Below, piece by piece: positions 1-64,000 of a stretch of 64,000 nt of DNA. The DNA lies in NCBI RefSeq assembly GCF_003697845.1, contig NZ_RDQE01000003.1:211174-275173 (forward strand), in the 5' to 3' direction. The number at the start of each line of letters is the position of its first letter. The first letter of the stretch is position 1. This stretch comes from Halobellus captivus. GTDB taxonomy: Archaea > Halobacteriota > Halobacteria > Halobacteriales > Haloferacaceae. Under the pieces are notes generated by a model. It was given only the letters and a program-made list of their open reading frames with translations, ran no database searches and was not told the origin of the DNA. The position numbers and the translations under genes were made by a program.

Positions 1-9
1 GTTCCACTG

Positions 10-918
10 ATGACGGCGGTCGCGACGGCGACGGGCACCGATCCTGCCCCGACGGCACCCGTCAGCGACCTTCTGGAACCGTATCTCGGCCCGTTCGCCG
101 GCGTCGTCGTCTCCGCGGCGATATTCCTCGTCGTTCTCGCGGGCGTGTACGTGCTCAACAAGGCAGTGTTCTCCCCGCTCGTCGGACGGCTGTTCGACCG
201 GCAGGGACTCGACGAGCACGCGCGCCGGCCGCTCCAGAAGATCGCGACCTTCCTCGTGCTCTTCGCGGGCGTCACGGTCGCGTTCGGCGCGGCCGGCTAC
301 CAGGGCTTCCTCCGGTCGCTGGCGACGATCGCCGCCGCTGCCACGCTCGCGGTCGGGTTCGCGCTCCAGGACGTGATCAAGAACTTCGTCGCGGGCGTGT
401 TCATCTACACGGACAAGCCGTTCCGCATCGGCGACTGGATCGAGTGGAAGGACAACTCGGGGGTCGTCGAGGACATCTCGTTCCGGGTCACCCGTGTGCG
501 AACCTTCGACAACGAGCTGCTCACGGTGCCGAACCACGCCCTGACCAGCGACGTGGTCAAGAACCCCGTCGCGAAGAAGACGCTGCGGCTGAAGTTCGTC
601 TTCGGGATCGACTACGGCGACGACGTCGACCGCGCGACGGAGATCATCGTCGAGGAGGCCGAGCGCAGCGAGGCGATCCTCGACGACCCCGCCCCCTCGG
701 TGCGGCTGACGGAGCTCGCCGACTCGTACGTCGGGCTCCAGGCGCGGATCTGGATCGACGACCCCTCGCGGGCGGACTTCGTGAAGGCCCGCGCCGACTA
801 CGTGAAGGCGGTCAAAGCGCGGTTCGACGAGGAGGACATCACGATCCCGTTCCCCCAGCGGACCGTCTCCGGGCGCGACGCGTGGTCGGAACCGACGGCG
901 TTCGCCGGGGAGTCGTAG
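10..918 (+). CDS. MscS-family small-conductance mechanosensitive channel
   Basis: 302-residue membrane protein. An N-terminal hydrophobic helix (about residues 33-55) and two further helices (about 77-95 and 100-125) precede the family's pore-lining and beta-domain signature, seen as ALQDVIKNFVAGVFIYTD followed by FRIGDWIEW. A soluble alpha/beta C-terminal domain follows, with the usual PNHAL motif after the beta domain. The family releases solutes when membrane tension rises after hypo-osmotic shock. Its place directly before a Trk potassium uptake group on the same strand fits turgor control. The start is the first ATG in the window, so upstream control elements are not visible. The family is clear; gating and ion preference are inferred. 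Confidence 0.92.
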   Translation: MTAVATATGTDPAPTAPVSDLLEPYLGPFAGVVVSAAIFLVVLAGVYVLNKAVFSPLVGRLFDRQGLDEHARRPLQKIATFLVLFAGVTVAFGAAGYQGFLRSLATIAAAATLAVGFALQDVIKNFVAGVFIYTDKPFRIGDWIEWKDNSGVVEDISFRVTRVRTFDNELLTVPNHALTSDVVKNPVAKKTLRLKFVFGIDYGDDVDRATEIIVEEAERSEAILDDPAPSVRLTELADSYVGLQARIWIDDPSRADFVKARADYVKAVKARFDEEDITIPFPQRTVSGRDAWSEPTAFAGES

Positions 919-989
919 CCGGCGTCGACCGGGCACGGCCCCCACCCGCGATGGAAATCCACTTGTAACTCCGCCGAATGGGTGCGTCC

Positions 990-2327
990 ATGCACGTGGT
1001 CATCGTCGGTGCCGGCGAGGTCGGCACGAGCATCGCCGCGAGCCTCGCGCCGGACCACGAGGTCGTCGTCGTCGACGTCGACCCCGACCGCGCCGAACAG
1101 CTCAAGTACGAACTCGACGTGCTCACGATCGCCGGCGACGGGACCACGTCCGGGATACAGACGGCCGCGGAGGTCGAGCGCGCGGACATGGTCATCGCCT
1201 GTACCGACGACGACCGGACCAACCTCGTGACCTGTGGGACCGCGAAGACGCTCGGCGACGGCTTCACCATCGCCCGCGTGAAGAGCACCGAGTACCTCCG
1301 GACGTGGGAGGGCAACGAGGGCGCGTTCGGCGTCGACTTCATGGTGTGTACGGACCTGTTGACCGCCGAGAACATCGTCCGAGTCATCGGACTCCCCGCG
1401 GCGATCGACGTCGACCCGTTCGCGAGCGGGCTCGTCCAGATGGCGGAGTTCGAGATCGCCGCCGAGAGCCCGGTGGCCGGACAGACGGTGTCCGAGGCCG
1501 ACCGGTTCGAGTCGCTGACGTTCGTCGGGATCTTCCGTAACGGCGAGATGATCATCCCGCGCGGTGACACCGACATCGGAGCCGGCGACCGCGCCGTGGT
1601 GATCGGCAGCCCCGAGAGCGTCCAGTCGTTCGCCAACGACGTCGCGCCGGACGCCACGCCCGGCCGCGCCGACGAGATAGTGATCGTCGGGGGCAGCGAG
1701 ATCGGCTACCAGACCGCCCGGCTGCTCGAGGAGCGCGACTTCAAGCCGCGACTGATAGAGCGGGACTCGGAACGCGCTCGGACGCTCGCGGAGGACCTCC
1801 CGAACACCGTCGTGATGGAACACGACGCGACCGACACCTCCTTTCTCTCGCGGGAGCACGTCGACGAGGCCGACATCGTCGTCACCGCGCTCCGGTCGGA
1901 CGAGAAGAACCTCCTCGTCTCCGTGCTCGCCAAGCGGCTCGGCGTCGACCGCGTGATCGCGGTCGTCGACAGCGCCGACTACGTGACCGTCTTCGAGGAG
2001 ATCGGCATCGACATCGCGATCAACCCGCGGACCGTGACCGCCGAGGAGATCACCCGGTTCACCTACGAGAGCATCGCCGAGAACATCGCCGTTCTCGAGA
2101 ACGACCAGGCGGAGGTGCTCGAGCTCGAGCTCACCGAGGGCTGCCGCCTCGTCGGCCGGCCGATCGCGGAGCTCGTCGACGAGATCGACGTCCGGTTCGT
2201 CATCGGCGCGATCACCCGGAACCACGCGCTCGTCACTCCCAGAGGAAACACCGTGCTCGAACCGGGCGATCACGTCATCCTGCTCGTGGACGCGGACTCC
2301 GTGAGCGAGATCGCGTCGATGGCCTGA
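990..2327 (+). CDS. trkA: Trk potassium uptake regulatory subunit TrkA
   Basis: About 445 residues in two RCK halves. The first Rossmann NAD-binding motif is at the N-terminus (VIVGAGEVGTSIA) and the second near residue 232 (IVIVGGSEIGYQTA). Each half ends in a TrkA-C domain. TrkA is the cytoplasmic nucleotide-binding subunit that gates TrkH. An ATG at 978 would add four residues; I chose the ATG at 990 because family members normally start directly at the first beta strand. The stop is one base from the ATG of the following trkH, so the two are almost certainly co-transcribed and form one transporter. Confidence 0.95.
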   Translation: MHVVIVGAGEVGTSIAASLAPDHEVVVVDVDPDRAEQLKYELDVLTIAGDGTTSGIQTAAEVERADMVIACTDDDRTNLVTCGTAKTLGDGFTIARVKSTEYLRTWEGNEGAFGVDFMVCTDLLTAENIVRVIGLPAAIDVDPFASGLVQMAEFEIAAESPVAGQTVSEADRFESLTFVGIFRNGEMIIPRGDTDIGAGDRAVVIGSPESVQSFANDVAPDATPGRADEIVIVGGSEIGYQTARLLEERDFKPRLIERDSERARTLAEDLPNTVVMEHDATDTSFLSREHVDEADIVVTALRSDEKNLLVSVLAKRLGVDRVIAVVDSADYVTVFEEIGIDIAINPRTVTAEEITRFTYESIAENIAVLENDQAEVLELELTEGCRLVGRPIAELVDEIDVRFVIGAITRNHALVTPRGNTVLEPGDHVILLVDADSVSEIASMA

Positions 2328-2328
2328 G

Positions 2329-3837
2329 ATGTTCTCGGAGACACGGATACGCGTCGGCTGGCGGGCGAGCGTTGAGCTCGTCGGCGACGTCCTCACGTAC
2401 CTCGCCGTCCCGCTCACGTTTCCCTTCCTGGTTTCGCTCTACTATCGCGAGTCGCCGCTTCCCTTCCTCGTCGCCATCGGCGTCACCCTCGCGCTCGGGG
2501 CCGGGTTCCGGCAGTTCGCGGACCCCGAGGAGGACCTCGGACCGCGGGAGGCGTTCCTCGCGGTGGCGCTGATCTGGTTTCTCGTCGCCGCCGTGGGCGC
2601 GATCCCGTTCGTCGTCGCCGGCGTCGGGACGATCGCCCATCCCGTCAACGCGATGTTCGAGGCGATGAGCGGGCTGACGACGACGGGCGCGACCGTCCTC
2701 CGCGACTTCTCCCTCCACTCCCGGTCGGTGCTGATGTGGCGGCAGGTGATCCAGTGGCTCGGCGGACTCGGGATCCTGATCCTCGCGACGGCGGTGCTCT
2801 CGGAGATCGGGGTCGGCGGCGCACAGCTGATGGAGTCGGAGTCACAGACGCAGGACGTCAACAAGCTCACCCCGAAGATCTCGGCGACCGCCCGGCTCAT
2901 CTGGGGGCTGTACTTGGGCCTCACCGGGCTGGCAGTCGCGACCTACTTCCTCCTCGGGCTCGCGTTCGACCCGCGGATGGACCTCTACAACGCGGTCGCA
3001 CACGCCTTCACCTCCGTCGCGACCGCCGGTTTCTCCCCCGAACCGCTCTCGGTCGGCGCGTTCCACCCGGTCATCCAGTGGGCGGTCGTCCCGTTCATGG
3101 TGGTCGGGTCGACGAGCTTCGTCCTGTTGTACTTCTTTATCAACGGCGAGCCGATGCGGCTCCTCCGCAACGAGGAGTTCCACTTCTATCTGGGTGCTCT
3201 CGTGACCTTCTCCTCGGTCGTCGCCCTCTCGCTCTTCTTCGACCCGGGGACGACGTTCGGGGTCGAGGAGACGATCCGGCACGCCGTCTTCAACGTCGCC
3301 TCCATCGTGACCACGACGGGGTACGCCAGCACCGACTACGTCCAGTGGGCCCCCGCGGCCAAGCACATGCTGTTCGCGTGTATGTTCGTCGGCGGGATGG
3401 TGGGGTCGACGACGTGTTCGATCAAGTCGCTGCGGTGGCTCGTCGCGCTGAAGGCGTTCCGACGGGACCTCTACACCGCGATCCACCCCGAGGCGGTCCG
3501 TCCGGTCCGGATCACGGGAAGATCCGTCGACGAGGAGGTCATCCGCGACATCTACGGCTACCTCCTCCTCAGCATCGTGATCTTCTTCCTGCTCACCGTC
3601 GTGATCGTCGTCGACGCCGAGCGCGCCGACCTGCGCGTCACCGAGTTCGAGGCGATGGGCGCGGCCGCGACGACCTTCCTCAACATCGGTCCCGCCTTCG
3701 GCGAGGCCGGCCCCTACGGGACGTTCGCCTCCTTCTCGATGACGACCCGTGCCGTGATGGTGGTCCTGATGTGGATCGGCCGGATCGAGATCATCCCCGT
3801 GCTCGTGTTGTTCACGCGGGCGTTCTGGACGTCGTAG
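2329..3837 (+). CDS. trkH: TrkH-family potassium transporter, first copy
   Basis: 502-residue membrane protein of the Trk/Ktr/HKT superfamily, built from four M1-P-M2 units. The four P-loop glycine motifs are visible: LTTTGATV, VATAGFS, VTTTGYAS and LNIGPAFGEAG. Length and order match TrkH, the ion-conducting subunit that works with TrkA in the cytoplasmic membrane. It starts one base after trkA stops. A second trkH follows on the same strand after a short gap with its own promoter-like AT-rich box, so this copy is the one translationally tied to trkA. Confidence 0.95.
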   Translation: MFSETRIRVGWRASVELVGDVLTYLAVPLTFPFLVSLYYRESPLPFLVAIGVTLALGAGFRQFADPEEDLGPREAFLAVALIWFLVAAVGAIPFVVAGVGTIAHPVNAMFEAMSGLTTTGATVLRDFSLHSRSVLMWRQVIQWLGGLGILILATAVLSEIGVGGAQLMESESQTQDVNKLTPKISATARLIWGLYLGLTGLAVATYFLLGLAFDPRMDLYNAVAHAFTSVATAGFSPEPLSVGAFHPVIQWAVVPFMVVGSTSFVLLYFFINGEPMRLLRNEEFHFYLGALVTFSSVVALSLFFDPGTTFGVEETIRHAVFNVASIVTTTGYASTDYVQWAPAAKHMLFACMFVGGMVGSTTCSIKSLRWLVALKAFRRDLYTAIHPEAVRPVRITGRSVDEEVIRDIYGYLLLSIVIFFLLTVVIVVDAERADLRVTEFEAMGAAATTFLNIGPAFGEAGPYGTFASFSMTTRAVMVVLMWIGRIEIIPVLVLFTRAFWTS

Positions 3838-3906
3838 GTCGCCGTCGTCGAGGATGCGGAACACGCTCGATCCGTGTCGGCGGCCGCCGATCCGTGACCG
3901 CATCGA

Positions 3907-3922
3907 CGCCTACTTATTCGCC
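3907..3922 (+). promoter_or_regulatory. Promoter-like AT box before the second trkH
   Basis: The short AT-rich stretch CTACTTATTCG stands out in G+C-rich DNA about 45 bases before the ATG at 3959. That distance suits an archaeal TATA element with a short leader. It suggests the second trkH can be transcribed separately from trkA-trkH. Confidence 0.4.
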
Positions 3923-3958
3923 CCACGAACACAGTCTCCACGACCGGGGACGCCATCC

Positions 3959-5491
3959 ATGACGCGAACCATCGACAAGCGGGCGACGCTCAGCTACGTC
4001 GGAAGCGTCCTCAAGTACCTCTCGGCGGCGATGCTCGTTCCCCTCCTCGTCGCCGTGATCTACGCCGAGGACGCGTGGGTGTTCGCCGCCTCGATGGCGA
4101 TCGGGGTCGCCGTCGGAGGCGGACTCGAGCGCCTCGACCCGGATCCGGAGCTCGGGCCCCGCGAGGGGCTCGCCGTCGTCTCGCTCGCGTGGCTCGCGGC
4201 GGCGATCATCGGTGCGGTGCCGTACCTCCTCGCGGGATACGGCACGTCCTCCGCGCTCGCACACCCGGTGAACGCGCTCTTCGAGTCGACGAGCGGGTTC
4301 ACCACGACGGGCGCGACCGCGCTCGCGGAGATCAGCTTCGATCGACACTCACACGCCGTGTTGATGTGGCGACAGCTCACGCAGTGGCTCGGCGGCATGG
4401 GGATAATCGTGTTGATGATCGCGATCCTCCCGGAACTCGCGGTCAACGGCGCTCAGCTGATGCGGTCGGAGGCCCCGGGCCCGGATCTCCAGAAGCTCAC
4501 GCCCCGGATCGCCGAGACCGCCCGCGCGCTCTGGGCCATCTACGCCGCGCTCACGCTGGCGTTCGTCGTCCTCCTGTACGCGCTCCACCTCGTCGGGCTC
4601 GCGCCGGACATGGACCTGTACAACGCGATCGCCCACGGGTTCTCGACGCTCCCGACCGGCGGGTTCTCCCCCGAGGGGGACAGCATCGCCGCGTTCTCCC
4701 CCGTCGTCCAGTGGGCCTTCGTCCCGTTCATGGTCGTCGCGGGAGTGAACTTCGCGCTGTTCTGGTACGTCATCCGCGACGACCCGACGGAGATGTTCGG
4801 GAACACCGAGTTCCGGGTCTACCTCGGGTTGGTCACCGGTTTCTCCGCCGTGCTCGCCGTCGGACTGTTCTGGGGCGGTGCCCCGACGACGGCGATCGGC
4901 GGAGCGACTCGGGGCGTCGCCGGAAACGCGCTCCGGCAGGGCGTCTTCCAGGTCGCCTCGCTCATGAACTCCACCGGGTTCGCGACCGCGAACTTCGCGG
5001 AGTGGGACACGCAGACCCGCTTCTTCCTGCTCCTGGTGATGTTCGTCGGCGGCTCGGCCGGGTCGACCGGCGGCGGGATCAAGGTGATCCGGTGGCTGAT
5101 CCTGTTCAAGACGCTCCGTCGCGAGCTGTACACCACCGCGAACCCGGACGTGGTCCGCCCGGTCAGGCTCGGCGGCGAGGTCGTCGACGAGGAAGTGATC
5201 CGCGGGATCCTCACGTTCACGCTGTTGTACTTTCTCATATTCGCGATCGCGGCGATGTTCATCGAACTGGATACGACTCGGATCGGGCAGCCGCTGTCCG
5301 GCACCGAGGCCCTCGCCGCCTCGCTCGCGACGATCGGGAACATCGGCCCCGGGCTCGGTCCGCTGGGTCCGTTCGGGAGCTACGAGTTCCTCCCGGACAC
5401 GACGAAGCTTCTCATGATCGTTCTCATGTGGATCGGCCGACTCGAGATCGTTCCCGTGCTGGCGCTTCTCGTCGCCGGCGTCGACGAGTGA
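3959..5491 (+). CDS. TrkH-family potassium transporter, second copy
   Basis: About 510 residues. This is a paralogue of the preceding trkH with the same four-unit layout. Filter segments are FTTTGATA, LPTGGFS, MNSTGFAT and GNIGPGLGPLG; the third differs from the TTTGY of copy one, so ion selectivity or affinity may differ. The reading frame is open 35 codons further upstream, but that extension is Arg/Pro-rich and unlike a membrane protein. The ATG at 3959 begins MTRTIDKRATLSYVGSVLKY, which aligns with the N-terminus of copy one. It has no dedicated TrkA next to it and may share the upstream TrkA or use another RCK protein. Confidence 0.93.
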   Translation: MTRTIDKRATLSYVGSVLKYLSAAMLVPLLVAVIYAEDAWVFAASMAIGVAVGGGLERLDPDPELGPREGLAVVSLAWLAAAIIGAVPYLLAGYGTSSALAHPVNALFESTSGFTTTGATALAEISFDRHSHAVLMWRQLTQWLGGMGIIVLMIAILPELAVNGAQLMRSEAPGPDLQKLTPRIAETARALWAIYAALTLAFVVLLYALHLVGLAPDMDLYNAIAHGFSTLPTGGFSPEGDSIAAFSPVVQWAFVPFMVVAGVNFALFWYVIRDDPTEMFGNTEFRVYLGLVTGFSAVLAVGLFWGGAPTTAIGGATRGVAGNALRQGVFQVASLMNSTGFATANFAEWDTQTRFFLLLVMFVGGSAGSTGGGIKVIRWLILFKTLRRELYTTANPDVVRPVRLGGEVVDEEVIRGILTFTLLYFLIFAIAAMFIELDTTRIGQPLSGTEALAASLATIGNIGPGLGPLGPFGSYEFLPDTTKLLMIVLMWIGRLEIVPVLALLVAGVDE

Positions 5492-5574
5492 CGGGGAGTC
5501 GGCGTCGCGTGTCAGCGTTCGGCGTGCGTGCCGTGTGCGTATCTTCTTAACTGAAGAGCCACGTAGTACGATAC

Positions 5575-6015
5575 ATGACGGACACCGATCCGACCGACGG
5601 ACGGGACCTGCTCGGCCACGTCCTCCTCCCGGTCGCCAACGAGAAGGACGCGCTGGCGACCGCACGAGCCCTCGAACCGTATCGGCCGGACCGCGTGACC
5701 ACCCTCCACGTCGTCGAGAAGGGGGGCGGCGTCCCGGACAAGACGCCGGTCGAGCAGTCCGAGGAGCTGGCGGACGAATCCTACGCCGCGGTCCGGTCCG
5801 TGTTCCCCGACGCCGACGACCACACCGCCTACGCCCGCGACGTCGTGGGCGCGATCTTCGACGCCGCCGAGGACGTCGACGCGACCGCGATCGCCTACCG
5901 CTCCCGCGGCGGGAGCCGACTCATGCAGTTCCTCTCCGGCGACCGCAGCCTGAAGCTAGTGACGAACGCGGACCGTCCCGTGATCACGCTCCCCCATCGG
6001 GACGAGAGCGAATGA
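5575..6015 (+). CDS. Universal stress protein (UspA family)
   Basis: 146 residues with the Usp alpha/beta fold. The opening strand is HVLLPVANEKDA, a middle segment reads YARDVVGAIFDAAEDVDATAIAY broken by helices, and the C-terminal part GGSRLMQFLSGDRSLKLV replaces the usual ATP-binding G-2x-G-9x-G(S/T) pattern only loosely, so nucleotide binding is uncertain. It lies between trkH and a K+ channel gene. Haloarchaea often pair Usp proteins with ion or amino-acid transporters as regulatory partners. An AT-rich TTCTTAACT box about 30 bases before the ATG could be its promoter. Confidence 0.85.
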   Translation: MTDTDPTDGRDLLGHVLLPVANEKDALATARALEPYRPDRVTTLHVVEKGGGVPDKTPVEQSEELADESYAAVRSVFPDADDHTAYARDVVGAIFDAAEDVDATAIAYRSRGGSRLMQFLSGDRSLKLVTNADRPVITLPHRDESE

Positions 6016-6084
6016 CTGACGGGGGGAACGGGATCGACCGACCCGCATCTACACGTAGGTGACCCGTACCTACGTGAAGGGCGA

Positions 6085-7719
6085 CTACGCGTACGCTCGC
6101 TCGAACGCGCGGATCCCCTCGTCGGTCCCGACGACGACCAGTTCGTCCCCGCGTTCGACGGCGGTGTCGGGGCCCATCTCCGTGCGCACCGCTCCGTCAC
6201 GCTCGATCGCCATCACGGTACAGCCGGTCCGATCGCGGACGTTCGCCTCGCCGAGCGTCGATCCGACCAGGCGGGGCGCTTCGAGCCTGATCACCTCGAC
6301 CTGTCCCTCGACCGAAAGCACCTCGCGCCCTTCGAGCAGCCGGGCCGCCGACATCCGGCCGGTCACGGTCGCCAACGAGAGGACGTAGTCCGCACCCGCC
6401 CGGTACGTCTTCGAGACGTTCGCGTGTTCGTCGACGCGGGCGACGATCTCGGTGTCGGGTGCCGCCTCCCGGATCACGAGGGTGGCGAACTCGGTAGTCG
6501 TGTCGTCGGGGAGCGCCAGGACGACGGTGTCGGCCTCGTCGATCCCGGCGGTCGAGAGCGTTTCCGGCTCGGTGGCGTCGCCGACGACGTCGACGCCCTC
6601 GGCGTCAGTCCGGTCGACCACGGTGTACGGGATCCCGGCGTCGTCGAGCTCCGTGGTCACCGTTCGACCCACCTGTCCGTAGCCGGCGATCACGGTTCGA
6701 CCGGGTGAGAAGCGCCGCACCGACGACTGCGTCATCCCGACCAGCCGCTCCAGTTGGTCCGGCCGGCCGGAGACGAGGAGCACGGTTCCGCGCTCCAGCG
6801 TCGCGTCCGGCGACGGCGAGGCGTCGAAGTCCCCCTGAAACCACGCGCCGATCACGTTGACGCCGGCCCGCTCGCGGATCCCGCTCTCCGCGAGCGTCGA
6901 TCCGGCCAGGTCGCCGCCGTGGCGGACGGACACCTCCGCGAGCCGGAGGTCCTCGCCGATCGCGACCGCCTCGTCGATCTCAGTTCGCAGGGCGGTCGTC
7001 ACCTTCGCGGCGAGCCCGCGACCGAGCAGCGGCCGCGGCGAGAGCACGTGGTCCGCGCCGGCGAGCCGGTGGTACCGCTCCAGCTCCGGGTCGTCGACGA
7101 CGCTGACGACCGGAACGTCCTCGGCGACCTCCTTGGCGGCGAGGACGATGCTCGCGTCCACCTGGTCGGAGAGGTCGGCCACCAGCGCCCGCGCCGCGGG
7201 CAGCCTCGCCGCCTCCAGTCCCTCCGCGGACTCCGGATCCGCGCGGATCACCCGGTTGCCGTCTCCGTACAGCTCGTTCGCTCGCTCGCGGTCGGCCTCG
7301 ACGATCACGTGCGGGACGTCGTGTGCGTCGAGCTCCTCGATGAGGACCTCCGCGCGCGTGGTGTACGAGCAGATGATCACGTGACCGGAGACCTCATCAT
7401 CGAGCGATTCGGGGGCCGTCTCCGAGAACGCGCTCTCCAGGAGCGGCGTCGCGACGACCGGCAGCGCGCCGACGAGCAGCGCCATCCCCAGGAGGTCGGT
7501 AACCACGATGAACGCCTGCATCTGCGGGCTCGTCCAGCGGGCATCCCCGCCGAAGCCCGTGGTCGTGAACATCTCGACGGCGAACTGGAGCGAGTCGAGG
7601 AACGTCCGGGGTCGCCCCTCGAACGTCCCCATCCCCCACTGGTAGACCGCCGCGGTACCGACGAGCGCCAGGGCTAAGAGAAGCAAGTAGCCGACGACCC
7701 GCCGCTGCCATCCGTTCAT
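6085..7719 (-). CDS. Two-TM potassium channel with two RCK (TrkA-N) domains
   Basis: About 544 residues. TM1 is at residues 10-28, the pore helix and selectivity filter TTTGFGGD at 52-59, and TM2 at about 68-90. The filter is a TVGYG variant. A first RCK domain starts near residue 112 (HVIICSYTTRAEVLIEEL) with TrkA-C, and a second begins at VIAGYGQVGRTVTTEL with its own TrkA-C. This is the Kch/MthK-like architecture with a duplicated regulatory domain. The frame extends 16 codons upstream, but MNGWQRRVVGYLL at 7719 places the first helix correctly. It faces the trk genes and is probably the efflux or buffering partner in K+ homeostasis. Confidence 0.9.
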   Translation of the reverse strand: MNGWQRRVVGYLLLLALALVGTAAVYQWGMGTFEGRPRTFLDSLQFAVEMFTTTGFGGDARWTSPQMQAFIVVTDLLGMALLVGALPVVATPLLESAFSETAPESLDDEVSGHVIICSYTTRAEVLIEELDAHDVPHVIVEADRERANELYGDGNRVIRADPESAEGLEAARLPAARALVADLSDQVDASIVLAAKEVAEDVPVVSVVDDPELERYHRLAGADHVLSPRPLLGRGLAAKVTTALRTEIDEAVAIGEDLRLAEVSVRHGGDLAGSTLAESGIRERAGVNVIGAWFQGDFDASPSPDATLERGTVLLVSGRPDQLERLVGMTQSSVRRFSPGRTVIAGYGQVGRTVTTELDDAGIPYTVVDRTDAEGVDVVGDATEPETLSTAGIDEADTVVLALPDDTTTEFATLVIREAAPDTEIVARVDEHANVSKTYRAGADYVLSLATVTGRMSAARLLEGREVLSVEGQVEVIRLEAPRLVGSTLGEANVRDRTGCTVMAIERDGAVRTEMGPDTAVERGDELVVVGTDEGIRAFERAYA

Positions 7720-7758
7720 ACCCACGGAAGGGACGGCCCCGTGAAAAACGTGTGTCGT

Positions 7759-7780
7759 CGACCACACGCGCGTGTGGTCG
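7759..7780. promoter_or_regulatory. Perfect 22-bp palindrome between a small ORF and the K+ channel gene
   Basis: The half-site is CGACCACACGC, followed immediately by its exact reverse complement. It lies 40 bases before the channel start and 16 bases past the stop of the small upstream gene, both on the minus strand. Read on that strand, it is followed within about ten bases by a run of five T, so it could be a terminator hairpin for the small gene. A dimeric-regulator operator for the channel is the alternative. Confidence 0.6.
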
Positions 7781-7795
7781 GGTTCTCACGTGTCC

Positions 7796-8029
7796 TCACG
7801 TCTCGACCGGCCGGGCCGCCTCCGCGCACCAGGCGTTACCCCGACGACCGGCCCGACGGAGGTCGAGACGGACGACGGAGCCCGCCTCCAGGTCCGAGAG
7901 CTCCTCCCTGAGGTCCGGGTCGTCGTACTCGACGACGTACAGCGTCCCGTTCCGCGGGTACTCCCGGAGCGTAATGGTCCCGTGGTCGTTACACGCCTTG
8001 ACGACGGTGTACTTGCCGGTCCGATCCAT
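7796..8029 (-). CDS. Small conserved-looking haloarchaeal protein, function unknown
   Basis: 77 residues from the ATG at 8029 (MDRTGKYTVVKACNDHGTIT). The frame continues 30 codons further upstream, but that extension crosses the promoter region of the divergent gene and looks unstructured. The protein is strand-rich and ends AWCAEAARPVET. It has two cysteines and one CNDHG motif, too few for a recognisable zinc site. It probably folds as a small beta-barrel. I recognise no characterised family. It is transcribed divergently from the phosphopantothenate synthetase gene and toward the K+ channel gene. Confidence 0.7.
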   Translation of the reverse strand: MDRTGKYTVVKACNDHGTITLREYPRNGTLYVVEYDDPDLREELSDLEAGSVVRLDLRRAGRRGNAWCAEAARPVET

Positions 8030-8148
8030 CACGGTCGACGATACGTCCGCCGTGAACTTAGCTATTCGGCCGTTTTTGCCGGGTCTTTCGCCGTCGACGT
8101 CGGCGCGCCAACGAGCCACTTTACTTCACCGGGGAGGTACTCGCGGCC

Positions 8149-8910
8149 ATGACCGGGACGGAGATCCCCGAGGACCACCCGAGATACGCCTCGCTTCTCA
8201 CCCGCCACCGGATCGAGGCGGGCGTCGAGAAGGGGATCACCTCGAAACAGGGGCTCATCGCACAGGGCCGCGGCGAGGCGTTCGACTACCTCCTCGGCGA
8301 GCGGACCCTCCCGAGCGCGGACGACGCCGCACGCGCGGCGGCCGCGACGCTGCTCTCCGCGGAGCGACCGGTGTTCTCCGTGAACGGGAACGTCGCCGCG
8401 CTGGTCCCCGCCGAGACGGTCGAACTCGCCGAGGTCGTCGACGCCGACCTCGAGGTGAACCTCTTCAATCGAACCGAAGAACGGATGGAGGCGATCGCCA
8501 CACACCTCCGCGAACACGGCGCGTCGGAGGTCAAGGGGCTGACCGGCGACGGCGAGATACCCGGACTCGAACACGCTCGCGGGACGGTCGACGCGGACGG
8601 GATCGGCGCGGCCGACGTGGTCGTGGTGCCGCTGGAGGACGGCGACCGCGCCGAGGCGCTCGCGGCGGCGGGCAAAACCGAGATCGTGATCGACCTCAAC
8701 CCGGGAAGCCGGTCGCCGCGAACCGCCGCGATCCCGATCATCGACAACGTCCTCAGGGCCGTCCCGAACGTGACCGCACACGCTCGGGAACTGGCCGACG
8801 CGTCGCCGGCGGAGCGCCGTGCGATCGTCGAGGAATTCGATCCCGACGCCGCGCTCGCGACGGCCGAACGGGCGATCCGCGAGGGCTCCTTCGCCGCCGA
8901 CGAGGAGTGA
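8149..8910 (+). CDS. 4-phosphopantoate--beta-alanine ligase (archaeal phosphopantothenate synthetase)
   Basis: 253 residues of the DUF137 family. These enzymes join 4-phosphopantoate to beta-alanine using ATP, the archaeal route to phosphopantothenate for coenzyme A. The N-terminus, HPRYASLLTRHRIEAGVEKG, and the segments VFSVNGNVAALVP, VNLFNRTEERMEAI, VVVPLEDGDRAEAL, IDLNPGSRSPRTA and IIDNVLRAVPN are typical of the family and cover its whole length. The partner pantoate kinase is not adjacent here. It starts 120 bases from a divergent small gene. An AT-poor leader contains a possible box CACTTTACTT about 30 bases upstream. Confidence 0.93.
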   Translation: MTGTEIPEDHPRYASLLTRHRIEAGVEKGITSKQGLIAQGRGEAFDYLLGERTLPSADDAARAAAATLLSAERPVFSVNGNVAALVPAETVELAEVVDADLEVNLFNRTEERMEAIATHLREHGASEVKGLTGDGEIPGLEHARGTVDADGIGAADVVVVPLEDGDRAEALAAAGKTEIVIDLNPGSRSPRTAAIPIIDNVLRAVPNVTAHARELADASPAERRAIVEEFDPDAALATAERAIREGSFAADEE

Positions 8911-8925
8911 GACCCCCGGCCGGAG

Positions 8926-9942
8926 CTACCCTTCGGACCCGGTGCCGACCGCGTCGACGCGAGCCGAGCGCAGATCGTCGTGAAGGGAGAACAGTTCCTC
9001 GCGAGTCGTCGTCGCGTCGACGACGACCGTCCGCCCGCGGACCCCGACCGTCGCGTCGTCGAGGACTCCTCCGGAGTCGACGCTTCCGGAGATCCGGCGC
9101 AGACGTCCACGCGTGAGTCGGGCCGGATCGAGCGTCGCCGCGTATCGGAGGCCGATCCCGCCGTCGACGCCGACCGCGACGCCGATGGAGCCGGCGGCCT
9201 CGACGCTCGCGCGGAGGGCCTCCGGCGCGCCGGAGAGAACGGCGCGGAGTCGGCTCCGTCCGGACTCACCCAGATCCGCGTACACCACGACGTCACCCGA
9301 GAGCAGCGACGGGATCGGGGCGTTTCCGGCGACCGTGGCGTCCGTTCGGGTGGCCGCGTCCGTTCCGGCCGTGGTCCCCGTTTCGACCCCGGCACGCACG
9401 TGGGCCGCGGCGCGATCCACGGTCGGGGCGTATCCGACGACGAGTTCGGCGTCGCTCACGGCGACCGCGTACGGCTCCTCGCGGCCCCGAAATCGGCGGA
9501 CCGATCCGCCGGTTCCTCCGGCCGTTCGGGTTCGTACGGTCGACCAGCGTCCGCGGTCCTGGACGGCGGCGACGAGGCGGTCCGAGTCGAACGACCCGCG
9601 GACGACGGCGGCCCCCTCGACGGTCTCTCCCGAGAGCGCGACGCTTCCGGAGATCGAGTCGACTTCGGAGAGGGAGACGTCCGCGCGGGCCGTCGCGGCG
9701 GAGAGCCGCGTCGACCACGGTTTGGGAAGGCCGACCGTCGAGACGGCCGCGGGGTCGACCGTCGCGGTGAGGGTGGTGTCGCCGTCGGCGAGACGCGACG
9801 CGTCGTACGGGGCGTTCCTCCCGGTCGTGGCCACCGATCCGGGCGTGGAACCGGCCGCGGAACCGGCCGCGAGGCCGGCGATCGACGTTCCGAGGAGACC
9901 GACGGTACCGAGGCGTCCGAGCAGGCTGCGTCTGGAGGGCAT
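8926..9942 (-). CDS. Tat-exported protein of unknown function
   Basis: 338 residues. The N-terminus MPSRRSLLGRLGTVGLLGTS is a twin-arginine signal (RRSLLG) with a hydrophobic core, and there is no lipobox cysteine. The mature part is rich in Gly, Ala, Ser, Thr, Arg and Asp with regular beta-strand patterning and no cysteines, membrane segments or enzyme motif. A repeated AAVVRGSFDSDRLV / DDLRSARVD style suggests a duplicated domain, but I cannot prove it. It probably acts on the cell surface or in the medium. It is transcribed away from an Lrp-type regulator across an intergenic region with a long inverted repeat, so that regulator may control it. Confidence 0.75.
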   Translation of the reverse strand: MPSRRSLLGRLGTVGLLGTSIAGLAAGSAAGSTPGSVATTGRNAPYDASRLADGDTTLTATVDPAAVSTVGLPKPWSTRLSAATARADVSLSEVDSISGSVALSGETVEGAAVVRGSFDSDRLVAAVQDRGRWSTVRTRTAGGTGGSVRRFRGREEPYAVAVSDAELVVGYAPTVDRAAAHVRAGVETGTTAGTDAATRTDATVAGNAPIPSLLSGDVVVYADLGESGRSRLRAVLSGAPEALRASVEAAGSIGVAVGVDGGIGLRYAATLDPARLTRGRLRRISGSVDSGGVLDDATVGVRGRTVVVDATTTREELFSLHDDLRSARVDAVGTGSEG

Positions 9943-9982
9943 CGTTTCCCGGTCACGTGGAGGATACTTAATCCATGGACTT

Positions 9983-10099
9983 CGATAGTCGTCGGAGGAC
10001 TTTGAACGGATCCGTCGATCCTCTCCGCCGCTTCAGTCGCTGTCTCGGTTTCGACCCGGATCGACGGGGGGCAAGTTCAAAGTCCTCCGGCGACTATCG
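9983..10099. promoter_or_regulatory. 25-bp inverted repeat framing a divergent promoter region
   Basis: Positions 9983-10007 and 10075-10099 are reverse complements with a single mismatch out of 25 bases. The arms begin CGATAGTCGTCGGAGGAC and GTTCAAAGTCCTCCGGCGAC. They are separated by 67 bases and sit 40 bases before the Tat-protein start on one side and 6 bases before the Lrp start on the other. This symmetry suggests one regulator bound at both promoters, most simply the Lrp protein itself. Confidence 0.75.
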
Positions 10100-10105
10100 A
10101 CCGGC

Positions 10106-10555
10106 ATGGAACTGGACGACACGGACAGGGCGATCCTCCGGATCCTCCAGGAGGACGCCAGAACTCCGTTCTCGGAGATCGCGCGCCGGATCGACATGTC
10201 GAGCGCGACGGTCCACGACCGTGTCGGCCGGATGGAGGACGCGGGAGTCATCGAGGGGTATCACGCCTCGGTGAACGCGAAGGCGGTCGGGTACGGCGTC
10301 AGCGCGCTCGTCGGTCTCCGGGTCGAACAGGGTCGCGAGGAGGACGCGCTCGAACGCCTCCGGGAGATCGAGGGCGTCCGAGAGATCCACCTGACGACCG
10401 GCGAATGGGACGTGATCCTCCGCGTGGTCGCCGAGGACACGGACCGTCTTCGGGACCTGATGTTCGACCGGATCGCGAACATGGACGGCTTCTCGCGGTC
10501 ACAGACCATGATCATCCTCGGAACCGATTACGAGGTCGAAGGGCCGCCGATCTGA
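10106..10555 (+). CDS. Lrp/AsnC-family transcriptional regulator
   Basis: 149 residues. The N-terminal winged HTH covers about residues 1-60 (LDDTDRAILRILQEDARTPF, then IARRIDMSSATVHDRVGRM as the recognition helix). A RAM/AsnC-C ligand and oligomerisation domain covers about 66-145, with GLRVEQGREEDALERL, IHLTTGEWDVILRVVAED and the closing LGTDYE. Members bind DNA as dimers to octamers and respond to amino acids. The start codon is directly preceded by one arm of the inverted repeat that also flanks the neighbouring exported-protein gene, which suggests autoregulation and co-regulation. The transcript is probably leaderless or nearly so. Confidence 0.92.
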   Translation: MELDDTDRAILRILQEDARTPFSEIARRIDMSSATVHDRVGRMEDAGVIEGYHASVNAKAVGYGVSALVGLRVEQGREEDALERLREIEGVREIHLTTGEWDVILRVVAEDTDRLRDLMFDRIANMDGFSRSQTMIILGTDYEVEGPPI

Positions 10556-10678
10556 GCGCGCCGACGACGATCCACGGACGTCGGAGTTTCCGATGCCATC
10601 GATTCCGTCGCTCCCGCCGGAGTGACGCCCATCGGTCTCGACCGGAACCCTCAACTCCGGAACCCTCCGAACCCTGGT

Positions 10679-11836
10679 ATGAGCGCACGGTTCGAGGACC
10701 GGGTGGGGCTCTCCGCGGAGCGAGCGTGGGCGGCGGCGGTCGCCGCGATCACCGCGATCCTCGTCGTCGGGTCCGTCGTCTTCCCGCGGGTCGTGTACGA
10801 TCGGTTCCTCTGGCGGTACTTCTGGGGGCCGGTCGCCGCCGACGGACAGGTCGCACAGTGTGCGGTCCGCCCGGCCGACGGCGGAACGGAGCTTCTGACG
10901 AGTTCCTCCGCGTGTGCGGACGCGGTCGCGGCGGGCGAGGTCGTCGCGTATCCCGGGTACACCACCGTCTCGACGTTGAGCTACGTCGTCATCCTGCTGG
11001 CGATGCTGATCGGGGTCGTCTTCCTGCTTCGTCGGCTGGAGATAGCCACCGAGTTCCGGTTCTTCTACGCGCTGTTCCCGTTCATGCTGTTCGGCGGCGC
11101 GCTCCGAACCGTCGAGGACGCCGGGATCGCCGCGATACGCGCCGGCGTCGAGCCGCTGATATCCTTCCCCGTGAGCGCGTTGATCATCAGCCCGTTCATC
11201 TACTTCACGGTCTTCGCGGTGACGCTCCTCTGCGTGATCGGCGCGTACGCGCTCGAGGATCGGGGGCTCGTCGACGACTACGCCCCGCCGCTCTTCGGAG
11301 CCGGCGCCGTCGCGCTGACGGCGTCGGTCGGCTACCTGGCGTACCTCGCCGTAGCCACCGACTACGTGACGTTCTACCCGCAGGTGATCGGGTCCATCCT
11401 CGTCATCGCGAGCGCGTCCGCCGCGGCGACGTGGAAACTGATCGAGCGGTTCGAGCCGTCGATCAACCGCGGGACGGGATTCGTCGGCTTCGTGATCATC
11501 TGGGGTCACGCCGTCGACGGGGTCGCGAACGTGATCGGCCTCGACTGGATGCCGGCGTTGACGGGGACCGCGAACCTCGTCCCGAAACACGTCGTCAACG
11601 AGCTGGTGGTGAACTGGACCGGTCGACTGCTCCCCGAGTCGGTGCTCGCGGTCACCGGCGACGCCTGGCCGTTCCTGTTCGTCAAGCTCGCCGCGGCGAC
11701 CTTCGTCGTCTGGGTGTTCAACGGCGAGCTCTACGAGGAGTCGCCGCGATACACGCTACTGTTGCTCATCACCGTGCTCGCCGTCGGGCTCGGGCCCGGG
11801 ACGCGGGACATGCTGCGGGCGACGTTCGGGGTCTAG
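10679..11836 (+). CDS. DUF63-family membrane protein
   Basis: About 385 residues with roughly eight to nine hydrophobic helices, beginning at residues 15-35 and continuing through [38 protein letters not shown] and [19 protein letters not shown] to the C-terminus. The [12 protein letters not shown] segment and the late [13 protein letters not shown] segment with conserved charged residues in helices match the archaeal DUF63 family, whose function is not known. I chose the ATG at 10679 over one 19 codons upstream because the extra residues are Pro/Asn-rich. It lies downstream of the Lrp gene on the same strand, 123 bases apart, so co-transcription is possible. Confidence 0.85.
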
Positions 11837-11867
11837 GCGACGCCGACCGGGACGCCGGCGTATCGGG

Positions 11868-12740
11868 TCACGGCCGCGGGTCGATCCCGTTCAGTTTCCT
11901 CACGTCGTCGTCGGTCAGTTCCAGGTGCGCGGCCGCGAGGTTCGATTCGAGGTGTTCGACGCTCGAGGTGCCGGGTATCGGGAGCATCACGTCCGAGTGA
12001 TCGAGCAGCCACGCGAGCGCGACCTGGTGGGCGGTCGTTCCGTCGCCGTGTTCGTCGGCGACCGCCTCCAGCACGTCACGCGCGTCCTCCTCCTCGACCG
12101 CGTACATCGGGCCCCACGGAACGAAGCCGATGTCGTACCCCTCACACGCGCGGAGGACGTCCTCCTCGTCGCGGTTGCCCACGTCGTACCGGTTCTGTAC
12201 CGTCGCGATATCGACGATCTCCCGTGCGGTCTCCAACTGTTCGACGGAGACGTTCGAGAGGCCGACGCGGTCGATCTGGCCGGCGTCCTTCATCTCGGCG
12301 AAGGCGTGAACGGAGTCCGCGAAGTCGGCGTCGGGGTCGGGTCGATGTAGCTGGTACAGGTCGATCGAGTCGGTCGAGAGCCGATCGAGGCTACACAGGA
12401 CTTGGTTCCGGAGGAAGTCCGGGTCGCCGTGAGGGATCCAGTCGCCGTCGCGGTTCCGGAGGAGTCCGGCCTTCGACGCGACGACGACGTCGTCGTCCGC
12501 GTCGAGTTCCTCACCTATCAGCCGCTCGCTGACGCCCGGCCCGTAGGAGTCGGCGGTGTCGACGAAGTCGACGCCGAGATCGACCGCCCGACGGAGGACC
12601 GACCTCGCCGCCCGCTCGTCTCCCGGTGCTCCGATGACGTCCTCGCCGGTCAGCCGCATCGCGCCGAACCCGAGTCTCGAGACCGCGAGTCCGTCACCGA
12701 GGTCGAACGTGTCGTTCGGATCGCCGTGTTCCGTAACCAT
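11868..12740 (-). CDS. Aldo/keto reductase
   Basis: 290-residue TIM-barrel NAD(P)H oxidoreductase. It has the AKR opening LGFGAMRLTG, the catalytic Asp-Tyr region VDFVDTADSYGPGVSE, the Lys motif VVASKAG and QLHRPDPDADF in the place of the catalytic His strand. The NADP-binding end is PIPGTSSVEHLESNLAAAHLEL, in two pieces. Members reduce aldehydes and ketones; the substrate cannot be predicted. It is convergent with the DUF63 gene and divergent from the C45-type hydrolase. A second, less similar AKR lies at 14818. Confidence 0.92.
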   Translation of the reverse strand: MVTEHGDPNDTFDLGDGLAVSRLGFGAMRLTGEDVIGAPGDERAARSVLRRAVDLGVDFVDTADSYGPGVSERLIGEELDADDDVVVASKAGLLRNRDGDWIPHGDPDFLRNQVLCSLDRLSTDSIDLYQLHRPDPDADFADSVHAFAEMKDAGQIDRVGLSNVSVEQLETAREIVDIATVQNRYDVGNRDEEDVLRACEGYDIGFVPWGPMYAVEEEDARDVLEAVADEHGDGTTAHQVALAWLLDHSDVMLPIPGTSSVEHLESNLAAAHLELTDDDVRKLNGIDPRP

Positions 12741-12841
12741 ACGGACGCGTCGGCCGCCGGCGGCAAAGCCGTGGGGGTCGGCATCCCCGGGCGACGATCC
12801 CGCACTCGAACCTTTATCATCCGCCCCGTCCCACTCCGTCC

Positions 12842-13981
12842 ATGGCCGAATTCGAGCGCGTGGTGTTGTCAGGCACGCCCCGAGAACGCGGGATCGAACA
12901 CGGCGAGCGGTTCGCCGACGAGGTCGCCGCCAACGTCGAGACGTACCGCGAGCGGTTCTCCCACGAGGGAGTCGACGTCGACGCGATGCGCGAACACGCC
13001 GCCGAATACGTCGAGTACATCGAACGCGAGAGTCCGGAGTACGCCGCCGAGATGCGCGGGATCGCCGAGGGAAGCGGCGTCCCCCTCGTCGACGTGACGA
13101 TGCTCAACGTCCGGTGGGAGGTGATCTATCCGGCGTGGAAGGCGCAGACGGAGAAGGCGAACGAGACGGTCGTGACGGAACCCGAGCCGCCGATCGACGG
13201 CTGTACCAGCTTCGGAGTGCTGCCGTCGGCCACGGCCGACGGAACGACGTACATGGGACAGAACTGGGACTGGCTCGCGCCGATCGTGGACACGCTCTTC
13301 CTGATGGAGCTCCGCCGCGAGGACGCGCCGGACGTGCTGGCGATGACGGAGGCGGGTATCGTCGGGGGAAAGATCGGCGTGAACGAACACGGCATCGGGA
13401 TCGCGGTCAACGGCCTCATCTCCGGCGACGACGGGAGCGAGGGTCTCCGGAAGCCCTACCACGTCCGGTTCCGCGAGGTGCTCGACGCCGAGCGGTACGA
13501 CGACGCGCTCCGGCCGATACTGGAGACCGACCGCGTCTGCTCGGCGAACGTCCTCGTCGGCCACGCCGACGGCGAACTGATCGACCTCGAGGCCGCCCCC
13601 GAACTCGTCAATCCGATCCACCCGGATGGAGGCGTCCTCACACACTCGAACCACTTCGAGACCGACGCGGTCGAGAGCGTCAACGAGCGGCGCGGCCCGA
13701 GCACGCTCTACCGCGCCGAGCGCCTCCGTCGGCTGCTCGCCGCGGACGCCGCCCCGGACGACGACTCGGGCGACGGCGGGATCGACTCCGAATCGATCCG
13801 CGCGGGGCTCCGGGACCACTTCGGTCGACCGTCGAGCATCTGCAGCCACGTCGACGAGTCGCTCCCGGCGGTCGAACACGGCCAGACGAACGCGAGCCTC
13901 GTCATCGATCTCGGGGACCGACGGATACTCGGACAGCGCGGACCGCCCTGTGAGGGAGCGTACCACGAGTACGCGCTCTGA
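12842..13981 (+). CDS. C45-type Ntn-hydrolase (acyl-CoA:6-APA acyltransferase-like)
   Basis: 379 residues. The N-terminal helical part with GTPRERGIEHGERF is typical of the C45 family. The likely nucleophile is Cys121 in PPIDGCTSFG, the residue that becomes N-terminal after self-cleavage in penicillin acyltransferases. Downstream family motifs are TYMGQNWDW, GKIGVNEHGIGIAVNGL, and THSNHF near residue 260. The family hydrolyses or transfers amide-bound acyl groups and is usually cytoplasmic; no signal peptide is seen. An AT-rich CCTTTATCATCC box about 30 bases before the ATG suggests a leaderless transcript. The substrate is unknown. Confidence 0.87.
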   Translation: MAEFERVVLSGTPRERGIEHGERFADEVAANVETYRERFSHEGVDVDAMREHAAEYVEYIERESPEYAAEMRGIAEGSGVPLVDVTMLNVRWEVIYPAWKAQTEKANETVVTEPEPPIDGCTSFGVLPSATADGTTYMGQNWDWLAPIVDTLFLMELRREDAPDVLAMTEAGIVGGKIGVNEHGIGIAVNGLISGDDGSEGLRKPYHVRFREVLDAERYDDALRPILETDRVCSANVLVGHADGELIDLEAAPELVNPIHPDGGVLTHSNHFETDAVESVNERRGPSTLYRAERLRRLLAADAAPDDDSGDGGIDSESIRAGLRDHFGRPSSICSHVDESLPAVEHGQTNASLVIDLGDRRILGQRGPPCEGAYHEYAL

Positions 13982-14056
13982 CCCTCGATCGACGCCCGTT
14001 CCGAACCGGAACCCCCGGACCCGAAAGCGTATACCTCACACTCGAGTGGTGTTACC

Positions 14057-14437
14057 ATGGTACGACACATCTCGACGGACGCGGGGTACGACAGCGACTT
14101 CCCGTTCTCACAGGGCGTGATCCACGGGGACACCGTCTACACGGCCGGTCAGATCCCGAAGGACCCCGAAACCCGGGAGGTGGTCGGCGAGACGATAGCG
14201 GAACAGACGCACCGGACGTTCGACAACCTCCGGGCCGTCCTCGAGGCGGCGGGGACCTCCTTCGAGAACGTCGTCAAGACCACGGCGTTCCTGACGGACA
14301 TGGACGACATCGAGGAGTTCAACCGGGTGTACCGCGACCGGATGCCCGAGCCGTACCCGGGGCGAAGCACCGTCGAAGTCGCCGCGCTCGCCATCGACAT
14401 CACGGTGGAGATCGAGATGATCGCGGCCATCGAGTGA
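14057..14437 (+). CDS. RidA/YjgF-family imine deaminase
   Basis: 126 residues, the full length of the Rid family. Motifs are FPFSQGVIHGDTVYTAGQIP, TFDNLRAVLEAAG, VVKTTAFLTDMDDIEEFN, and the closing PYPGRSTVEVAAL with the active-site Arg that binds the substrate carboxylate (GRSTVEV). RidA hydrolyses reactive enamine and imine intermediates released by PLP enzymes. It follows the C45-type hydrolase gene by 75 bases on the same strand with its own ATACCTCAC box, so co-transcription is not certain. Confidence 0.93.
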   Translation: MVRHISTDAGYDSDFPFSQGVIHGDTVYTAGQIPKDPETREVVGETIAEQTHRTFDNLRAVLEAAGTSFENVVKTTAFLTDMDDIEEFNRVYRDRMPEPYPGRSTVEVAALAIDITVEIEMIAAIE

Positions 14438-14817
14438 TCCCCGTCGTGCGGGGTGTCCGGATCCCCCTCGTCTCCGTCGAGGTCTCCTCTCCCTTCGAGA
14501 GTGAAGTACTCCCGATCCCCCGCCGGCGGCCGGGTCGTGGATCGACGATCCGGTGCGCCTCGGGATCCGCTCGAGGCGGTACTCGCTGAGCCGAACCCGG
14601 TCCGTGAGAGGACCGTGCCGCGCCGTTATTCTCGAAGTAACAATAATCTAATGCCACTTGCTACGGACGAAATGGTTCAAACGAGTTCGATGCTCCGAGT
14701 CGATCCAGTCGGCGAGTCGTCCGAGTGGAAACGTCCGCCGCCGCGAGCACCCACGGACGGTTTGCTTCGGTCAGGATCCGCTGTCGACCGAACGGTAGTC
14801 ACGCGGTGTGAATCGTC
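14438..14817. other. 380-bp stretch with no supported gene
   Basis: Open frames here are Arg/Ser/Pro-rich and look like shadows. The only standout is an AT-rich run near 14630-14655 (TTATTCTCGAAGTAACAAT), which could be a promoter for the following aldo/keto reductase or a now silent gene. No RNA gene structure or mobile-element end was recognised. Confidence 0.5.
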
Positions 14818-15741
14818 ATGGAACGGAAACAACGAGACGTGGCGGTAGTATCCGAATCCGTAGACGAATCGAACGACCTCGTGACCGCGGTACCACCCGT
14901 CGGGATCGGGACCTTCCGAACCGGAGGATACGAGTGTTTCAACGCCGTCGTGGAGTCGCTCGAGGCCGGCTACCGTCACGTCGACACCGCGATGGCGTAC
15001 GAGAACGAGGCCGCCGTCGGCCGCGCGATCGAGGCCTCGACGGTCGACCGCGAGGACGTCTTCGTCACGACCAAGGTGAAGGGGTATCCCGAGTTCCTGA
15101 CCTACGAGGGGATGATCGGGGCGGTCGAAGGCTCGCTTCAGCGGCTCGGAACGGATCGGATCGATCTCGTGTTGATCCACTGGTGGCACCCCGACGGAAA
15201 TATGGAGGGAGCATTCGGGGCACTCTCCGATCTCGTGAAAGCCGGGAAGATAGATCACGTAGGGGTCAGCAACTTCTCCATCGAGCAGCTCGCGCGGGCG
15301 ATGGACGTCTCCGAGGTCCCGATAGCGACCAACCAGGTCCAGTACAACCCGTACTTCCATCAGGACGAGATGCTCTCGTTCTGTCGGGACCACGACGTGC
15401 TGTTGACGGCGTACACCCCCCTGGTCAACGGTGCCGTCGCCGACGACGAGGAGCTCTCACGGATCGGGGCGGGATACGGGAAGTCGGCCGCACAGGTCGC
15501 CATCAGGTGGCTCGTTCAGCAGGAGGGCGTCGTCACGATCCCGAAGACGACGAATCCGGACCGCCTCCGGGAGAACCTCGACGTGTTCGACTTCGAGCTC
15601 ACGAACGCCGAGATGGATCGGATCCACGACCTCGAGGGGCCGCTCTGGTTCCGGTTGACCTCGGATCGAGGGGCCATAACGCGGTTCAGGGCTGCGATCG
15701 GTCCGTACGTGCCGAAACGGATCAGAACGGCGATCCCCTGA
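14818..15741 (+). CDS. Aldo/keto reductase (2,5-diketogluconate reductase-like)
   Basis: 307 residues. The AKR barrel starts at PPVGIGTFRTGGYECF. The catalytic tetrad regions are visible: HVDTAMAYENEAAVG (Asp, Tyr), FVTTKVKGYPE (Lys) and VLIHWWHPDG (His). The cofactor end is VVTIPKTTNPDRLRENLDVF. It resembles the xylose-reductase/2,5-diketogluconate-reductase branch more than the AKR at 11868. The first 20 residues are unlike the family; a GTG at 14881 would begin VTAVPPVGIG and is an alternative start. Substrate unknown. The gene stands alone, convergent with a VapBC pair. Confidence 0.9.
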   Translation: MERKQRDVAVVSESVDESNDLVTAVPPVGIGTFRTGGYECFNAVVESLEAGYRHVDTAMAYENEAAVGRAIEASTVDREDVFVTTKVKGYPEFLTYEGMIGAVEGSLQRLGTDRIDLVLIHWWHPDGNMEGAFGALSDLVKAGKIDHVGVSNFSIEQLARAMDVSEVPIATNQVQYNPYFHQDEMLSFCRDHDVLLTAYTPLVNGAVADDEELSRIGAGYGKSAAQVAIRWLVQQEGVVTIPKTTNPDRLRENLDVFDFELTNAEMDRIHDLEGPLWFRLTSDRGAITRFRAAIGPYVPKRIRTAIP

Positions 15742-15774
15742 GGTAATGGCAAGAAATTCCTCCTTATCAGGTCG

Positions 15775-16161
15775 CTACTCCTCGTCGATCGGCTCCAGAG
15801 GGATTCGGTCGGGATCGGTGCCCTCGTACGCTTTGTCGGACGACAGGATGGAGAGCCCGCGCGTCTCGGCAGTCGCCGCGTGGAAGGAATCGAACGGCGT
15901 CATTCCGTCCTCGAAGTAGGCGACTGCCTTCAGAACGACCTGTTTCTCGTCTTCGCTACCGACCGGAACGAGGTCGAGGAGATTCGCGAACAGCCGGACG
16001 TAGTCGAACTGGTGCCGCTCCAGAACGATGAGCATCTCCAGATACGTGAACGGCGAGGTGACGACCTCGTGTTCGTCGAGGACGTCCTCGGCGCGTTCTT
16101 GGAGCCAGTCGTCGTCCTTGACGATGGCGAGGAGGAAGTCCGTCTCGACGAAGACCGTCAT
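15775..16161 (-). CDS. PIN-domain toxin, VapC-like
   Basis: 128 residues with the PIN ribonuclease core. Conserved acids are in VFVETDFLLAIVKDDD (first Asp), the mid segment SPFTYLEMLIV (Glu), and MTPFDSFHAATAETRG with ILSSDKAY (the last two Asp positions). The ATG overlaps the stop of the upstream antitoxin-like gene by four bases (ATGA), the usual layout for a toxin following its antitoxin. VapC toxins are Mg-dependent RNases, often cutting tRNA. No other mobile feature adjoins it. Confidence 0.88.
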   Translation of the reverse strand: MTVFVETDFLLAIVKDDDWLQERAEDVLDEHEVVTSPFTYLEMLIVLERHQFDYVRLFANLLDLVPVGSEDEKQVVLKAVAYFEDGMTPFDSFHAATAETRGLSILSSDKAYEGTDPDRIPLEPIDEE

Positions 16162-16433
16162 TCGGCGGTGTCCCCCGCCGCCTGCCGTGATCGCTCGATG
16201 TCGGCTTCAGCTTCCCGTTTCGCCCGCTGAAGTGCCTCCTCCCGGAGTTCCTCCCTCGACTTGTCGTCGAGTGCGTCACCGATCTCGTCACGAACGGCTT
16301 GGAGCGGATCGTCATCGATGGGGATGAGTTCGATACGATCCTCGTATTCGACGACGTGGAACCTCTCGCCGTACTTCCGTCTTAGCTCCGAGGATAGATA
16401 GAGCCGACCGTGCGAGTCCGTTTCAATGGACAT
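16158..16433 (-). CDS. AbrB/SpoVT-type antitoxin, VapB-like
   Basis: 91 residues from the ATG at 16433. A swapped-hairpin DNA-binding N-terminus (MSIETDSHGRLYLSSELRRK, then VVEYEDRIELIPI) is followed by an acidic helical tail suited to toxin binding, with KSREELREEALQRAKREAEA split across two helices. The frame runs 32 codons further upstream, but that part covers the AT-rich promoter and is rejected. It lies first in a two-gene operon with the PIN toxin and probably represses its own promoter. Confidence 0.88.
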   Translation of the reverse strand: MSIETDSHGRLYLSSELRRKYGERFHVVEYEDRIELIPIDDDPLQAVRDEIGDALDDKSREELREEALQRAKREAEADIERSRQAAGDTAE

Positions 16434-16442
16434 ACACCGTGT

Positions 16443-16472
16443 TGTTGTGGCACAAATAAAGATTTTATCCCA
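16443..16472 (-). promoter_or_regulatory. Promoter and short operator of the VapBC-like operon
   Basis: Read on the minus strand, an AT-rich TTTATTTGTGCC element lies about 20-27 bases before the antitoxin ATG, as expected for a leaderless archaeal promoter. It overlaps an inverted repeat TTGTG-G-CACAA (16445-16455), a plausible site for antitoxin autorepression. Confidence 0.45.
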
Positions 16473-16535
16473 AATAGCAGGAAAGGACCCAAAACGGATC
16501 CGCCGAGACCGATCCGCATCCGTCGCCAAGCAGCG

Positions 16536-16868
16536 CTACGCCGCGAACTCCTTGAGCCGCCCGAGCGTCTGTCGTACGAGCCACTCACCGACGAGGTCGT
16601 AGAGCACCCGGCCCGCACCGAGCACGTCGCCGACGATCTCCGAAACCGGTGGGTCCCAGTAGCCGAGCGCGACGAGCCCCAGCAACACGACCAGGACTGA
16701 CACGACGACCGTCGCCGTCGACGACACCGCGCCGACCGCCGCCGCCGACACCGCGCGGTACCGCCGGAACCGCAGTAGCACCCCTCCCGCGAGGATCGCC
16801 ACGGCGACCGACCCTCGGAAGTGATTCGACAGCAGACCCGTGACGAGAAGCAACTCAGTTCCCGTCAT
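16536..16868 (-). CDS. Small membrane protein, function unknown
   Basis: 110 residues with about three hydrophobic segments (residues 4-30, 38-66 and possibly 70-80), followed by an amphipathic C-terminus (LVGEWLVRQTLGRLKEFAA). No catalytic or binding motif was recognised. It lies upstream of the VapBC-like pair on the same strand, about 100 bases away, and may be unrelated to it. The codon use and clean frame support a real gene. Confidence 0.65.
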   Translation of the reverse strand: MTGTELLLVTGLLSNHFRGSVAVAILAGGVLLRFRRYRAVSAAAVGAVSSTATVVVSVLVVLLGLVALGYWDPPVSEIVGDVLGAGRVLYDLVGEWLVRQTLGRLKEFAA

Positions 16869-17050
16869 CCTTTTCCTCCGCGTCGATCTCGAGACCCGTC
16901 ACGTTGTCCGGTAAGGAGCAGATGCGCGTCACACTCGAAACGAACTGACGCCAAAACGGTGGTTATTCCCAAACCTTCTAATGGCACTATCTACTATATA
17001 TGGACACTTCAGCGGCTAACAGTCTGACTTAGCATCCGTCCTTCGGAAAG

Positions 17051-17124
17051 CGGGCCGGGCGCGATTTGAACACGCGACCGACGGATTAAGAGTCCGTCGC
17101 TCTCCCTAACTGAGCTACCGGCCC
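17051..17124 (-). tRNA. tRNA-Lys, anticodon CTT
   Basis: On the minus strand the 5' acceptor arm GGGCCGG pairs with CCGGCCC, with discriminator G. The anticodon loop is CTCTTAA within an ACGGA/TCCGT stem, giving CTT. The T loop reads TTCAAATC. There is no intron and no encoded CCA. The 74-base structure folds completely. Confidence 0.97.
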
Positions 17125-17220
17125 TCGAATTCTCCTATCCGAGTCACGGTAAAAGGCCTTTTCATTCGGTCGGCCGTTCCGCCGCCATCGCCGTGGCCGT
17201 CCGATCGATGAATTCACGCC

Positions 17221-17280
17221 CATATATTCATGTGATATGGTATGTAATATTGTTTCCCACGGGACCGAAGGTCATATGAT
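17221..17280 (+). promoter_or_regulatory. AT-rich leader of a small lipoprotein gene
   Basis: The run CATATATTCATGTGATATGG and the following GGTATGTAATATTG form a sharp AT island between tRNA-Lys and the small Tat-lipoprotein gene. It carries near-repeats of TGATATG (17232-17239 and 17277-17283). This is a likely promoter, about 45-55 bases before the ATG. Confidence 0.4.
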
Positions 17281-17469
17281 ATGAGAGACGATCTGGACGC
17301 CGAGCGGATCGACCGGCGGACGATACTCCAAGGGGCAGCCTCGGCCGGTCTGATCGGTCTTGCCGGCTGTTCGGGCGACGGCAACGGAAACGGTGGCGAC
17401 GGGAACGATGATGACGGCACCGACGACGGATCCAGCGGCGACGCGACGACGACCGACTCCGCGGCCTGA
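17281..17469 (+). CDS. Short Tat-lipoprotein, possibly a solute-binding-protein fragment
   Basis: 62 residues. The N-terminus has a twin-arginine signal (DRRTILQGAASAGLIGLAGC) ending in a lipobox cysteine at residue 30. The rest is only a Gly/Asn/Asp/Ser/Thr linker ending TTTDSAA. In haloarchaea such a leader plus acidic linker normally precedes a large extracellular solute-binding domain, which is missing here. It could therefore be the 5' remnant of a deleted lipoprotein gene or a genuine tiny lipoprotein. A clear AT-rich promoter precedes it, so it may still be expressed. Confidence 0.6.
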   Translation: MRDDLDAERIDRRTILQGAASAGLIGLAGCSGDGNGNGGDGNDDDGTDDGSSGDATTTDSAA

Positions 17470-17537
17470 TCGGGGCCTTCGCCCCCGCCGCGGCGAGAGC
17501 GCACTGGTTAAGTGTCGTCCCGCGGAAACTCGGCCCA

Positions 17538-19001
17538 ATGAGTAGTGGCGCATCCGGCTCGGCACGCACGCGATACGCGATCCTCGGCTGCGGGAGCGTC
17601 GGGCACGCGGTCGCGGAGTCGCTCTCCGATCGCGGCAAGGACGTGCTCATCCTCGACCGCGACGAGAGCCGCGTCGAGGCGCTACGGGACCAGGACCTCA
17701 ACGCCCGCGTCCAGGACATCGCGGACCCCGACGTCGTCGACGCCATCGACGACCGGGACATCGTGTTGATCCTCGCGTCCGACGTCGAGGCCAACAAGGC
17801 GGCCGTCTCGGCGATCCGCGACCGCGACGGCGACCAGTACGTCGTCGTGCGCGCGTCCGACCCGGTCAGCGAGGACGAGCTGCGCGAACGCGGCGCGGAC
17901 GTGGTGATCAACCCCTCGACGGTGATCGCCGACAGCGCCCTCCAATCGCTCGAGACGGGCGAACTGGAGTACATGGCCCGCCAGCTCGCCGAGATCATCG
18001 AGGGCGGGGGCGGCCGGATGGCGATCCTCACCCACGACAACCCCGAGCCGGACTCGATCGCGTCGGCGACCGCCCTCCAGGCGATCGCGGACGCGTTCGG
18101 CGTCGAGGCCGACATCCTCTACTCCGGCGACGTGGGTCACCAGGAGAACCGGGCGTTCGTGAACCTGCTCGGCATCGACCTCCGTTCCCGGGCGGACGCG
18201 CCACCCCTCTCGGAGTACGACACCGTCGCCGCCGTCGACCTCGCGAAGTCCGCCGAGGACGACGTGGACCTCGAGACGGGCATCGACGTCTACATCGACC
18301 ACCTCGAGTCGGACGCGCCGCCGGACGCCCGGTTCGTCGACGTCCGAACCAACGTCTCCTCGACGTCGACGATCCTCACGAAGTACCTCCAGGAGTTCGA
18401 CCAGTCGCCGACGGAGGCGGTCGCGACCGCCCTGTTGTACGGGATCCGCGCCGAGACGCTGGACTTCAAACGCGACACCACGCCCGCGGACCTCACCGCG
18501 GCGGCGTACCTCCACCCGTTCGCGAACCACGACACGCTCGAGCAGGTGGAGTCGCCGTCGATGTCGCCGGAGACGCTCGACGTCCTCGCCGAGGCGATCC
18601 AGAACCGACAGGTCCAGGGGAGCCACCTCTTCTCGACGGCCGGGTTCATCCGCGACCGCGAGGCGCTCGCGCAGGCGGCCCAACACCTCCTCAACCTCGA
18701 GGGGATCACGACGACCGCCGTGCTCGGGATCGCCGACGACCGCATCTACCTCGCGGCTCGCTCGAAGGACATCCGGCTCAACATCGGGAACGTCCTCCAG
18801 GAGGCGTTCGCCGAGATGGGTGACGCCGCGGGCCACTCGACGCAGGGCTCCGTCGAGATCCCGCTCGGCATCTTCACGGGCATCGAGGCGAGCGGCGGGA
18901 ACCGCGACACGCTCCTCCACCTCACCGAGGAGGCGGTCCGCCGGAAGCTCTTCGACGCGCTCGGCGTCGAGGGTGCGACCGAGGGCGGAAACGGTTCGTA
19001 G
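17538..19001 (+). CDS. DHH-family phosphoesterase with N-terminal TrkA-N domain
   Basis: 487 residues. A Rossmann TrkA-N domain occupies about residues 1-140 (YAILGCGSVGHAVAESLSDR). A DHH phosphoesterase follows, with the metal motifs LTHDNPEPDSIASA and VYIDHLESD, and a C-terminal DHHA1 domain ends in the nucleic-acid-binding GHSTQGSVEIPLG region, where the usual GGHxxAAG is altered. DHH-DHHA1 proteins hydrolyse short RNAs or cyclic dinucleotides (NrnA/GdpP type). The fused NAD-binding domain suggests redox or nucleotide gating. It is cytoplasmic; the product and substrate are inferred only from family. Confidence 0.88.
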   Translation: MSSGASGSARTRYAILGCGSVGHAVAESLSDRGKDVLILDRDESRVEALRDQDLNARVQDIADPDVVDAIDDRDIVLILASDVEANKAAVSAIRDRDGDQYVVVRASDPVSEDELRERGADVVINPSTVIADSALQSLETGELEYMARQLAEIIEGGGGRMAILTHDNPEPDSIASATALQAIADAFGVEADILYSGDVGHQENRAFVNLLGIDLRSRADAPPLSEYDTVAAVDLAKSAEDDVDLETGIDVYIDHLESDAPPDARFVDVRTNVSSTSTILTKYLQEFDQSPTEAVATALLYGIRAETLDFKRDTTPADLTAAAYLHPFANHDTLEQVESPSMSPETLDVLAEAIQNRQVQGSHLFSTAGFIRDREALAQAAQHLLNLEGITTTAVLGIADDRIYLAARSKDIRLNIGNVLQEAFAEMGDAAGHSTQGSVEIPLGIFTGIEASGGNRDTLLHLTEEAVRRKLFDALGVEGATEGGNGS

Positions 19002-19086
19002 ACGACGCAACGCTTCCGGCGAGTCCGATGCGTTCGACGCGCACGCCGGGGACGGCTTTTTGTCCGCAGTCGGCGACCCTCCGTAC

Positions 19087-20526
19087 ATGACCGACCCGTT
19101 CGTCGTCGTCGGTGCCGACGCAGCCGGACTGAGCGCCGCCAGCAAGTGCCGCCGGGAGGACCCCGACCGCGACGTCGTCGTCCTCGAGAAGGGCCGCTGG
19201 ATCTCGTTCGCCTACTGCGGAATGCCGTACTTCATCGAGGGACGGATAGAGCGTCTCTCGAACCTCCTCTCGCTGTCGCCGAGCGAGGTGGACGACCGCG
19301 GAATCGACCTCCGGCGCGGCCACGAGGTCGTCGGCGTCGACCCCGAGGAGCGGCGCGTCTCGGTGCGGACCGCGGACGGGGAGACGTTCGAGGAGCCGTA
19401 CGGGGACCTGCTCGTCGCGACGGGCGGTCGGGCGGTCACGGGCCCGTTCGACGTACGGGGGATCGACGGCGCGTTCACCCTCCACGACATGGACGCCGCC
19501 GCGGCGATCGACGCCTACGTCGCCGATCCCGAGGAGTACGACCCCGACCGGGCCGACGCGTCGGCCGTCGATCGCGAGCGCGTCGATCACAACGCGGCCC
19601 TGCCGGCTCCGGAGACCGCCGCGATCGTCGGCGGGGGGTACGTCGGCGTCGAGATGGCCGAGGCGCTCACCGGCCGCGGGCTCGACGTTCACCTCTTCCA
19701 GCGCTCCGAGCATCTCCTCCCGCCGTTCGGGGAGGCCGTCGGCGAGCGGGTCGAGACCGAGCTCGCTGACAGGGGGGTGACCGTCCACACGGGCCGTCCC
19801 GTCGGGGAGATCGTCGGCGACGACCGGATCGAGGCGATCGAATTCGACGACGGGAACCGGTCCGAGACCCTCCCCGTCGACCTCGCGGTCGTCGGCGTCG
19901 GCATCGAGCCGAACACGGAGCTCCTCTCCGGGACGGGCGTCGAACTCGGCGAGGGCGGCGCGATCCGGACCGACGAGCACGGGCGGACAAACCTCCCGGG
20001 AGTGTACGCCGCCGGCGACTGCGCGACCGCGATCCACGCGGTCACCGGCGAGGAGGCATGGATGCCCCTCGGACTCACGGCGAACCGGTCCGGTCGCGCG
20101 ATCGGCGCCACGGTCGCCGGCGATCCGACGCCCGTCGGCGAGATCGCCGGGACGGCGGTCGTCAAGGCGTTCGATCAGGAGTGTGGCCGCGTCGGATTCC
20201 TCGAGGAAGCGGCGGCGGTCGAGGCCGGCTTCGACCCCGTTCGCGAGACGATCACCGCGGGTTCACGCTCGGGCTACTACCCCGGCGCGGCCGAGACCGA
20301 CGTGACCCTCGTCGCCGACCGTGACTCCGGCCGGCTGATCGGCGGGAGCATCGTCGGGCCCGACCGCGCGGCCGTGCGGGTGAACACCCTCGCGACCGCG
20401 CTGGAGGCGGACCTCACGGTCCCCGAACTCGAGCGCCTGGACCTGGCGTACGCGCCGCCGTTCAGTCCGGTCTGGGACCCGATACTGGTCGCGGCGAAGG
20501 TCTTGAACGGGACGCTGGAGAAGTGA
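19087..20526 (+). CDS. FAD-dependent pyridine nucleotide-disulfide oxidoreductase (CoA-disulfide reductase-like)
   Basis: 479 residues. An N-terminal FAD-binding Rossmann fold (VVVGADAAGLSAASKCRR) is followed by the single redox Cys44 in SFAYCGMPYFIEG, the hallmark of CoA-disulfide reductases and NADH oxidases. A central NAD-binding motif (AAIVGGGYVGVEMAEAL), the FAD-closing motif (GVYAAGDCATAIH) and a dimerisation domain at about residues 360-470 follow. The long frame reaches far upstream inside the DHH gene; the ATG at 19087 matches the family N-terminus. It lies 86 bases after the DHH gene. In haloarchaea its role would be thiol redox balance, but the CoA specificity is not proven. Confidence 0.88.
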   Translation: MTDPFVVVGADAAGLSAASKCRREDPDRDVVVLEKGRWISFAYCGMPYFIEGRIERLSNLLSLSPSEVDDRGIDLRRGHEVVGVDPEERRVSVRTADGETFEEPYGDLLVATGGRAVTGPFDVRGIDGAFTLHDMDAAAAIDAYVADPEEYDPDRADASAVDRERVDHNAALPAPETAAIVGGGYVGVEMAEALTGRGLDVHLFQRSEHLLPPFGEAVGERVETELADRGVTVHTGRPVGEIVGDDRIEAIEFDDGNRSETLPVDLAVVGVGIEPNTELLSGTGVELGEGGAIRTDEHGRTNLPGVYAAGDCATAIHAVTGEEAWMPLGLTANRSGRAIGATVAGDPTPVGEIAGTAVVKAFDQECGRVGFLEEAAAVEAGFDPVRETITAGSRSGYYPGAAETDVTLVADRDSGRLIGGSIVGPDRAAVRVNTLATALEADLTVPELERLDLAYAPPFSPVWDPILVAAKVLNGTLEK

Positions 20527-20650
20527 ATCGCCGTCGTGAACGAACGCCCCGCGTCCGTCTCTCAGGCCGTGAACGGGCGATCCGGGAGGTCGGTGGCCGT
20601 CTCCGTACCCATCGGAGATAGTTAAGTACGTCCGGGCGCCACGGACTCAC

Positions 20651-21937
20651 ATGGCAGGACCCGTCGCGGAGCGGCTCGTCGAGTTGCGCCGAGACTTCCA
20701 CGAACACCCGGAGCCCGGCTGGCGCGAGTACTACACCACGAGCCGGCTGGTCGAGGAGATCGAGGGGATCGGCGTCGACGAGCTCGCCGTCGGGAGGGAG
20801 GCGTACGACCCCGACGACCGGATGGCCGTCCCTGAGGACGCCAACGACGAGTGGGTCGAGCGGGCTCGCGAACGCGGCGCGCGCGAGGACGTGCTCGAGC
20901 GGACCGCGGGCGGCGTCACCGGCTGCGTGGCGGTTCTCGAGCGCGGCGAGGGGCCGACCGTCGGCCTCCGGGTCGACATCGACGGCCTGTTCATCGGGGA
21001 ATCGGACGACCCAGATCACGAGCCCGCCCGCGAGGGGTTCCGCTCCGACACCGACGGGACGATGCACGCGTGCGGCCACGATGCCCACATGACGTTGGGA
21101 CTCGCGACGCTCGAGGCGGTGAAGGAGAGCGACTTCTCCGGACGGTTCGTCGTCTTCTTCCAGCCCGCAGAGGAACTGGGTGGCGGCGGCCATCCGATGG
21201 CCGAGAGCCGGTTCATCGAGGGGATCGACTACCTCTTCGCGGTCCACGTCGGGCTCGGCCACCCGACCGGCCGGGTCGTCGCCGGGATCGAGCGGGTCCT
21301 CGCGATCGCGCACGTCGAGGCCACGTTCCGCGGTACCTCGGCACACGCGGGGAAATCCCCGGAGGAGGGGGACAACGCGATGCAGGCGCTCGGAACCGCC
21401 ATCTCGAACGCCTACGGGATCCCCAGACACAGCGAGGGAATGACCCGCGTGAACGTAGGTCGTGCCGAGGCCGGGACTGCGAGCAACGTGATCGCCGACC
21501 GCGCGCGCGTCGAGGCCGAAGCCCGCGGAGAGACGACGGCGCTCAAAGAGTACGGGAAGTCCCGACTCGAGCGGGCGTTCCGCGGGGCGGCCGAGTCGCA
21601 CAGGTGCGAGGTCGACTTCGAGGTCACGACCGAGTGTCCGCGGGCGGACAGCGATCCCGAACTCGCCGAGCACGTCGCGTCGGTCGCCGAGGGTGTCGAG
21701 GGCGTGACGGAGGTGCTGCCGATCGCCGACTTCGGCGCGAGCGAGGACGCGACGTATCTGATGGACCGCGTCCAGGCTGACGGCGGGATCGCGACGTACC
21801 TGATCGTCGGCACCGACCACCCCACCGGCCACCACTCCCCGACGTTCGACGTCGACGAGGCGAGCCTCCCGATCGGCGTCGAGGTGCTAACGGAGGCCGT
21901 ACTCGACGTCGCCGACAGCGACGTCCGGGCGACGTAG
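20651..21937 (+). CDS. M20-family amidohydrolase
   Basis: 428 residues. The peptidase M20D/amidohydrolase features are LRRDFHEHPEPGWREYYT at the start, the metal-binding HACGHDAHMTLG near residue 140, PAEELGGGG with the catalytic Glu pair, and a dimerisation insert with SAHAGKSPEEGDNA. A late His is in DHPTGHHSPTFDVDE. The family removes acyl or aminobenzoyl groups from amino acids; compared with bacterial AbgB-like proteins it has a long N-terminal insertion at about residues 45-80. It is convergent with the class III aminotransferase gene, with only six bases between stops. Confidence 0.9.
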   Translation: MAGPVAERLVELRRDFHEHPEPGWREYYTTSRLVEEIEGIGVDELAVGREAYDPDDRMAVPEDANDEWVERARERGAREDVLERTAGGVTGCVAVLERGEGPTVGLRVDIDGLFIGESDDPDHEPAREGFRSDTDGTMHACGHDAHMTLGLATLEAVKESDFSGRFVVFFQPAEELGGGGHPMAESRFIEGIDYLFAVHVGLGHPTGRVVAGIERVLAIAHVEATFRGTSAHAGKSPEEGDNAMQALGTAISNAYGIPRHSEGMTRVNVGRAEAGTASNVIADRARVEAEARGETTALKEYGKSRLERAFRGAAESHRCEVDFEVTTECPRADSDPELAEHVASVAEGVEGVTEVLPIADFGASEDATYLMDRVQADGGIATYLIVGTDHPTGHHSPTFDVDEASLPIGVEVLTEAVLDVADSDVRAT

Positions 21938-21943
21938 CTCGCT

Positions 21944-23305
21944 TCAAGCGGTCGTCGGCGTCGGCCCCGCGGCGGCGACCGCGTCGAGGAAGATCGAGAT
22001 CCCGAGGTCGATCTCGCGTTCGCTCGAGTCGAGCGGCGGCAGCAGGCGGATCGTCTTCTTGCCGCAGCCGAGCGTGAGCAGTCCTCGCTCTAACGCCTCC
22101 GCGACGACCTCGTCACGGCGGTCGGGCGTGTCGAACTCGACGGCGAGCATCAGTCCCTTCCCGCGCACGTCGACGACGTGTCCGCCCGTGTCGTCCGCGA
22201 GCAACTCCCCGGCCTGCCGGCCGCGTTCGCGGGCGTTCGCGAGCAGGTCGTGTTCCTCGATCGCCTCGATCGTGAGCGCGCCCACCATCGAGCCGAGCAT
22301 ATCTCCGCCGCCGAACGTGGACCCGAGCCGGTTCTTCTCGTCGGGGAAGAGGTCGGACCGTCCGACCGTCGCGCCGACGCGCAGTGCCTTCGCGGCACCG
22401 ATCACGTCGGGCTCGACGTCGTAGTGTTCCGACGCCCAGAACTCGCCCGTGCGGCCGACTCCGGACTGGATCTCGTCGACGATGAGGGGAATGTCGTACT
22501 CGTCGGTGACCGCGCCGACCTCCGCCATGAACGACTCGCTCGGGAACCGGTAGCCGCCGACGCCCTGTATCGGCTCGAGGACCACGAACGCGACCTCCGC
22601 GGGGTCGACGTGGCCGCCCTCCGGCGCGAGCGCGTTCCGGAGCTGCGAGCCGCCGCCGGCGAAGAAGCCGCAGTCGCACGTCTCCGCGGTACACTCGCGG
22701 TCCGCACAGAACGGGACCGTCTCGATCCCGGCGATCTCCGGGTAGTGGCGGGTGTAGACGTCCTTGGAGTTGGTGAGGGAAAGCGTGCCGAGGGTGCGCC
22801 CGTGGAAGCTCCCGCCGAACGCGAAGCCGTACTTCGCGGCCGGCCTGTGGTCGTGGGCGACCTTCATCGCGTTCTCGATGGCCTCCGCTCCGGAGTTCGA
22901 GAGGAAGACGGTGTCCAGCCCGAACGTCGAGGAGACCTCCGTGAGCTTCTCCATCAACTGCGTCGAACCCGGGAACGGCGCGGTGTCGGGGTCCGGTCCG
23001 GAGCCGAAATACATGTCCTGTCCCGCGATCTTCATCGGCTCGACGAGGTCGAACTCCCGAAGCGTGCCGAGCACCTTCTCGTTGTTATAGCCGAGCGGCG
23101 CGGCCCCGATGTGACACGTGAAGTCCATGAGGACGTTGCCGTCGACGTCGGTGACGAACGGGCCTTCCGCCTCGCGGGTGACGTCCCAGACGAACTCGTG
23201 GGAGTACTCGCTGGGCGCGGCGTGCTCGCCGTAGTGTTCGACCCACTTCTCGGCGTTCGGTCCCGGCAAGCTGCCGGTGTCCGGCTCCGCAGTGTCCCTG
23301 TCCAT
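21944..23305 (-). CDS. PLP-dependent class III aminotransferase
   Basis: About 453 residues. Family landmarks are LMDFTCHIGAAPLGYNN, FLSNSGAEAIENAMKVA, GSFHGRTLGTLSLTNSK, the PLP-contacting LIVDEIQSGVGRTG and the likely Schiff-base Lys in GAAKALRVG, followed by STFGGGDMLGS. A Cys cluster (CADRECTAETCDCG) in an insertion could bind a metal. The frame continues 21 codons upstream, but the ATG at 23305 follows a TATA-like element and is preferred. This branch transfers omega-amino groups such as those of GABA, ornithine or putrescine; the substrate is not fixed by sequence. A BCCT transporter gene lies upstream on the same strand. Confidence 0.9.
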   Translation of the reverse strand: MDRDTAEPDTGSLPGPNAEKWVEHYGEHAAPSEYSHEFVWDVTREAEGPFVTDVDGNVLMDFTCHIGAAPLGYNNEKVLGTLREFDLVEPMKIAGQDMYFGSGPDPDTAPFPGSTQLMEKLTEVSSTFGLDTVFLSNSGAEAIENAMKVAHDHRPAAKYGFAFGGSFHGRTLGTLSLTNSKDVYTRHYPEIAGIETVPFCADRECTAETCDCGFFAGGGSQLRNALAPEGGHVDPAEVAFVVLEPIQGVGGYRFPSESFMAEVGAVTDEYDIPLIVDEIQSGVGRTGEFWASEHYDVEPDVIGAAKALRVGATVGRSDLFPDEKNRLGSTFGGGDMLGSMVGALTIEAIEEHDLLANARERGRQAGELLADDTGGHVVDVRGKGLMLAVEFDTPDRRDEVVAEALERGLLTLGCGKKTIRLLPPLDSSEREIDLGISIFLDAVAAAGPTPTTA

Positions 23306-23334
23306 ACACAGTAAGTGTATACAACGTCCATTAA
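23304..23334 (-). promoter_or_regulatory. Promoter and inverted repeat at the aminotransferase start
   Basis: ATACAC (23304-23309), a five-base spacer and GTGTAT (23315-23320) form an inverted repeat across the start codon. On the minus strand a GATTTAATGG element about 23-30 bases upstream is a good TATA box. The repeat would cover the transcription start of a leaderless mRNA, a position typical of archaeal repressors. Confidence 0.45.
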
Positions 23335-23485
23335 ATCCTTCTCCCGATACGTGTTCGGACGGGGACAAGGACGGGAGCGGACGAACGGAAGACGTACCGC
23401 GGGTGGACGGAAGACGTACACCGGAACCGGAGCCGGTCGGCCGGGTCGTCAGTCGATCCGGTCGCCGGCCGGGTCGTCGGGCGAA

Positions 23486-25183
23486 TCAGTCGTCGTCGGA
23501 TTCGACGACGGATCCGGTTCGCGACCCGGATCCGTCCTCCGAGCCGTACAGCACGGTCTCGTTCTGGAAGAGCACCTGGTCGTAGTTCTCGCCGAAGTCC
23601 TTGATCAGCGCCAGCATCGCGAGGAAGCAGACGAAGGCGAACGGCGTGCCGGTGATGATCGCCGCCTGCTGGAGCGTGTTCGCGCTGCCGGTGCCGCCGA
23701 GGATCATCAGGATCGCCGCGGTCATTCCGAGGACGACTCCCCAGAAGATCCGGTTGATGTTCGACGGCTTGGCCTTCCCGCCCGTGGTCATCATCGAGAC
23801 GGCCAGCGTCGAGGAGTCGGCGGAGGTGACGAAGAACGTGGTCACCAGGATCAAGAACGCGTAGATCAGCACCGATCCGACCGGGAGCGTCAGCGACGCG
23901 CCCCCGAGGTTCAGCGTGAAGTTCAGCGCCTCGAACAGGATGAAGCCGGACACCTCCGCGCCGGCGTCGCCGGCCATCACGGCACTGAAGTCGGCGATGC
24001 CGTTGTGTTGTGCCCACACCGCGGTCCCGCCGACGAACGTGAACCACGGGATGGTGGCCGCGGAGGTCGCGACGATCCCCGTGAACGCGACCTCGCGGAC
24101 GGTCCGGCCCTTGGAGATCCGAGCGATGAACAGCCCCGCGAACGGCGACCACGACAGCGCCCACGCCCAGTAGAACACCGTCCACGCGTTCACCCAACCC
24201 GTCGCGCCCGCGTCGCCTCCTCCCATCGGTCCGGCACCGGTGAAGAGGCTCATCGAGACGAAGTCGGTGATCATCCCGCCGAACGCCTGCGTGCCGAGCA
24301 ACACGAGGAACAGCGACGGGCCCACGATGAACGTCACGAGCATGAGGGCGACGAACAGCACCATGTTGAAGTTCGAGATCCGACGGATCCCCTTGTCGAC
24401 ACCCAGCACCATCGAGGTGGTGAAAAGCAGAGTCATCATGGTGACGACGAGGAGGATCCCGACGTCGCCCATGTCGATGCCCCACTGGTAGTCGAGCCCG
24501 GTGACGAACTGGCTCCCGATGAACCCGAGCGACGTGGCGACGCCGCCGATCGTCGCGAACACCGCGAGAATGTCGACGACCTTCGCGAGCGGGCCGTCGA
24601 GGTTGTCGGCACCGAGGATCGGCGTGAGCGCCGAGGAGACGCGCAGCGGGACGTCCTCGTAGTTGTACGCGAAGTACCCGATCGCGATGCCCATGATGGT
24701 GAACACCGCGAGCTGCGGCAGCGCCCAGTGGAACAGCGTCTGCTGGACGGCGACCGTCATCGCCTCGGCCGTTCCACCTTCGACGGTACTGAAAAGCGGC
24801 GAGGGGGTGTCGTAGTAGAACAGCGCCTCGGTCGGGCCCCAGAACACGACGCCGGCCGCGAATCCCGCCGAGTACAGCATCGCGAAGAACGACAGGAAGC
24901 TGTACTCCGGGGACTCGTCGCCGAGCTTGATCCCGCCCCACGGCCCCACGATCAGGAAGAGGAGGAACAGGACGATCAGGAAGACGATCAACAGCATGGC
25001 CCAGTTGAACGCACCGAGCAGTTGGGTGTTGAGCGACGAGATCGTGTCCTCGACGGCCGACGGGCTGACGAAGAACGCGACGATCACGCCGAGGGTCAAC
25101 AGCGCCCCGAACGCGAAGACGACGGGGTCGATCTCCTCCAGGAACTTCGAGACCGGGCTCTCGGTCTCCTCCGCGTCGCTCAC
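23486..25183 (-). CDS. BCCT-family transporter (betaine/carnitine/choline type)
   Basis: 565 residues with about twelve membrane helices. BCCT signatures are the glycine-rich GFAAGVVFWGPTEALFYYD segment and the substrate-box sequence NAWTVFYWAWALSWSPFAGL, with the aromatic Trp cluster that binds quaternary amines. FIARISKGRTVREV follows. The acidic tail (SEDGSGSRTGSVVESDDD) and Asp/Glu-rich N-terminus could be osmosensory. BCCT proteins import compatible solutes with Na+ or exchange amines. Neighbours are an aminotransferase and an acetyl-amine hydrolase, which hints at import for catabolism as well as osmoprotection. Confidence 0.93.
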   Translation of the reverse strand: MSDAEETESPVSKFLEEIDPVVFAFGALLTLGVIVAFFVSPSAVEDTISSLNTQLLGAFNWAMLLIVFLIVLFLLFLIVGPWGGIKLGDESPEYSFLSFFAMLYSAGFAAGVVFWGPTEALFYYDTPSPLFSTVEGGTAEAMTVAVQQTLFHWALPQLAVFTIMGIAIGYFAYNYEDVPLRVSSALTPILGADNLDGPLAKVVDILAVFATIGGVATSLGFIGSQFVTGLDYQWGIDMGDVGILLVVTMMTLLFTTSMVLGVDKGIRRISNFNMVLFVALMLVTFIVGPSLFLVLLGTQAFGGMITDFVSMSLFTGAGPMGGGDAGATGWVNAWTVFYWAWALSWSPFAGLFIARISKGRTVREVAFTGIVATSAATIPWFTFVGGTAVWAQHNGIADFSAVMAGDAGAEVSGFILFEALNFTLNLGGASLTLPVGSVLIYAFLILVTTFFVTSADSSTLAVSMMTTGGKAKPSNINRIFWGVVLGMTAAILMILGGTGSANTLQQAAIITGTPFAFVCFLAMLALIKDFGENYDQVLFQNETVLYGSEDGSGSRTGSVVESDDD

Positions 25184-25570
25184 GCGGGATCACCCCCGTT
25201 CGATCCCCACCGAACCGAGCGCACGCGGCGGTTGCCGTCCGATTCCCCCTGCCGGCCGACTGCCGTGATGCGTGGTAGCACAGTCCGTTTGTTGACTGGA
25301 TCCTACATAAATATTGTTCTTTTTCGTATTCGTAATACACGGTTGTTGTGTACGATCGGAGCGACGGGCGAGGTAACCGGCACGACGTGCCGGGAACGTC
25401 GATCGTGGATCCGACGCGGGATTTTTTCACACCTCCCACGAAAGCGAGGGCGTGCGATACACGACACACGCGTCCTCCGAACGGAGGACCGCCGAAGTGA
25501 GAACGAACCGAACGGCGTCGAACCCGACCGAGGCGAACGGAATCGGCCGGAGTGTTCGAGGAGCGAACCG
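25184..25570. promoter_or_regulatory. Divergent intergenic region with AT island and inverted repeats
   Basis: This 387-base gap separates the BCCT transporter (minus) from the deacetylase-family gene (plus). It holds an AT-rich island (25303-25325), the inverted repeat GTATT-CGT-AATAC (25326-25338), the inverted repeat TACAC-7-GTGTA (25336-25352) whose half-site matches the one at the aminotransferase start, and an 18-base palindrome GTCCTCCGAACGGAGGAC (25472-25489). These look like promoters and operators; no gene is supported inside. Confidence 0.45.
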
Positions 25571-26758
25571 ATGAGCGGCGAACCGGTGACCGACGGCGGG
25601 AGCGACGGGAGGGGTGACGCGGACCTCGCCGTCTACTGGCACGACCGCATGCTGGATCACGAACAACCGGCGGGAGCGTTCAAACACCCGTCGACGCCGA
25701 TCGTGGCTAACGACGAGACGCACCCGGATCGCCGCGAGCGCGTCGAGAACATCGTGGCGACGGTGGAACACGGCTTCCCCGAGGAGGGTCGGTTCGTCGA
25801 GCCCGAACGGGCGAGCAGGGAAACGATCGAGCGCGTTCACGACCCCGAGTACGTCGACTGGCTCGAGGCGTTCTGTGCCGACGGCGGCGGCCGGATCGGC
25901 CGGACGACGACCGGCGCGAACGAGGCGACGTACGACGCGGCGCGGGTCGCCGCCGGGGCCGCGGTCGCCGCCGCGGACCACGCGCTGTCGGAGCGGTCGG
26001 GCGTCCCGTACGCGCTCTGTCGCCCGAGCGGCCATCACGCCCAGCCGACCCAGGCGGACGGGTTCTGCTTCCTCAACAACGCGGCCATCGCGGCCGAAAC
26101 CGCGCTCGCGGTCGACGGCGTCGACCGGGTCGCGATCGTCGACTGGGACGTCCACCACGGCAACGGGACCCAGGAGACGTTCTACGACCGCGACGACGTT
26201 CTCTTCGTGAGCGCCCACCACGACCACGGCTCGTGGTCCGAGTACCACCCGCAGGAGGGGTCACTCGAGGAGGACGGCACGGGTGACGGGAGCGGATACA
26301 CGGTGAACGTCCCGCTCCCGCCCGGAACCGGCGACCGCGGATACGAACGCCTGTTCGATGCGATCGTCGAGCCGGTCGTCCGAGGATACGACCCGGACCT
26401 GGTCCTCGTGAGCGCGGGACAGGACGCGGGCACGGTCGACCCCAACGGCCGAAACCTCGTCACCCGCGGCGGGTTCCGGACGCTGGGCTCCCGAGTCCGT
26501 GCGCTCGCCGCCGACGTCGCCGACGGTCGCCTGGCGCTGATCCAGGAGGGCGGCTATCAGCCGTCACACCTCTCGTTCGCCACCCTCGGCGTCTTCGAGG
26601 GCGTCCTCGACCGCCTCGTCGACCTGGAGGGATACGGCCACGACGACCCGATGGGGTGGCTCGACGAACCGACGGAACTCGTCGACGAGTGGCTCGACGA
26701 GGCGATCGACTACCACCGCACACACTGGCCGGTCCTGACGGAACCCGCCGTCGAGTAA
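25571..26758 (+). CDS. Histone deacetylase-family amidohydrolase (acetylpolyamine or AcuC type)
   Basis: 395 residues. Class II-like HDAC fold motifs include VHDPEYVDWLEAF, the catalytic His pair in RPSGHHAQPTQADGFCFLNN, zinc ligands in VDWDVHHGNGTQETF (Asp and His) and the third ligand Asp in SAGQDAG, then QEGGYQ. All metal ligands are present. The SAGQDAG variant departs from the usual SAGFDAH. The open frame continues far upstream through non-coding DNA; the ATG at 25571 gives a normal length. Likely substrates are acetylated polyamines or small acetyl-amines, or acetyl-lysine on protein. It lies divergent from the BCCT transporter. Confidence 0.9.
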   Translation: MSGEPVTDGGSDGRGDADLAVYWHDRMLDHEQPAGAFKHPSTPIVANDETHPDRRERVENIVATVEHGFPEEGRFVEPERASRETIERVHDPEYVDWLEAFCADGGGRIGRTTTGANEATYDAARVAAGAAVAAADHALSERSGVPYALCRPSGHHAQPTQADGFCFLNNAAIAAETALAVDGVDRVAIVDWDVHHGNGTQETFYDRDDVLFVSAHHDHGSWSEYHPQEGSLEEDGTGDGSGYTVNVPLPPGTGDRGYERLFDAIVEPVVRGYDPDLVLVSAGQDAGTVDPNGRNLVTRGGFRTLGSRVRALAADVADGRLALIQEGGYQPSHLSFATLGVFEGVLDRLVDLEGYGHDDPMGWLDEPTELVDEWLDEAIDYHRTHWPVLTEPAVE

Positions 26759-26837
26759 CGTCGTCAGGAGTCACCGTCCTTCCGGTGCTCCAGCCCTTTC
26801 GGTGCCTCCACCCTTTCAACGCCTCTCGCGACGACGA

Positions 26838-27719
26838 CTACGCCCCGCCGTGTTCCGTCTGCGGTGACGTGATCCGTTCGAACGCGGCCTCACCGACCGC
26901 CGCGACCGCGTCGCTCGCGTCGCCGCCGTTCCCGGCGCGCGTCGCGAACGCCGAGAACACCAGCGGCGACGGGTCGACGTCGGCCGGACGGAGAACGCCG
27001 ACGTCGATCGCCGCGGTCGGCAGGCCGCCGGTCTTGTGTGCGATCGGCGTCCGATACGGGAGGAACCGGGCGAAGAGCGATCGGTCCTTCTGTTCGTCGA
27101 GCGGCACGCGGAGTCGGGCGTACGCCGCCGGCGAGAGCGTCGCCTCGTGAACCAGGTCGGCGAAGAACCGGGCGCAGTCGGTCGGCGTGGTGACGTTCGC
27201 CGGTCCGTTATCCGGGAGCTCCCCGAGCGGCTCGAACTCGTTGTCCCCGAGCGTCGCCATCATCTTCCGGCGGAGCCGAGTGTTCGTCATTCCGAGCCGA
27301 GTCGCCGCCGATTCGATCCGCTCCGCGCCGAGGGCGTCGATCAGTTCGTTGGTCGCCGCGTTGTCGCTGATCGCGATCATCGCCCGCGCGAGGTCCTCCA
27401 GCGACGGGGTCGGGCGGTCGAGCAGGTGGAAGAGCCCGCTGCCGCCCACGCGGTTCTCCGGGGCGATCGGTCGGGTCTCCGCGAGTCGCTCGAGCCGCCC
27501 GTCGTACTCCTCGTAGAGGGCGTAGAGGATCGGGAGCTTGATCACGCTCGCACTGACGAACTCCTCGTCCGCGTTCCGTCGGTGGAGGACGCCGAACGCG
27601 TCCGCCCCTCGCGGCACGCCGAGAAACACGCCGAGACGACCGTCGAACCGGTCGGCGATCGAATCGATCGCTCCGGCGAGGTCGGCATCGGTCTCGACGG
27701 GCGGCCCTTCGTGTCCCAT
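26838..27719 (-). CDS. Class A beta-lactamase-like serine hydrolase
   Basis: 293 residues from the ATG at 27719. Motifs of the serine beta-lactamase/transpeptidase fold are S58-V-I-K61 in FVSASVIKLPIL, the second motif ISDNAATNELID (SDN), and the KTG triad in IAHKTGGLPTAA. The class A Glu166 loop is not evident. There is no signal peptide, so it is probably cytoplasmic. Haloarchaea lack peptidoglycan, so cell-wall recycling is unlikely; an esterase, amidase or peptidase role is possible. It converges with the deacetylase-family gene. Confidence 0.85.
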   Translation of the reverse strand: MGHEGPPVETDADLAGAIDSIADRFDGRLGVFLGVPRGADAFGVLHRRNADEEFVSASVIKLPILYALYEEYDGRLERLAETRPIAPENRVGGSGLFHLLDRPTPSLEDLARAMIAISDNAATNELIDALGAERIESAATRLGMTNTRLRRKMMATLGDNEFEPLGELPDNGPANVTTPTDCARFFADLVHEATLSPAAYARLRVPLDEQKDRSLFARFLPYRTPIAHKTGGLPTAAIDVGVLRPADVDPSPLVFSAFATRAGNGGDASDAVAAVGEAAFERITSPQTEHGGA

Positions 27720-27814
27720 CCGTGTCGAACTCCCTCCCGGCCGAGCGGTATAACCCCTCGAGAAGGGGCCGCACGGTGCCGGCTCCCGGCCGCGGATCGG
27801 CTGCCCCACCCGAG

Positions 27815-28372
27815 TCAGCGGTCCAGCCGGTGATGCGTCACTGCCGCGGCCCCCGATCCCGTCGTGTCGAGCGTCGCCACGTGGAAGGCGTCGTCCGCGC
27901 CCTCGACCGGGATCGGGAGGCCGCCGGGATTCACCCGCACGGTACCGTTTCGCTCCTCGATCCCGCTCGCGTGGGTGTGGCCGTGAAGGACGTAGTCGTG
28001 GTCGCCACAGCCGACGAGCGCGTCGACGACGACCTCGCTCGTCCCGTGCGTGACTGCGACGTCGACGGCGTCGGCGTCGTTCCCGCCCGTGGAACCGTTC
28101 TCGACGCCGCCGTCGGCTCCGAACGAGAGGACGCCCGCCTCCCCGAGGTACGTCCCGAACGAGTTCACCGTGGACTCCACGGCCCACTCGCCGTCGTTGT
28201 TCCCGCGGACCGCGTAGAAGTCGAACCCGGCGTCGAAGGGCGTCACGGAGAAGGGGGCGACGAAGTCGCCACAGTGGACGACCGCGTCGACCTCCCGCGA
28301 TTCGAACAGGTCCACCGCCGCCTCGACGGCGGCGAGATCGTCGTGGGTATCGGAGACGATGCCGACGAGCAT
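27815..28372 (-). CDS. Metallophosphoesterase, YfcE/MJ0936 family
   Basis: 185 residues, complete for the family. Metal-binding motifs appear in order: VGIVSDTHDD (DxH), VVHCGDFV (GD), AVRGNNDGEW (GNxD in the GNND form), VTHGTS (H) and LHGHTHASG (GHTH). These small enzymes hydrolyse phosphodiesters such as cyclic nucleotides with Mn or Ni. The gene probably has a leaderless promoter, since the upstream region AACATAAAACGGG lies at a suitable distance. It is upstream of the beta-lactamase-like gene on the same strand, about 95 bases away. Confidence 0.92.
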   Translation of the reverse strand: MLVGIVSDTHDDLAAVEAAVDLFESREVDAVVHCGDFVAPFSVTPFDAGFDFYAVRGNNDGEWAVESTVNSFGTYLGEAGVLSFGADGGVENGSTGGNDADAVDVAVTHGTSEVVVDALVGCGDHDYVLHGHTHASGIEERNGTVRVNPGGLPIPVEGADDAFHVATLDTTGSGAAAVTHHRLDR

Positions 28373-28837
28373 GGGTCATCGGGAAGGACGAGACGAGCGA
28401 ACATAAAACGGGAGGCGACCGAGCGTGTCCATCCCACAGATACCGACACCCTCGTTGCCTTTCTCGGTGCATTAGCGACGAGCTACGAATGGAGGTGACG
28501 ATGCCAACGGGTCACCCACGACACGATTATTGATAGTTCGACACTAATTCCGGATCGTGTTAGCGGTGGTGAACGTCTCACGGGTCTCACGGCCGATAGA
28601 ACCGGCTCAGTAGACTCTTCGTGACGACGATCGACGACCGTCTACTGTATGGTAGGACACAGTTACTGAAACAGGAACGGCCCATCAACGTCTAATGGCG
28701 TGTTAATTCAGATCACCACATCACATGTATTTATTATATTTTTCGAAACATGTTACGTGGGGAGAAAAACCCGGGAAAAAGACAAATAACTCAGATTACA
28801 CGTATATAACTAATCGAGACACTGGACACCATCCGGC
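28373..28837 (+). promoter_or_regulatory. 465-bp AT-enriched control region of the giant surface-protein gene
   Basis: No gene is supported. The region becomes AT-rich toward its right end. Two ACATGT palindromes (near 28723 and 28747) flank the run ATTTATTATATTTTTCG. A TATA-like CGTATATAACT at about 28801-28811 lies about 27-35 bases before the ATG, compatible with a leaderless or short-leader transcript. The length and composition suggest a strongly regulated promoter. Confidence 0.5.
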
Positions 28838-31800
28838 ATGGTGAGTCCAAATCATCGAAGGGTCGTGATCACTCGCTCACGGACGCTGGCCGTACTGTTT
28901 TCCGTACTGATGGTGACCTCGATGGCCGCGTCCGGAGCGGGGCTCGGCGTCGGGACGGCACAGGCACAGCAGACTGGGGACGTAACGTATCGCGTGAACG
29001 CGGGCGGGGATACGATACCCGCCACGACCGGCCCGGACTGGTCCGGCGACTACGGTCAGTACGTCTCCGGATCGACTTCGACGTACTCGACGGATGATTC
29101 GGTTTCCCTCGATAGCTCGGTCCCGAGCGGAACACCGGCGGAGGTGTTCGAGTCCGAGCTATACGGCGACCAGCAGTGGACCTTCTCCGAGGACGTACAG
29201 AGCGGTCAACAGTACGAGGTCCGACTGTACTTCGCCGAGATCTACCAGACCGCGGACAACGAACGGCTCTTCGACGCCACCGTCGAGGGTGATCAGGTAC
29301 TCGACGCCTACGACATCCACGCCGAAGTCGGCCACGACGTCGGCGAGACGAAGTCGTACACCGTCACGCCTGACGACGGCGATATCGAGGTCGATCTCAC
29401 GACCGTGGAGGACAACGCGAAGATCTCGGCCATCGAGATCGTCGAGTCCGAGCCCGAACCGGACACGCTCGGTGGTCCGTCGTCCGTCGACTTCGGCAGC
29501 GTCGTCGTCGACGGTTCCGACTCGGAGACCGTCACGCTGACCAACCTCGGTGACGACGGAGACCCGGACATAACCGTCGACGACCTCTCGATCGCCGGCT
29601 CCGACGCGGACGAGTTCTCCGTCGGGTCGGCGTCGCAGACGACGCTCGCCCCCGGCGAGTCGGCCGACGTCCCCGTGACGTTCTCGCCGTCCGACACGGA
29701 CGCGAAGAGCGCGACGCTCGAAGTGAGCCACTCCGGATCGAACAGCCCGCTGACGGTCGACCTCTCGGGGGAGGGTACGAGTTCGATCCAACCCGGCTTC
29801 TCGAAGAGCAAGCTCCAGGGCTTTAGCGCCGGCAGCCCGACGGCGATCGATTTCGGACCGGACGGGCGCGCATACGTCTCCACGCAGGGGGGCACCGTCT
29901 ACGCCCTCGACGTCGAGCGAACCGACGAGGACAGCTACGAAGTCGTCAACGAGGTCCAGATCGACGCGATCAAGGACATCCCGAACCACGACGACTTCGG
30001 GAACATCGACACCGGCGAGGGTGACAGACAGATAACCGGTCTCACGGTGGGTGGCACTGCCGACCAGCCCGTGGTCTACGTCGGTTCCAGCGACCCCGAG
30101 ATCGACGTCGGACAGGACGACGACGACACGGACACCAACTCGGGGGCGATCTCGCGGCTGACGGTCGACCCGGGGAGCGACGGACCGCTCGAGGCGAGCG
30201 ACGTCGAACACGACGTGCTGGTACTCGGCCTCCCGCGCTCAGAGGAGAACCACGCGACGAACGGGCTCGACCTCTCGGCCGACGGCGACACGATGTACGT
30301 CGCACAGGGCGGCCACACCAACAAGGGCGCGCCGGGCGACAACTTCGGACACACGCCCGAGTACGCGCTCTCGGCCGCGGTTCTGGAGATCGATCTCGCG
30401 CAGATCGAGAACGACCATCAGCCGAAAGACCTCCAGGACTACGACGGCGACTACCCGAGCCTGGACTTCTACTACGGCATCCCGACGATCCAGAACGACG
30501 ATGACACCGACGGCGACGACCTGCCGTTCGGCGGGAACGACGGGATCAACCAGGCGAAGCTGATCGAGAACGGGCCGGTACAGATCTACTCGCCCGGCTA
30601 CCGGAACCCCTACGACCTGGTCCTCGCGGAGAGCGGCCAGCTCTACGTCAGCGACCACGGTCCGAACGGCGGCTGGGGCGGCCAGCCGGCGGACGCGAAC
30701 GGGGATATCGTAGCCGACGCGGAGTCAGTGACGAACCATCCGAACGAGGACGGAAGCTTCTCGACGAACGACCAGCTCATCGCTGCTGACGAGGGCGAGT
30801 ACGGCGGGCATGCAGCACCGATCCGTGCGAACCCCACGCAGGCGGACATCTACGATGCGGACGGGAACGTGAAATTCGACGTCAACGAATCGAACTCCCC
30901 GGTTCCGTCGAGCATGGTGAACCCTGTCGAGGCCGACTACATTCCGCCCACGAGCGGATCGCCCGACCCGGGCGCGCCAGCAGGTAGTGCGAACACGATG
31001 GAGTACGAGGACGGGGACAAGGTCCTCTTCGGCCCGACGGGCGGAACGGCCGAGTACACCGCCTCGAATTTCGGCGGCGCGATGGAAGGCGACATCCTCC
31101 AGGTGGAACTCGGCGGTGACGTCGAGCGCGTCGAACTGAGCGCTGACGGCCAGACGGCCACGAGCAGCGAGACCATCTTCAACACCGGCGGTCCGCTCGG
31201 AATCGCCACGCAGGACGACGACGAGGCGTTCGCCGGCACCGTCTGGACCGCCAACCACGGCGGCAGCGACGTCACCGTCTTCGAGCCGGACGACTACGAC
31301 GGAACCGATAACGGCGACCAGTGTACCGGTGCCGACGACTCGAGCCTCGACGAGGACGGCGACGGCTACGACAACGCCGACGAGATCGACGCGGGCACGG
31401 ACCCGTGTTCGTCGAGTTCGACGCCCGTCGACTTCGACGACGACGAGTCGAACCTGAACGATCCCGACGACGACAACGACGGCCTCAACGACACCGAGGA
31501 CCCATTCGCGGTCGATCCCGACAACGGCGTCGACACGACCGCCCCGGTCGAGTACGACCTCTCCGAACTGAGCCTGTTCGGCGAGAACGGCCAGGGCTGG
31601 ACGGGCGTGATGACGAACGGGCAAGACGACTACCAGGACCTCTACGATCCGACGAATATGACGGTCGGCGGCGCGGCCGAGGTCCTGACGGTCGAGGAGG
31701 TCCCGCCGGGTGACGCCTACTCGGACACGAACGACCAGCAGTACGGCTTCCAGTTCGGCGTCGACACGCCGGACGAGCCGTTCGTGGTCGAGACGACGGT

Positions 31801-34800
31801 CGCCTCCTTCCCGGAGAACCCGGAGGACTTCCAGTCCGCCGGGCTCCAGATCGGGACCGGTGACCAGTCGAACTACGTCAAGCTCGTCGCCGCGGCCAAC
31901 GGCGGCGACGGCGGCGTGGAGTTCGCGAAGGAGGTCGACGACTCGTTCGACGGACAGATGACCGACGAAAGCGCGGTCGTGGGCGGAACCACGACGCTTC
32001 GGATGACGGTCGATCCGACCACCGACCCCGCACCGGACAACGGCGTCGACGAGGTCAACGTCACCGCTGAGTACGAAATCGACGGCACGACCACCGAGGT
32101 CGGAAGCGTCGCGATGCCGGCGAGCTGGCTCGACACTGCCGACGGCGTCGCGCCCGCCGTGGGCGTCATCTCGACGTCCAACGGTGCGGACAGTTCGTTC
32201 GCGGCGACGTGGACCGACGTCTCGGTCGACTACGTCACGCCGCCCGAAAACCAGCCGCCGACGGCGGACGCGGGTGACGACCGGACGGTCGACGAGGGCG
32301 ACTCGGTCACGCTCGACGCGTCCGGATCCGACGACCCGGACGGCGACCAGCTCGGCTACACGTGGACCCAGACGGCGGGTCCGGACGCCGGGCTGAGTCA
32401 GAGCGACGGTGAGACGACGACGTTCACCGCGCCCGAGGTCGACGCCGACGAGACGCTCACCTTCGAGGTAAGCGTCTCCGATGGCGAAGACAGCGACACC
32501 GACACGGTGAACGTCACGGTACAGGACACTGACGTCGCGGCCGGCGAGGTCGTCCACCGCGTCAACGCCGGCGGGTCCGAACTCGGCGCGATCGACGACG
32601 GTCCCGACTGGTCGTCCGACACGGACGGCGAGCCGTCGGAGTTCACCAACGTCGACGAGAGCGGGAGCAACACGTACGACACGGTCGACACGATAACGCT
32701 CGACGACTCGGTCCCGTCGAGCACGCCCGCGTCCGCGTTCCAAACCGAGCGTTGGGACCCGAACGCCACGATCGGCACCGACGCCGACGCGCCCGAGATG
32801 GAGTGGAACCTCCCGGCGCAGTCGGGACAGACCTACGAGGTCCGGCTGTACTTCGCGGAGATCTTCTTGGAGGAGGGTAACAACCTCGAGAGCCAAGGAC
32901 CGCGCGAGTTCGACGTGGTCCTCGAGGGACAGACCGTCCTCGACGACTACAACATCCACGACCAGTACGGTCACGACGTCGGCGCGATGGAGTCGTTCGA
33001 GGTGACGCCCTCGGACGACGACATCAACGTGACGTTCCTCCACGAGGCGGAGAACCCGAAGATATCGGCGATCGAGGTCGTCTCCGTCGAGGAGGACGAC
33101 GAACCCGACGAGATGACCGTCGCGGAGGCGGTCGCGAGCTCCGGGGACGGCGACGACTCGACGATCAGCCTACAGGAGATCCAGACCGCCATCGATTGGT
33201 GGTCGACCGGTACGGAAGTCCCGAACACCGGCGGGGAGACGATCTCCCTACAGGAGATCCAACAACTAATCGACACGTGGTCGACAGGTGAGACCGTCGG
33301 CGACGGCAACGAAGGGCCGACGGCGTCGTTCACCTACAGCCCCGACTCACCCGGGGCGGGCCAGCAGGTGAGCTTCGACGCCTCCGGCTCCAGTGACGAC
33401 GGGACGATCGGGTCCTACGAGTGGGACTTCGACGGCGACGGCGAGACCGACGCCACCGGCGAGCAGGTGACCAACACCTTCGACGCCGCGGGCGACTACG
33501 ACGTTGAACTCACCGTTACCGACGACGACGGTGCGACCGATAGCGCGACCGAAACCGTCTCGGTCGACGAATCCACGGCTGACCCCGGATCCGCGTCGGT
33601 GAGCGTCACGCCCGATAGCGGCACCGAGGCGTCCACTTACGGCGGCGGCTCGTTCACGGTCGAGAACACCGGCGACCAGGAGATATCGTCGGTCACCTTC
33701 GACCTGTCATCGGGCGCGATGCCGGATATGGTGTGGGATCCGGACGGTACCGCCGGCGACCAGGCGGCGAAGGGCCTCGTCATCGATTCGGAGTCCGGTG
33801 ACGGCGTCGGCGTCGTCAGCACCGCGGACGACGACGTGTTCAGCCAGCCACACAACGGCGTGAACGGATCCGACGGCTACGACGTGTTGACCGTCGAATT
33901 CACCGACTTCGGACCCGGCGAGTCGGTGTCGTTCTCGGCGGACAACGACCCGACGAGCATCAAGGACGCGAGCATCTCCTCTCAGGAGGCCGGTCCGGTC
34001 TCCGGACTGGAGCTGGCCCGCTCGACGGTGAGCGCCGAGTACGCAGACGGGAGCGTCCAGGAGACCCAGCTGTTCGGTGACGGCAGCGCCGGCGGCGCAC
34101 AGGCGACGCTCGACGACTCGGTCGCGTCGGCACCGAGTATCGGTGTACAGGCCGTCGACCTCGACGACGGTGCGCTCCGCGACCATCACAGCGCGGCCAC
34201 CGTGAGCGAGGCCGACCAGACCGTGATCGTCACGGGTGAGCCCGACGAGACGGTCACGCTGCTACACTTCGAAGCCGAGCTCGAACTCGACGACGTCCCC
34301 GAGTACGACGGGACGCCCGGCTACGACATCGAGGCCTACGAGGCCAACAAGATCGAGAACGTCGATTACCAGACGGTCACGCTCGACTCGAACGGCGAGG
34401 CCGAGGTGCCCGTCACGTTGCTCAACACGACCGACGTCGGCGGCTACAACCACCTCGTGGCGACCCACGGCGAGCCCGGGTCCGACACCGGCCTCGACTC
34501 GAACGTGGTCGTCCTGAAGTACGAGGAGAGCGCCGATGACGGTGGTGACGACGGCGGCGCTACCAGCTTCGCCGTGAACGCCGGGGGATCCGAGTACACC
34601 GCTGTGGACGGCACGGAGTTCCAGGCGGACACCGACTTCGACGGCGGCACTTCGTTCACCACCGGAGGGGCCGGAACCCCCTCGGCTCCCGAGATCTCGA
34701 ACACGGACGACGACGAGCTGTACTACACCGAGCGGTACGGCAACTTCAGCTACGACACCCCTCTCGAAGACGGTGACTACGAGGTCACCCTACACTTCGC

Positions 34801-36643
34801 CGAACTCTACCAAGGCGTGGCGAACGACGGTGGCGAAGGCGACCGTCTGTTCGACGTCTCGATCGAGGGTCAACAGGTCCTGGACAGCTACGATATCTAC
34901 GCCGAGGCCGGTGGCCCGCACGCGGCGACCCAGGAGACGTTCACCGCCGAAGTCACCGACGGTGAGTTGAACGCCGAGTTCACTACCGTCGAGAACAACG
35001 CGAAGGTGTCGGCCATCGAGGTCGAGCCGATCGACGACGGCGGCGACGACAACGCCGCGCCGACGCTCGATACCATCGACGACCAGACTGTCACCGAGGG
35101 CGACTCGACGACGGTCCAAGTCAATGCCACAGATGCCGACGACGACCCGTTGGCGCTGTCGGCCGACGGCCCGGACTTCGTCGGGCTAACCGACAACGGC
35201 GACGGCACGGGAACGCTCGATGCCGCCCCGCAAGACGGCGACGCGGGCACGTACACGGTGAACGTGACGGCCGACGACAGTACCGACCAGACCACCGAGA
35301 GCTTCCAGCTCATGGTCGAGTCGTCGTCGACCGGCGACGAGCCCGTCTACGCGGTGAACGCCGGCGGCACTGAGTACACCGCTGCGGACGGCACGACTTA
35401 CGTCGCCGACACGGAATTCGGCGGCGCATTCAGCGGATCCGAGGGAACAACCGACATCAGCCAGGACATCGGGAACACGCAGGACGACTCGCTGTACCAG
35501 TCCGAGCGGTACGGTGACCCGCTCTCGTACAGTATGCCGGTCGAAGACGGCACATACGAGGTAACGCTGCAGTTCGCGGAGATCTACCACGGCGTCGATG
35601 GCGGAAACGCCGGTGGTGGAGAAGGCGACCGCGTGTTCAACGTCTCCGTCGAGGGCGAGCAGGTCCTCTCCAACTACGACATCTACGCGGACGTCGGTGC
35701 GTTGAACGCGACCGAGAAGACGTTCACCGTCGAGGTCACAGACGGCGAACTGGACATCGACCTGGACGCGTCAGAGGACTTCGGCAAGATCAGCGCGTTC
35801 ACCGTCTCGGAAGCTGACAGCTCCGACGACGGCGGTGACGACAACGCCGCGCCGACGGTCGATACCATCGACGGCCAGACGGTCACCGAGGGCGACTCGA
35901 CGACGGTTCAGGTCACTGCCTCGGATGCCGACGGTGACTCGTTGACGCTGTCGGCCGACGGCCCGGACTTCGTCGGTCTGACCGACAACGGCGACGGCAC
36001 GGGAACGCTCGATGTCGCCCCACAGGACGGCGGCGCGGGCACGTACACGGTGAACGTGACGGCCGACGACGGCACCGACCAGACCACCGAGAGCTTCGAG
36101 GTGACCGTTGAGGAGGCCGAACCCCAGACGCTCCACCGAGTGAACGCGGGCGAGGGAACGACGGTCAACGCGACGGACGACGGTCCCGACTGGACCGGCG
36201 TCGAGGACACGAGTTCGCCGTACCTCGCGTCGGTCGCTGCCGCTGACAACAACTACTGCGCCGGCGATGAGATCTCGCCCGACGGCACGGTTCCCTCGTC
36301 GACGCCCGACGGCGTATGGGACTGCGAGCGCTACGGGAACATGACCTGGGAGTTCTCGGTGAACTCCGGCGAGGAAGTCGACGTCCGACTCCATCTCGGA
36401 AACTCGTACCCCGGTGCGGACGGGCAAGGTGATCGACAATTCAACGCCTCCGTCGAGGGCCAGCAGGTCCTGACGCAGTACGACCCCGTGGCCGACGTCG
36501 GTCACGCGACAGGAACGATGAAGAACTTCACCGTTACCGACGACGGCGACGGCGCGATCACGGTCGAGTTCGAGCAGGGCGCCGCCGAGAACCCGGAAGT
36601 CCGGGCCATCGAGATCGTCGAGACGGAGGAAAACACGGAGTAG
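28838..36643 (+). CDS. Giant secreted multidomain protein: five malectin-like domains, sugar-dehydrogenase-like propeller, dockerin-like segment
   Basis: 2601 residues. A signal peptide spans 1-44 (core TLAVLFSVLMVTSMA). Approximate domains: malectin-like 48-208 (YRVNAGG, EVRLYFAEIY); ASPM/hydin-type anchor domain 209-314; glucose/sorbosone-dehydrogenase-like beta-propeller 316-824; calcium-binding DxDxDG repeats 828-898; concanavalin-like 901-1133; PKD/REJ 1135-1235; malectin-like 1236-1418; dockerin-like 1426-1488 (TISLQEIQ twice); PKD 1490-1578; unassigned 1578-1905; malectin-like 1908-2066; Ig-like 2071-2163; malectin-like 2168-2328; Ig-like 2335-2426; malectin-like 2431-2601. Malectin domains bind glucosyl sugars. 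No membrane or PGF-CTERM anchor ends the protein, so the dockerin-like part may dock it to neighbouring cohesin proteins. Catalysis by the propeller is inferred from family only. Confidence 0.88.
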   Translation: MVSPNHRRVVITRSRTLAVLFSVLMVTSMAASGAGLGVGTAQAQQTGDVTYRVNAGGDTIPATTGPDWSGDYGQYVSGSTSTYSTDDSVSLDSSVPSGTPAEVFESELYGDQQWTFSEDVQSGQQYEVRLYFAEIYQTADNERLFDATVEGDQVLDAYDIHAEVGHDVGETKSYTVTPDDGDIEVDLTTVEDNAKISAIEIVESEPEPDTLGGPSSVDFGSVVVDGSDSETVTLTNLGDDGDPDITVDDLSIAGSDADEFSVGSASQTTLAPGESADVPVTFSPSDTDAKSATLEVSHSGSNSPLTVDLSGEGTSSIQPGFSKSKLQGFSAGSPTAIDFGPDGRAYVSTQGGTVYALDVERTDEDSYEVVNEVQIDAIKDIPNHDDFGNIDTGEGDRQITGLTVGGTADQPVVYVGSSDPEIDVGQDDDDTDTNSGAISRLTVDPGSDGPLEASDVEHDVLVLGLPRSEENHATNGLDLSADGDTMYVAQGGHTNKGAPGDNFGHTPEYALSAAVLEIDLAQIENDHQPKDLQDYDGDYPSLDFYYGIPTIQNDDDTDGDDLPFGGNDGINQAKLIENGPVQIYSPGYRNPYDLVLAESGQLYVSDHGPNGGWGGQPADANGDIVADAESVTNHPNEDGSFSTNDQLIAADEGEYGGHAAPIRANPTQADIYDADGNVKFDVNESNSPVPSSMVNPVEADYIPPTSGSPDPGAPAGSANTMEYEDGDKVLFGPTGGTAEYTASNFGGAMEGDILQVELGGDVERVELSADGQTATSSETIFNTGGPLGIATQDDDEAFAGTVWTANHGGSDVTVFEPDDYDGTDNGDQCTGADDSSLDEDGDGYDNADEIDAGTDPCSSSSTPVDFDDDESNLNDPDDDNDGLNDTEDPFAVDPDNGVDTTAPVEYDLSELSLFGENGQGWTGVMTNGQDDYQDLYDPTNMTVGGAAEVLTVEEVPPGDAYSDTNDQQYGFQFGVDTPDEPFVVETTVASFPENPEDFQSAGLQIGTGDQSNYVKLVAAANGGDGGVEFAKEVDDSFDGQMTDESAVVGGTTTLRMTVDPTTDPAPDNGVDEVNVTAEYEIDGTTTEVGSVAMPASWLDTADGVAPAVGVISTSNGADSSFAATWTDVSVDYVTPPENQPPTADAGDDRTVDEGDSVTLDASGSDDPDGDQLGYTWTQTAGPDAGLSQSDGETTTFTAPEVDADETLTFEVSVSDGEDSDTDTVNVTVQDTDVAAGEVVHRVNAGGSELGAIDDGPDWSSDTDGEPSEFTNVDESGSNTYDTVDTITLDDSVPSSTPASAFQTERWDPNATIGTDADAPEMEWNLPAQSGQTYEVRLYFAEIFLEEGNNLESQGPREFDVVLEGQTVLDDYNIHDQYGHDVGAMESFEVTPSDDDINVTFLHEAENPKISAIEVVSVEEDDEPDEMTVAEAVASSGDGDDSTISLQEIQTAIDWWSTGTEVPNTGGETISLQEIQQLIDTWSTGETVGDGNEGPTASFTYSPDSPGAGQQVSFDASGSSDDGTIGSYEWDFDGDGETDATGEQVTNTFDAAGDYDVELTVTDDDGATDSATETVSVDESTADPGSASVSVTPDSGTEASTYGGGSFTVENTGDQEISSVTFDLSSGAMPDMVWDPDGTAGDQAAKGLVIDSESGDGVGVVSTADDDVFSQPHNGVNGSDGYDVLTVEFTDFGPGESVSFSADNDPTSIKDASISSQEAGPVSGLELARSTVSAEYADGSVQETQLFGDGSAGGAQATLDDSVASAPSIGVQAVDLDDGALRDHHSAATVSEADQTVIVTGEPDETVTLLHFEAELELDDVPEYDGTPGYDIEAYEANKIENVDYQTVTLDSNGEAEVPVTLLNTTDVGGYNHLVATHGEPGSDTGLDSNVVVLKYEESADDGGDDGGATSFAVNAGGSEYTAVDGTEFQADTDFDGGTSFTTGGAGTPSAPEISNTDDDELYYTERYGNFSYDTPLEDGDYEVTLHFAELYQGVANDGGEGDRLFDVSIEGQQVLDSYDIYAEAGGPHAATQETFTAEVTDGELNAEFTTVENNAKVSAIEVEPIDDGGDDNAAPTLDTIDDQTVTEGDSTTVQVNATDADDDPLALSADGPDFVGLTDNGDGTGTLDAAPQDGDAGTYTVNVTADDSTDQTTESFQLMVESSSTGDEPVYAVNAGGTEYTAADGTTYVADTEFGGAFSGSEGTTDISQDIGNTQDDSLYQSERYGDPLSYSMPVEDGTYEVTLQFAEIYHGVDGGNAGGGEGDRVFNVSVEGEQVLSNYDIYADVGALNATEKTFTVEVTDGELDIDLDASEDFGKISAFTVSEADSSDDGGDDNAAPTVDTIDGQTVTEGDSTTVQVTASDADGDSLTLSADGPDFVGLTDNGDGTGTLDVAPQDGGAGTYTVNVTADDGTDQTTESFEVTVEEAEPQTLHRVNAGEGTTVNATDDGPDWTGVEDTSSPYLASVAAADNNYCAGDEISPDGTVPSSTPDGVWDCERYGNMTWEFSVNSGEEVDVRLHLGNSYPGADGQGDRQFNASVEGQQVLTQYDPVADVGHATGTMKNFTVTDDGDGAITVEFEQGAAENPEVRAIEIVETEENTE

Positions 36644-36976
36644 CGACGCTCCACCACCCAGACCGATGACTGGAATATCCGCACGCGCCGTCGCTGTCCG
36701 CCCGTGGTCGACCAGCGAGGTCGACCCCGAGAGCGACGGTCGCGTGCGGACGCGGACCGATGACGGCAGGCGAACGCTCCGGCGTGTCGCCACACGGCAC
36801 GGACCGGCGCCATTCGGAGGTAACGACCACAAGAGCCGAACCGCGCCGGACGAGCCGTCTCGAGGCCCGAGGCATCCCCTTTCATCGGTCGAGATCAGGC
36901 GTGACGCCTTCGACCAGCGAACAGAGCGGTGAACGACCCCACGACGAAACCGAATTCAACGACACCCAAATACCCA
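36644..36976 (+). other. 333-bp gap between the giant protein and the cohesin/dockerin gene
   Basis: No gene is supported. Frames here are Arg-rich shadows. The sequence is G+C-rich with no strong TATA box; the only mildly AT-rich part is next to the downstream ATG (CGAATTCAACGACACCCAAA). A separate promoter is possible but not evident. Confidence 0.4.
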
Positions 36977-39007
36977 ATGAACGACACAGTACACGGATAC
37001 CTCGGACGGACGATCGCGGCGCTCGTCGCGCTCGCGCTGTTCCTCTCGATCTTCGGATCGGTAGGGATGGTGGCGGCGGTAGACGGCATAACCGTCGATC
37101 AGCAGGCGGACAGCACGGTCGTCGAGCCGGGTGACACGATCGCGTTCACCACGAACGTCACGGTCGATGGCGAGCAAATAGACGCGAGCAGTATCGGCCT
37201 CCAAACGAACGTCGAACAGGGAGAGCTTCCCGGATGGGAGGTAACGGACCGGCAGAACGGCGAGTTCTTCGGGGCCGGTCCCGACGGATGGCTGTGGTTT
37301 AACGTCAACGGACCGTCCGGATCCGACACCGTCCAGTACACGGTCGCGGTTCCGGACGATGCCGAACCCGACGACTACGACGTCTCCCTGACGGCGTCCG
37401 GCGAGGGCGACGCTGGAAGCACGACCGACACGACCACCATCACGGTCGAGGCTCCGAACCAGAACGAGGACCCCACGGCGTCCTTCACTGCGAACCCGTC
37501 CTCACCCGAAGCGGGTGAGGAAGTGTCGTTCGACGCCTCGGCGTCCAGCGATTCTAACGGGTCCATCGAGAGCTACGAGTGGGACTTCGACGACGGCGCG
37601 ACCGCCACCGGCGAGCAGGTGACCAACACCTTCGATTCGGCCGGTGAGTACGACGTGGAACTAACGGTCACCGACGACGACGGCGCCACGGACAACACGA
37701 CCCAGACCGTTTCCGTGGTCGAAGCGCCGCCGACGAATCAGGACCCGACCGCCGATGCCGGTGCTGACCAGACGGTCGACGAAGGCGACTCGGTGACGCT
37801 GGACGCCTCTGATTCCAGCGATCCGGACGGCGATAGCCTCTCGTACGCCTGGACCCAGACCGGTGGTACTTCGGTATCACTGAGCGACGCCGACACGGCA
37901 ACGTCGACGTTCACCGCCCCGGACGTCGACGCCGACGAGACGCTTTCCTTCGAGGTAGAAGTCGACGACGGTAACGGCGGCATCGGCACCGACACGGTGA
38001 GCGTCACCGTTCAAGACGTCCCGGATCCGGACCCTGACCCTGCGAACTTCCAGGTGTCGAACCTGAACGCACCCGACAACGCGACCAAGGGTGACGCACT
38101 CGACGTCTCGGCGGACGTCACCAACGACGGTGACGTGGAAGCGACCCAGACGGTCGAATTCAGACTGGACACCGACGGCGACGGCACGCTCGACGCCGAC
38201 GAGGAACTCACCGCACAGGAGGTGACGCTCGACGCCGACGAGACGCAGACGGTCACGTTCGAGGACATCGACACGAGCACCCTCCTCGCTGGCGAGTACG
38301 CCCACGGCGTCTTCACCGAGAACGACTCCGCGACGGCGACCATCACCATCGAGGAATCGGATACCGCGGGTCCGGGAACGTCGGTGAGCCTCTCGCCCGA
38401 CAGCTCGGAGCTCGTGATCGGCGAGAACGAGTCGTACGACGTGGTCGTCGACAGCGCCGACGGCGGCGTCGGTGCCTACGAGGTGACGGTCGCTCTCGAC
38501 GATCCCAACATGGCGTCGATCACCGACGCCACCCTCGAGGCGGACTCCGATTTCACAGACGTGAGCTACGCGGATGACGACTCCTCGGTAACGCTCACCG
38601 CGGCGCTGATGGATACGACCGACACGGGTAGCGTCTCGATCGCCTCGGTCACCGTCGAAGGTGTGGCCGAGGGATCGAGCAACGTGACGGTCGACGTACA
38701 GGCGCTCGGCACCGAAGCCGGCGAGAGCTACACCGTCACCGACGAGAACGGTGCCTCCGTCTCCGTCATCGAACTCCCACCCGTCGGATCGTACGACGAG
38801 CCGCCGCAGGACCCCGACGACGACGGTCTCTACGAGGACATCAACGGCGACGGCACGTTCGACATCAACGACGTACAGGCGCTGTTCGTCAACCGGAACG
38901 ACGCGACGATCCAGGACAACCCAATGAAATTCGACTTCAACGGCGACGACACGTTCGACATCATCGACGTACAGGCGCTGTTCAACCAACTGTTGACGGA
39001 GAGCTAA
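36977..39007 (+). CDS. Secreted PKD-CARDB-cohesin-dockerin protein
   Basis: 676 residues from the ATG at 36977. The frame starts 16 codons earlier, but MNDTVHGYLGRTIAALVALA gives a proper signal peptide ending near residue 34. Domains: N-terminal beta domain 35-158; PKD 164-250 (YEWDFDDG); PKD/REJ 254-350; CARDB-like 355-461; cohesin-like 468-600 (GGVGAYEVTVALDDPNMASI, then STGSVSIASV-like strands and a GTEAGESYTV end); dockerin 613-675 with two EF-type loops, DINGDGTFDIND and DFNGDDTFDIID, each followed by VQALF. Carrying both a cohesin-like module and a canonical dockerin means it could link partners or chain to itself. It is followed after one base by a second cohesin-like gene. Confidence 0.87.
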   Translation: MNDTVHGYLGRTIAALVALALFLSIFGSVGMVAAVDGITVDQQADSTVVEPGDTIAFTTNVTVDGEQIDASSIGLQTNVEQGELPGWEVTDRQNGEFFGAGPDGWLWFNVNGPSGSDTVQYTVAVPDDAEPDDYDVSLTASGEGDAGSTTDTTTITVEAPNQNEDPTASFTANPSSPEAGEEVSFDASASSDSNGSIESYEWDFDDGATATGEQVTNTFDSAGEYDVELTVTDDDGATDNTTQTVSVVEAPPTNQDPTADAGADQTVDEGDSVTLDASDSSDPDGDSLSYAWTQTGGTSVSLSDADTATSTFTAPDVDADETLSFEVEVDDGNGGIGTDTVSVTVQDVPDPDPDPANFQVSNLNAPDNATKGDALDVSADVTNDGDVEATQTVEFRLDTDGDGTLDADEELTAQEVTLDADETQTVTFEDIDTSTLLAGEYAHGVFTENDSATATITIEESDTAGPGTSVSLSPDSSELVIGENESYDVVVDSADGGVGAYEVTVALDDPNMASITDATLEADSDFTDVSYADDDSSVTLTAALMDTTDTGSVSIASVTVEGVAEGSSNVTVDVQALGTEAGESYTVTDENGASVSVIELPPVGSYDEPPQDPDDDGLYEDINGDGTFDINDVQALFVNRNDATIQDNPMKFDFNGDDTFDIIDVQALFNQLLTES

Positions 39008-39008
39008 T

Positions 39009-41387
39009 ATGAGTGTTCGTCAACTCCCAACGACTCTGAACGCGGAAAACGCGATCGTGCTCGCGGTGGCAGTCCTCGTCACGACCGTCGGCCTCGGCGG
39101 GGCTGCGATGGGTATCGGACCGGCTGTAGGACAAACACAGGACGGACTCTCGGAAGACGGACTCGAAACCGCGGTGAGCCTCGAACCGGGGAGCGCCGCG
39201 GTCGATGAGGGCGGGACGACGACCTACGAGGTCGTCGTCGCGGACGCCGACGGCGGCGTCGGCGCGTACGACTTCACCGTTGACGTCGAGGACTCCAGCG
39301 TCGCCTCGATAACGGACGTGACTGCGGAGGGGGACCCGAGCGATCAGACTACGGACGTCTCCATCGCCGCCGACGGCTCCTCGGCCAGTGTCCTCGCCGC
39401 GTTGGCGGACACGAACGACACTGGCAGCGTGACCATCGCGACGGTGACCGTCAGCGGTGACGCCGAGGGGACAAGCGACATCGGACTGAGCGTCGAGGCG
39501 CTCGGCACCGAAGGCGGTGAGAGCTACACCGTCACGGAGACCACCGGGGCGTCAATCACCGTCGAAGCGGCGGACGACGATGACGACGACGACGACAGTC
39601 CTACACCGGAGCCCGCTCCGGCGGATTTCCAGGTATCGAACCTGAACGCGCCCGACAACGCGACGCAAGGCGACGCGATCGACGTGTCGGCGGACGTCAC
39701 CAACGACGGCGACGAGGAGGCGACCCAGTCGGTCGGATTCAGGCTGGACGCCGACGGCGACGGTACCCTCGGCGACGACGAGGAACTCACCGCACAGGAG
39801 GTGACGCTCGACGGCGACGAGATGCAGACCGTCACGTTCGAGGACATCAACACGAGCGGCCTCGAACCCGGCGAGTACGCCCACGGCGTCTTCACCGAGA
39901 ACGACTCCGCGACGGCGACCATCACCATCGAAGCGGCGGATGATGACGAGCCGGAACCGGCTCCAGCACCCGAAACCGCGGTGGGAATCGAGCCCGGAAG
40001 CGCCACCGTCGATGAAGGTGAGACGACGACCTACGAGGTAGTCGTCGCGAACGCCGACGGCGGCGTCGGTGCCTACAACCTCACCGTTGACGTCGAGGAT
40101 TCGAGTATCGCCTCCATAACGGAGGCAACTCCGCAGGGAGAGCCCTCGAACCAGACCACCGAGGTCTTCGTCGCCGACGACGGCTCCTCGGCGGAAGTCG
40201 TCGCCGCGCTGGCGAACACGAACGACACCGGGAACGTTACGGTCGCGACGATGACCGTCGAAGGTGACGACGACGGGACCAGCGACATCGGGCTGAGCGT
40301 CGACGCGCTCGGAACCGAAGCGGGCAATTCCTACAACGTCACGGAGACGACCGGAGCGTCCATCACCGTCGAGGAAGACGACGACGATGACGACGACAGT
40401 CCCGATCCGGCGGACTTCCAGGTATCGAACCTGAACGCGCCCGACAACGCGACGCAGGGCGACGCGATCGACGTGTCGGCGGACGTCACCAACGACGGCG
40501 ACGAGGAGGCGACCCAGTCGGTCGAGTTCAGACTTGACGCCGACGGCGACGGCACGCTCGACGCCGACGAGGAACTCACCGCACAGGAGGTGACGCTCGA
40601 CGGCGACGAGATGCAGACCGTCACGTTCGAGGACATCAACACGAGCGGCCTCGACGCCGGAGAGTACGCTCACGGCGTCTTCACCGACGACGACTCGGCG
40701 ACGGCGACCATCACCATCGAGGCGGAGGACGAAGCCGACGACGGTGAGGACGATGGCGATGACGCCGACGACGGTGAGGACGATGGCGATGACGCCGACG
40801 ACTCCGACGACGGCGACGACGGCGACGATGGCGATGGCGACGACGCCGACGACGGTGATGACAGCGCGGACGAGGAGTTCAGTCGCGACGAGATCGCCCA
40901 GGCGAAGTACGACACCGCCTTCGCGGACCTCAGCTCCGAGACGGCGGCGGCGGTCCAGGCGATCTACAACCGGCAGCCGTTCCCCGGCGGGACGGATCCG
41001 GCCGACATCAGAACCCGTGACGAGATCACCGACGATCGGTACGGATACGACTTCGACGAGGTGAGTCGTGAAACGAGGATCGAGATCCAGAACGACTACG
41101 ACGCACAGTTCGGTGAGCTCCCGTCCGATCCGACTCACACGCTCGACGAGATCGCCCAGGCGAAGTACGACACCGCCTTCGCGAACCTCAGCGTCGAGAC
41201 GGCGGCGGAGGTCCAAGCGATCTACAACCGGCAGCCGTTCCTCGATGGGACGGAGCCGGTCGACATCAGGACCCGCGACGAGATCACTGACGACCGGTAC
41301 GGATACGACTTCGAGGAGATCAGTCGCGAAACGAGGATCGAGATCCAGAACGACTACGACGCACAGTTCGGTGATACCGAAGGCTGA
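39009..41387 (+). CDS. Secreted protein with two cohesin-like and two CARDB modules and a fourfold C-terminal repeat
   Basis: 792 residues. A signal peptide occupies about 1-42 (core IVLAVAVLVTTVGLGGAAMG). Domains: cohesin-like 53-187, CARDB-like 201-309, cohesin-like 321-456, CARDB-like 468-572, an acidic D/G/E/A linker 573-622, and a C-terminal region 623-791 of four related 35-40-residue units (DEI...Y...F...S.ET...IQ..Y..Q). The two cohesin-CARDB blocks are nearly identical at DNA level, so the gene grew by duplication. It has two cohesin-like modules and no dockerin, the plan of a scaffold or anchoring protein. The start is one base after the upstream stop, indicating an operon. No known surface anchor is visible; the C-terminal repeats may serve that role. 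Confidence 0.87.
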   Translation: MSVRQLPTTLNAENAIVLAVAVLVTTVGLGGAAMGIGPAVGQTQDGLSEDGLETAVSLEPGSAAVDEGGTTTYEVVVADADGGVGAYDFTVDVEDSSVASITDVTAEGDPSDQTTDVSIAADGSSASVLAALADTNDTGSVTIATVTVSGDAEGTSDIGLSVEALGTEGGESYTVTETTGASITVEAADDDDDDDDSPTPEPAPADFQVSNLNAPDNATQGDAIDVSADVTNDGDEEATQSVGFRLDADGDGTLGDDEELTAQEVTLDGDEMQTVTFEDINTSGLEPGEYAHGVFTENDSATATITIEAADDDEPEPAPAPETAVGIEPGSATVDEGETTTYEVVVANADGGVGAYNLTVDVEDSSIASITEATPQGEPSNQTTEVFVADDGSSAEVVAALANTNDTGNVTVATMTVEGDDDGTSDIGLSVDALGTEAGNSYNVTETTGASITVEEDDDDDDDSPDPADFQVSNLNAPDNATQGDAIDVSADVTNDGDEEATQSVEFRLDADGDGTLDADEELTAQEVTLDGDEMQTVTFEDINTSGLDAGEYAHGVFTDDDSATATITIEAEDEADDGEDDGDDADDGEDDGDDADDSDDGDDGDDGDGDDADDGDDSADEEFSRDEIAQAKYDTAFADLSSETAAAVQAIYNRQPFPGGTDPADIRTRDEITDDRYGYDFDEVSRETRIEIQNDYDAQFGELPSDPTHTLDEIAQAKYDTAFANLSVETAAEVQAIYNRQPFLDGTEPVDIRTRDEITDDRYGYDFEEISRETRIEIQNDYDAQFGDTEG
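40881..41380 (+). repeat. Four coding repeats of a 35-40-residue helical unit
   Basis: Units begin near 40881, 41010, 41134 and 41268. Units 1 and 3 share DEIAQAKYDTAFA and ETAA.VQAIYNRQPF; units 2 and 4 share DEITDDRYGYDF and SRETRIEIQNDYDAQFG. All four fit one consensus, so a two-unit block was duplicated. The function is unknown. Confidence 0.8.
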
Positions 41388-41544
41388 CGGAACGGGACCA
41401 CGCTCGAAGGTTCCGATCGACACACAATTAGCGTCGATCGGTTCCCCACCGCCCGTTCGTTATCTGAACACTACCGGTCGGTACAGCCCGGAGTCCATCT
41501 TCATGACTCCTCCAGCGGATTCCGACCGCCGGATCGAGTGGTAG

Positions 41545-41610
41545 ACGACAAAGCCTAATATCCCAACCGCGGTCGGGATCTCTCCACCTTCAGGCGGAGA
41601 GGCCGTCAAT
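41545..41610 (+). mobile_element. Solitary IS200/IS605-like right-end hairpin
   Basis: An imperfect hairpin TCCCAACCGCGGTCGGGA is followed by a hairpin with stem CTCTCCACC, loop TTCA and GGCGGAGAG (41580-41601), then CCGTCAA. This resembles the right end (and omega-RNA 3' end) of haloarchaeal IS200/IS605 elements, with the CCTTCAGG loop and the final TCAA. No tnpA or tnpB is nearby, so it would be a decayed or solo end. Confidence 0.45.
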
Positions 41611-41622
41611 GTTGTCTCGTTT

Positions 41623-43053
41623 TCAGTCCTCCTCGAGCGCCTGCCAGGAGAGCCGCGGGTTTCGGGCGGCCCCGACCTGGTCGATCCGCGCCGCGGCGGT
41701 CCGGTTCGGGGCGGTCTCGAGCGCCTCGTCGACGTCGGCGTACGCGAGGTCGAACGCCTCCGCGAGGTCGTCGAGCGAGGACTGCCCCTCGATCTCCGTC
41801 GGCTCGGTCAGCATCGCCTCCGGCACCATCTCGGGCCACTTCGTCGTCGGCGGGTGGACGCCGAAGTCCAGCATGCGTTTCGCGACGTCGGCGGCGTCGC
41901 GCTCGCCCGCGGTCGCCGCGAACTCGTGGTGGAACGGGCCGTAGGGAACCTCCAGGTCGATCCGTTCCGCGAGGTAGTTCGCGTTGAGCACGGCCTTGGC
42001 CGCCGCGTCCGCGAGCCCCTCGTCGCCCAGCCGGGCGATGTAGGCGTACGTCTTGATCAACACGAGCCAGTTGCCCTCGAAGCCGTGGACCTTCCCGATC
42101 GACTCGGCGGGCTCGAACCGCTCGTATCCCTTCTCGCCGTTCGTCCCGCGGACGCGCGGGCTCGGGAGGAACTCCGCGAGTTCCTCGGTGACCCCGACCG
42201 GTCCCGCGCCGGGACCGCCGCCGCCGTGAGGCGTCGCGAACGTCTTGTGGACGTTGTAGTGCATCACGTCGAACCCCATGTCGCCCGGACGACCGCGGCC
42301 GAGCAGGGCGTTCAGGTTCGCCCCGTCGTAGTAGAGCAGCCCGCCCGCGTCGTGAACGACCTCCGCGATCTCCGTGATGTCGCGCTCGAAGAGCCCGACC
42401 GTGTTCGGGTTCGTGAGCATGAGCGCGGCGGTGTCGTCGCCGACAGCCGCCTCGAGCGCCTCCAGATCGACGCGGCCGTCCTCCCCCGAGGGGAGTTCGA
42501 CCACGTCGTAGCCGGCGGTCGCGGCCGTCGCGAAGTTGGTGCCGTGTGCGGACGCCGGGATCACCACCTCCGAGCGGTCGTTGCCGTGGTGTTCGTGGTA
42601 CGCCTTCGCGATCAGGATCCCCGTGAGCTCGCCGGCCGCGCCCGCGGGCGGCTGGAGCGTGACGGCGTCCATGCCGCCGACGTCCGCGAGGAACTCCTGG
42701 AGCCGGTACTGGAGCTCGAGGTTCCCCTGGACCGCCCGGTCCGGGCGGTCCGGGTGGACGGCCGCGTTCGGGTCCGCGGCGACGTCCTCGGTGAACTTGG
42801 GGTTGTACTTCATCGTACAGCTCCCGAGCGGGTACGGCCCCGAGTCGATCGCCCAGTTCATCTGTGAGAGCCGGGTGTAGTGGCGGGCGATCTCGGGCTC
42901 GGAGGGGGCGGGCAACGTGAGCTCCTCCCGCGTCAGATCGTCCGGCAGCGGCGACTCCTCCCGCACGTCGACCGTCTCCTCTCCCTTCTCGGAGAGCAGC
43001 GGCTCGTGGACCGACTCATCCTCGCGCGTGTAGTCGGCCTGGTCGTGGATCAC
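41623..43053 (-). CDS. gcvPB: Glycine dehydrogenase (decarboxylating) subunit 2
   Basis: 476 residues. The C-terminal half of the split P-protein, carrying the PLP lysine in MHYNVHKTFATPHGGGGPG. Other marks are NWAIDSGPYPLGSCTMKYNP near the N-terminus, TLQPPAGAAGELTG and SAHGTNFATA. With subunit 1 it decarboxylates glycine and loads the methylamine onto lipoyl-GcvH. It begins one base after the stop of gcvPA, so the two are co-translated. It is the last gene of the cluster. Confidence 0.97.
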   Translation of the reverse strand: MIHDQADYTREDESVHEPLLSEKGEETVDVREESPLPDDLTREELTLPAPSEPEIARHYTRLSQMNWAIDSGPYPLGSCTMKYNPKFTEDVAADPNAAVHPDRPDRAVQGNLELQYRLQEFLADVGGMDAVTLQPPAGAAGELTGILIAKAYHEHHGNDRSEVVIPASAHGTNFATAATAGYDVVELPSGEDGRVDLEALEAAVGDDTAALMLTNPNTVGLFERDITEIAEVVHDAGGLLYYDGANLNALLGRGRPGDMGFDVMHYNVHKTFATPHGGGGPGAGPVGVTEELAEFLPSPRVRGTNGEKGYERFEPAESIGKVHGFEGNWLVLIKTYAYIARLGDEGLADAAAKAVLNANYLAERIDLEVPYGPFHHEFAATAGERDAADVAKRMLDFGVHPPTTKWPEMVPEAMLTEPTEIEGQSSLDDLAEAFDLAYADVDEALETAPNRTAAARIDQVGAARNPRLSWQALEED

Positions 43054-43054
43054 G

Positions 43055-44374
43055 TCAGATCACCTCCCCGAACGCCGCGACGAGGTCGTCCGCCCGTCCG
43101 GCGTTGTGGTCGGTCACGCACACCTGAAGCAGGTGCTCGCCGACGACGTGGACGAGGAATCCCGTCTCCTCGAGGTCGTCGGCGACGGCGGCCGCCGGCT
43201 GGTCGGTCCGCACCGTGAACTCACGGAAGTGGTGGCGGTCGTGGACCGGCGCGGCCGCGCCCGAGAGGTCGTCGATCCGGTCGGCGAGCGCCGCGGCGTC
43301 CCGCACGCAGTCGTTCGCGAGATCGACGAGCCCGTCAGGACCGAGCCACGCGGCGTGGATCGCCGCGCGCAGCGCGACCCACGCCTGGTTCGTACAGATG
43401 TTCGAGGTCGCCCGCTCCTTCCGGATGTGCTGTTCGCGGGTCTGGAGCGTGAGCGTGAACGCCCGGTCGCCCTCGGCGTCCTCGCTCGCGCCGACGAGCC
43501 GCCCGGGGACCTGCCGGAGGTGCTCCTCGCGACAGGCGAAGACCCCCAGTCCCATCCCGTAGGACGTCGGGAGCCCGAGCGCGCCGGCCTCGCCGACGAC
43601 CACGTCGACCCCGGCGCTCGCGGGCTCCTCGAGCACCGACAGCGCGACCACGTCCGATCCGAGCGTGAACAGCGCGTCGTTGTCGTCGGCGACCTCGCCG
43701 ATCGCGTCGAGGTTCTCCTCGATACACCCGCGGAGGGTGGGGTTTTCCGCGTACACCATGACGACGTCGTCGCCGACGCGGTCGGCGAGCGCGTCGACGT
43801 CGGCTATTCCGTCGTCCATCGAATACGCCTCGACCGTCAGGTCCGCGCCGGCACAGTAGTTCTCGAGGACCGCCCGCTTTCCTTCACGGAGGTGCCCGGG
43901 GACGAGGACGACGTCGCCGGTCGTCGAACGGACGCGGTCGGCGAGCGTCGCGGCCTCCGAGAGCGCCGTCGCGGCGTCGTACATCGAGCAGTTCGCGATC
44001 GGGAGCCCGGTCAGCTCCACGAGCATCGACTGGTACTCGAAGAGCGCCTGGAGGAAGCCCTGTGAGATCTCCGGCTGGTACTGCGTGTAGCTCGTGAGGA
44101 ACTCGGCGCGGTCCGAGAGGTGGTCGACGACGCTCGGCACGTAGTGGCTGTAGTGGCCGCGCCCGAGGAACTCCGTCGCGTCGTCGTTGCGCGCGAACAT
44201 CCGCGCACACTCGTCGCGGATCCCGCGTTCGGTCCGGGCGTCGATCCCGAACTCGCCGTCGAAGGCGACCGCCTCCGGGATGTCGAAGAGGCTCTCCTCG
44301 CTCTCGACGCCGATCGTCTCCAGCATCGCCGCCGTCTCGGCGTCGGTGTGGGGCGCGTACGGGCTCCCGCTCAT
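43055..44374 (-). CDS. gcvPA: Glycine dehydrogenase (decarboxylating) subunit 1
   Basis: 439 residues. The N-terminal half of the split P-protein, with the typical [18 protein letters not shown] and [20 protein letters not shown] segments, [26 protein letters not shown] and the [19 protein letters not shown] active-site region split here by hyphen-free reading. It has no PLP lysine of its own and pairs with gcvPB, which follows directly. It is downstream of gcvH by about 130 bases on the same strand. Confidence 0.96.
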
Positions 44375-44504
44375 CTGCTCCCCGCGTCCGCGTCGACCGC
44401 GGCGTGCGGTCCGGTTCGTCGGTTCGATTCGGGTGGGGTCTGGTGGCTCGTCATGTGGTGTCGGCTCGGTGTGTCGGGACCGCGCGTGTCGGAACGGTCC
44501 ACGT

Positions 44505-44888
44505 TCAGGCGATCTGCGCGTCGTACTCGTCGGCGTCGAGCAGCTCGTCGTATCCGACGCCGTCGATCGGGGCGACCTCGATCATCCAGCCGTCGCCGTA
44601 GGGGTCCTCGTTGACGAGCTCCGGTCGGTCGAACAGGTCCTCGTTGACCGCGAGGACCTCCCCGGATACCGGGGCGTACACGTCCGAGACCGCCTTGATC
44701 GACTCGACCACGCCGAACGTCTCGCCGGCTTCGACCTCGTCCCCGGCGTCGGGCAGTTCGACGAAGACCACGTCGCCGAGTTCGTCCTGTGCGAAGTCGG
44801 AGATGCCGACCCGGACGGAGTCCTCGTCGACGGTGGTCCACTCGTGCGATTCCAGGTATCGTAACTCGTCGGGAACTTCGAAGCTCAT
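44505..44888 (-). CDS. gcvH: Glycine cleavage system H protein
   Basis: 127 residues from the ATG at 44888. The lipoyl-bearing Lys65 lies in [18 protein letters not shown], with the N-terminal [12 protein letters not shown] and C-terminal [16 protein letters not shown] marks. H protein shuttles the aminomethyl group from the P to the T protein. The long upstream frame beyond the ATG is Arg/Pro-rich and rejected. gcvT, often the first gene of this operon, is absent upstream; the next gene on that side is thymidylate kinase on the other strand. Confidence 0.96.
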
Positions 44889-45064
44889 TGTGGTGATCGA
44901 TCGCGGCACGTGCCGACTTCGCCGCCTCGGGCCGCGCGTTAGGGCGCTCGGATCGAACGGCGGACCGGTCGGACGTGCTCCGCGATACGCGTGCGTGTCC
45001 CTACCGAGGACGGGGAAATAAAAGGTGTGTTCCCGGCGGTCGATCGGCCACGGCAACGAGCCGC

Positions 45065-45126
45065 TCCGAGCGGTCCCGGCGGGTCGGTTCCGAGCGGTCC
45101 CGGCCGGAGTTCTCTCGGCCGGGACC
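45065..45126. repeat. Tandem direct repeat and 11-bp hairpin upstream of tmk
   Basis: TCCGAGCGGTCCCGGC occurs at 45065-45080 and again at 45090-45105. The second copy also forms a perfect 11-base stem, GGTCCCGGCCG (45096-45106) with CGGCCGGGACC (45116-45126), around a nine-base loop. It ends 51 bases before the tmk ATG, upstream of its TATA-like box. Role unknown; terminator for opposing transcripts or regulator site. Confidence 0.6.
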
Positions 45127-45177
45127 TCCCGCGAGCGATCCCGACGGTTTATTCTCCCGGCGGGCCGGAGCGCGACC

Positions 45178-45777
45178 ATGCTGATCACGCTGGAGGGGCT
45201 GGACGGGAGCGGGAAGACGACCGTGTGGGAGGCGTTACAGGACGTCCACCCGGACGCCGTCTTCACCCGCGAGCCGACCGACAGCTGGTACGGCGACGCG
45301 GTGTACCGCTCGATGGGCGACGCGGACGCAGACCCGCTCGCCGAACTCTTCTTATACACCGCCGACCACGCCGACCACCTCTCGCGGACGGTCCGGCCCG
45401 CGCTCGCCGAGGGGAACCTCGTCGTCTCGGACCGGTACTCCGACTCCCGGTTCGCCTACCAGGGCGCGACGCTCGCCGAGAGCGATCTCGATATCGCCCG
45501 ACCGATGGAGTACGTCCGGGGGATCCACGCCGCCTTCTCACGATCGCCGGACGCGACTATCTACCTCGATCTGGACGCGTCGACCGCCGCCGAGCGGTCG
45601 GGCCGCACGGACAAGTTCGAGCGGGACGGCTACCTCGCCGCGGTCCGGGAGAACTACGAGCGGTTGATCGATGCCGAGCCGGGACGGTTCGTTCGCGTCG
45701 ACGCCAAGCGGGCCCCCGAGGACGTGATCGCCCGCGTCGAGGACGTCGTCGCGTCCCTCCTCGCGGACGCGGAGTAG
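45178..45777 (+). CDS. tmk: Thymidylate kinase
   Basis: 199 residues. P-loop at the N-terminus ([16 protein letters not shown]), the Asp-Arg substrate motif [14 protein letters not shown], and the lid with [14 protein letters not shown]. The family phosphorylates dTMP to dTDP with ATP. The frame is open 51 codons further upstream, but the ATG at 45178 begins exactly at the first beta strand, and a GGTTTATTCTCC box about 28 bases before it suits a leaderless transcript. Divergent from gcvH. Confidence 0.95.
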
Positions 45778-45806
45778 CGGGCATTCGCTTGCGTCTTCCG
45801 GAGACC

Positions 45807-46127
45807 TCATCGCGTGTCGGGGAGTTCGTACTCCTCCGGCGGCGGCACGTAGAGGTAGTCGATCGCCACGCCGAGCACGATCGGGAGCCCGACGAGCGCC
45901 GCGACGACGATCGTCGGACTCACGAGGTCCACGCCCGTACCGACGCCGATACCGGTGAAGAACAGCGTCGAGACGAAGAGCAACATCGGCGTCAGGACGA
46001 TCGTGTACAGTACCCAGCCCCACGAAGTGGCCAGCCGGAGCCTGAAGAACCGGGTCGTCACGCCGGCGACCAGCGTGTGGAAGGCGACGAGCGCGACCAG
46101 GCTCGCGAACCCGAGGAACGCGATCAT
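45807..46127 (-). CDS. Small haloarchaeal membrane protein
   Basis: 106 residues with three hydrophobic helices (about 3-25, 36-60 and 68-92) and a short charged tail (PPPEEYELPDTR). No enzyme or transporter motif is visible. The clean frame, membrane pattern and tail look like a conserved haloarchaeal family of unknown function. It converges with tmk, with 29 bases between stops. Confidence 0.72.
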   Translation of the reverse strand: MIAFLGFASLVALVAFHTLVAGVTTRFFRLRLATSWGWVLYTIVLTPMLLFVSTLFFTGIGVGTGVDLVSPTIVVAALVGLPIVLGVAIDYLYVPPPEEYELPDTR

Positions 46128-46222
46128 ACCCGCACTACGGTCCCCCCGCTTTTGCCCCTATCGACGCATGTCGGTCGAGAGGTGGCGTCGCGGGGTCGCG
46201 CCGATCGGTCCGGATCCACGAC

Positions 46223-46792
46223 TCAGAACCCCTCGGAGCCGCCGCCCTGCCGTCTGGCCGACGAGATGAGTCCCTCGACGGGCTCGGTGTACTCGTAGCC
46301 GGGGATCACGCCTTGGACGTAGGTCCCCTCGACGAAGTCGATCAGCGCGCCCGCGTCGTCGACGCCGCGCCGCTCGTTTACGTCCGTCAGCTCGAAGTTC
46401 ACGACGATCGTCCCGCCGTCGCGCTCCACCCGCGGGTCGAACTCGCGGTTCCCGCGAGTCACCCCGCCGACGTCGACGACGCGGCGTTCGAACGTCTCGT
46501 ACCAGCCCGTCTCGACCACGTCGGCCACCTCGTCGACGGTCACCGCCGACAGCGTCGGGACGCGGACGGTGACGAGGAAACGGATCCGACCGTCCTCAGG
46601 AGACGGTTCGGCCGACACTTCGGCGTCGAAGGCGGTCGTCTCCGACGTCCAGGCCTCGTCGCCGGCGGGCTCGAACGAGCCGTGGTCGCGGAAGGCCCGG
46701 CGGACGCGACTCGGGAGTCCGTCGGTGGCGGCGTCCGGCTCGACGGCGGCGTCGCGATCCCCGCCGTCGCCCTCGCGTTCGCTCTCGCACAT
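46223..46792 (-). CDS. DUF5813-type haloarchaeal protein
   Basis: 189 residues from the ATG at 46792. An acidic low-complexity N-terminus (SEREGDGGDRDAAVEPDAA) is followed by a beta-rich domain: FEPAGDEAWTSETTAFDAEV, IRFLVTVRVPTLSAVTVDEV, and FDPRVERDGGTIVVNFEL. It ends in a helical part (DAGALIDFVEGTYVQGVIPG). It resembles the haloarchaea-specific DUF5813 family; no function is known. The long frame upstream of 46792 is antisense to the next gene and is rejected. It is divergent from the ATP-grasp gene. Confidence 0.78.
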   Translation of the reverse strand: MCESEREGDGGDRDAAVEPDAATDGLPSRVRRAFRDHGSFEPAGDEAWTSETTAFDAEVSAEPSPEDGRIRFLVTVRVPTLSAVTVDEVADVVETGWYETFERRVVDVGGVTRGNREFDPRVERDGGTIVVNFELTDVNERRGVDDAGALIDFVEGTYVQGVIPGYEYTEPVEGLISSARRQGGGSEGF

Positions 46793-46921
46793 ACCACGAA
46801 CGAGGGGCCGCATCGTACAAAAGGCCCGTGTCCTCGGGAGCGACGACTGCCGGCCGTCATCGATGGGGGCACGTCGGGCCGGTACTGGTGTGCCTTTGTG
46901 TCCGGACGCGAGAGGAACCGT

Positions 46922-48235
46922 ATGGCAGACCGCTTCCGCTCGACCGAGGGGTTGATCGACGCGCTCGCGGACGCGTCGTTCGACCGACCGCCAGCGCTCG
47001 TCAGCAACGCACACGTCACCGGCCTCGGGGTCGCCCGCGCGCTCGACGCCCACGGCGTGCCCGTGATCGCGCTCGACCGCGCCGCCGGCGACGGAACGGA
47101 GCCCGTTACCCACGACGGGCTCGCACCACCGTCCGAGGCCGTCGACTTCGCCGGCGCGGTCACCTACCCGCTCGACGACTTCGACGGCTTCCGCGAGGAC
47201 GTGGAGGCGATCGTCGACGCCGCCGGCACCGAGGCGGTCGCGTTCGGCTGTATGGACGAGTGGGCGCTCGTGTACGCGGAGGCCGACCCCGACGGGGTCC
47301 GGCTCCCCTACTCGGGGATCGACACGATCGACGACGTGTTGAACAAGTCGCGGCTGTACGCGACCTGCGAGGAGCTCGGCATCCCGTACCCGGAGACGTA
47401 CCGGCTGGGGGGCGGGAGTGAGGAAGGGAGCGATGGCGGGACGATCGACGAGGACGCCCTCGAGGAGGCGGTCGACGCCCTCGGCTTCCCCCTCGTGGTG
47501 AAGCCCGCCCGTAAACGCGAGTTCGAGGAGGCCTTCGGCACGAACGTGCTCACCGTCGCGGACCGCGAGGAGCTCGAGGAGGTCGTCGCGGGCGCGGCCG
47601 CCGAGGGCGTCGAGGTGATGGCCCAGAACCGAGTCGACGTCGCGACCGGGAGGGACCACTCGCTGGCGTCGTACGTCCCGCCCTCGGGCGTCGACGACGC
47701 GCTCGCGGTCGTCGGCAACGCCGCGGTTCGGTACCCGCTCCAGTTCGGCACCTCCTGTCTCGTCGAGGTCGCCGACGAGCCCACGATCGAGGAGCGGGCG
47801 CTCGCCGTGCTCGAGGACGCCGGCTACCACGGGATCAGCGAGGCGGAGTTCGTCTACGACGACGAGCGCGAGGAGTTCCTGTTGCTCGACGTCAACACGC
47901 GGCCGTGGAAGTGGATCTCGCTGCCGGTCGCCGCGGGCGCGAACCTTCCCATGGCCGCGTACGCGTCCGTCACCGACGCGGAGTACGACGCCGAGGGAGT
48001 AGATCCGAACGAGTCGGCGCGATGGGTGTACCTGCGCGACTACCTCTCGCTTCTGGCCGGCGACGACCCCTTCTGGGACCAGCTGTCGGCCGACGACTGG
48101 CGGCGGCTCGTCTCCGGCTCCTTCGAGCAGGAGGGCGACCTGACCACCGGGATCTACCGCCCCTCGGATCCGGGACCGGCCGCGAAGCTGTTCGAGACGG
48201 AGTTCATCGACCGGGAGTACTACTGCTCCTGTTGA
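46922..48235 (+). CDS. ATP-grasp family ligase (carboxylate-amine ligase-like)
   Basis: 437 residues. An N-terminal pre-ATP-grasp domain (PALVSNAHVTGLGVARALDA) is followed by an ATP-grasp fold: STIDDVLNKSRLYATCEELG-like entry near residue 135, FPLVVKPARKREF with the ATP-binding Lys, and the metal-binding acids in YHGISEAEFVYDD and LLLDVNTRPWKW. The family joins a carboxylate to an amine, or carbamoylates, with ATP. The haloarchaeal members may act on peptides or cofactors; the substrate is unknown. The ATG at 46922 matches the fold start; earlier frame is antisense to the DUF5813-type gene. Confidence 0.86.
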   Translation: MADRFRSTEGLIDALADASFDRPPALVSNAHVTGLGVARALDAHGVPVIALDRAAGDGTEPVTHDGLAPPSEAVDFAGAVTYPLDDFDGFREDVEAIVDAAGTEAVAFGCMDEWALVYAEADPDGVRLPYSGIDTIDDVLNKSRLYATCEELGIPYPETYRLGGGSEEGSDGGTIDEDALEEAVDALGFPLVVKPARKREFEEAFGTNVLTVADREELEEVVAGAAAEGVEVMAQNRVDVATGRDHSLASYVPPSGVDDALAVVGNAAVRYPLQFGTSCLVEVADEPTIEERALAVLEDAGYHGISEAEFVYDDEREEFLLLDVNTRPWKWISLPVAAGANLPMAAYASVTDAEYDAEGVDPNESARWVYLRDYLSLLAGDDPFWDQLSADDWRRLVSGSFEQEGDLTTGIYRPSDPGPAAKLFETEFIDREYYCSC

Positions 48236-48309
48236 GGGGGTGCGGGCGCTCCGGATGACCGCCCGCGAGACGACTCAGCGGATGGCCACGAGTTGTGGCG
48301 TCTTCGCCT

Positions 48310-48794
48310 CTACTGTGCTAGCAACCCACCGTCGATAACAATCGGTTGTCCCATGACGTACGAGGCGTCCTCGGAACAGAGCCAGACGACGGCGTCGGCT
48401 GTCTCTTGGGAGTCACCGAGACGCCCTTCAAGTTCACGTCGATCATCCGGTCCCACTCCGCCTCGTCGTACTCGGCGAGACGAGTCCCCTCATCCGCGAT
48501 GCCCGCGTTGTTGTGTGCGAAGTCCAGCCCACCGTACTCGTCGAGCGCCGTCCGTACCATCGCGGCTACGTCGTCGGAGTCGGTGACGTCCGTCCTGACG
48601 AACGTCGCTTCGCCGCCGTTATTCTTGACCATCTCGACCGTCCCGTGGCCACCGTCCTCGTCGATATCGGCGACGACGACTTTCGCTCCCGCCTCGGCGA
48701 ATCGAAGCGACGACTGACGACCGATCCCCGACCCACCACCAGTAACGACCGCGACTCCGTCTGTATTCCGTTCGTGATCTGAACTGACACGCCG
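48310..48794 (-). pseudogene. Short-chain dehydrogenase with internal deletion and no start codon
   Basis: On the minus strand the SDR start VAVVTGGGSGIGRQSSLRFA, the cofactor strand KVVVADIDEDGG, NNAGIADEG and MIDVNLKGV are in one frame. The frame is open only from a TAA at 48795 and lacks an ATG. After NLKGV the sequence jumps straight to GRLGDSQETADAVVWLCSED and YVMGQPIVIDGGLLAQ in another frame. About 100 codons including the catalytic Ser and YxxxK are lost. The join falls in GGGCGTC (near 48420-48427), which can be read as part of both sides. Confidence 0.88.
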
Positions 48795-48890
48795 TTAGAC
48801 GTGACATGATAACCGTTCACAACTTCTCGTAAGAGACGTATCGTCGCTCGTTTCGGTATACTCAAACACCGGGAGAGTGACGTCCGGTTC

Positions 48891-49817
48891 GTGAACCGGT
48901 ATCGAAACGGGGGTCTATTTCTCACCCTCTGTCTCATTTGGGGAACGACGTTCGTCGCGATCAGCGCTGGTCTGTCACACTTCCCTCCGGTGCTTTTCGC
49001 CGCGTTTCGGTACGACCTCGCCGCGATACTGCTCCTCGCGTACGTCTATCACGCGAGGGATATATCGCGTCCACGGAAGCGAAACGAGTGGGCGGAGGTC
49101 GCCGTCGGTGCGGTGTTTCTCATCGCTGCGTATCACGCGTTCCTCTTCATCGGCCAACAACATACGACCGCCGCGACGGCCGCGATCATCGTGAGTCTCA
49201 CCCCGGTTCTCGCGGCGGGCTTCTCGCGAGCGTTCGTCCCGGAATATTCGCTGACCCTGATCGGCGGTGTTGGCCTCCTGTGTGGCGTGGCTGGCGTGGT
49301 CGTCATCGCACGTCCCGACCCAGCGAACCTGCTGTCGTCGGACGTGGTCGCTACGGGCTTCGTCTTCTGTGCCGCTTCAGCGATGGCGCTCGGAAGCGTC
49401 CTCTCGCGCCGGATCGAGACGTCGCTCCCCACGCTCACGATGCAGGCGTGGGCGATGCTCGGCGGATCGGTTCTCATGCACGTGGTGAGCATCTCGATGG
49501 GGGAACCGATCGACGTCGAGGCTTGGACGCACCCGGAAGCGATCGGCTCGTTAGCGTTTCTCGTGATCGTTTCGAGCGTACTCGGATTTTTCCTCTATTT
49601 CACCCTGCTCGAGGAGCTCGGTCCGGTCGAACTCAACATGGTTTCGTACGTCGCACCTGCCATCGCCGCGGTCGTCGGCTGGCTCTACCTCGGTGAATCG
49701 ATCCGTCCCTCGACGGTCCTTGGATTCGTCCTCATCGCCATCGGATTCGTCCTCACGAAGCGGCGTTTCATCGCACGGGAGCTTTCGGCACTGAAAGTCG
49801 AATCGACGGTGGAGTGA
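48891..49817 (+). CDS. EamA/DMT-family transporter
   Basis: 308 residues with ten membrane helices in two EamA halves. The first begins LTLCLIWGTTFVAISAGL and holds HTTAATAAIIVSLTPVLAAG; the second begins FVFCAASAMALGSVLSRRIE and holds LGPVELNMVSYVAPAIAAVV. The start is GTG. Members export amino acids, metabolites or drugs; substrate unknown. It follows the SDR pseudogene divergently and lies in an accessory stretch with MATE and TetR genes. Confidence 0.9.
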   Translation: MNRYRNGGLFLTLCLIWGTTFVAISAGLSHFPPVLFAAFRYDLAAILLLAYVYHARDISRPRKRNEWAEVAVGAVFLIAAYHAFLFIGQQHTTAATAAIIVSLTPVLAAGFSRAFVPEYSLTLIGGVGLLCGVAGVVVIARPDPANLLSSDVVATGFVFCAASAMALGSVLSRRIETSLPTLTMQAWAMLGGSVLMHVVSISMGEPIDVEAWTHPEAIGSLAFLVIVSSVLGFFLYFTLLEELGPVELNMVSYVAPAIAAVVGWLYLGESIRPSTVLGFVLIAIGFVLTKRRFIARELSALKVESTVE

Positions 49818-50049
49818 CGTTTTGAAGATACGGGACAACTCCACCCCTGGCTCGTCCTGACCGCAGAGAGTGAGAATCCAGTACTCTCCGTGGTCCTTAA
49901 CGGAATTTTGCTTTCTCTTCGGCCCGATCCGCCATCGGGCAACGTCGACGGTCAGTGGGAAGCCCTCTCGAAGGTCTCTCGGATCCTTCGTGAATCCTCG
50001 TTGCGGGCCCGTCGATCAGCGATCTCCGGCGGTACTGATCACGCTACGC
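49818..50049. other. Gap between convergent transporter genes
   Basis: 232 bases of lower G+C content than the neighbours, with no supported gene or RNA. It may carry terminators (CTTAACGGAATTTTGC near 49897 is AT-rich) but no clear structure. Confidence 0.4.
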
Positions 50050-51507
50050 CTAGTCGTCCGTCAAGTCCACATCCGCCACTGGACCGTCCACTTCCTCAGC
50101 GATCGCTCGTCCAGTGAGGTCTCCGCTGCGCCAAGTTCCACGGCGATACCATGCGTACGCGATCACTGCGCCGATAACGTTTGAGACCGCGAACGACAGC
50201 CAGATGCCGGTCTCGCCGATCCGGCTGGCGGCGACCCACGCGATCGGGAATCGAATGATACCGAGCATCAGTACCGAGATAGCCGCGGCGGTGAGCGTCT
50301 TTCCGGCCCCCCGAAAGCTCCCGGTGTATGCGCGCATGATGCCGATGAAGCCGAACGTCAACGCGACGATCCGGAGGAACTGCGAGCCGACTGCCACGAC
50401 ACGGACGGCATCGGCTTGATCGGCGCCGACGAACACGGAGACGATCGGTTCGGGGACGAGAAAGACGATGACACCGGCCACCGAGAGGACGGCGAACAGC
50501 GTCTTGGCGGCTAGATTCGCGGCTCGTGCTGCCCGGTCGGGCTTTCCTGACCCGATGTTTTGACCGGTCATCGTCTCGACGCCGCGGGCGACCGCGATCG
50601 CCGGGAGGAAGACCACGGAGAACACGCGCGTCCCGATCCCGTAGGCGGCCACGACCGGATCGGGAAACAGTGCAACGATGAACAGCAGGAGGTTCATCGA
50701 AACCGCCCGTCCGGTCCCCTCGATCGAGGCCGGCAGTCCGATACGGACGAGCCGCTGCAGGTAGCTCGCGTCGGGCACCATATCTCGGAGGTTGATCTGG
50801 ACGCCACGCACCCCGCGGAACATGACAGCGAGCCCGACGACCAGCGCCAGAGCCCGGGAGAACACGGTTGCGATCGCCGCGCCCTCGATCCCGAGTGCGG
50901 GGAACGGTCCCCACCCGAAGATAAGGAACGGGTCGAGTGCGATGTTGAGCACGACCGACCCGAACATCACGAGCATGGGTGTGATCGTGTCGCCGTACCC
51001 GCGCATGAGCGCGATGAACACCGCGAAGCCGAACATGGCTACGAGTCCCAACGAGATGACCTCCATGTAGCTCGACGCGAGGGGCAACACGTCCGCCGAC
51101 GCGCCCATGAGGTCAAGAAACTCTCCGACGAAGAGGAAACCGACACCGCCGAGGACCACCGAGGCGAGCACTGAGAACGTCACCGTCTGGGATGCGGCGT
51201 ACTCCGCCTCACGCGGTTCGTCCGCACCGGTGTACTGAGCCACGAGGACGCTCCCCGCGACGGAGATCCCCATCCCGAGCGAGATCAACAGGAAAACGAG
51301 CGGAAACGCGAAGCTGATCGCCGCGAGCGCGTCCGTACTATACTGTCCGAGCCAGAACGTATCCGCGAGGTTATACGCCGTCTGGAAGAGATTCGTGACG
51401 ACGATCGGCATCGAAAGGAAAAACAGCGGTTTCGCGATCCCTCCCGAGGTAAGATCGAACTCTTCGGGGCCCTTGAACAGCGCGTCGATACGGTCAAACA
51501 GCCCCAT
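50050..51507 (-). CDS. MATE-family multidrug efflux transporter
   Basis: 485 residues with twelve membrane helices and the NorM/DinF-type fold. Marks are IAKPLFFLSMPIVVTNLFQT, NLADTFWLGQYSTDALAAIS, VAQYTGADEPREAEYAA, and in the second half IGLPASIEGTGRAVSMNLLL and MTGQNIGSGKPDRAARAANL. The N-terminal linker (DALFKGPEEFDLTSG) and the acidic tail are soluble. It exports drugs or cations with Na+ or H+. It is divergent from a TetR regulator with an operator between them. Confidence 0.93.
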   Translation of the reverse strand: MGLFDRIDALFKGPEEFDLTSGGIAKPLFFLSMPIVVTNLFQTAYNLADTFWLGQYSTDALAAISFAFPLVFLLISLGMGISVAGSVLVAQYTGADEPREAEYAASQTVTFSVLASVVLGGVGFLFVGEFLDLMGASADVLPLASSYMEVISLGLVAMFGFAVFIALMRGYGDTITPMLVMFGSVVLNIALDPFLIFGWGPFPALGIEGAAIATVFSRALALVVGLAVMFRGVRGVQINLRDMVPDASYLQRLVRIGLPASIEGTGRAVSMNLLLFIVALFPDPVVAAYGIGTRVFSVVFLPAIAVARGVETMTGQNIGSGKPDRAARAANLAAKTLFAVLSVAGVIVFLVPEPIVSVFVGADQADAVRVVAVGSQFLRIVALTFGFIGIMRAYTGSFRGAGKTLTAAAISVLMLGIIRFPIAWVAASRIGETGIWLSFAVSNVIGAVIAYAWYRRGTWRSGDLTGRAIAEEVDGPVADVDLTDD

Positions 51508-51653
51508 CAGCGGGACGCCTCCCCACGACTCCGACGGTTATCAATCGAAGGTCGCCGTCCGGCCGAGGACCGCCTTCCGATGTCCCCACCCGTATCCGTA
51601 TCGAACGTCCCCGTCGGGATCACCGTAGATATGTGGTCCATCGTCGTTGATAT

Positions 51654-51686
51654 CGAACTTACTGACTAGTTAGTCAAAAAAGTTCG
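51654..51686. promoter_or_regulatory. Nested inverted-repeat operator between MATE and TetR genes
   Basis: Inner repeat TGACTA-GT-TAGTCA (51663-51676) lies inside an outer repeat CGAACTT (51654-51660) and AAGTTCG (51680-51686), with near-symmetric spacers of two and three bases. It sits in the shared promoter region, 150 bases from each start. This is the expected operator for a dimeric TetR repressor controlling the exporter and itself. Confidence 0.65.
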
Positions 51687-51822
51687 GAAGTCGGATACGA
51701 TAGCTATATCCGTGCCTCACAGGAGTTAAAGCATGATATAGAAGTGATCTTTGGGTAAGTTTCGAGGATCAAGGCAGGCATAGTCGCAATCGTTATTCCC
51801 TCGTGGTCGGAACCCTCCCGGT

Positions 51823-52425
51823 ATGGCAGAACCCTCGGGGCGGACCTTCTCGGACGCGGACGAGGAGATCATGCGAGCGACCTACCGCGCGCTCCGCGAA
51901 CACGGCTACGCCGACCTCACGATAAAGCAGATCGCGGAGGAGTACGGCAAGTCGACCGCCGCGATACACTACCACTACGACACGAAGGAGGACCTGTTGG
52001 CGGCGTTTCTCGACTACATTCTGAACCGGTTCGTCGCCTCCATTCGCGAGATCGAGACGACTGACCCCGAACAGCGTCTAACGGTTCTGCTCGATAAACT
52101 GCTCGTCGCGCCACAGGAGAACCCGGACCTGTCGGTCGCGCTACTGGAGATGCGGAGTCAGGCCCCCTACAACGAGGCGTTCGCCGAGCGGTTCCGGCAG
52201 AACGACGAGTACGTTCGCTACCTAGTCAAGGCCGTCATCAACCACGGCATCGACGAGGGTTCGTTCGCCGACGTCGACGCCGACCGCGTGACGCGGTCGC
52301 TGATGACGATCGTCGACGGCGCTCGCACTCGTTCGGTGGTGTTCAACGACGTGGGCGAGTACGAGCACGCGAGGCGGATCGCAGAGGAGTACGTGGACGC
52401 GATGCTCAGGGAAGTCGACGCGTAA
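51823..52425 (+). CDS. TetR/AcrR-family transcriptional regulator
   Basis: 200 residues. The N-terminal HTH (residues 10-56) reads IMRATYRALREHGYADLTIK, then IAEEYGKSTAAIHYHYDTKE with the recognition helix. The C-terminal ligand domain has nine-helix character and ends EEYVDAMLREVDA. TetR regulators usually repress a nearby exporter until a ligand binds. The divergent MATE gene is the likely target, and a nested inverted repeat lies between them. Confidence 0.94.
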   Translation: MAEPSGRTFSDADEEIMRATYRALREHGYADLTIKQIAEEYGKSTAAIHYHYDTKEDLLAAFLDYILNRFVASIREIETTDPEQRLTVLLDKLLVAPQENPDLSVALLEMRSQAPYNEAFAERFRQNDEYVRYLVKAVINHGIDEGSFADVDADRVTRSLMTIVDGARTRSVVFNDVGEYEHARRIAEEYVDAMLREVDA

Positions 52426-52607
52426 CGTCGTCTGTGCGACGCCGTGAAGCTCCTCGCTCAGACTGAACTCGTTGACGATCGAATCCTAGCAGATGGCGTC
52501 GTTGAGGATATCGGGAAAGAGATCAGTAATGGTAACTGAGCCGTTTCTCGATTTCTTCAACTCGTCGCGACCGAACGCTTATCCCGTGTTGAGAACTACC
52601 ACGAAGT

Positions 52608-52877
52608 ATGAGTACGGGACGGGAGATCCGGCTGATCGAGGAGGAGGACGGACTCTGGTCGGCGATCGACGAGGAGACCGGCGTGGCCTCCAGCGGAGAG
52701 ACCCGTGAGGAGGCGCTGGAGATGCTGGACGAGGCGGTGTCACTCCACACGGGAGAGGCCGGCGAGCCGGTCACCGATGAGGACCTGGAAGAGTGGGGTC
52801 TCGATCCCGATTCTGTTCCCGATGAGGCGGGCGTTCCCGACGCGCCGTGGTTTAACGACGCGGACGAGACGGCGTGA
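52608..52877 (+). CDS. HicB-family antitoxin
   Basis: 89 residues. The partial RNase H-like HicB fold is seen in REIRLIEEEDGLWSAIDEET, GVASSGETREEALEMLDEAV, followed by an acidic tail (VTDEDLEEWGLDPDSV). A CGCTTATCC box about 30 bases before the ATG suits a leaderless transcript. The end overlaps the GTG of the HicA gene by four bases. The order antitoxin-toxin is common in archaea. Confidence 0.9.
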   Translation: MSTGREIRLIEEEDGLWSAIDEETGVASSGETREEALEMLDEAVSLHTGEAGEPVTDEDLEEWGLDPDSVPDEAGVPDAPWFNDADETA

Positions 52878-53125
52878 TCGTGGTCCGCCAGCGATTCAGC
52901 GGGTCGGGCATCGCGTCGGTACTGACGAACATGGGGTACAAGCCCGTCGATCGGACGGGGAGTCATCTCAAGCTGCGGTACGTTCACCCGGAGACCGGTG
53001 AGGTCCGGAACGTCACGGTCCCGATCGGACACGAGATCGGCGGGAACACGCTTCGGAAGATCGCCGACCAGTGCGGCGCGGAGGACTTCCACGCGTGGTG
53101 CGAGTGGATCGACGAGCACCGGTGA
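52874..53125 (+). CDS. HicA-family mRNA interferase toxin
   Basis: 83 residues beginning at a GTG. The double-stranded-RNA-binding-like HicA fold has the motif VLTNMGYKPVDRTGSHLKLR with the catalytic His in GSHLKL, then VTVPIGHEIGGNTLRKIADQ with its conserved G and the end helix. HicA cleaves mRNA and is neutralised by HicB, encoded just upstream with a four-base overlap. Confidence 0.92.
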   Translation: MIVVRQRFSGSGIASVLTNMGYKPVDRTGSHLKLRYVHPETGEVRNVTVPIGHEIGGNTLRKIADQCGAEDFHAWCEWIDEHR

Positions 53126-53173
53126 GGCACGGCGTCGGGTTTTAGCGACTTCTATCTTCTTTAGGAAGTTCGT

Positions 53174-53253
53174 ATGCGCTTAGAGTCGACCGGGAAGCCG
53201 GACCAGTACAAGTGTGGATGACCGACGACGAGCTCGAGGAGATCGGATTACGT
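53174..53253 (+). pseudogene. Remnant N-terminus of a tyrosine-type integrase
   Basis: MRLESTGKPDQYKC, then one base is missing so that GGATGA reads as a stop, then in the next frame MTDDELEEIGL. Joined, this reads YKCWMTDDELEEI, which resembles the start of haloarchaeal XerC/D-like integrases. The rest of the gene is gone. It lies about 100 bases from the 3' end of tRNA-Ile, a common integration site. Confidence 0.5.
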
Positions 53254-53354
53254 TTTTTCACCTCCTTCTCAGGAGCGTTAGAACGCCGAAATTGGGTGGC
53301 TGGGGAGTCCCAGCCCACCAATCCCGCACGGCCAAAGACCGTGCGTACAGTAGG

Positions 53355-53428
53355 TGGGCCAACACGGATTTGAACCGTGGACCTCCCGGTTATCAGCCGA
53401 GCGCTCAACCTGACTGAGCTATTGGCCC
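53355..53428 (-). tRNA. tRNA-Ile, anticodon GAT
   Basis: On the minus strand GGGCCAA pairs with TTGGCCC, with discriminator A. The anticodon loop CTGATAA sits in a CTCGG/CCGGG stem, giving GAT. The T loop reads TTCAAATC. It is 74 bases with no intron and no encoded CCA. Confidence 0.97.
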
Positions 53429-53542
53429 AGGTGAGCGCATCAGGTGCTTTCGTGGGTAGGATTTTAAGGGTTTCCTTTCAATAGCGCGCCGCCGTCACGC
53501 GGTTTGTGACCGGATCGCGAGACCCGAACGGGGTCCGAACGT

Positions 53543-54181
53543 TCACTCGGAGCGCTGCTCGCGGTCCGGATCGTCGTCCTCGACCGTGTACTCCACGTCG
53601 ACGACGTCCTCCGGGTCGTCGTCGGATCCGCTTCCCCTTGCTTCGCTACCACCGATGCCGCCCGAGGGACCCCCGTCGTCTCCGGACGAACCCGGAAAGC
53701 CGCCCGGGAAGTCCTCGGCGTCACCCGGGAACCCGCCGTCGCCTCCGGTGGCATCCCCGCCGGGGAAGCCGCCGATGTACACGTTTCCGGTGGCGAACCC
53801 GCCGGTCTCGCTGTCGATGTACGGGACGACGACGTACCGCTTGACCGCCATCCGGGTCGGGACCCGCGTGAGCGGCAACGCGAGGAGGAATCCGAGCGCG
53901 TCGGTGACCAATCCGGGGGTGAGCAGGAACGCGCCGGCGGCGATGAGGAGCCCGCCGTCGAGCAGCTCGTCGGTCGGGGGCTCGCCGCGAGCGAGCTTCC
54001 GTTGGACCCGCGCGAGCGTCGCGCGTCCCTCGGCGCGCAGGAGCAGCATCCCGAGTATCGCCGTCAACACGACGAGCCCGACGGTCATCGGCCACCCGAG
54101 TCGCGTCGCGACGAAGACGAGGAACAACGCGTCGGCGAGGGGGACGACGAGGAGCAACGCGAGCAGCGTTCGCGGGCGCAT
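53543..54181 (-). CDS. FxsA-family membrane protein
   Basis: 212 residues from the ATG at 54181. The FxsA core occupies about 1-130 with three or four helices (LLALLLVVPLADALFLVFVA, LVVLTAILGMLLL and GLLIAAGAFLLTPGLVTDAL), the last bearing the family's TPGxxTD motif. The tail is long, Gly/Asp/Ser-rich and disordered with no further helix. In bacteria FxsA protects against phage exclusion; its role in archaea is unknown. It is divergent from the DUF1405 gene. Confidence 0.88.
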   Translation of the reverse strand: MRPRTLLALLLVVPLADALFLVFVATRLGWPMTVGLVVLTAILGMLLLRAEGRATLARVQRKLARGEPPTDELLDGGLLIAAGAFLLTPGLVTDALGFLLALPLTRVPTRMAVKRYVVVPYIDSETGGFATGNVYIGGFPGGDATGGDGGFPGDAEDFPGGFPGSSGDDGGPSGGIGGSEARGSGSDDDPEDVVDVEYTVEDDDPDREQRSE

Positions 54182-54317
54182 GCCCCACGGTTCCGGCCCG
54201 GCCCCCATAGCCCTTTTCGTCGCGGACGAACGGTCCGATCAGGACCGCGACCGCCCGTCCCCGCCCGCCTCCGCCCGCGACCGCCACGGCTTTGAACCGG
54301 CGGGTCGAGCCACGGTC

Positions 54318-55025
54318 ATGGACATCGTCGGCGCGCTCGGCCGCGACCCGCCCGAGCGCGGATCCTCGGAGGACGGCCGACCGACTCGGTGGGTCGCGCC
54401 GCTCCCGGCGGCGCTGGAGGACGTCGCCTACCGGTTCGTCTGGGTCATCGTCGCGATCAACCTCCTCGGAACCGCCTTCGGCTTCTGGTACTACCGCTTC
54501 CAGTTCGCGCGGGTGCCCGTCGAGATGTGGCCGTTCGTTCCCGACAGTCCCGGGGCGACGCTACTCATCGCGCTCGCGTTCGCGTCGTGGGCGGTGGGCC
54601 GCTCCAGCGACACGCTCGCGGCCCTCGCCTTCTTCGGGAACGTCAAGCTCGGGCTGTGGACCCCGTACGTGCTCGTCGTCTTCTACCCCGAGTTCCTCGC
54701 GAACGCGGGGCCCGCGCTGTACGCGTTCCTGTTCGTGAGCCACCTCGGAATGGTGCTTCAGGCGTTCGTGCTCCACCGGATGACCGACTTCCCGGTTCGG
54801 GCGGTCGGGATCGCGACCGCGTGGTACACCGTCGACCTCCTGATGGACTACTTCGTTCCGGTGATCGGCGGGGTCACCCACACGTCGCTCCCGTACCGCG
54901 ACGGCCTTCCGTGGTTCACCACGACCGTCCTCCAGGTCGCCGCCGCGGGTGCGGTCGTACTCACCGTCGTGCCGATCTTCCTCGCGCTCTGGACCCGCGT
55001 CGAGACGCTTCGCGTTCAGGGCTGA
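54318..55025 (+). CDS. DUF1405-family membrane protein
   Basis: 235 residues with about six membrane helices. It begins with a soluble N-terminus, then FVWVIVAINLLGTAFGFWYY, the polar WPFVPDSPGATLL loop typical of DUF1405, and closing helices. The family is found in archaea and Firmicutes; no function is established. It is divergent from FxsA and lies 70 bases upstream of an enolase-superfamily gene on the same strand. Confidence 0.88.
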   Translation: MDIVGALGRDPPERGSSEDGRPTRWVAPLPAALEDVAYRFVWVIVAINLLGTAFGFWYYRFQFARVPVEMWPFVPDSPGATLLIALAFASWAVGRSSDTLAALAFFGNVKLGLWTPYVLVVFYPEFLANAGPALYAFLFVSHLGMVLQAFVLHRMTDFPVRAVGIATAWYTVDLLMDYFVPVIGGVTHTSLPYRDGLPWFTTTVLQVAAAGAVVLTVVPIFLALWTRVETLRVQG

Positions 55026-55096
55026 GCCGTTTCGCGGGTCGAACGAATCCTCGGTTACGACGCCTGTTTAAGTCCCCGGGCGGCGTCGGACGACCC

Positions 55097-56143
55097 ATGA
55101 GCGCGTACGAGCGGATCGCGGACCTCACCGTCACGATCGAATCGGTCGACCGGCGGCGGTACACCGCGGACACGACGAGCGGGTTCGAGCGGACCACCAC
55201 CGAGTTCCGGCTCACCGGCGACGGCCTGGTCGGGCGGGGCGAGGACGTCACCTACGACGCCGCCGACCACGACGCGCTCGCCGGGACCGACCCGATCGAT
55301 CTCGAGGGCGAGTGGACGATCGCCGATCTGTCGGCCGCCCTCGGCGACGTCGACCTCTTCGCCGCGAAGCCTCCCGAACAGAAGGCCTCCCGGAACTATC
55401 GACGGTGGGCCGTAGAGAGCGCCGCGCTCGATCTGGGGTTGCGCCAGGCCGACACGAGCCTTGGGGAGTACCTCGGGATCGAGCCGGATCCCGTTCGGTT
55501 CGTCGTCTCGACGCGGCTCGGCGATCCGCCGACGGCGGATCGGGTGGAAGAGTTGCTCGCGGTCGACGACGACCTGGAGTTCAAGCTCGACCCGACGCCC
55601 GACTGGCCCGACTCGGCGTTCGAGCGCCTGCGCGAGACGGACGCGGTCCGGGTTCTCGACCTGAAGGGGTGGTACGAGGGGACCGACGTGGACGTGCCCG
55701 CCGACCCCGAGCTGTATCGCGACACGCTCGCGGCCTTCCCCGCCGCCGTGATCGAGGATGCGGCGTTCACGGCCGAGACGCGGCCGCTCCTCGAACCGCA
55801 GGCCGACCGCCTCTCGTTCGATTACCCGATCGACGGGGTCGACGCGATCGAATCGCTGCCCGTCGAGCCCGGGTGGTGTAACGTCAAACCCTCTCGGTTC
55901 GGCACGCTCGAGTCGCTCCTCGAGACGATCGCGTACTGTCGCGAGGAGGGGATCACGATGTACGGCGGCGGCCAGTTCGAGCTGGCGAGCGGGCGGACCG
56001 CGATCCAGACGCTCGCCGCGCTGTTCTACCCGGCCGCCCCCAACGACGTCGCCCCCGACGCGTTCAACGACCCGGAAGCGACCCCGCCGTACCCGAGGAG
56101 CCCGCTCAAGCCGAGCAAGGACGCGGTCGGGCTGGAGTTCTAG
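55097..56143 (+). CDS. Enolase-superfamily protein (mandelate racemase/OSBS-like)
   Basis: 348 residues. An N-terminal capping domain (residues 1-110) precedes a TIM barrel with SSALDLGLRQAD-like entry. Candidate metal and catalytic residues are in LEFKLDPTPDW (Lys), RVLDLKGWYEG (Asp), VIEDAAFTAETR (Glu, Asp) and WCNVKPSRFGTLES (Lys). The end GGGQFELASGRTAIQTLA resembles the third-ligand and C-terminal region of the superfamily. It may be a dehydratase, racemase or inert relative. The chemistry is not fixed by what I see. The long frame upstream is antisense to the DUF1405 gene and rejected. Confidence 0.75.
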   Translation: MSAYERIADLTVTIESVDRRRYTADTTSGFERTTTEFRLTGDGLVGRGEDVTYDAADHDALAGTDPIDLEGEWTIADLSAALGDVDLFAAKPPEQKASRNYRRWAVESAALDLGLRQADTSLGEYLGIEPDPVRFVVSTRLGDPPTADRVEELLAVDDDLEFKLDPTPDWPDSAFERLRETDAVRVLDLKGWYEGTDVDVPADPELYRDTLAAFPAAVIEDAAFTAETRPLLEPQADRLSFDYPIDGVDAIESLPVEPGWCNVKPSRFGTLESLLETIAYCREEGITMYGGGQFELASGRTAIQTLAALFYPAAPNDVAPDAFNDPEATPPYPRSPLKPSKDAVGLEF

Positions 56144-56406
56144 ACTGCCAACCACCGAGCGGTCGGCGCGTGCCGTGAGCGGCCCACCGGGCCGCGAACG
56201 ACCGCGCGAGGGAGTCGATCGCCGACGGCGACCGACGAGGCTGGGGAGGCGTGAGGTGCGGTGTTGGGCGGTCGGGTGGGATCCAAAGGGGCAGCCGGGC
56301 TGCGGGCGCACGCTCGCCGCCCGGCTGGGGCTTTGTAGCCGTTCGTCTCGGAACCGCGTTCGATCGGATCGCGCCGTGGGACGGGACATCCGAGACGGAA
56401 CCCGAC

Positions 56407-57027
56407 CTACGAGACGAACTTCAACAGGTCGTCGCGGTTGTGCTCGTGAAACCGGTCACGGAGACACTCCTCGAGCGCGTCGATGTCGCCGCGTTTCGCA
56501 CAGATGGGCGCGACCGTGTCGGACCACTGCTGCCACGGCGGGTAGAGGCCGAGCCGGTCGCAGATCTCGTTCAGCCGCTCGTCGAGGTCGTCGATCTTGT
56601 CGGTCTTGTTCACGGCCACGATGGGGTCGACGCCGACGTCCTCGAGGAACGCGAACATCTCCACGTCGTGGGGGACGTTCCCGCGCTCCCGGTGGCGGTC
56701 GATGATGTCGACGGCGCTCTTCCCGTCGAGGACGACGACGCCCGCGAGGACGTGCTCGGCGTTCTCCTCGACGTACCGTATCACGTCGGTTTTGATCTCC
56801 TCGCGGCGCTCCGACTCGACGCCCGACATGAAGCCGAAGCCGGGGAGGTCCGTGAACATGAACGACTCGCTCGTCCAGTCGAAGTGGTTCGGCTGGCGGG
56901 TGACGCCGGGTTTCCCCCCGACTGAGACGTCGTGACCCGTCAACTCGCGCATCACCGTCGACTTGCCGACGTTGGATCGTCCCACGAGGACGACCTCCGC
57001 GTCGCGGTCCGGCCGGTCTTCGAACAT
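56407..57027 (-). CDS. engB: EngB-family GTP-binding protein
   Basis: 206 residues. G1 is [13 protein letters not shown], the switch region [14 protein letters not shown] precedes G3 [10 protein letters not shown], and G4 is [10 protein letters not shown]. The order and length match EngB (YsxC/YihA), a GTPase needed for large ribosomal subunit assembly in bacteria; the archaeal role is inferred. It starts near the promoter region of a convergent DUF4013 gene, about 140 bases apart, on the same strand. Confidence 0.93.
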
Positions 57028-57165
57028 ACCGCCACTCCGCCGGCGAGCGGGTTAAATGGCGCGTCGCGGGGGCGACCGTTCCGAGCCACGGTGGGGATGG
57101 GGAGGATCGCCCGGTCGGCTCCCCGTCGGTCTCGGATCCTCCCCGATCTCACGTTCCGTCCGGTC

Positions 57166-57882
57166 TCACACCGATCCCGTCGAATCAGTCGGGTCGATCG
57201 GCTCCGCGGGGTCGGCCGAGCCGGCGTCGAGTTCGTCGCTCTGGGTCGCGAACGCGGAGCCGAACATCCGGAACACCGCGACCTGGCCGTAGAACTGGAG
57301 GAAGGGGACGAGGAGCAGTCCGACGACCGTGATCGCGAGGATCCCCGTCGCGATCCAGAGGACGAACGTGACCACGAGCGGCATGAAGATCGCGACGAGG
57401 TACTCCGTGCTCAACAGGGTCGGTTTCAGGAGACTGACGTCGAAAGCGGCACCGATCTCGCCGCGGGCCGCGTAGGCGGTCAGCGCCGCGGGAACCGCGT
57501 AGTAGACTAAGAGCAACACCGGCAGGAACGCGAGCGCTAAGAGCACTCCGAGCACTCCCACGATCGCGCCAGCGTCGCCGCCGATCGCCCCGCCGGCACC
57601 GATCACGACGAAGACGAGGATCCCGTACGCGAGCACCGGAACGAACGTGTACGCGACGGTGATGACGGTTCCGATGATCCCCTTCACGAGGAGGTCGCCC
57701 CAGTCCTCGAACTCCGGCGGGTCCTCCGCGCCCTCGACGGTCGTCTCGAGGACCCGAACGAGGTATCCGAGGATGACGAATGCCGGGAGCAACAGCACCG
57801 AGAGGAATCCCAAAACGCCGCCGATCAGTACGCGTCCGATCCAGTCGCCGCGCAGCGGATACGACAGTCCGTCTTCGAGCAT
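57166..57882 (-). CDS. DUF4013-family membrane protein
   Basis: 238 residues with about five to six membrane helices: ILGYLVRVLETTVEGAEDPP is the family's N-terminal mark after LLPAF, then IIGTVITVAYTFVPVLAYGI, LALAFLPVLLLVYYAVPAAL and LVAIFMPLVVTFVLWIATG. The tail is soluble (AGSADPAEPIDPTDSTGSV). DUF4013 is common in haloarchaea and its function is unknown. It is upstream of engB on the same strand. Confidence 0.88.
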   Translation of the reverse strand: MLEDGLSYPLRGDWIGRVLIGGVLGFLSVLLLPAFVILGYLVRVLETTVEGAEDPPEFEDWGDLLVKGIIGTVITVAYTFVPVLAYGILVFVVIGAGGAIGGDAGAIVGVLGVLLALAFLPVLLLVYYAVPAALTAYAARGEIGAAFDVSLLKPTLLSTEYLVAIFMPLVVTFVLWIATGILAITVVGLLLVPFLQFYGQVAVFRMFGSAFATQSDELDAGSADPAEPIDPTDSTGSV

Positions 57883-58030
57883 GCCCGAACGATCTCACAG
57901 GGAGTATATAAACTTACATCGACGATCGACGGCGGATCGGCGAGATCGATGCCGGAACGAGGAGCGTGACCGGGGATCGACGGGACGTTCCCGGAACCGC
58001 TTAATCGCGCGCCCTCCACACGATGCATAC

Positions 58031-58786
58031 ATGACGAACATGGACAAACGGGAGGTCCAGACGGCACTCTGGGACGCCCTCGAGGACCGCGGGATCGCCC
58101 GGTTCCCCTTCCCGCCGCACGACCGGATCCCCAACTTCGCGGGCGCGGACGAGGCCCGTGATCGGCTAACCGAGACCGCGGAGTGGAAGTCGGCGACGAC
58201 GCTCAAGGCCAATCCCGACGCCCCGCAGCTGCCGGTTCGTCGGGCCGCGCTCCGCGCCGGCAAGACCGTCTACGTGGCCCAGCCCCGGCTCCGCGACCCG
58301 GATCCGTTCCTTCGGCTCGATCCCGCCGAGATCGACGACGCGGACGCGGCCATGACCGTCTCGGGGATCTCCGAGTACGGCGTCCCGACCGCGCCCGAGG
58401 ACGTGCCCCACGTCGACCTCGTCGTCTCGGGTTCGGTCGCGGTCACGACCGACGGAGCCCGGATCGGCAAGGGCGAGGGCTACAGCGACCTGGAGTGGGC
58501 GGTCCTCCGCGAGCTCGACGCGGTCGACGACGACACGACGGTCGCGACGACGGTTCACGAACTCCAGGTCGTCGACGACGCTCCGTCGCCCGTCGATGAC
58601 GCGACGGTACTCCCCGAGCCCGACCGACACGACGTGCCCCTCGATCTCGTCGTGACGCCCGAGCGCGTGATCCGGACGGAGAGCACCGCCGAGCGTCCCC
58701 CGGGCGTCGACTGGGACGCGCTCGACGCGGAGCGTCTGGACGAGATCCCCGTCCTGGCCGAGCGTGCGCCCGACGCGGAGCGGTGA
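58031..58786 (+). CDS. 5-formyltetrahydrofolate cyclo-ligase family protein
   Basis: 251 residues. The 5-FTHF cyclo-ligase/MTHFSD-like fold appears in TTLKANPDAPQLPVRRAALR (phosphate-binding basic strand) and in the glycine-rich nucleotide loop TDGARIGKGEGYSDLEWAVL. The N-terminus MTNMDKREVQTALWDALEDR and the segment VDLVVSGSVAVTTDG are also typical. The family makes 5,10-methenyl-THF from folinate, but some members are nucleic-acid or other regulators, and archaea often use different C1 carriers. The ATG at 58031 follows a short AT box (GCTTAATCGCG). Confidence 0.85.
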   Translation: MTNMDKREVQTALWDALEDRGIARFPFPPHDRIPNFAGADEARDRLTETAEWKSATTLKANPDAPQLPVRRAALRAGKTVYVAQPRLRDPDPFLRLDPAEIDDADAAMTVSGISEYGVPTAPEDVPHVDLVVSGSVAVTTDGARIGKGEGYSDLEWAVLRELDAVDDDTTVATTVHELQVVDDAPSPVDDATVLPEPDRHDVPLDLVVTPERVIRTESTAERPPGVDWDALDAERLDEIPVLAERAPDAER

Positions 58787-58899
58787 GTTTCGGAAACCCC
58801 GGCGATTTCCGACGGGTCGGACGGTGCGATCGAGGCGATCCGGATCTCGCAGCCTCATCCGTCACGAATTTGTCGTCCCGGCGAGGAGTTCGGACACGG

Positions 58900-59697
58900 A
58901 TGGCGCTCCTCGAGAACCTCGTCTTCGTCTTCGTCGCCGGGCTCGTCACGGCGCTCGCTACCGGGCTCGGCGCGATCCCGTTCCTCTTCTTCGAGTCCAT
59001 CGGCGACCGCGGAAACGTGGTTCTCTGGGGACTCTCCTCCGGTATCATGGTTACCGCGTCGTTGTTCGGGCTGATCGACGAGGGGCTGGCCGAGGGGACG
59101 GTCGGTGAGGTCGCGGTCGGGATGGCCGCCGGCGTCGTCCTCGTGATCGTGGCCCACGAGGTGCTCCTTGACGCCGACGTCGACCCCAAGGAGTACGAGG
59201 AGGCGGACTTCCGCAAGCTCGTGTTGATCCTCGGCGTTCTGACCGTTCACAGCTTTCCCGAGGGCGTCGCCGTCGGCGTCTCGTTCGCGGATCTCGGGCT
59301 GGAGGGTGGAGTCTCGGTCCTCGGGTTCACCGTGCCCGCGCTCGCGGTCTTCATGACCCTCGCGATCTCGATCCACAACGTCCCCGAGGGGACGGCGATC
59401 TCGATCCCACTGCGGGCGATGGACGTCCCGGAGTGGAAGATGGTGTGGTGGGCGGTGTTCTCGAGTCTGCCACAGCCGATCGGCGCGGTGATCGCGTTCG
59501 CGTTCGTCCGGATCGCTCGGGAGTTCCTGCCGTACGGGTTCGGGTTCGCGGCCGGCGCGATGATCTACCTCGTCCTCACGGAGTTCCTTCCCGAGGCCCT
59601 CGACGCGGGCGAGGGGCTCCCCTACGGCGGCAAGCGCGAACTGGTCGGCGGGGTGCTCCTCGGTGCCGCAGTGATGGTCCCGCTGGCGTACGTCTAG
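58900..59697 (+). CDS. ZIP-family divalent metal transporter
   Basis: 265 residues, about eight helices. It opens LVFVFVAGLVTALATGLGAI and holds the metal-binding TM4 and TM5 motifs VHSFPEGVAVGVSFADLG (HSxxEG) and SIHNVPEGTAISIPL (HNxPEG), separated by a short helix. Both His-Glu pairs are present. It moves Zn or other divalent cations into the cytoplasm. The last four bases overlap the stop of the convergent P450 gene. Confidence 0.93.
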   Translation: MALLENLVFVFVAGLVTALATGLGAIPFLFFESIGDRGNVVLWGLSSGIMVTASLFGLIDEGLAEGTVGEVAVGMAAGVVLVIVAHEVLLDADVDPKEYEEADFRKLVLILGVLTVHSFPEGVAVGVSFADLGLEGGVSVLGFTVPALAVFMTLAISIHNVPEGTAISIPLRAMDVPEWKMVWWAVFSSLPQPIGAVIAFAFVRIAREFLPYGFGFAAGAMIYLVLTEFLPEALDAGEGLPYGGKRELVGGVLLGAAVMVPLAYV

Positions 59698-61196
59698 CCG
59701 TCGGCGGACTCGAGCCTCCCGTCCGGTTCGCGGACCCTGACGCGCACCGGTCCCGCGGGTCGCGTGTTCGCGCTGGCGCGGAGCGTCAACTCCTCGTCCA
59801 CCGCCTTCAGTCGAACCCGCCGGAGGAGCGTCGCGGTCGCGAGCCGCAGTTCCTGCCGCGCGAACCGCATACCGATACAGTGGCGCGGCCCGCCGCCGAA
59901 GGGGAAGTACGCGTACTCCGGCCGCTCCCCGACGGCCGGACCGGGCGTGTCGTCGCCGACCGACACCGCACCCGACGGCGACGTTCGAAGCCACCGTTCC
60001 GGCCGGTACGTCTCGGGATCCTCCCACCACCGATCGTCGTGATGGACGACCCACGGCGAGAGCGTCACCACGACGCCGGCGGGGAGCCGGTATCCACCGA
60101 GCATCACTGGCTCGGTCGGCTCCCGAAAGAAGGAGTGAACGGGCGGGCGGAGCCTGAGCGCCTCGTCGACCGCGGCGGTGAGCGCCGGACAGTCGCGGAC
60201 CTCGACCGGCGTGGGATCGTCGTCGAACGCGCCCACCTCCCGGCGGACTCGTTCCTGGAAGTCGGGGCGCGTCGCGAGCGCGTGGAGGGTGTAGGTCAGC
60301 CCGAGCGCGCTCGTCTCGTGGCCGGCGAACAGGAACGTCACGGCGTTGTCGAGCAGTTCGTCGTCGTCGATCGCTCCCAGTTCCGCGGCCGCGACGAGCG
60401 TCCCCAGCAGGTCGTCCGCCGACCCCGGATCCGCGGGCGGGCCGGCGGCACGACGTTCGGCGACGAGGTCACGGAGCGTCTCCCGGAGCGCGTCGAGGCG
60501 GCGGCGATACCGCCGGTTCATCGGCGTCGGAACCCACTCGGGGAGGAAGGAGGTCAGCCGTCGCATGTCGAAGCGCTCGGTGATGCTCTCCGCTGCCGCC
60601 CGTACCGTCTCCCGTTCGCCCTCGATGTCGTCGCCGAGGAGCCCCTCGGCGAGGACCGAGAACGCGTACTCCGTGGCCGCCTCGTGGACGTCGACGGCGT
60701 CGCCGTCGCGCCAATCGTCGACCATCCCCCGGGCGTGGTCGATCATGGCGTCGCCGTATCCGTCGACGCGCTCGCGGAAGAACGCCGACCGCATCGCGGT
60801 CCGCTGTTCGCGCCACGTCTCGCCCTCCGCGAGAAAGAGCCCGTTTCCGAGGAGGTTTCCGAGCTGCTCGCGGGGCATCTCGCCTTTCACGTAGCTCGCG
60901 TGGTCCTCGACGAGGACCCGACGGATCGCGTCCGGATCGGTGAGGAGGTAGCTCTCCGTGCCGAACACGTCGTACCGGGCGACGCCGCCGCGTTCGGCGG
61001 CCCGGCGTTCGTAGAAGCCGAGCGCGTCGGCCGCGATCGAATGGACGTCGCCGAGGACGGGAAGTCCGTCGGACTCCGGCGGTCGTGCGGCGGCCCCGTT
61101 GTCGGTGACGACCTCGTCGCCGGGGTCCCTCACATCGGTCCCGTCGACTACGCGTCGATCGTTCTCGCCGTCGTGTCGCCGAACCGAGTCACTCAT
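59694..61196 (-). CDS. Cytochrome P450
   Basis: 500 residues. A soluble P450 with the I-helix oxygen motif VTFLFAGHETSALGL, the ExxR motif in VDEALRLRPPVHSF, the meander ending YRPERWLRTSP and the heme thiolate loop FPFGGGPRHCIGMRFARQEL. No N-terminal membrane anchor is visible; the first 45 residues are acidic and disordered. Haloarchaeal P450s of this type are often CYP174-like, but I cannot assign a subfamily or substrate. It is divergent from a bat-type HTH regulator and convergent with a ZIP gene. Confidence 0.93.
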   Translation of the reverse strand: MSDSVRRHDGENDRRVVDGTDVRDPGDEVVTDNGAAARPPESDGLPVLGDVHSIAADALGFYERRAAERGGVARYDVFGTESYLLTDPDAIRRVLVEDHASYVKGEMPREQLGNLLGNGLFLAEGETWREQRTAMRSAFFRERVDGYGDAMIDHARGMVDDWRDGDAVDVHEAATEYAFSVLAEGLLGDDIEGERETVRAAAESITERFDMRRLTSFLPEWVPTPMNRRYRRRLDALRETLRDLVAERRAAGPPADPGSADDLLGTLVAAAELGAIDDDELLDNAVTFLFAGHETSALGLTYTLHALATRPDFQERVRREVGAFDDDPTPVEVRDCPALTAAVDEALRLRPPVHSFFREPTEPVMLGGYRLPAGVVVTLSPWVVHHDDRWWEDPETYRPERWLRTSPSGAVSVGDDTPGPAVGERPEYAYFPFGGGPRHCIGMRFARQELRLATATLLRRVRLKAVDEELTLRASANTRPAGPVRVRVREPDGRLESADG

Positions 61197-61314
61197 GTCT
61201 CCGAATGGACGTCGGCGCGTGCTGACGCTTCGGGCGGACACGTCCGCGTCCTTTTGCGTGAACCCGCCCGTATCGTCTCGTACCTTCAAGTCGCCGGCGA
61301 CCGACGCCTCCCGC

Positions 61315-62013
61315 ATGCGGTACGTCCACGTCGAGTTCCGGTTCCCGCCGTCGATCCGACATCCGATGCACGACTTCCTCGACGGCGACGAGAACTGGCG
61401 CTCGGAGCTTCTGACCTGGCGACGCCTCGACGACGGGACGCTCGCGACGCTGTTTCGAGTCACCGCGCCGCGGGAGCCGTACCTCGAACGATTACGGGCC
61501 GTCAATTCGATCGAGCGGTTCGAGGTCGGGCCGCCTGACGGGCCTCCACCCGACGGCGGCGGTGCTGGCGGAACCGACGGGAGCGTCGAGACGTTCCACC
61601 TCAGAGTACACGAGACGCTCGACGGTCCCCTCGACGCGTTCCTCGGCGCGTTCCTCGAGACCGAGTTCCTCTCGGTTCCGCCCGTGGTGTACCGCCCGGA
61701 GGGACGGCTCTCGTTCGGCGTCGTCGGTCCGCCGGACCAACTGCGTGACGCGCTCGCGGCGCTCCCGGATCCGATCGACGCCGACGTCGACCGGATCGGG
61801 TCGTACGCCGGCGGCCGCCGGCTCGCCGGCGTCGAGGTGACCGACCGGCAGAGGGAAGCCCTCCGTGCGGCGCGACGGGTCGGGTACTACGACGTGCCGC
61901 GCACCGGGTCGATCGCGGACGTCGCCGACGCGCTCGGCTGCTCGTCCTCGACGGCGGGGGCACACCTCCGGAAGGCGGAGGCGACGCTCGTCGACGCGTA
62001 TCTCGACGGCTGA
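61315..62013 (+). CDS. Bat-type (bacterioopsin-activator) HTH protein
   Basis: 232 residues. It has the haloarchaeal bat-type domain: an N-terminal beta-rich sensor part (RYVHVEFRFPPSIRHPMHDF) and a C-terminal HTH_10 with LTDRQREALRAARRVGYYDV-like sequence, VPRTGSIADVADALGCSSST and the recognition helix AGAHLRKAEATLVDAYL. These proteins regulate genes for retinal proteins, carotenoids or redox stress. It is divergent from the P450 gene, with 118 bases between starts, and may control it. The ATG at 61315 gives a clean beta start. Confidence 0.9.
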   Translation: MRYVHVEFRFPPSIRHPMHDFLDGDENWRSELLTWRRLDDGTLATLFRVTAPREPYLERLRAVNSIERFEVGPPDGPPPDGGGAGGTDGSVETFHLRVHETLDGPLDAFLGAFLETEFLSVPPVVYRPEGRLSFGVVGPPDQLRDALAALPDPIDADVDRIGSYAGGRRLAGVEVTDRQREALRAARRVGYYDVPRTGSIADVADALGCSSSTAGAHLRKAEATLVDAYLDG

Positions 62014-62063
62014 GCGGGAGTTCAACCGGGTTGAATCCGGGAGCCGGATGATCCCGGAGAGCC

Positions 62064-63947
62064 CTACGAACGCTCCGCGATCTCCTCGCGGAGGGCGTCG
62101 GAGACGACCTCGCCGTCCGCCTTCCCGCGAAGCGCGCCCATCGCCTCGCCCATCAGTCCCGAGAACGCGCCCATCCCCTCGTCTTCGACCTGGTCGGCGT
62201 TGCGATCGACGACCTCGCGGACCGCCTCGCGGACCGCCTCGTCGCTCACGCCCGAGAGGCCCGCCGCCTCGACCGCCTCCTCGGCCGTCAGCTCGGGGTC
62301 CTCCGCGAGCGTCGAGAGCACCTCCGGGACGCCCTCCTTGGCGAGGTCGCCCGACTCGACGAGGTCGAAGACCGCGAGGAAGTGGTCGGCGGTGAGGTTC
62401 TCGACGGGCGCGCCGTCCCGCCTGATCTCCGTCGCCGTCGACTCCAGCGTCGAGGCGGCGAAGGTCGGATCCACGCCGCGCTCGACGGCGGCCTCGAAGG
62501 TCGGGAACCGCCGACCGAACGCGACCTGCTCGGCGAGCCCGCGGTCGAGGTCGAACGACTCCACGTACCGGTCGGTCTTCTCGTCGAGCAGCTCCGGTCG
62601 GTCGACGTCCGACGGGTCGGGCTCGACCGGCGGCACGTCGGTCTCGGGGTACATCCGCGCCGCGCCGGGCAGCGGCCGGAGGTATCGGGTCGTCCCGTCG
62701 TCGTTCGCGCCGCGCGTCTCCTCCGGAACGCCCTCGATCGCGGCCTCCGCGCGCTCGGCCGCGGCCTCGATCGCGAGGTCCGCGGTCTCGGGGTCGGCGG
62801 CGACGATCGCCACCGCGTCCGCCTCGCCCGCGCCGACCGCCTCGCGAAGGTCGTCGACCTCGGCCGCGGTCACGCCGTAGGCGGGCAGCTCGTCGGTGTG
62901 GAAGATCCCGCCCGCGCCGTGGCGTTTGGCGTGGTCCGACAGCTCCGTGCCGAGCCGGCGGTCCGGCCCTATCTCCCGGCCGACGAGCCCGCTGAAGCCG
63001 AAAATCGGAACCGCGGTCACCTTCCCGCCAGAATCGAGCGCCCCCCGGATCACGCCGGAGTCGGTGTCGGCGAACACCTCGGTGGCGTCCCGGACGTCGC
63101 CCACGCTCGCGTCGCGCTCGCGGAGTTCGTCGCGGATCGCGAGCAACTCGGCCTGTCTCCCCACCTCGCCGCGGACGATGTCCTCGATCCCCTGGAGGTC
63201 TTGAACGCCCTTGACCTCGACTCGCGCACCCTCGGCGATGGAGACGTTCACGTCCTGACGGATCGTTCCGAGCCCGCGTTTGACCGCTCCAGTCGAGCGG
63301 AGCAGCATGCCGATGCGTTCCGCGGCCTCCTTCGCTCCCTCGGGGCTCCGTATGTCCGGTCCGGTCCCGATCTCGACGAGCGGGACGCCGAGCCGGTCGA
63401 GCGAGTAGACGACGCCGTCGTCGGTCTCCTCGACGCGTTTGGCGGACTCCTCCTCTAACATGAGGTCCGCGATGGAGACGGTCCCGTCGCTCGTCTCGAT
63501 CTCGCCGTCCTGTCCGAGCAGGATCGACCGCTGGAAGCCGGAGGTGTTCGAGCCGTCGATCACGAGCTTCCGCATCACGTGCGCCTGGTCGACCACGCTC
63601 ACGTCGAGGAGGTCGGCGATCTGGAGCGCCACCGACAGCGCCTCCTCGTCGACGCGGCGGGGCGGTTCGTCGTCCTCCTCGACCAGACAGGTCGTGTCGT
63701 ACGCGAGGTAGGTGAACTCGCGGTCGACCCGGCTCTCCTCCACGGCGGCCTGGTCGAGCTCGCCCAGCTCGCTCTTCGTGGGATGGAGCCGACGGGTGAT
63801 CTCCCGGTCGGCCGCCGCGGGGTCGCGCTCGACGGTCGGGGAGTCACAGAACAGCTTCGTCGCCGTGTCGAGCTGCTGGTGTATCTCCAGCCCGGCGACG
63901 AGGCCCAACTCCTCGTGGTCGTACTCGGGGTTCGCGTCCGTACTCAT
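62064..63947 (-). CDS. gatE: Glutamyl-tRNA(Gln) amidotransferase subunit E
   Basis: 627 residues, the usual length of archaeal GatE. The GatB/GatE cradle spans about 10-430, starting LGLVAGLEIHQQLDTATKLF and including GTIRQDVNVSIAEGARVEVK, with an AspRS-like insertion at about 260-400 (VGRQAELLAIRDELRERDAS follows the catalytic part). The tail domain is GSGDLAKEGVPEVL-like and ends with the YqeY-type GEAMGALRGKADGEVVSDAL segment. GatDE converts Glu-tRNA(Gln) to Gln-tRNA(Gln) in archaea. gatD is not adjacent in the window. An AT-poor leader with CCCTTTTAGTC about 30 bases upstream may be the promoter. Confidence 0.96.
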   Translation of the reverse strand: MSTDANPEYDHEELGLVAGLEIHQQLDTATKLFCDSPTVERDPAAADREITRRLHPTKSELGELDQAAVEESRVDREFTYLAYDTTCLVEEDDEPPRRVDEEALSVALQIADLLDVSVVDQAHVMRKLVIDGSNTSGFQRSILLGQDGEIETSDGTVSIADLMLEEESAKRVEETDDGVVYSLDRLGVPLVEIGTGPDIRSPEGAKEAAERIGMLLRSTGAVKRGLGTIRQDVNVSIAEGARVEVKGVQDLQGIEDIVRGEVGRQAELLAIRDELRERDASVGDVRDATEVFADTDSGVIRGALDSGGKVTAVPIFGFSGLVGREIGPDRRLGTELSDHAKRHGAGGIFHTDELPAYGVTAAEVDDLREAVGAGEADAVAIVAADPETADLAIEAAAERAEAAIEGVPEETRGANDDGTTRYLRPLPGAARMYPETDVPPVEPDPSDVDRPELLDEKTDRYVESFDLDRGLAEQVAFGRRFPTFEAAVERGVDPTFAASTLESTATEIRRDGAPVENLTADHFLAVFDLVESGDLAKEGVPEVLSTLAEDPELTAEEAVEAAGLSGVSDEAVREAVREVVDRNADQVEDEGMGAFSGLMGEAMGALRGKADGEVVSDALREEIAERS

Positions 63948-64000
63948 TACGCCCCACTCCGACGGCGCGCGACTAAAAGGGTGGCAGTTCGCGCGAGCAC

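Follow-up and report, generated by a model that had tools for sequence, protein, structure and literature searches.

The window that we analysed is a stretch of 64,000 nucleotides from Halobellus captivus (contig NZ_RDQE01000003.1 of assembly GCF_003697845.1), and all positions below refer to it. Three consecutive genes, P1, P2 and P3, lie there on the same strand, between a gene that resembles metallophosphoesterases and what we read as the gcvP genes (glycine dehydrogenase). A preliminary description of the locus had reported these genes together with signal peptides and a one-base gap between the second and the third, and our data agree with it: the ORFs were found at the reported positions, a hydrophobic N-terminal segment is present in all three proteins (3/3), and a single base separates P2 from P3. 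Only the start of P2 was moved, since its ORF opens at 36929 and the true start is likely the ATG at 36977, because relatives of this protein begin with MNDTVHGYLGR or similar. N2, DOCL, U1, LamG and TAIL are names given here to conserved segments without a confident library match. The features of the locus are the following:

28838-36643, + strand: P1, ORF of 2601 aa, putative secreted malectin/propeller client protein
28982-29446, + strand: P1 malectin domain 1 (PF11721 family match and a profile built in this analysis)
29456-29734, + strand: P1 choice-of-anchor D (Ig-like ASH) domain (NF012200, 54.7 bits, cut-off 45)
29807-31306, + strand: P1 beta-propeller, distant member of the GSDH superfamily (alignments; PF07995 E 5e-5, below cut-off)
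31628-32245, + strand: P1 LamG-like domain adjoining the propeller, conserved (own profile; named by pattern only)
32549-33082, + strand: P1 malectin domain 2 (Pfam and own profile)
33110-33310, + strand: DOCL, duplicated helical dockerin-like module of P1 without calcium loops, proposed N2 ligand (alignments, co-variation)
33611-34534, + strand: U1, conserved P1 domain also present in bacterial homologues (own profile)
34565-36622, + strand: P1 malectin domains 3-5 with Ig/PKD spacers (Pfam and own profile)
36977-39007, + strand: P2, putative adaptor protein, order N2-PKD-PKD-CARDB-COH-DOC
37085-37450, + strand: N2, Ig-like (NEW3-like) module of P2, proposed DOCL receptor (alignment; AF2 pLDDT 82.5; Foldseek Ig-like)
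38375-38767, + strand: P2 cohesin (AF2 pLDDT 90.5; Foldseek to cohesins)
38816-38989, + strand: P2 dockerin, type I-like, two canonical calcium loops (PF00404; profile matches the PDB dockerins 2mte and 1daq)
39009-41387, + strand: P3, 792 aa, putative scaffold/anchor protein, order COH-CARDB-COH-CARDB-acidic linker-TAIL
39165-39566, + strand: P3 cohesin 1 (family alignment; own-genome profile match, E 2.9e-55)
39969-40373, + strand: P3 cohesin 2 (family alignment and own-genome profile match)
40722-40868, + strand: Asp/Glu-rich linker of P3 (sequence)
40869-41375, + strand: TAIL of P3, two repeats of ~85 aa, proposed surface-attachment region (alignment; replaces the TM of short relatives)

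The malectin profile PF11721 matches P1 in five stretches with 381.8 bits, well above its curated cut-off of 23 (Pfam scan), as the preliminary description had anticipated, and P1 also contains PKD modules. Glycan binding by P1 is plausible from these five malectin domains. The propeller scores 23.1 bits against PF07995 (GSDH), i.e. below the cut-off of 25, and one of its blades weakly matches quinoprotein glucose dehydrogenases (E 0.03). Residues H149 and R266 of the propeller are invariant across 35 homologues, and this His and Arg would at most be compatible with an enzyme. The LamG-like domain had no Pfam match, and U1 (~308 aa) had no confident match in Pfam or NCBIfam. It had been proposed earlier that the complex binds or oxidises glucosyl polysaccharides: sugar binding is reasonable in view of the five malectins, whereas oxidation is unproven with a sub-threshold GSDH match, and we take P1 to be a lectin-like client at the surface.

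The cohesins of P2 and P3 are not recognised by profile searches. PF00963, by which it had been suggested to verify them, had no match in either protein in the Pfam scan, and it matches only 1 of 43 relatives of these cohesins at E 0.01. A sequence search of the PDB with P3 and with the cohesin profile returned chance or partial matches only, therefore a comparison of folds was needed. From 32 sequences, AlphaFold (AF2) modelled the P2 COH-DOC tandem with a mean pLDDT of 90.5 and a pTM of 0.74, the latter value leaving the contact between cohesin and dockerin unsettled. All of the best 40 PDB matches of this model (Foldseek, best E 2.5e-9, prob 1.00) are cohesins; these include bacterial types I to III, the archaeal cohesin 2xdh of Archaeoglobus fulgidus and cohesins of C. 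perfringens. The P2 cohesin is thus predicted to have the cohesin beta-sandwich fold, and the two cohesins of P3 fall by alignment into the family of the P2 cohesin, the one whose fold was modelled. The fold match outweighs the PF00963 miss, because a Pfam match is a detection test and not a structural one; the modules called cohesin-like before appear to be cohesins, and an unrelated fold was not obtained.

The canonical dockerin reported for P2 was confirmed: both calcium loops of this module (residues 630-687) are canonical (DINGDGTFDIND and DFNGDDTFDIID), and Dockerin_1 (PF00404) gives 20.5 bits when the whole protein is scanned (cut-off 22.9) and 25.7 bits when all six frames are searched. 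Three cohesins of the P2/P3 type and one matching dockerin, all of them in P2 and P3, form a closed set in this genome, and the sole dockerin that matches the P2 cohesin is P2's own. On another contig of the same genome (C32, L054:8290-10274) a gene for a dockerin-bearing phosphoesterase overlaps a cohesin gene by 4 bases. This cohesin is recognised by Pfam and has a hydrophobic C-terminus, and the gene pair is probably an independent two-gene version.

The segment of P1 at 33110-33310 had been called dockerin-like. It exists and it is conserved, but the relationship to dockerins found no profile link: the hhalign probability of DOCL against the dockerin profile is 0.2-4%, the Pfam scan gave no PF00404 match to it, and a sequence search against the PDB gave chance matches only. 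In DOCL a helix motif (ISLQEIQ...W) occurs twice, and the DOCL of P1 has no aspartate loops. A descent of DOCL from a dockerin is possible, because distant copies found elsewhere retain one EF-hand-like loop. Foldseek places the model of N2 nearest to Ig-like/NEW3 domains, with a sialidase Ig module from bacteria close to it, and not with cohesins, and the hhalign probability of N2 against the cohesin profile is 1.8%. The DOCL of P1 and the N2 of P2 are the sole copies in the genome.

The P1 propeller is present in 30 of 391 Halobacteria genomes (17 of 86 genera), and P2-like and P3-like genes lie next to P1 in almost all of these, in the same gene order. The arrangement, which the preliminary description believed to be undescribed, is a conserved haloarchaeal operon and not unique to this genome; no description of it was found in searchable open papers. 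We scored the docking module on P1 against the module that opens the next gene. Wherever P1 carries DOCL the next gene opens with N2 (22/22), wherever it carries a canonical dockerin the next gene opens with a cohesin (8/8), and the five complete P1s that have neither module (L092, L097, L103, L106 and L131) have no partner genes (5/5). L090 (DOCL) runs off its contig, and in L098 ('none') P1 is truncated, so that the locus was not counted. On the propeller tree P1 switches between dockerin and DOCL at least five times, and the independent pairs on well-supported branches are concordant in 4/4 cases (sign test p 0.125; four pairs by themselves are too few for significance). A single recombination carrying the end of P1 and P2 together could be an alternative source of such joint swaps.

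The same rule extends to operons of other composition. In two species P1 is split into a part a, which ends in a dockerin, and a part b, in which an N-terminal cohesin is combined with DOCL and whose next gene opens with N2. Longer relays (L093/L117 and L109-L111) keep the order in which N2 receives and DOCL or a dockerin passes on, and DOCL is absent from every unsplit operon where a cohesin replaces N2. Locus L087 has a P1 with DOCL and a P2 with N2 and a dockerin and no detectable cohesin. A further P2 relative (L102:7097-9208) has N2 and lacks both cohesin and dockerin; its C-terminus looks frameshifted in a repeated domain.

DOCL and N2 also occur together beyond this operon. Among the 391 genomes DOCL is found in 40 and N2 in 82; N2 is present in 35 of the 40 DOCL genomes versus 47 of the other 351 (Fisher p 5e-22), and with the P1 genomes left out in 13 of 18 versus 47 of 343 (p 1e-7), both values ignoring relatedness. 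Outside the operon, in the loci fetched, DOCL genes of about eight genera adjoin genes that open with N2 and are often TM-tailed, which is how a client-anchor pair should be arranged; cohesins of the P2/P3 family are absent from these loci. The DOCL proteins of these loci include G8/CEMIP-type proteins, a polysaccharide deacetylase and a PQQ-type propeller. A minority of DOCL genes (L212, L213, L214 and L217) have no N2 gene nearby. One other haloarchaeal genus conserves a unit of three genes, encoding a PKD protein, a DOCL protein (~335 aa) and an N2 protein that is mostly membrane-tailed (L191-L195, L211 and L216), and the unit reappears in two more genera.

Relatives of P3 come in three forms: a long cohesin-TAIL protein, a short protein in which the cohesin is followed at the C-terminus by a TM segment and arginines, or a protein with another C-terminal domain. 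The short membrane-tailed form is the most frequent, and the TAIL repeats stand in its place here. Because short P3 relatives end in a TM segment and Arg, the comparison suggests that P3 is a surface anchor whose TAIL takes the place of the membrane segment. TAIL is made of helical units of ~40 aa (DEI..KY...F..LS.ETA..VQ..YNRQPF). It also terminates haloarchaeal proteins without cohesins (L044, L045, L046 and L047), one of them a malectin-TAIL protein, and might serve haloarchaea generally for attachment to the surface. Pfam also matched TAIL weakly to gluconate dehydrogenase subunit 3; we took this as similarity at the level of helices and rejected it.

We consider it probable that the operon encodes a three-part non-covalent relay at the cell surface. 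P3 would sit at the surface, presumably attached via TAIL, and display two cohesins; P2 would be an adaptor that inserts its canonical dockerin, at the C-terminus, into a cohesin of P3; and P1, whose malectins may bind carbohydrate, would plug into P2 by docking DOCL on the Ig-like N-terminal N2, the putative receptor. In the sister operons the equivalent joint would be made by a true dockerin of P1 and the N-terminal cohesin of P2. The fold of the cohesins, the conserved structure of the operon and the co-variation of the modules lend good support to the non-covalent extracellular cohesin-dockerin complex that had been proposed before, with the joint of P1 reassigned to DOCL and N2.

In its original form that proposal had the dockerin-like segment of P1 bind a cohesin of P2 or P3, so that all joints would be of the cohesin-dockerin kind. 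One can argue for it that DOCL is a duplicated two-helix module shaped like a dockerin, with an EF-hand-like loop kept in weakly related copies, and that the P2 cohesin otherwise has no obvious outside ligand. However, DOCL and dockerins share no profile, the P2 of L087 offers DOCL an N2 and no detectable cohesin, unsplit operons have no DOCL wherever a cohesin replaces N2, and loci of the L191-L202 type, where DOCL and N2 genes lie close by, hold no cohesin of the P2/P3 family. We therefore regard this version as unlikely. Most likely the DOCL of P1 docks on the N2 of P2 and not on a cohesin, and what joins P1 seems to be another plug-and-socket pair, as yet without a name, which is also present in other haloarchaea. 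It is about as likely as not that N2 and DOCL form a second receptor-ligand pair, with a fold unrelated to that of cohesin, by which haloarchaea fasten carbohydrate-related surface proteins to membrane-tailed anchors, interchangeably and sometimes in series with cohesin-dockerin. N2 is a common Ig-like fold and could be a spacer.

The pairing of dockerins with cohesins was examined at the residues that flank the last calcium ligand of the dockerins, positions adjoining the known specificity positions of bacterial dockerins. We compared 42 dockerins whose next gene opens with a cohesin, and two main types were found, G-D-A-Q and V/L-D-V-Q. Dockerins with G-D-A-Q in both loops face a single supported cohesin clade (98/93) in 9/9 cases, the only other member of this clade faces a dockerin with G in the second loop, and V/L-D-V-Q dockerins face cohesins outside the clade. 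Relatedness inflates this clustering, and the contrast within single loci, several of which hold both dockerin types, each opposite its matching cohesin, is independent of relatedness. The code does not simply mark position, because the G-D-A-Q signature is missing from the P1-type dockerins in L104 and in the split P1s. As far as sequences can tell, the specificity residues of the dockerins track the clade of the cohesin in the next gene. This bears on the thought that P2 associates with itself, its dockerin binding a cohesin in the same or in another P2 molecule, so that filaments or a closed form would arise and P3 would be no more than a cap. Cohesin and dockerin stand in tandem in most P2s, the model of this tandem has the pTM of 0.74 given above, and the genome has no other dockerin that matches the P2 cohesin; yet the specificity residues point to the next gene, and some P2s, as in L087, have no internal cohesin, which makes self-association quite improbable. 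The least probable reading is that there is no complex at all and that these are three modular surface proteins with inherited docking modules serving as spacers or adhesive domains, for which speak the wide recurrence of Ig-like, PKD and CARDB modules in these loci and the inheritance of operons as blocks, but against which stand the joint swaps of modules at several points of the tree, the lack of partner genes where P1 has no docking module and the recurrence of DOCL-N2 neighbours with unrelated clients.

To our knowledge many archaea have dockerins without known partners. The operon supplies a concrete wiring, gene by gene, from which pairs of binding modules can be predicted. If the joint between DOCL and N2 is real, it would be a second modular plug-and-socket working in saturating salt; one class of haloarchaeal docking modules would thereby gain its missing partners, and the joint could be of use in constructing protein assemblies at high salt.

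No paper on a haloarchaeal cohesin was found among searchable open papers; in the PPI3D paper (PMC11223826) the words Halorubrum and dockerin occur in unrelated contexts. Haloarchaeal enzymes with dockerins, namely the GH26 mannanases (PMC10963439) and a GAG lyase (PMC13260240), share with P2 a type I dockerin on a secreted protein, which was read there as substrate-binding, with no cohesin partner named. ANME archaea have scaffoldin-like proteins that combine a dockerin with several cohesins (PMC9012536). Like the modules described here, the cohesins and dockerins of Archaeoglobus fulgidus and ANME are extracellular, and A. fulgidus 2xdh is among the top fold matches; however, those modules are mostly scattered or carried on transport proteins, whereas here they belong to a conserved operon, with every protein facing its successor. 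P1 itself resembles the malectin-propeller giants of bacteria (Hymenobacter, Saprospiraceae, Planctomycetes, Granulosicoccaceae), with which it shares the propeller-LamG core, malectin and U1, the propeller at ~40% identity. The bacterial giants end in other C-terminal regions, and no cohesin, N2 or DOCL of the present kind was seen in their loci. Among these giants (L129-L190) several Bacteroidota copies end in an apparent secretion-sorting tail and some in EF-hand/dockerin-like ends.

Another near known system is the bacterial cellulosome with its adaptor and anchoring scaffoldins (e.g. Acetivibrio, Clostridium thermocellum). The operon does not encode a multi-enzyme cellulosome or scaffoldin: against three cohesins the genome has a single matching dockerin, on P2, and no glycoside hydrolase was found in the operon by the Pfam scan. 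Instead of a set of glycoside hydrolases there is one malectin/propeller client in a system of three proteins, and the joint of this client would be DOCL-N2. What is alike in both systems is the fold of the cohesins, their putative display at the surface, the adaptor that combines a cohesin with a dockerin, and a chain of proteins that would be held together by dockerins.
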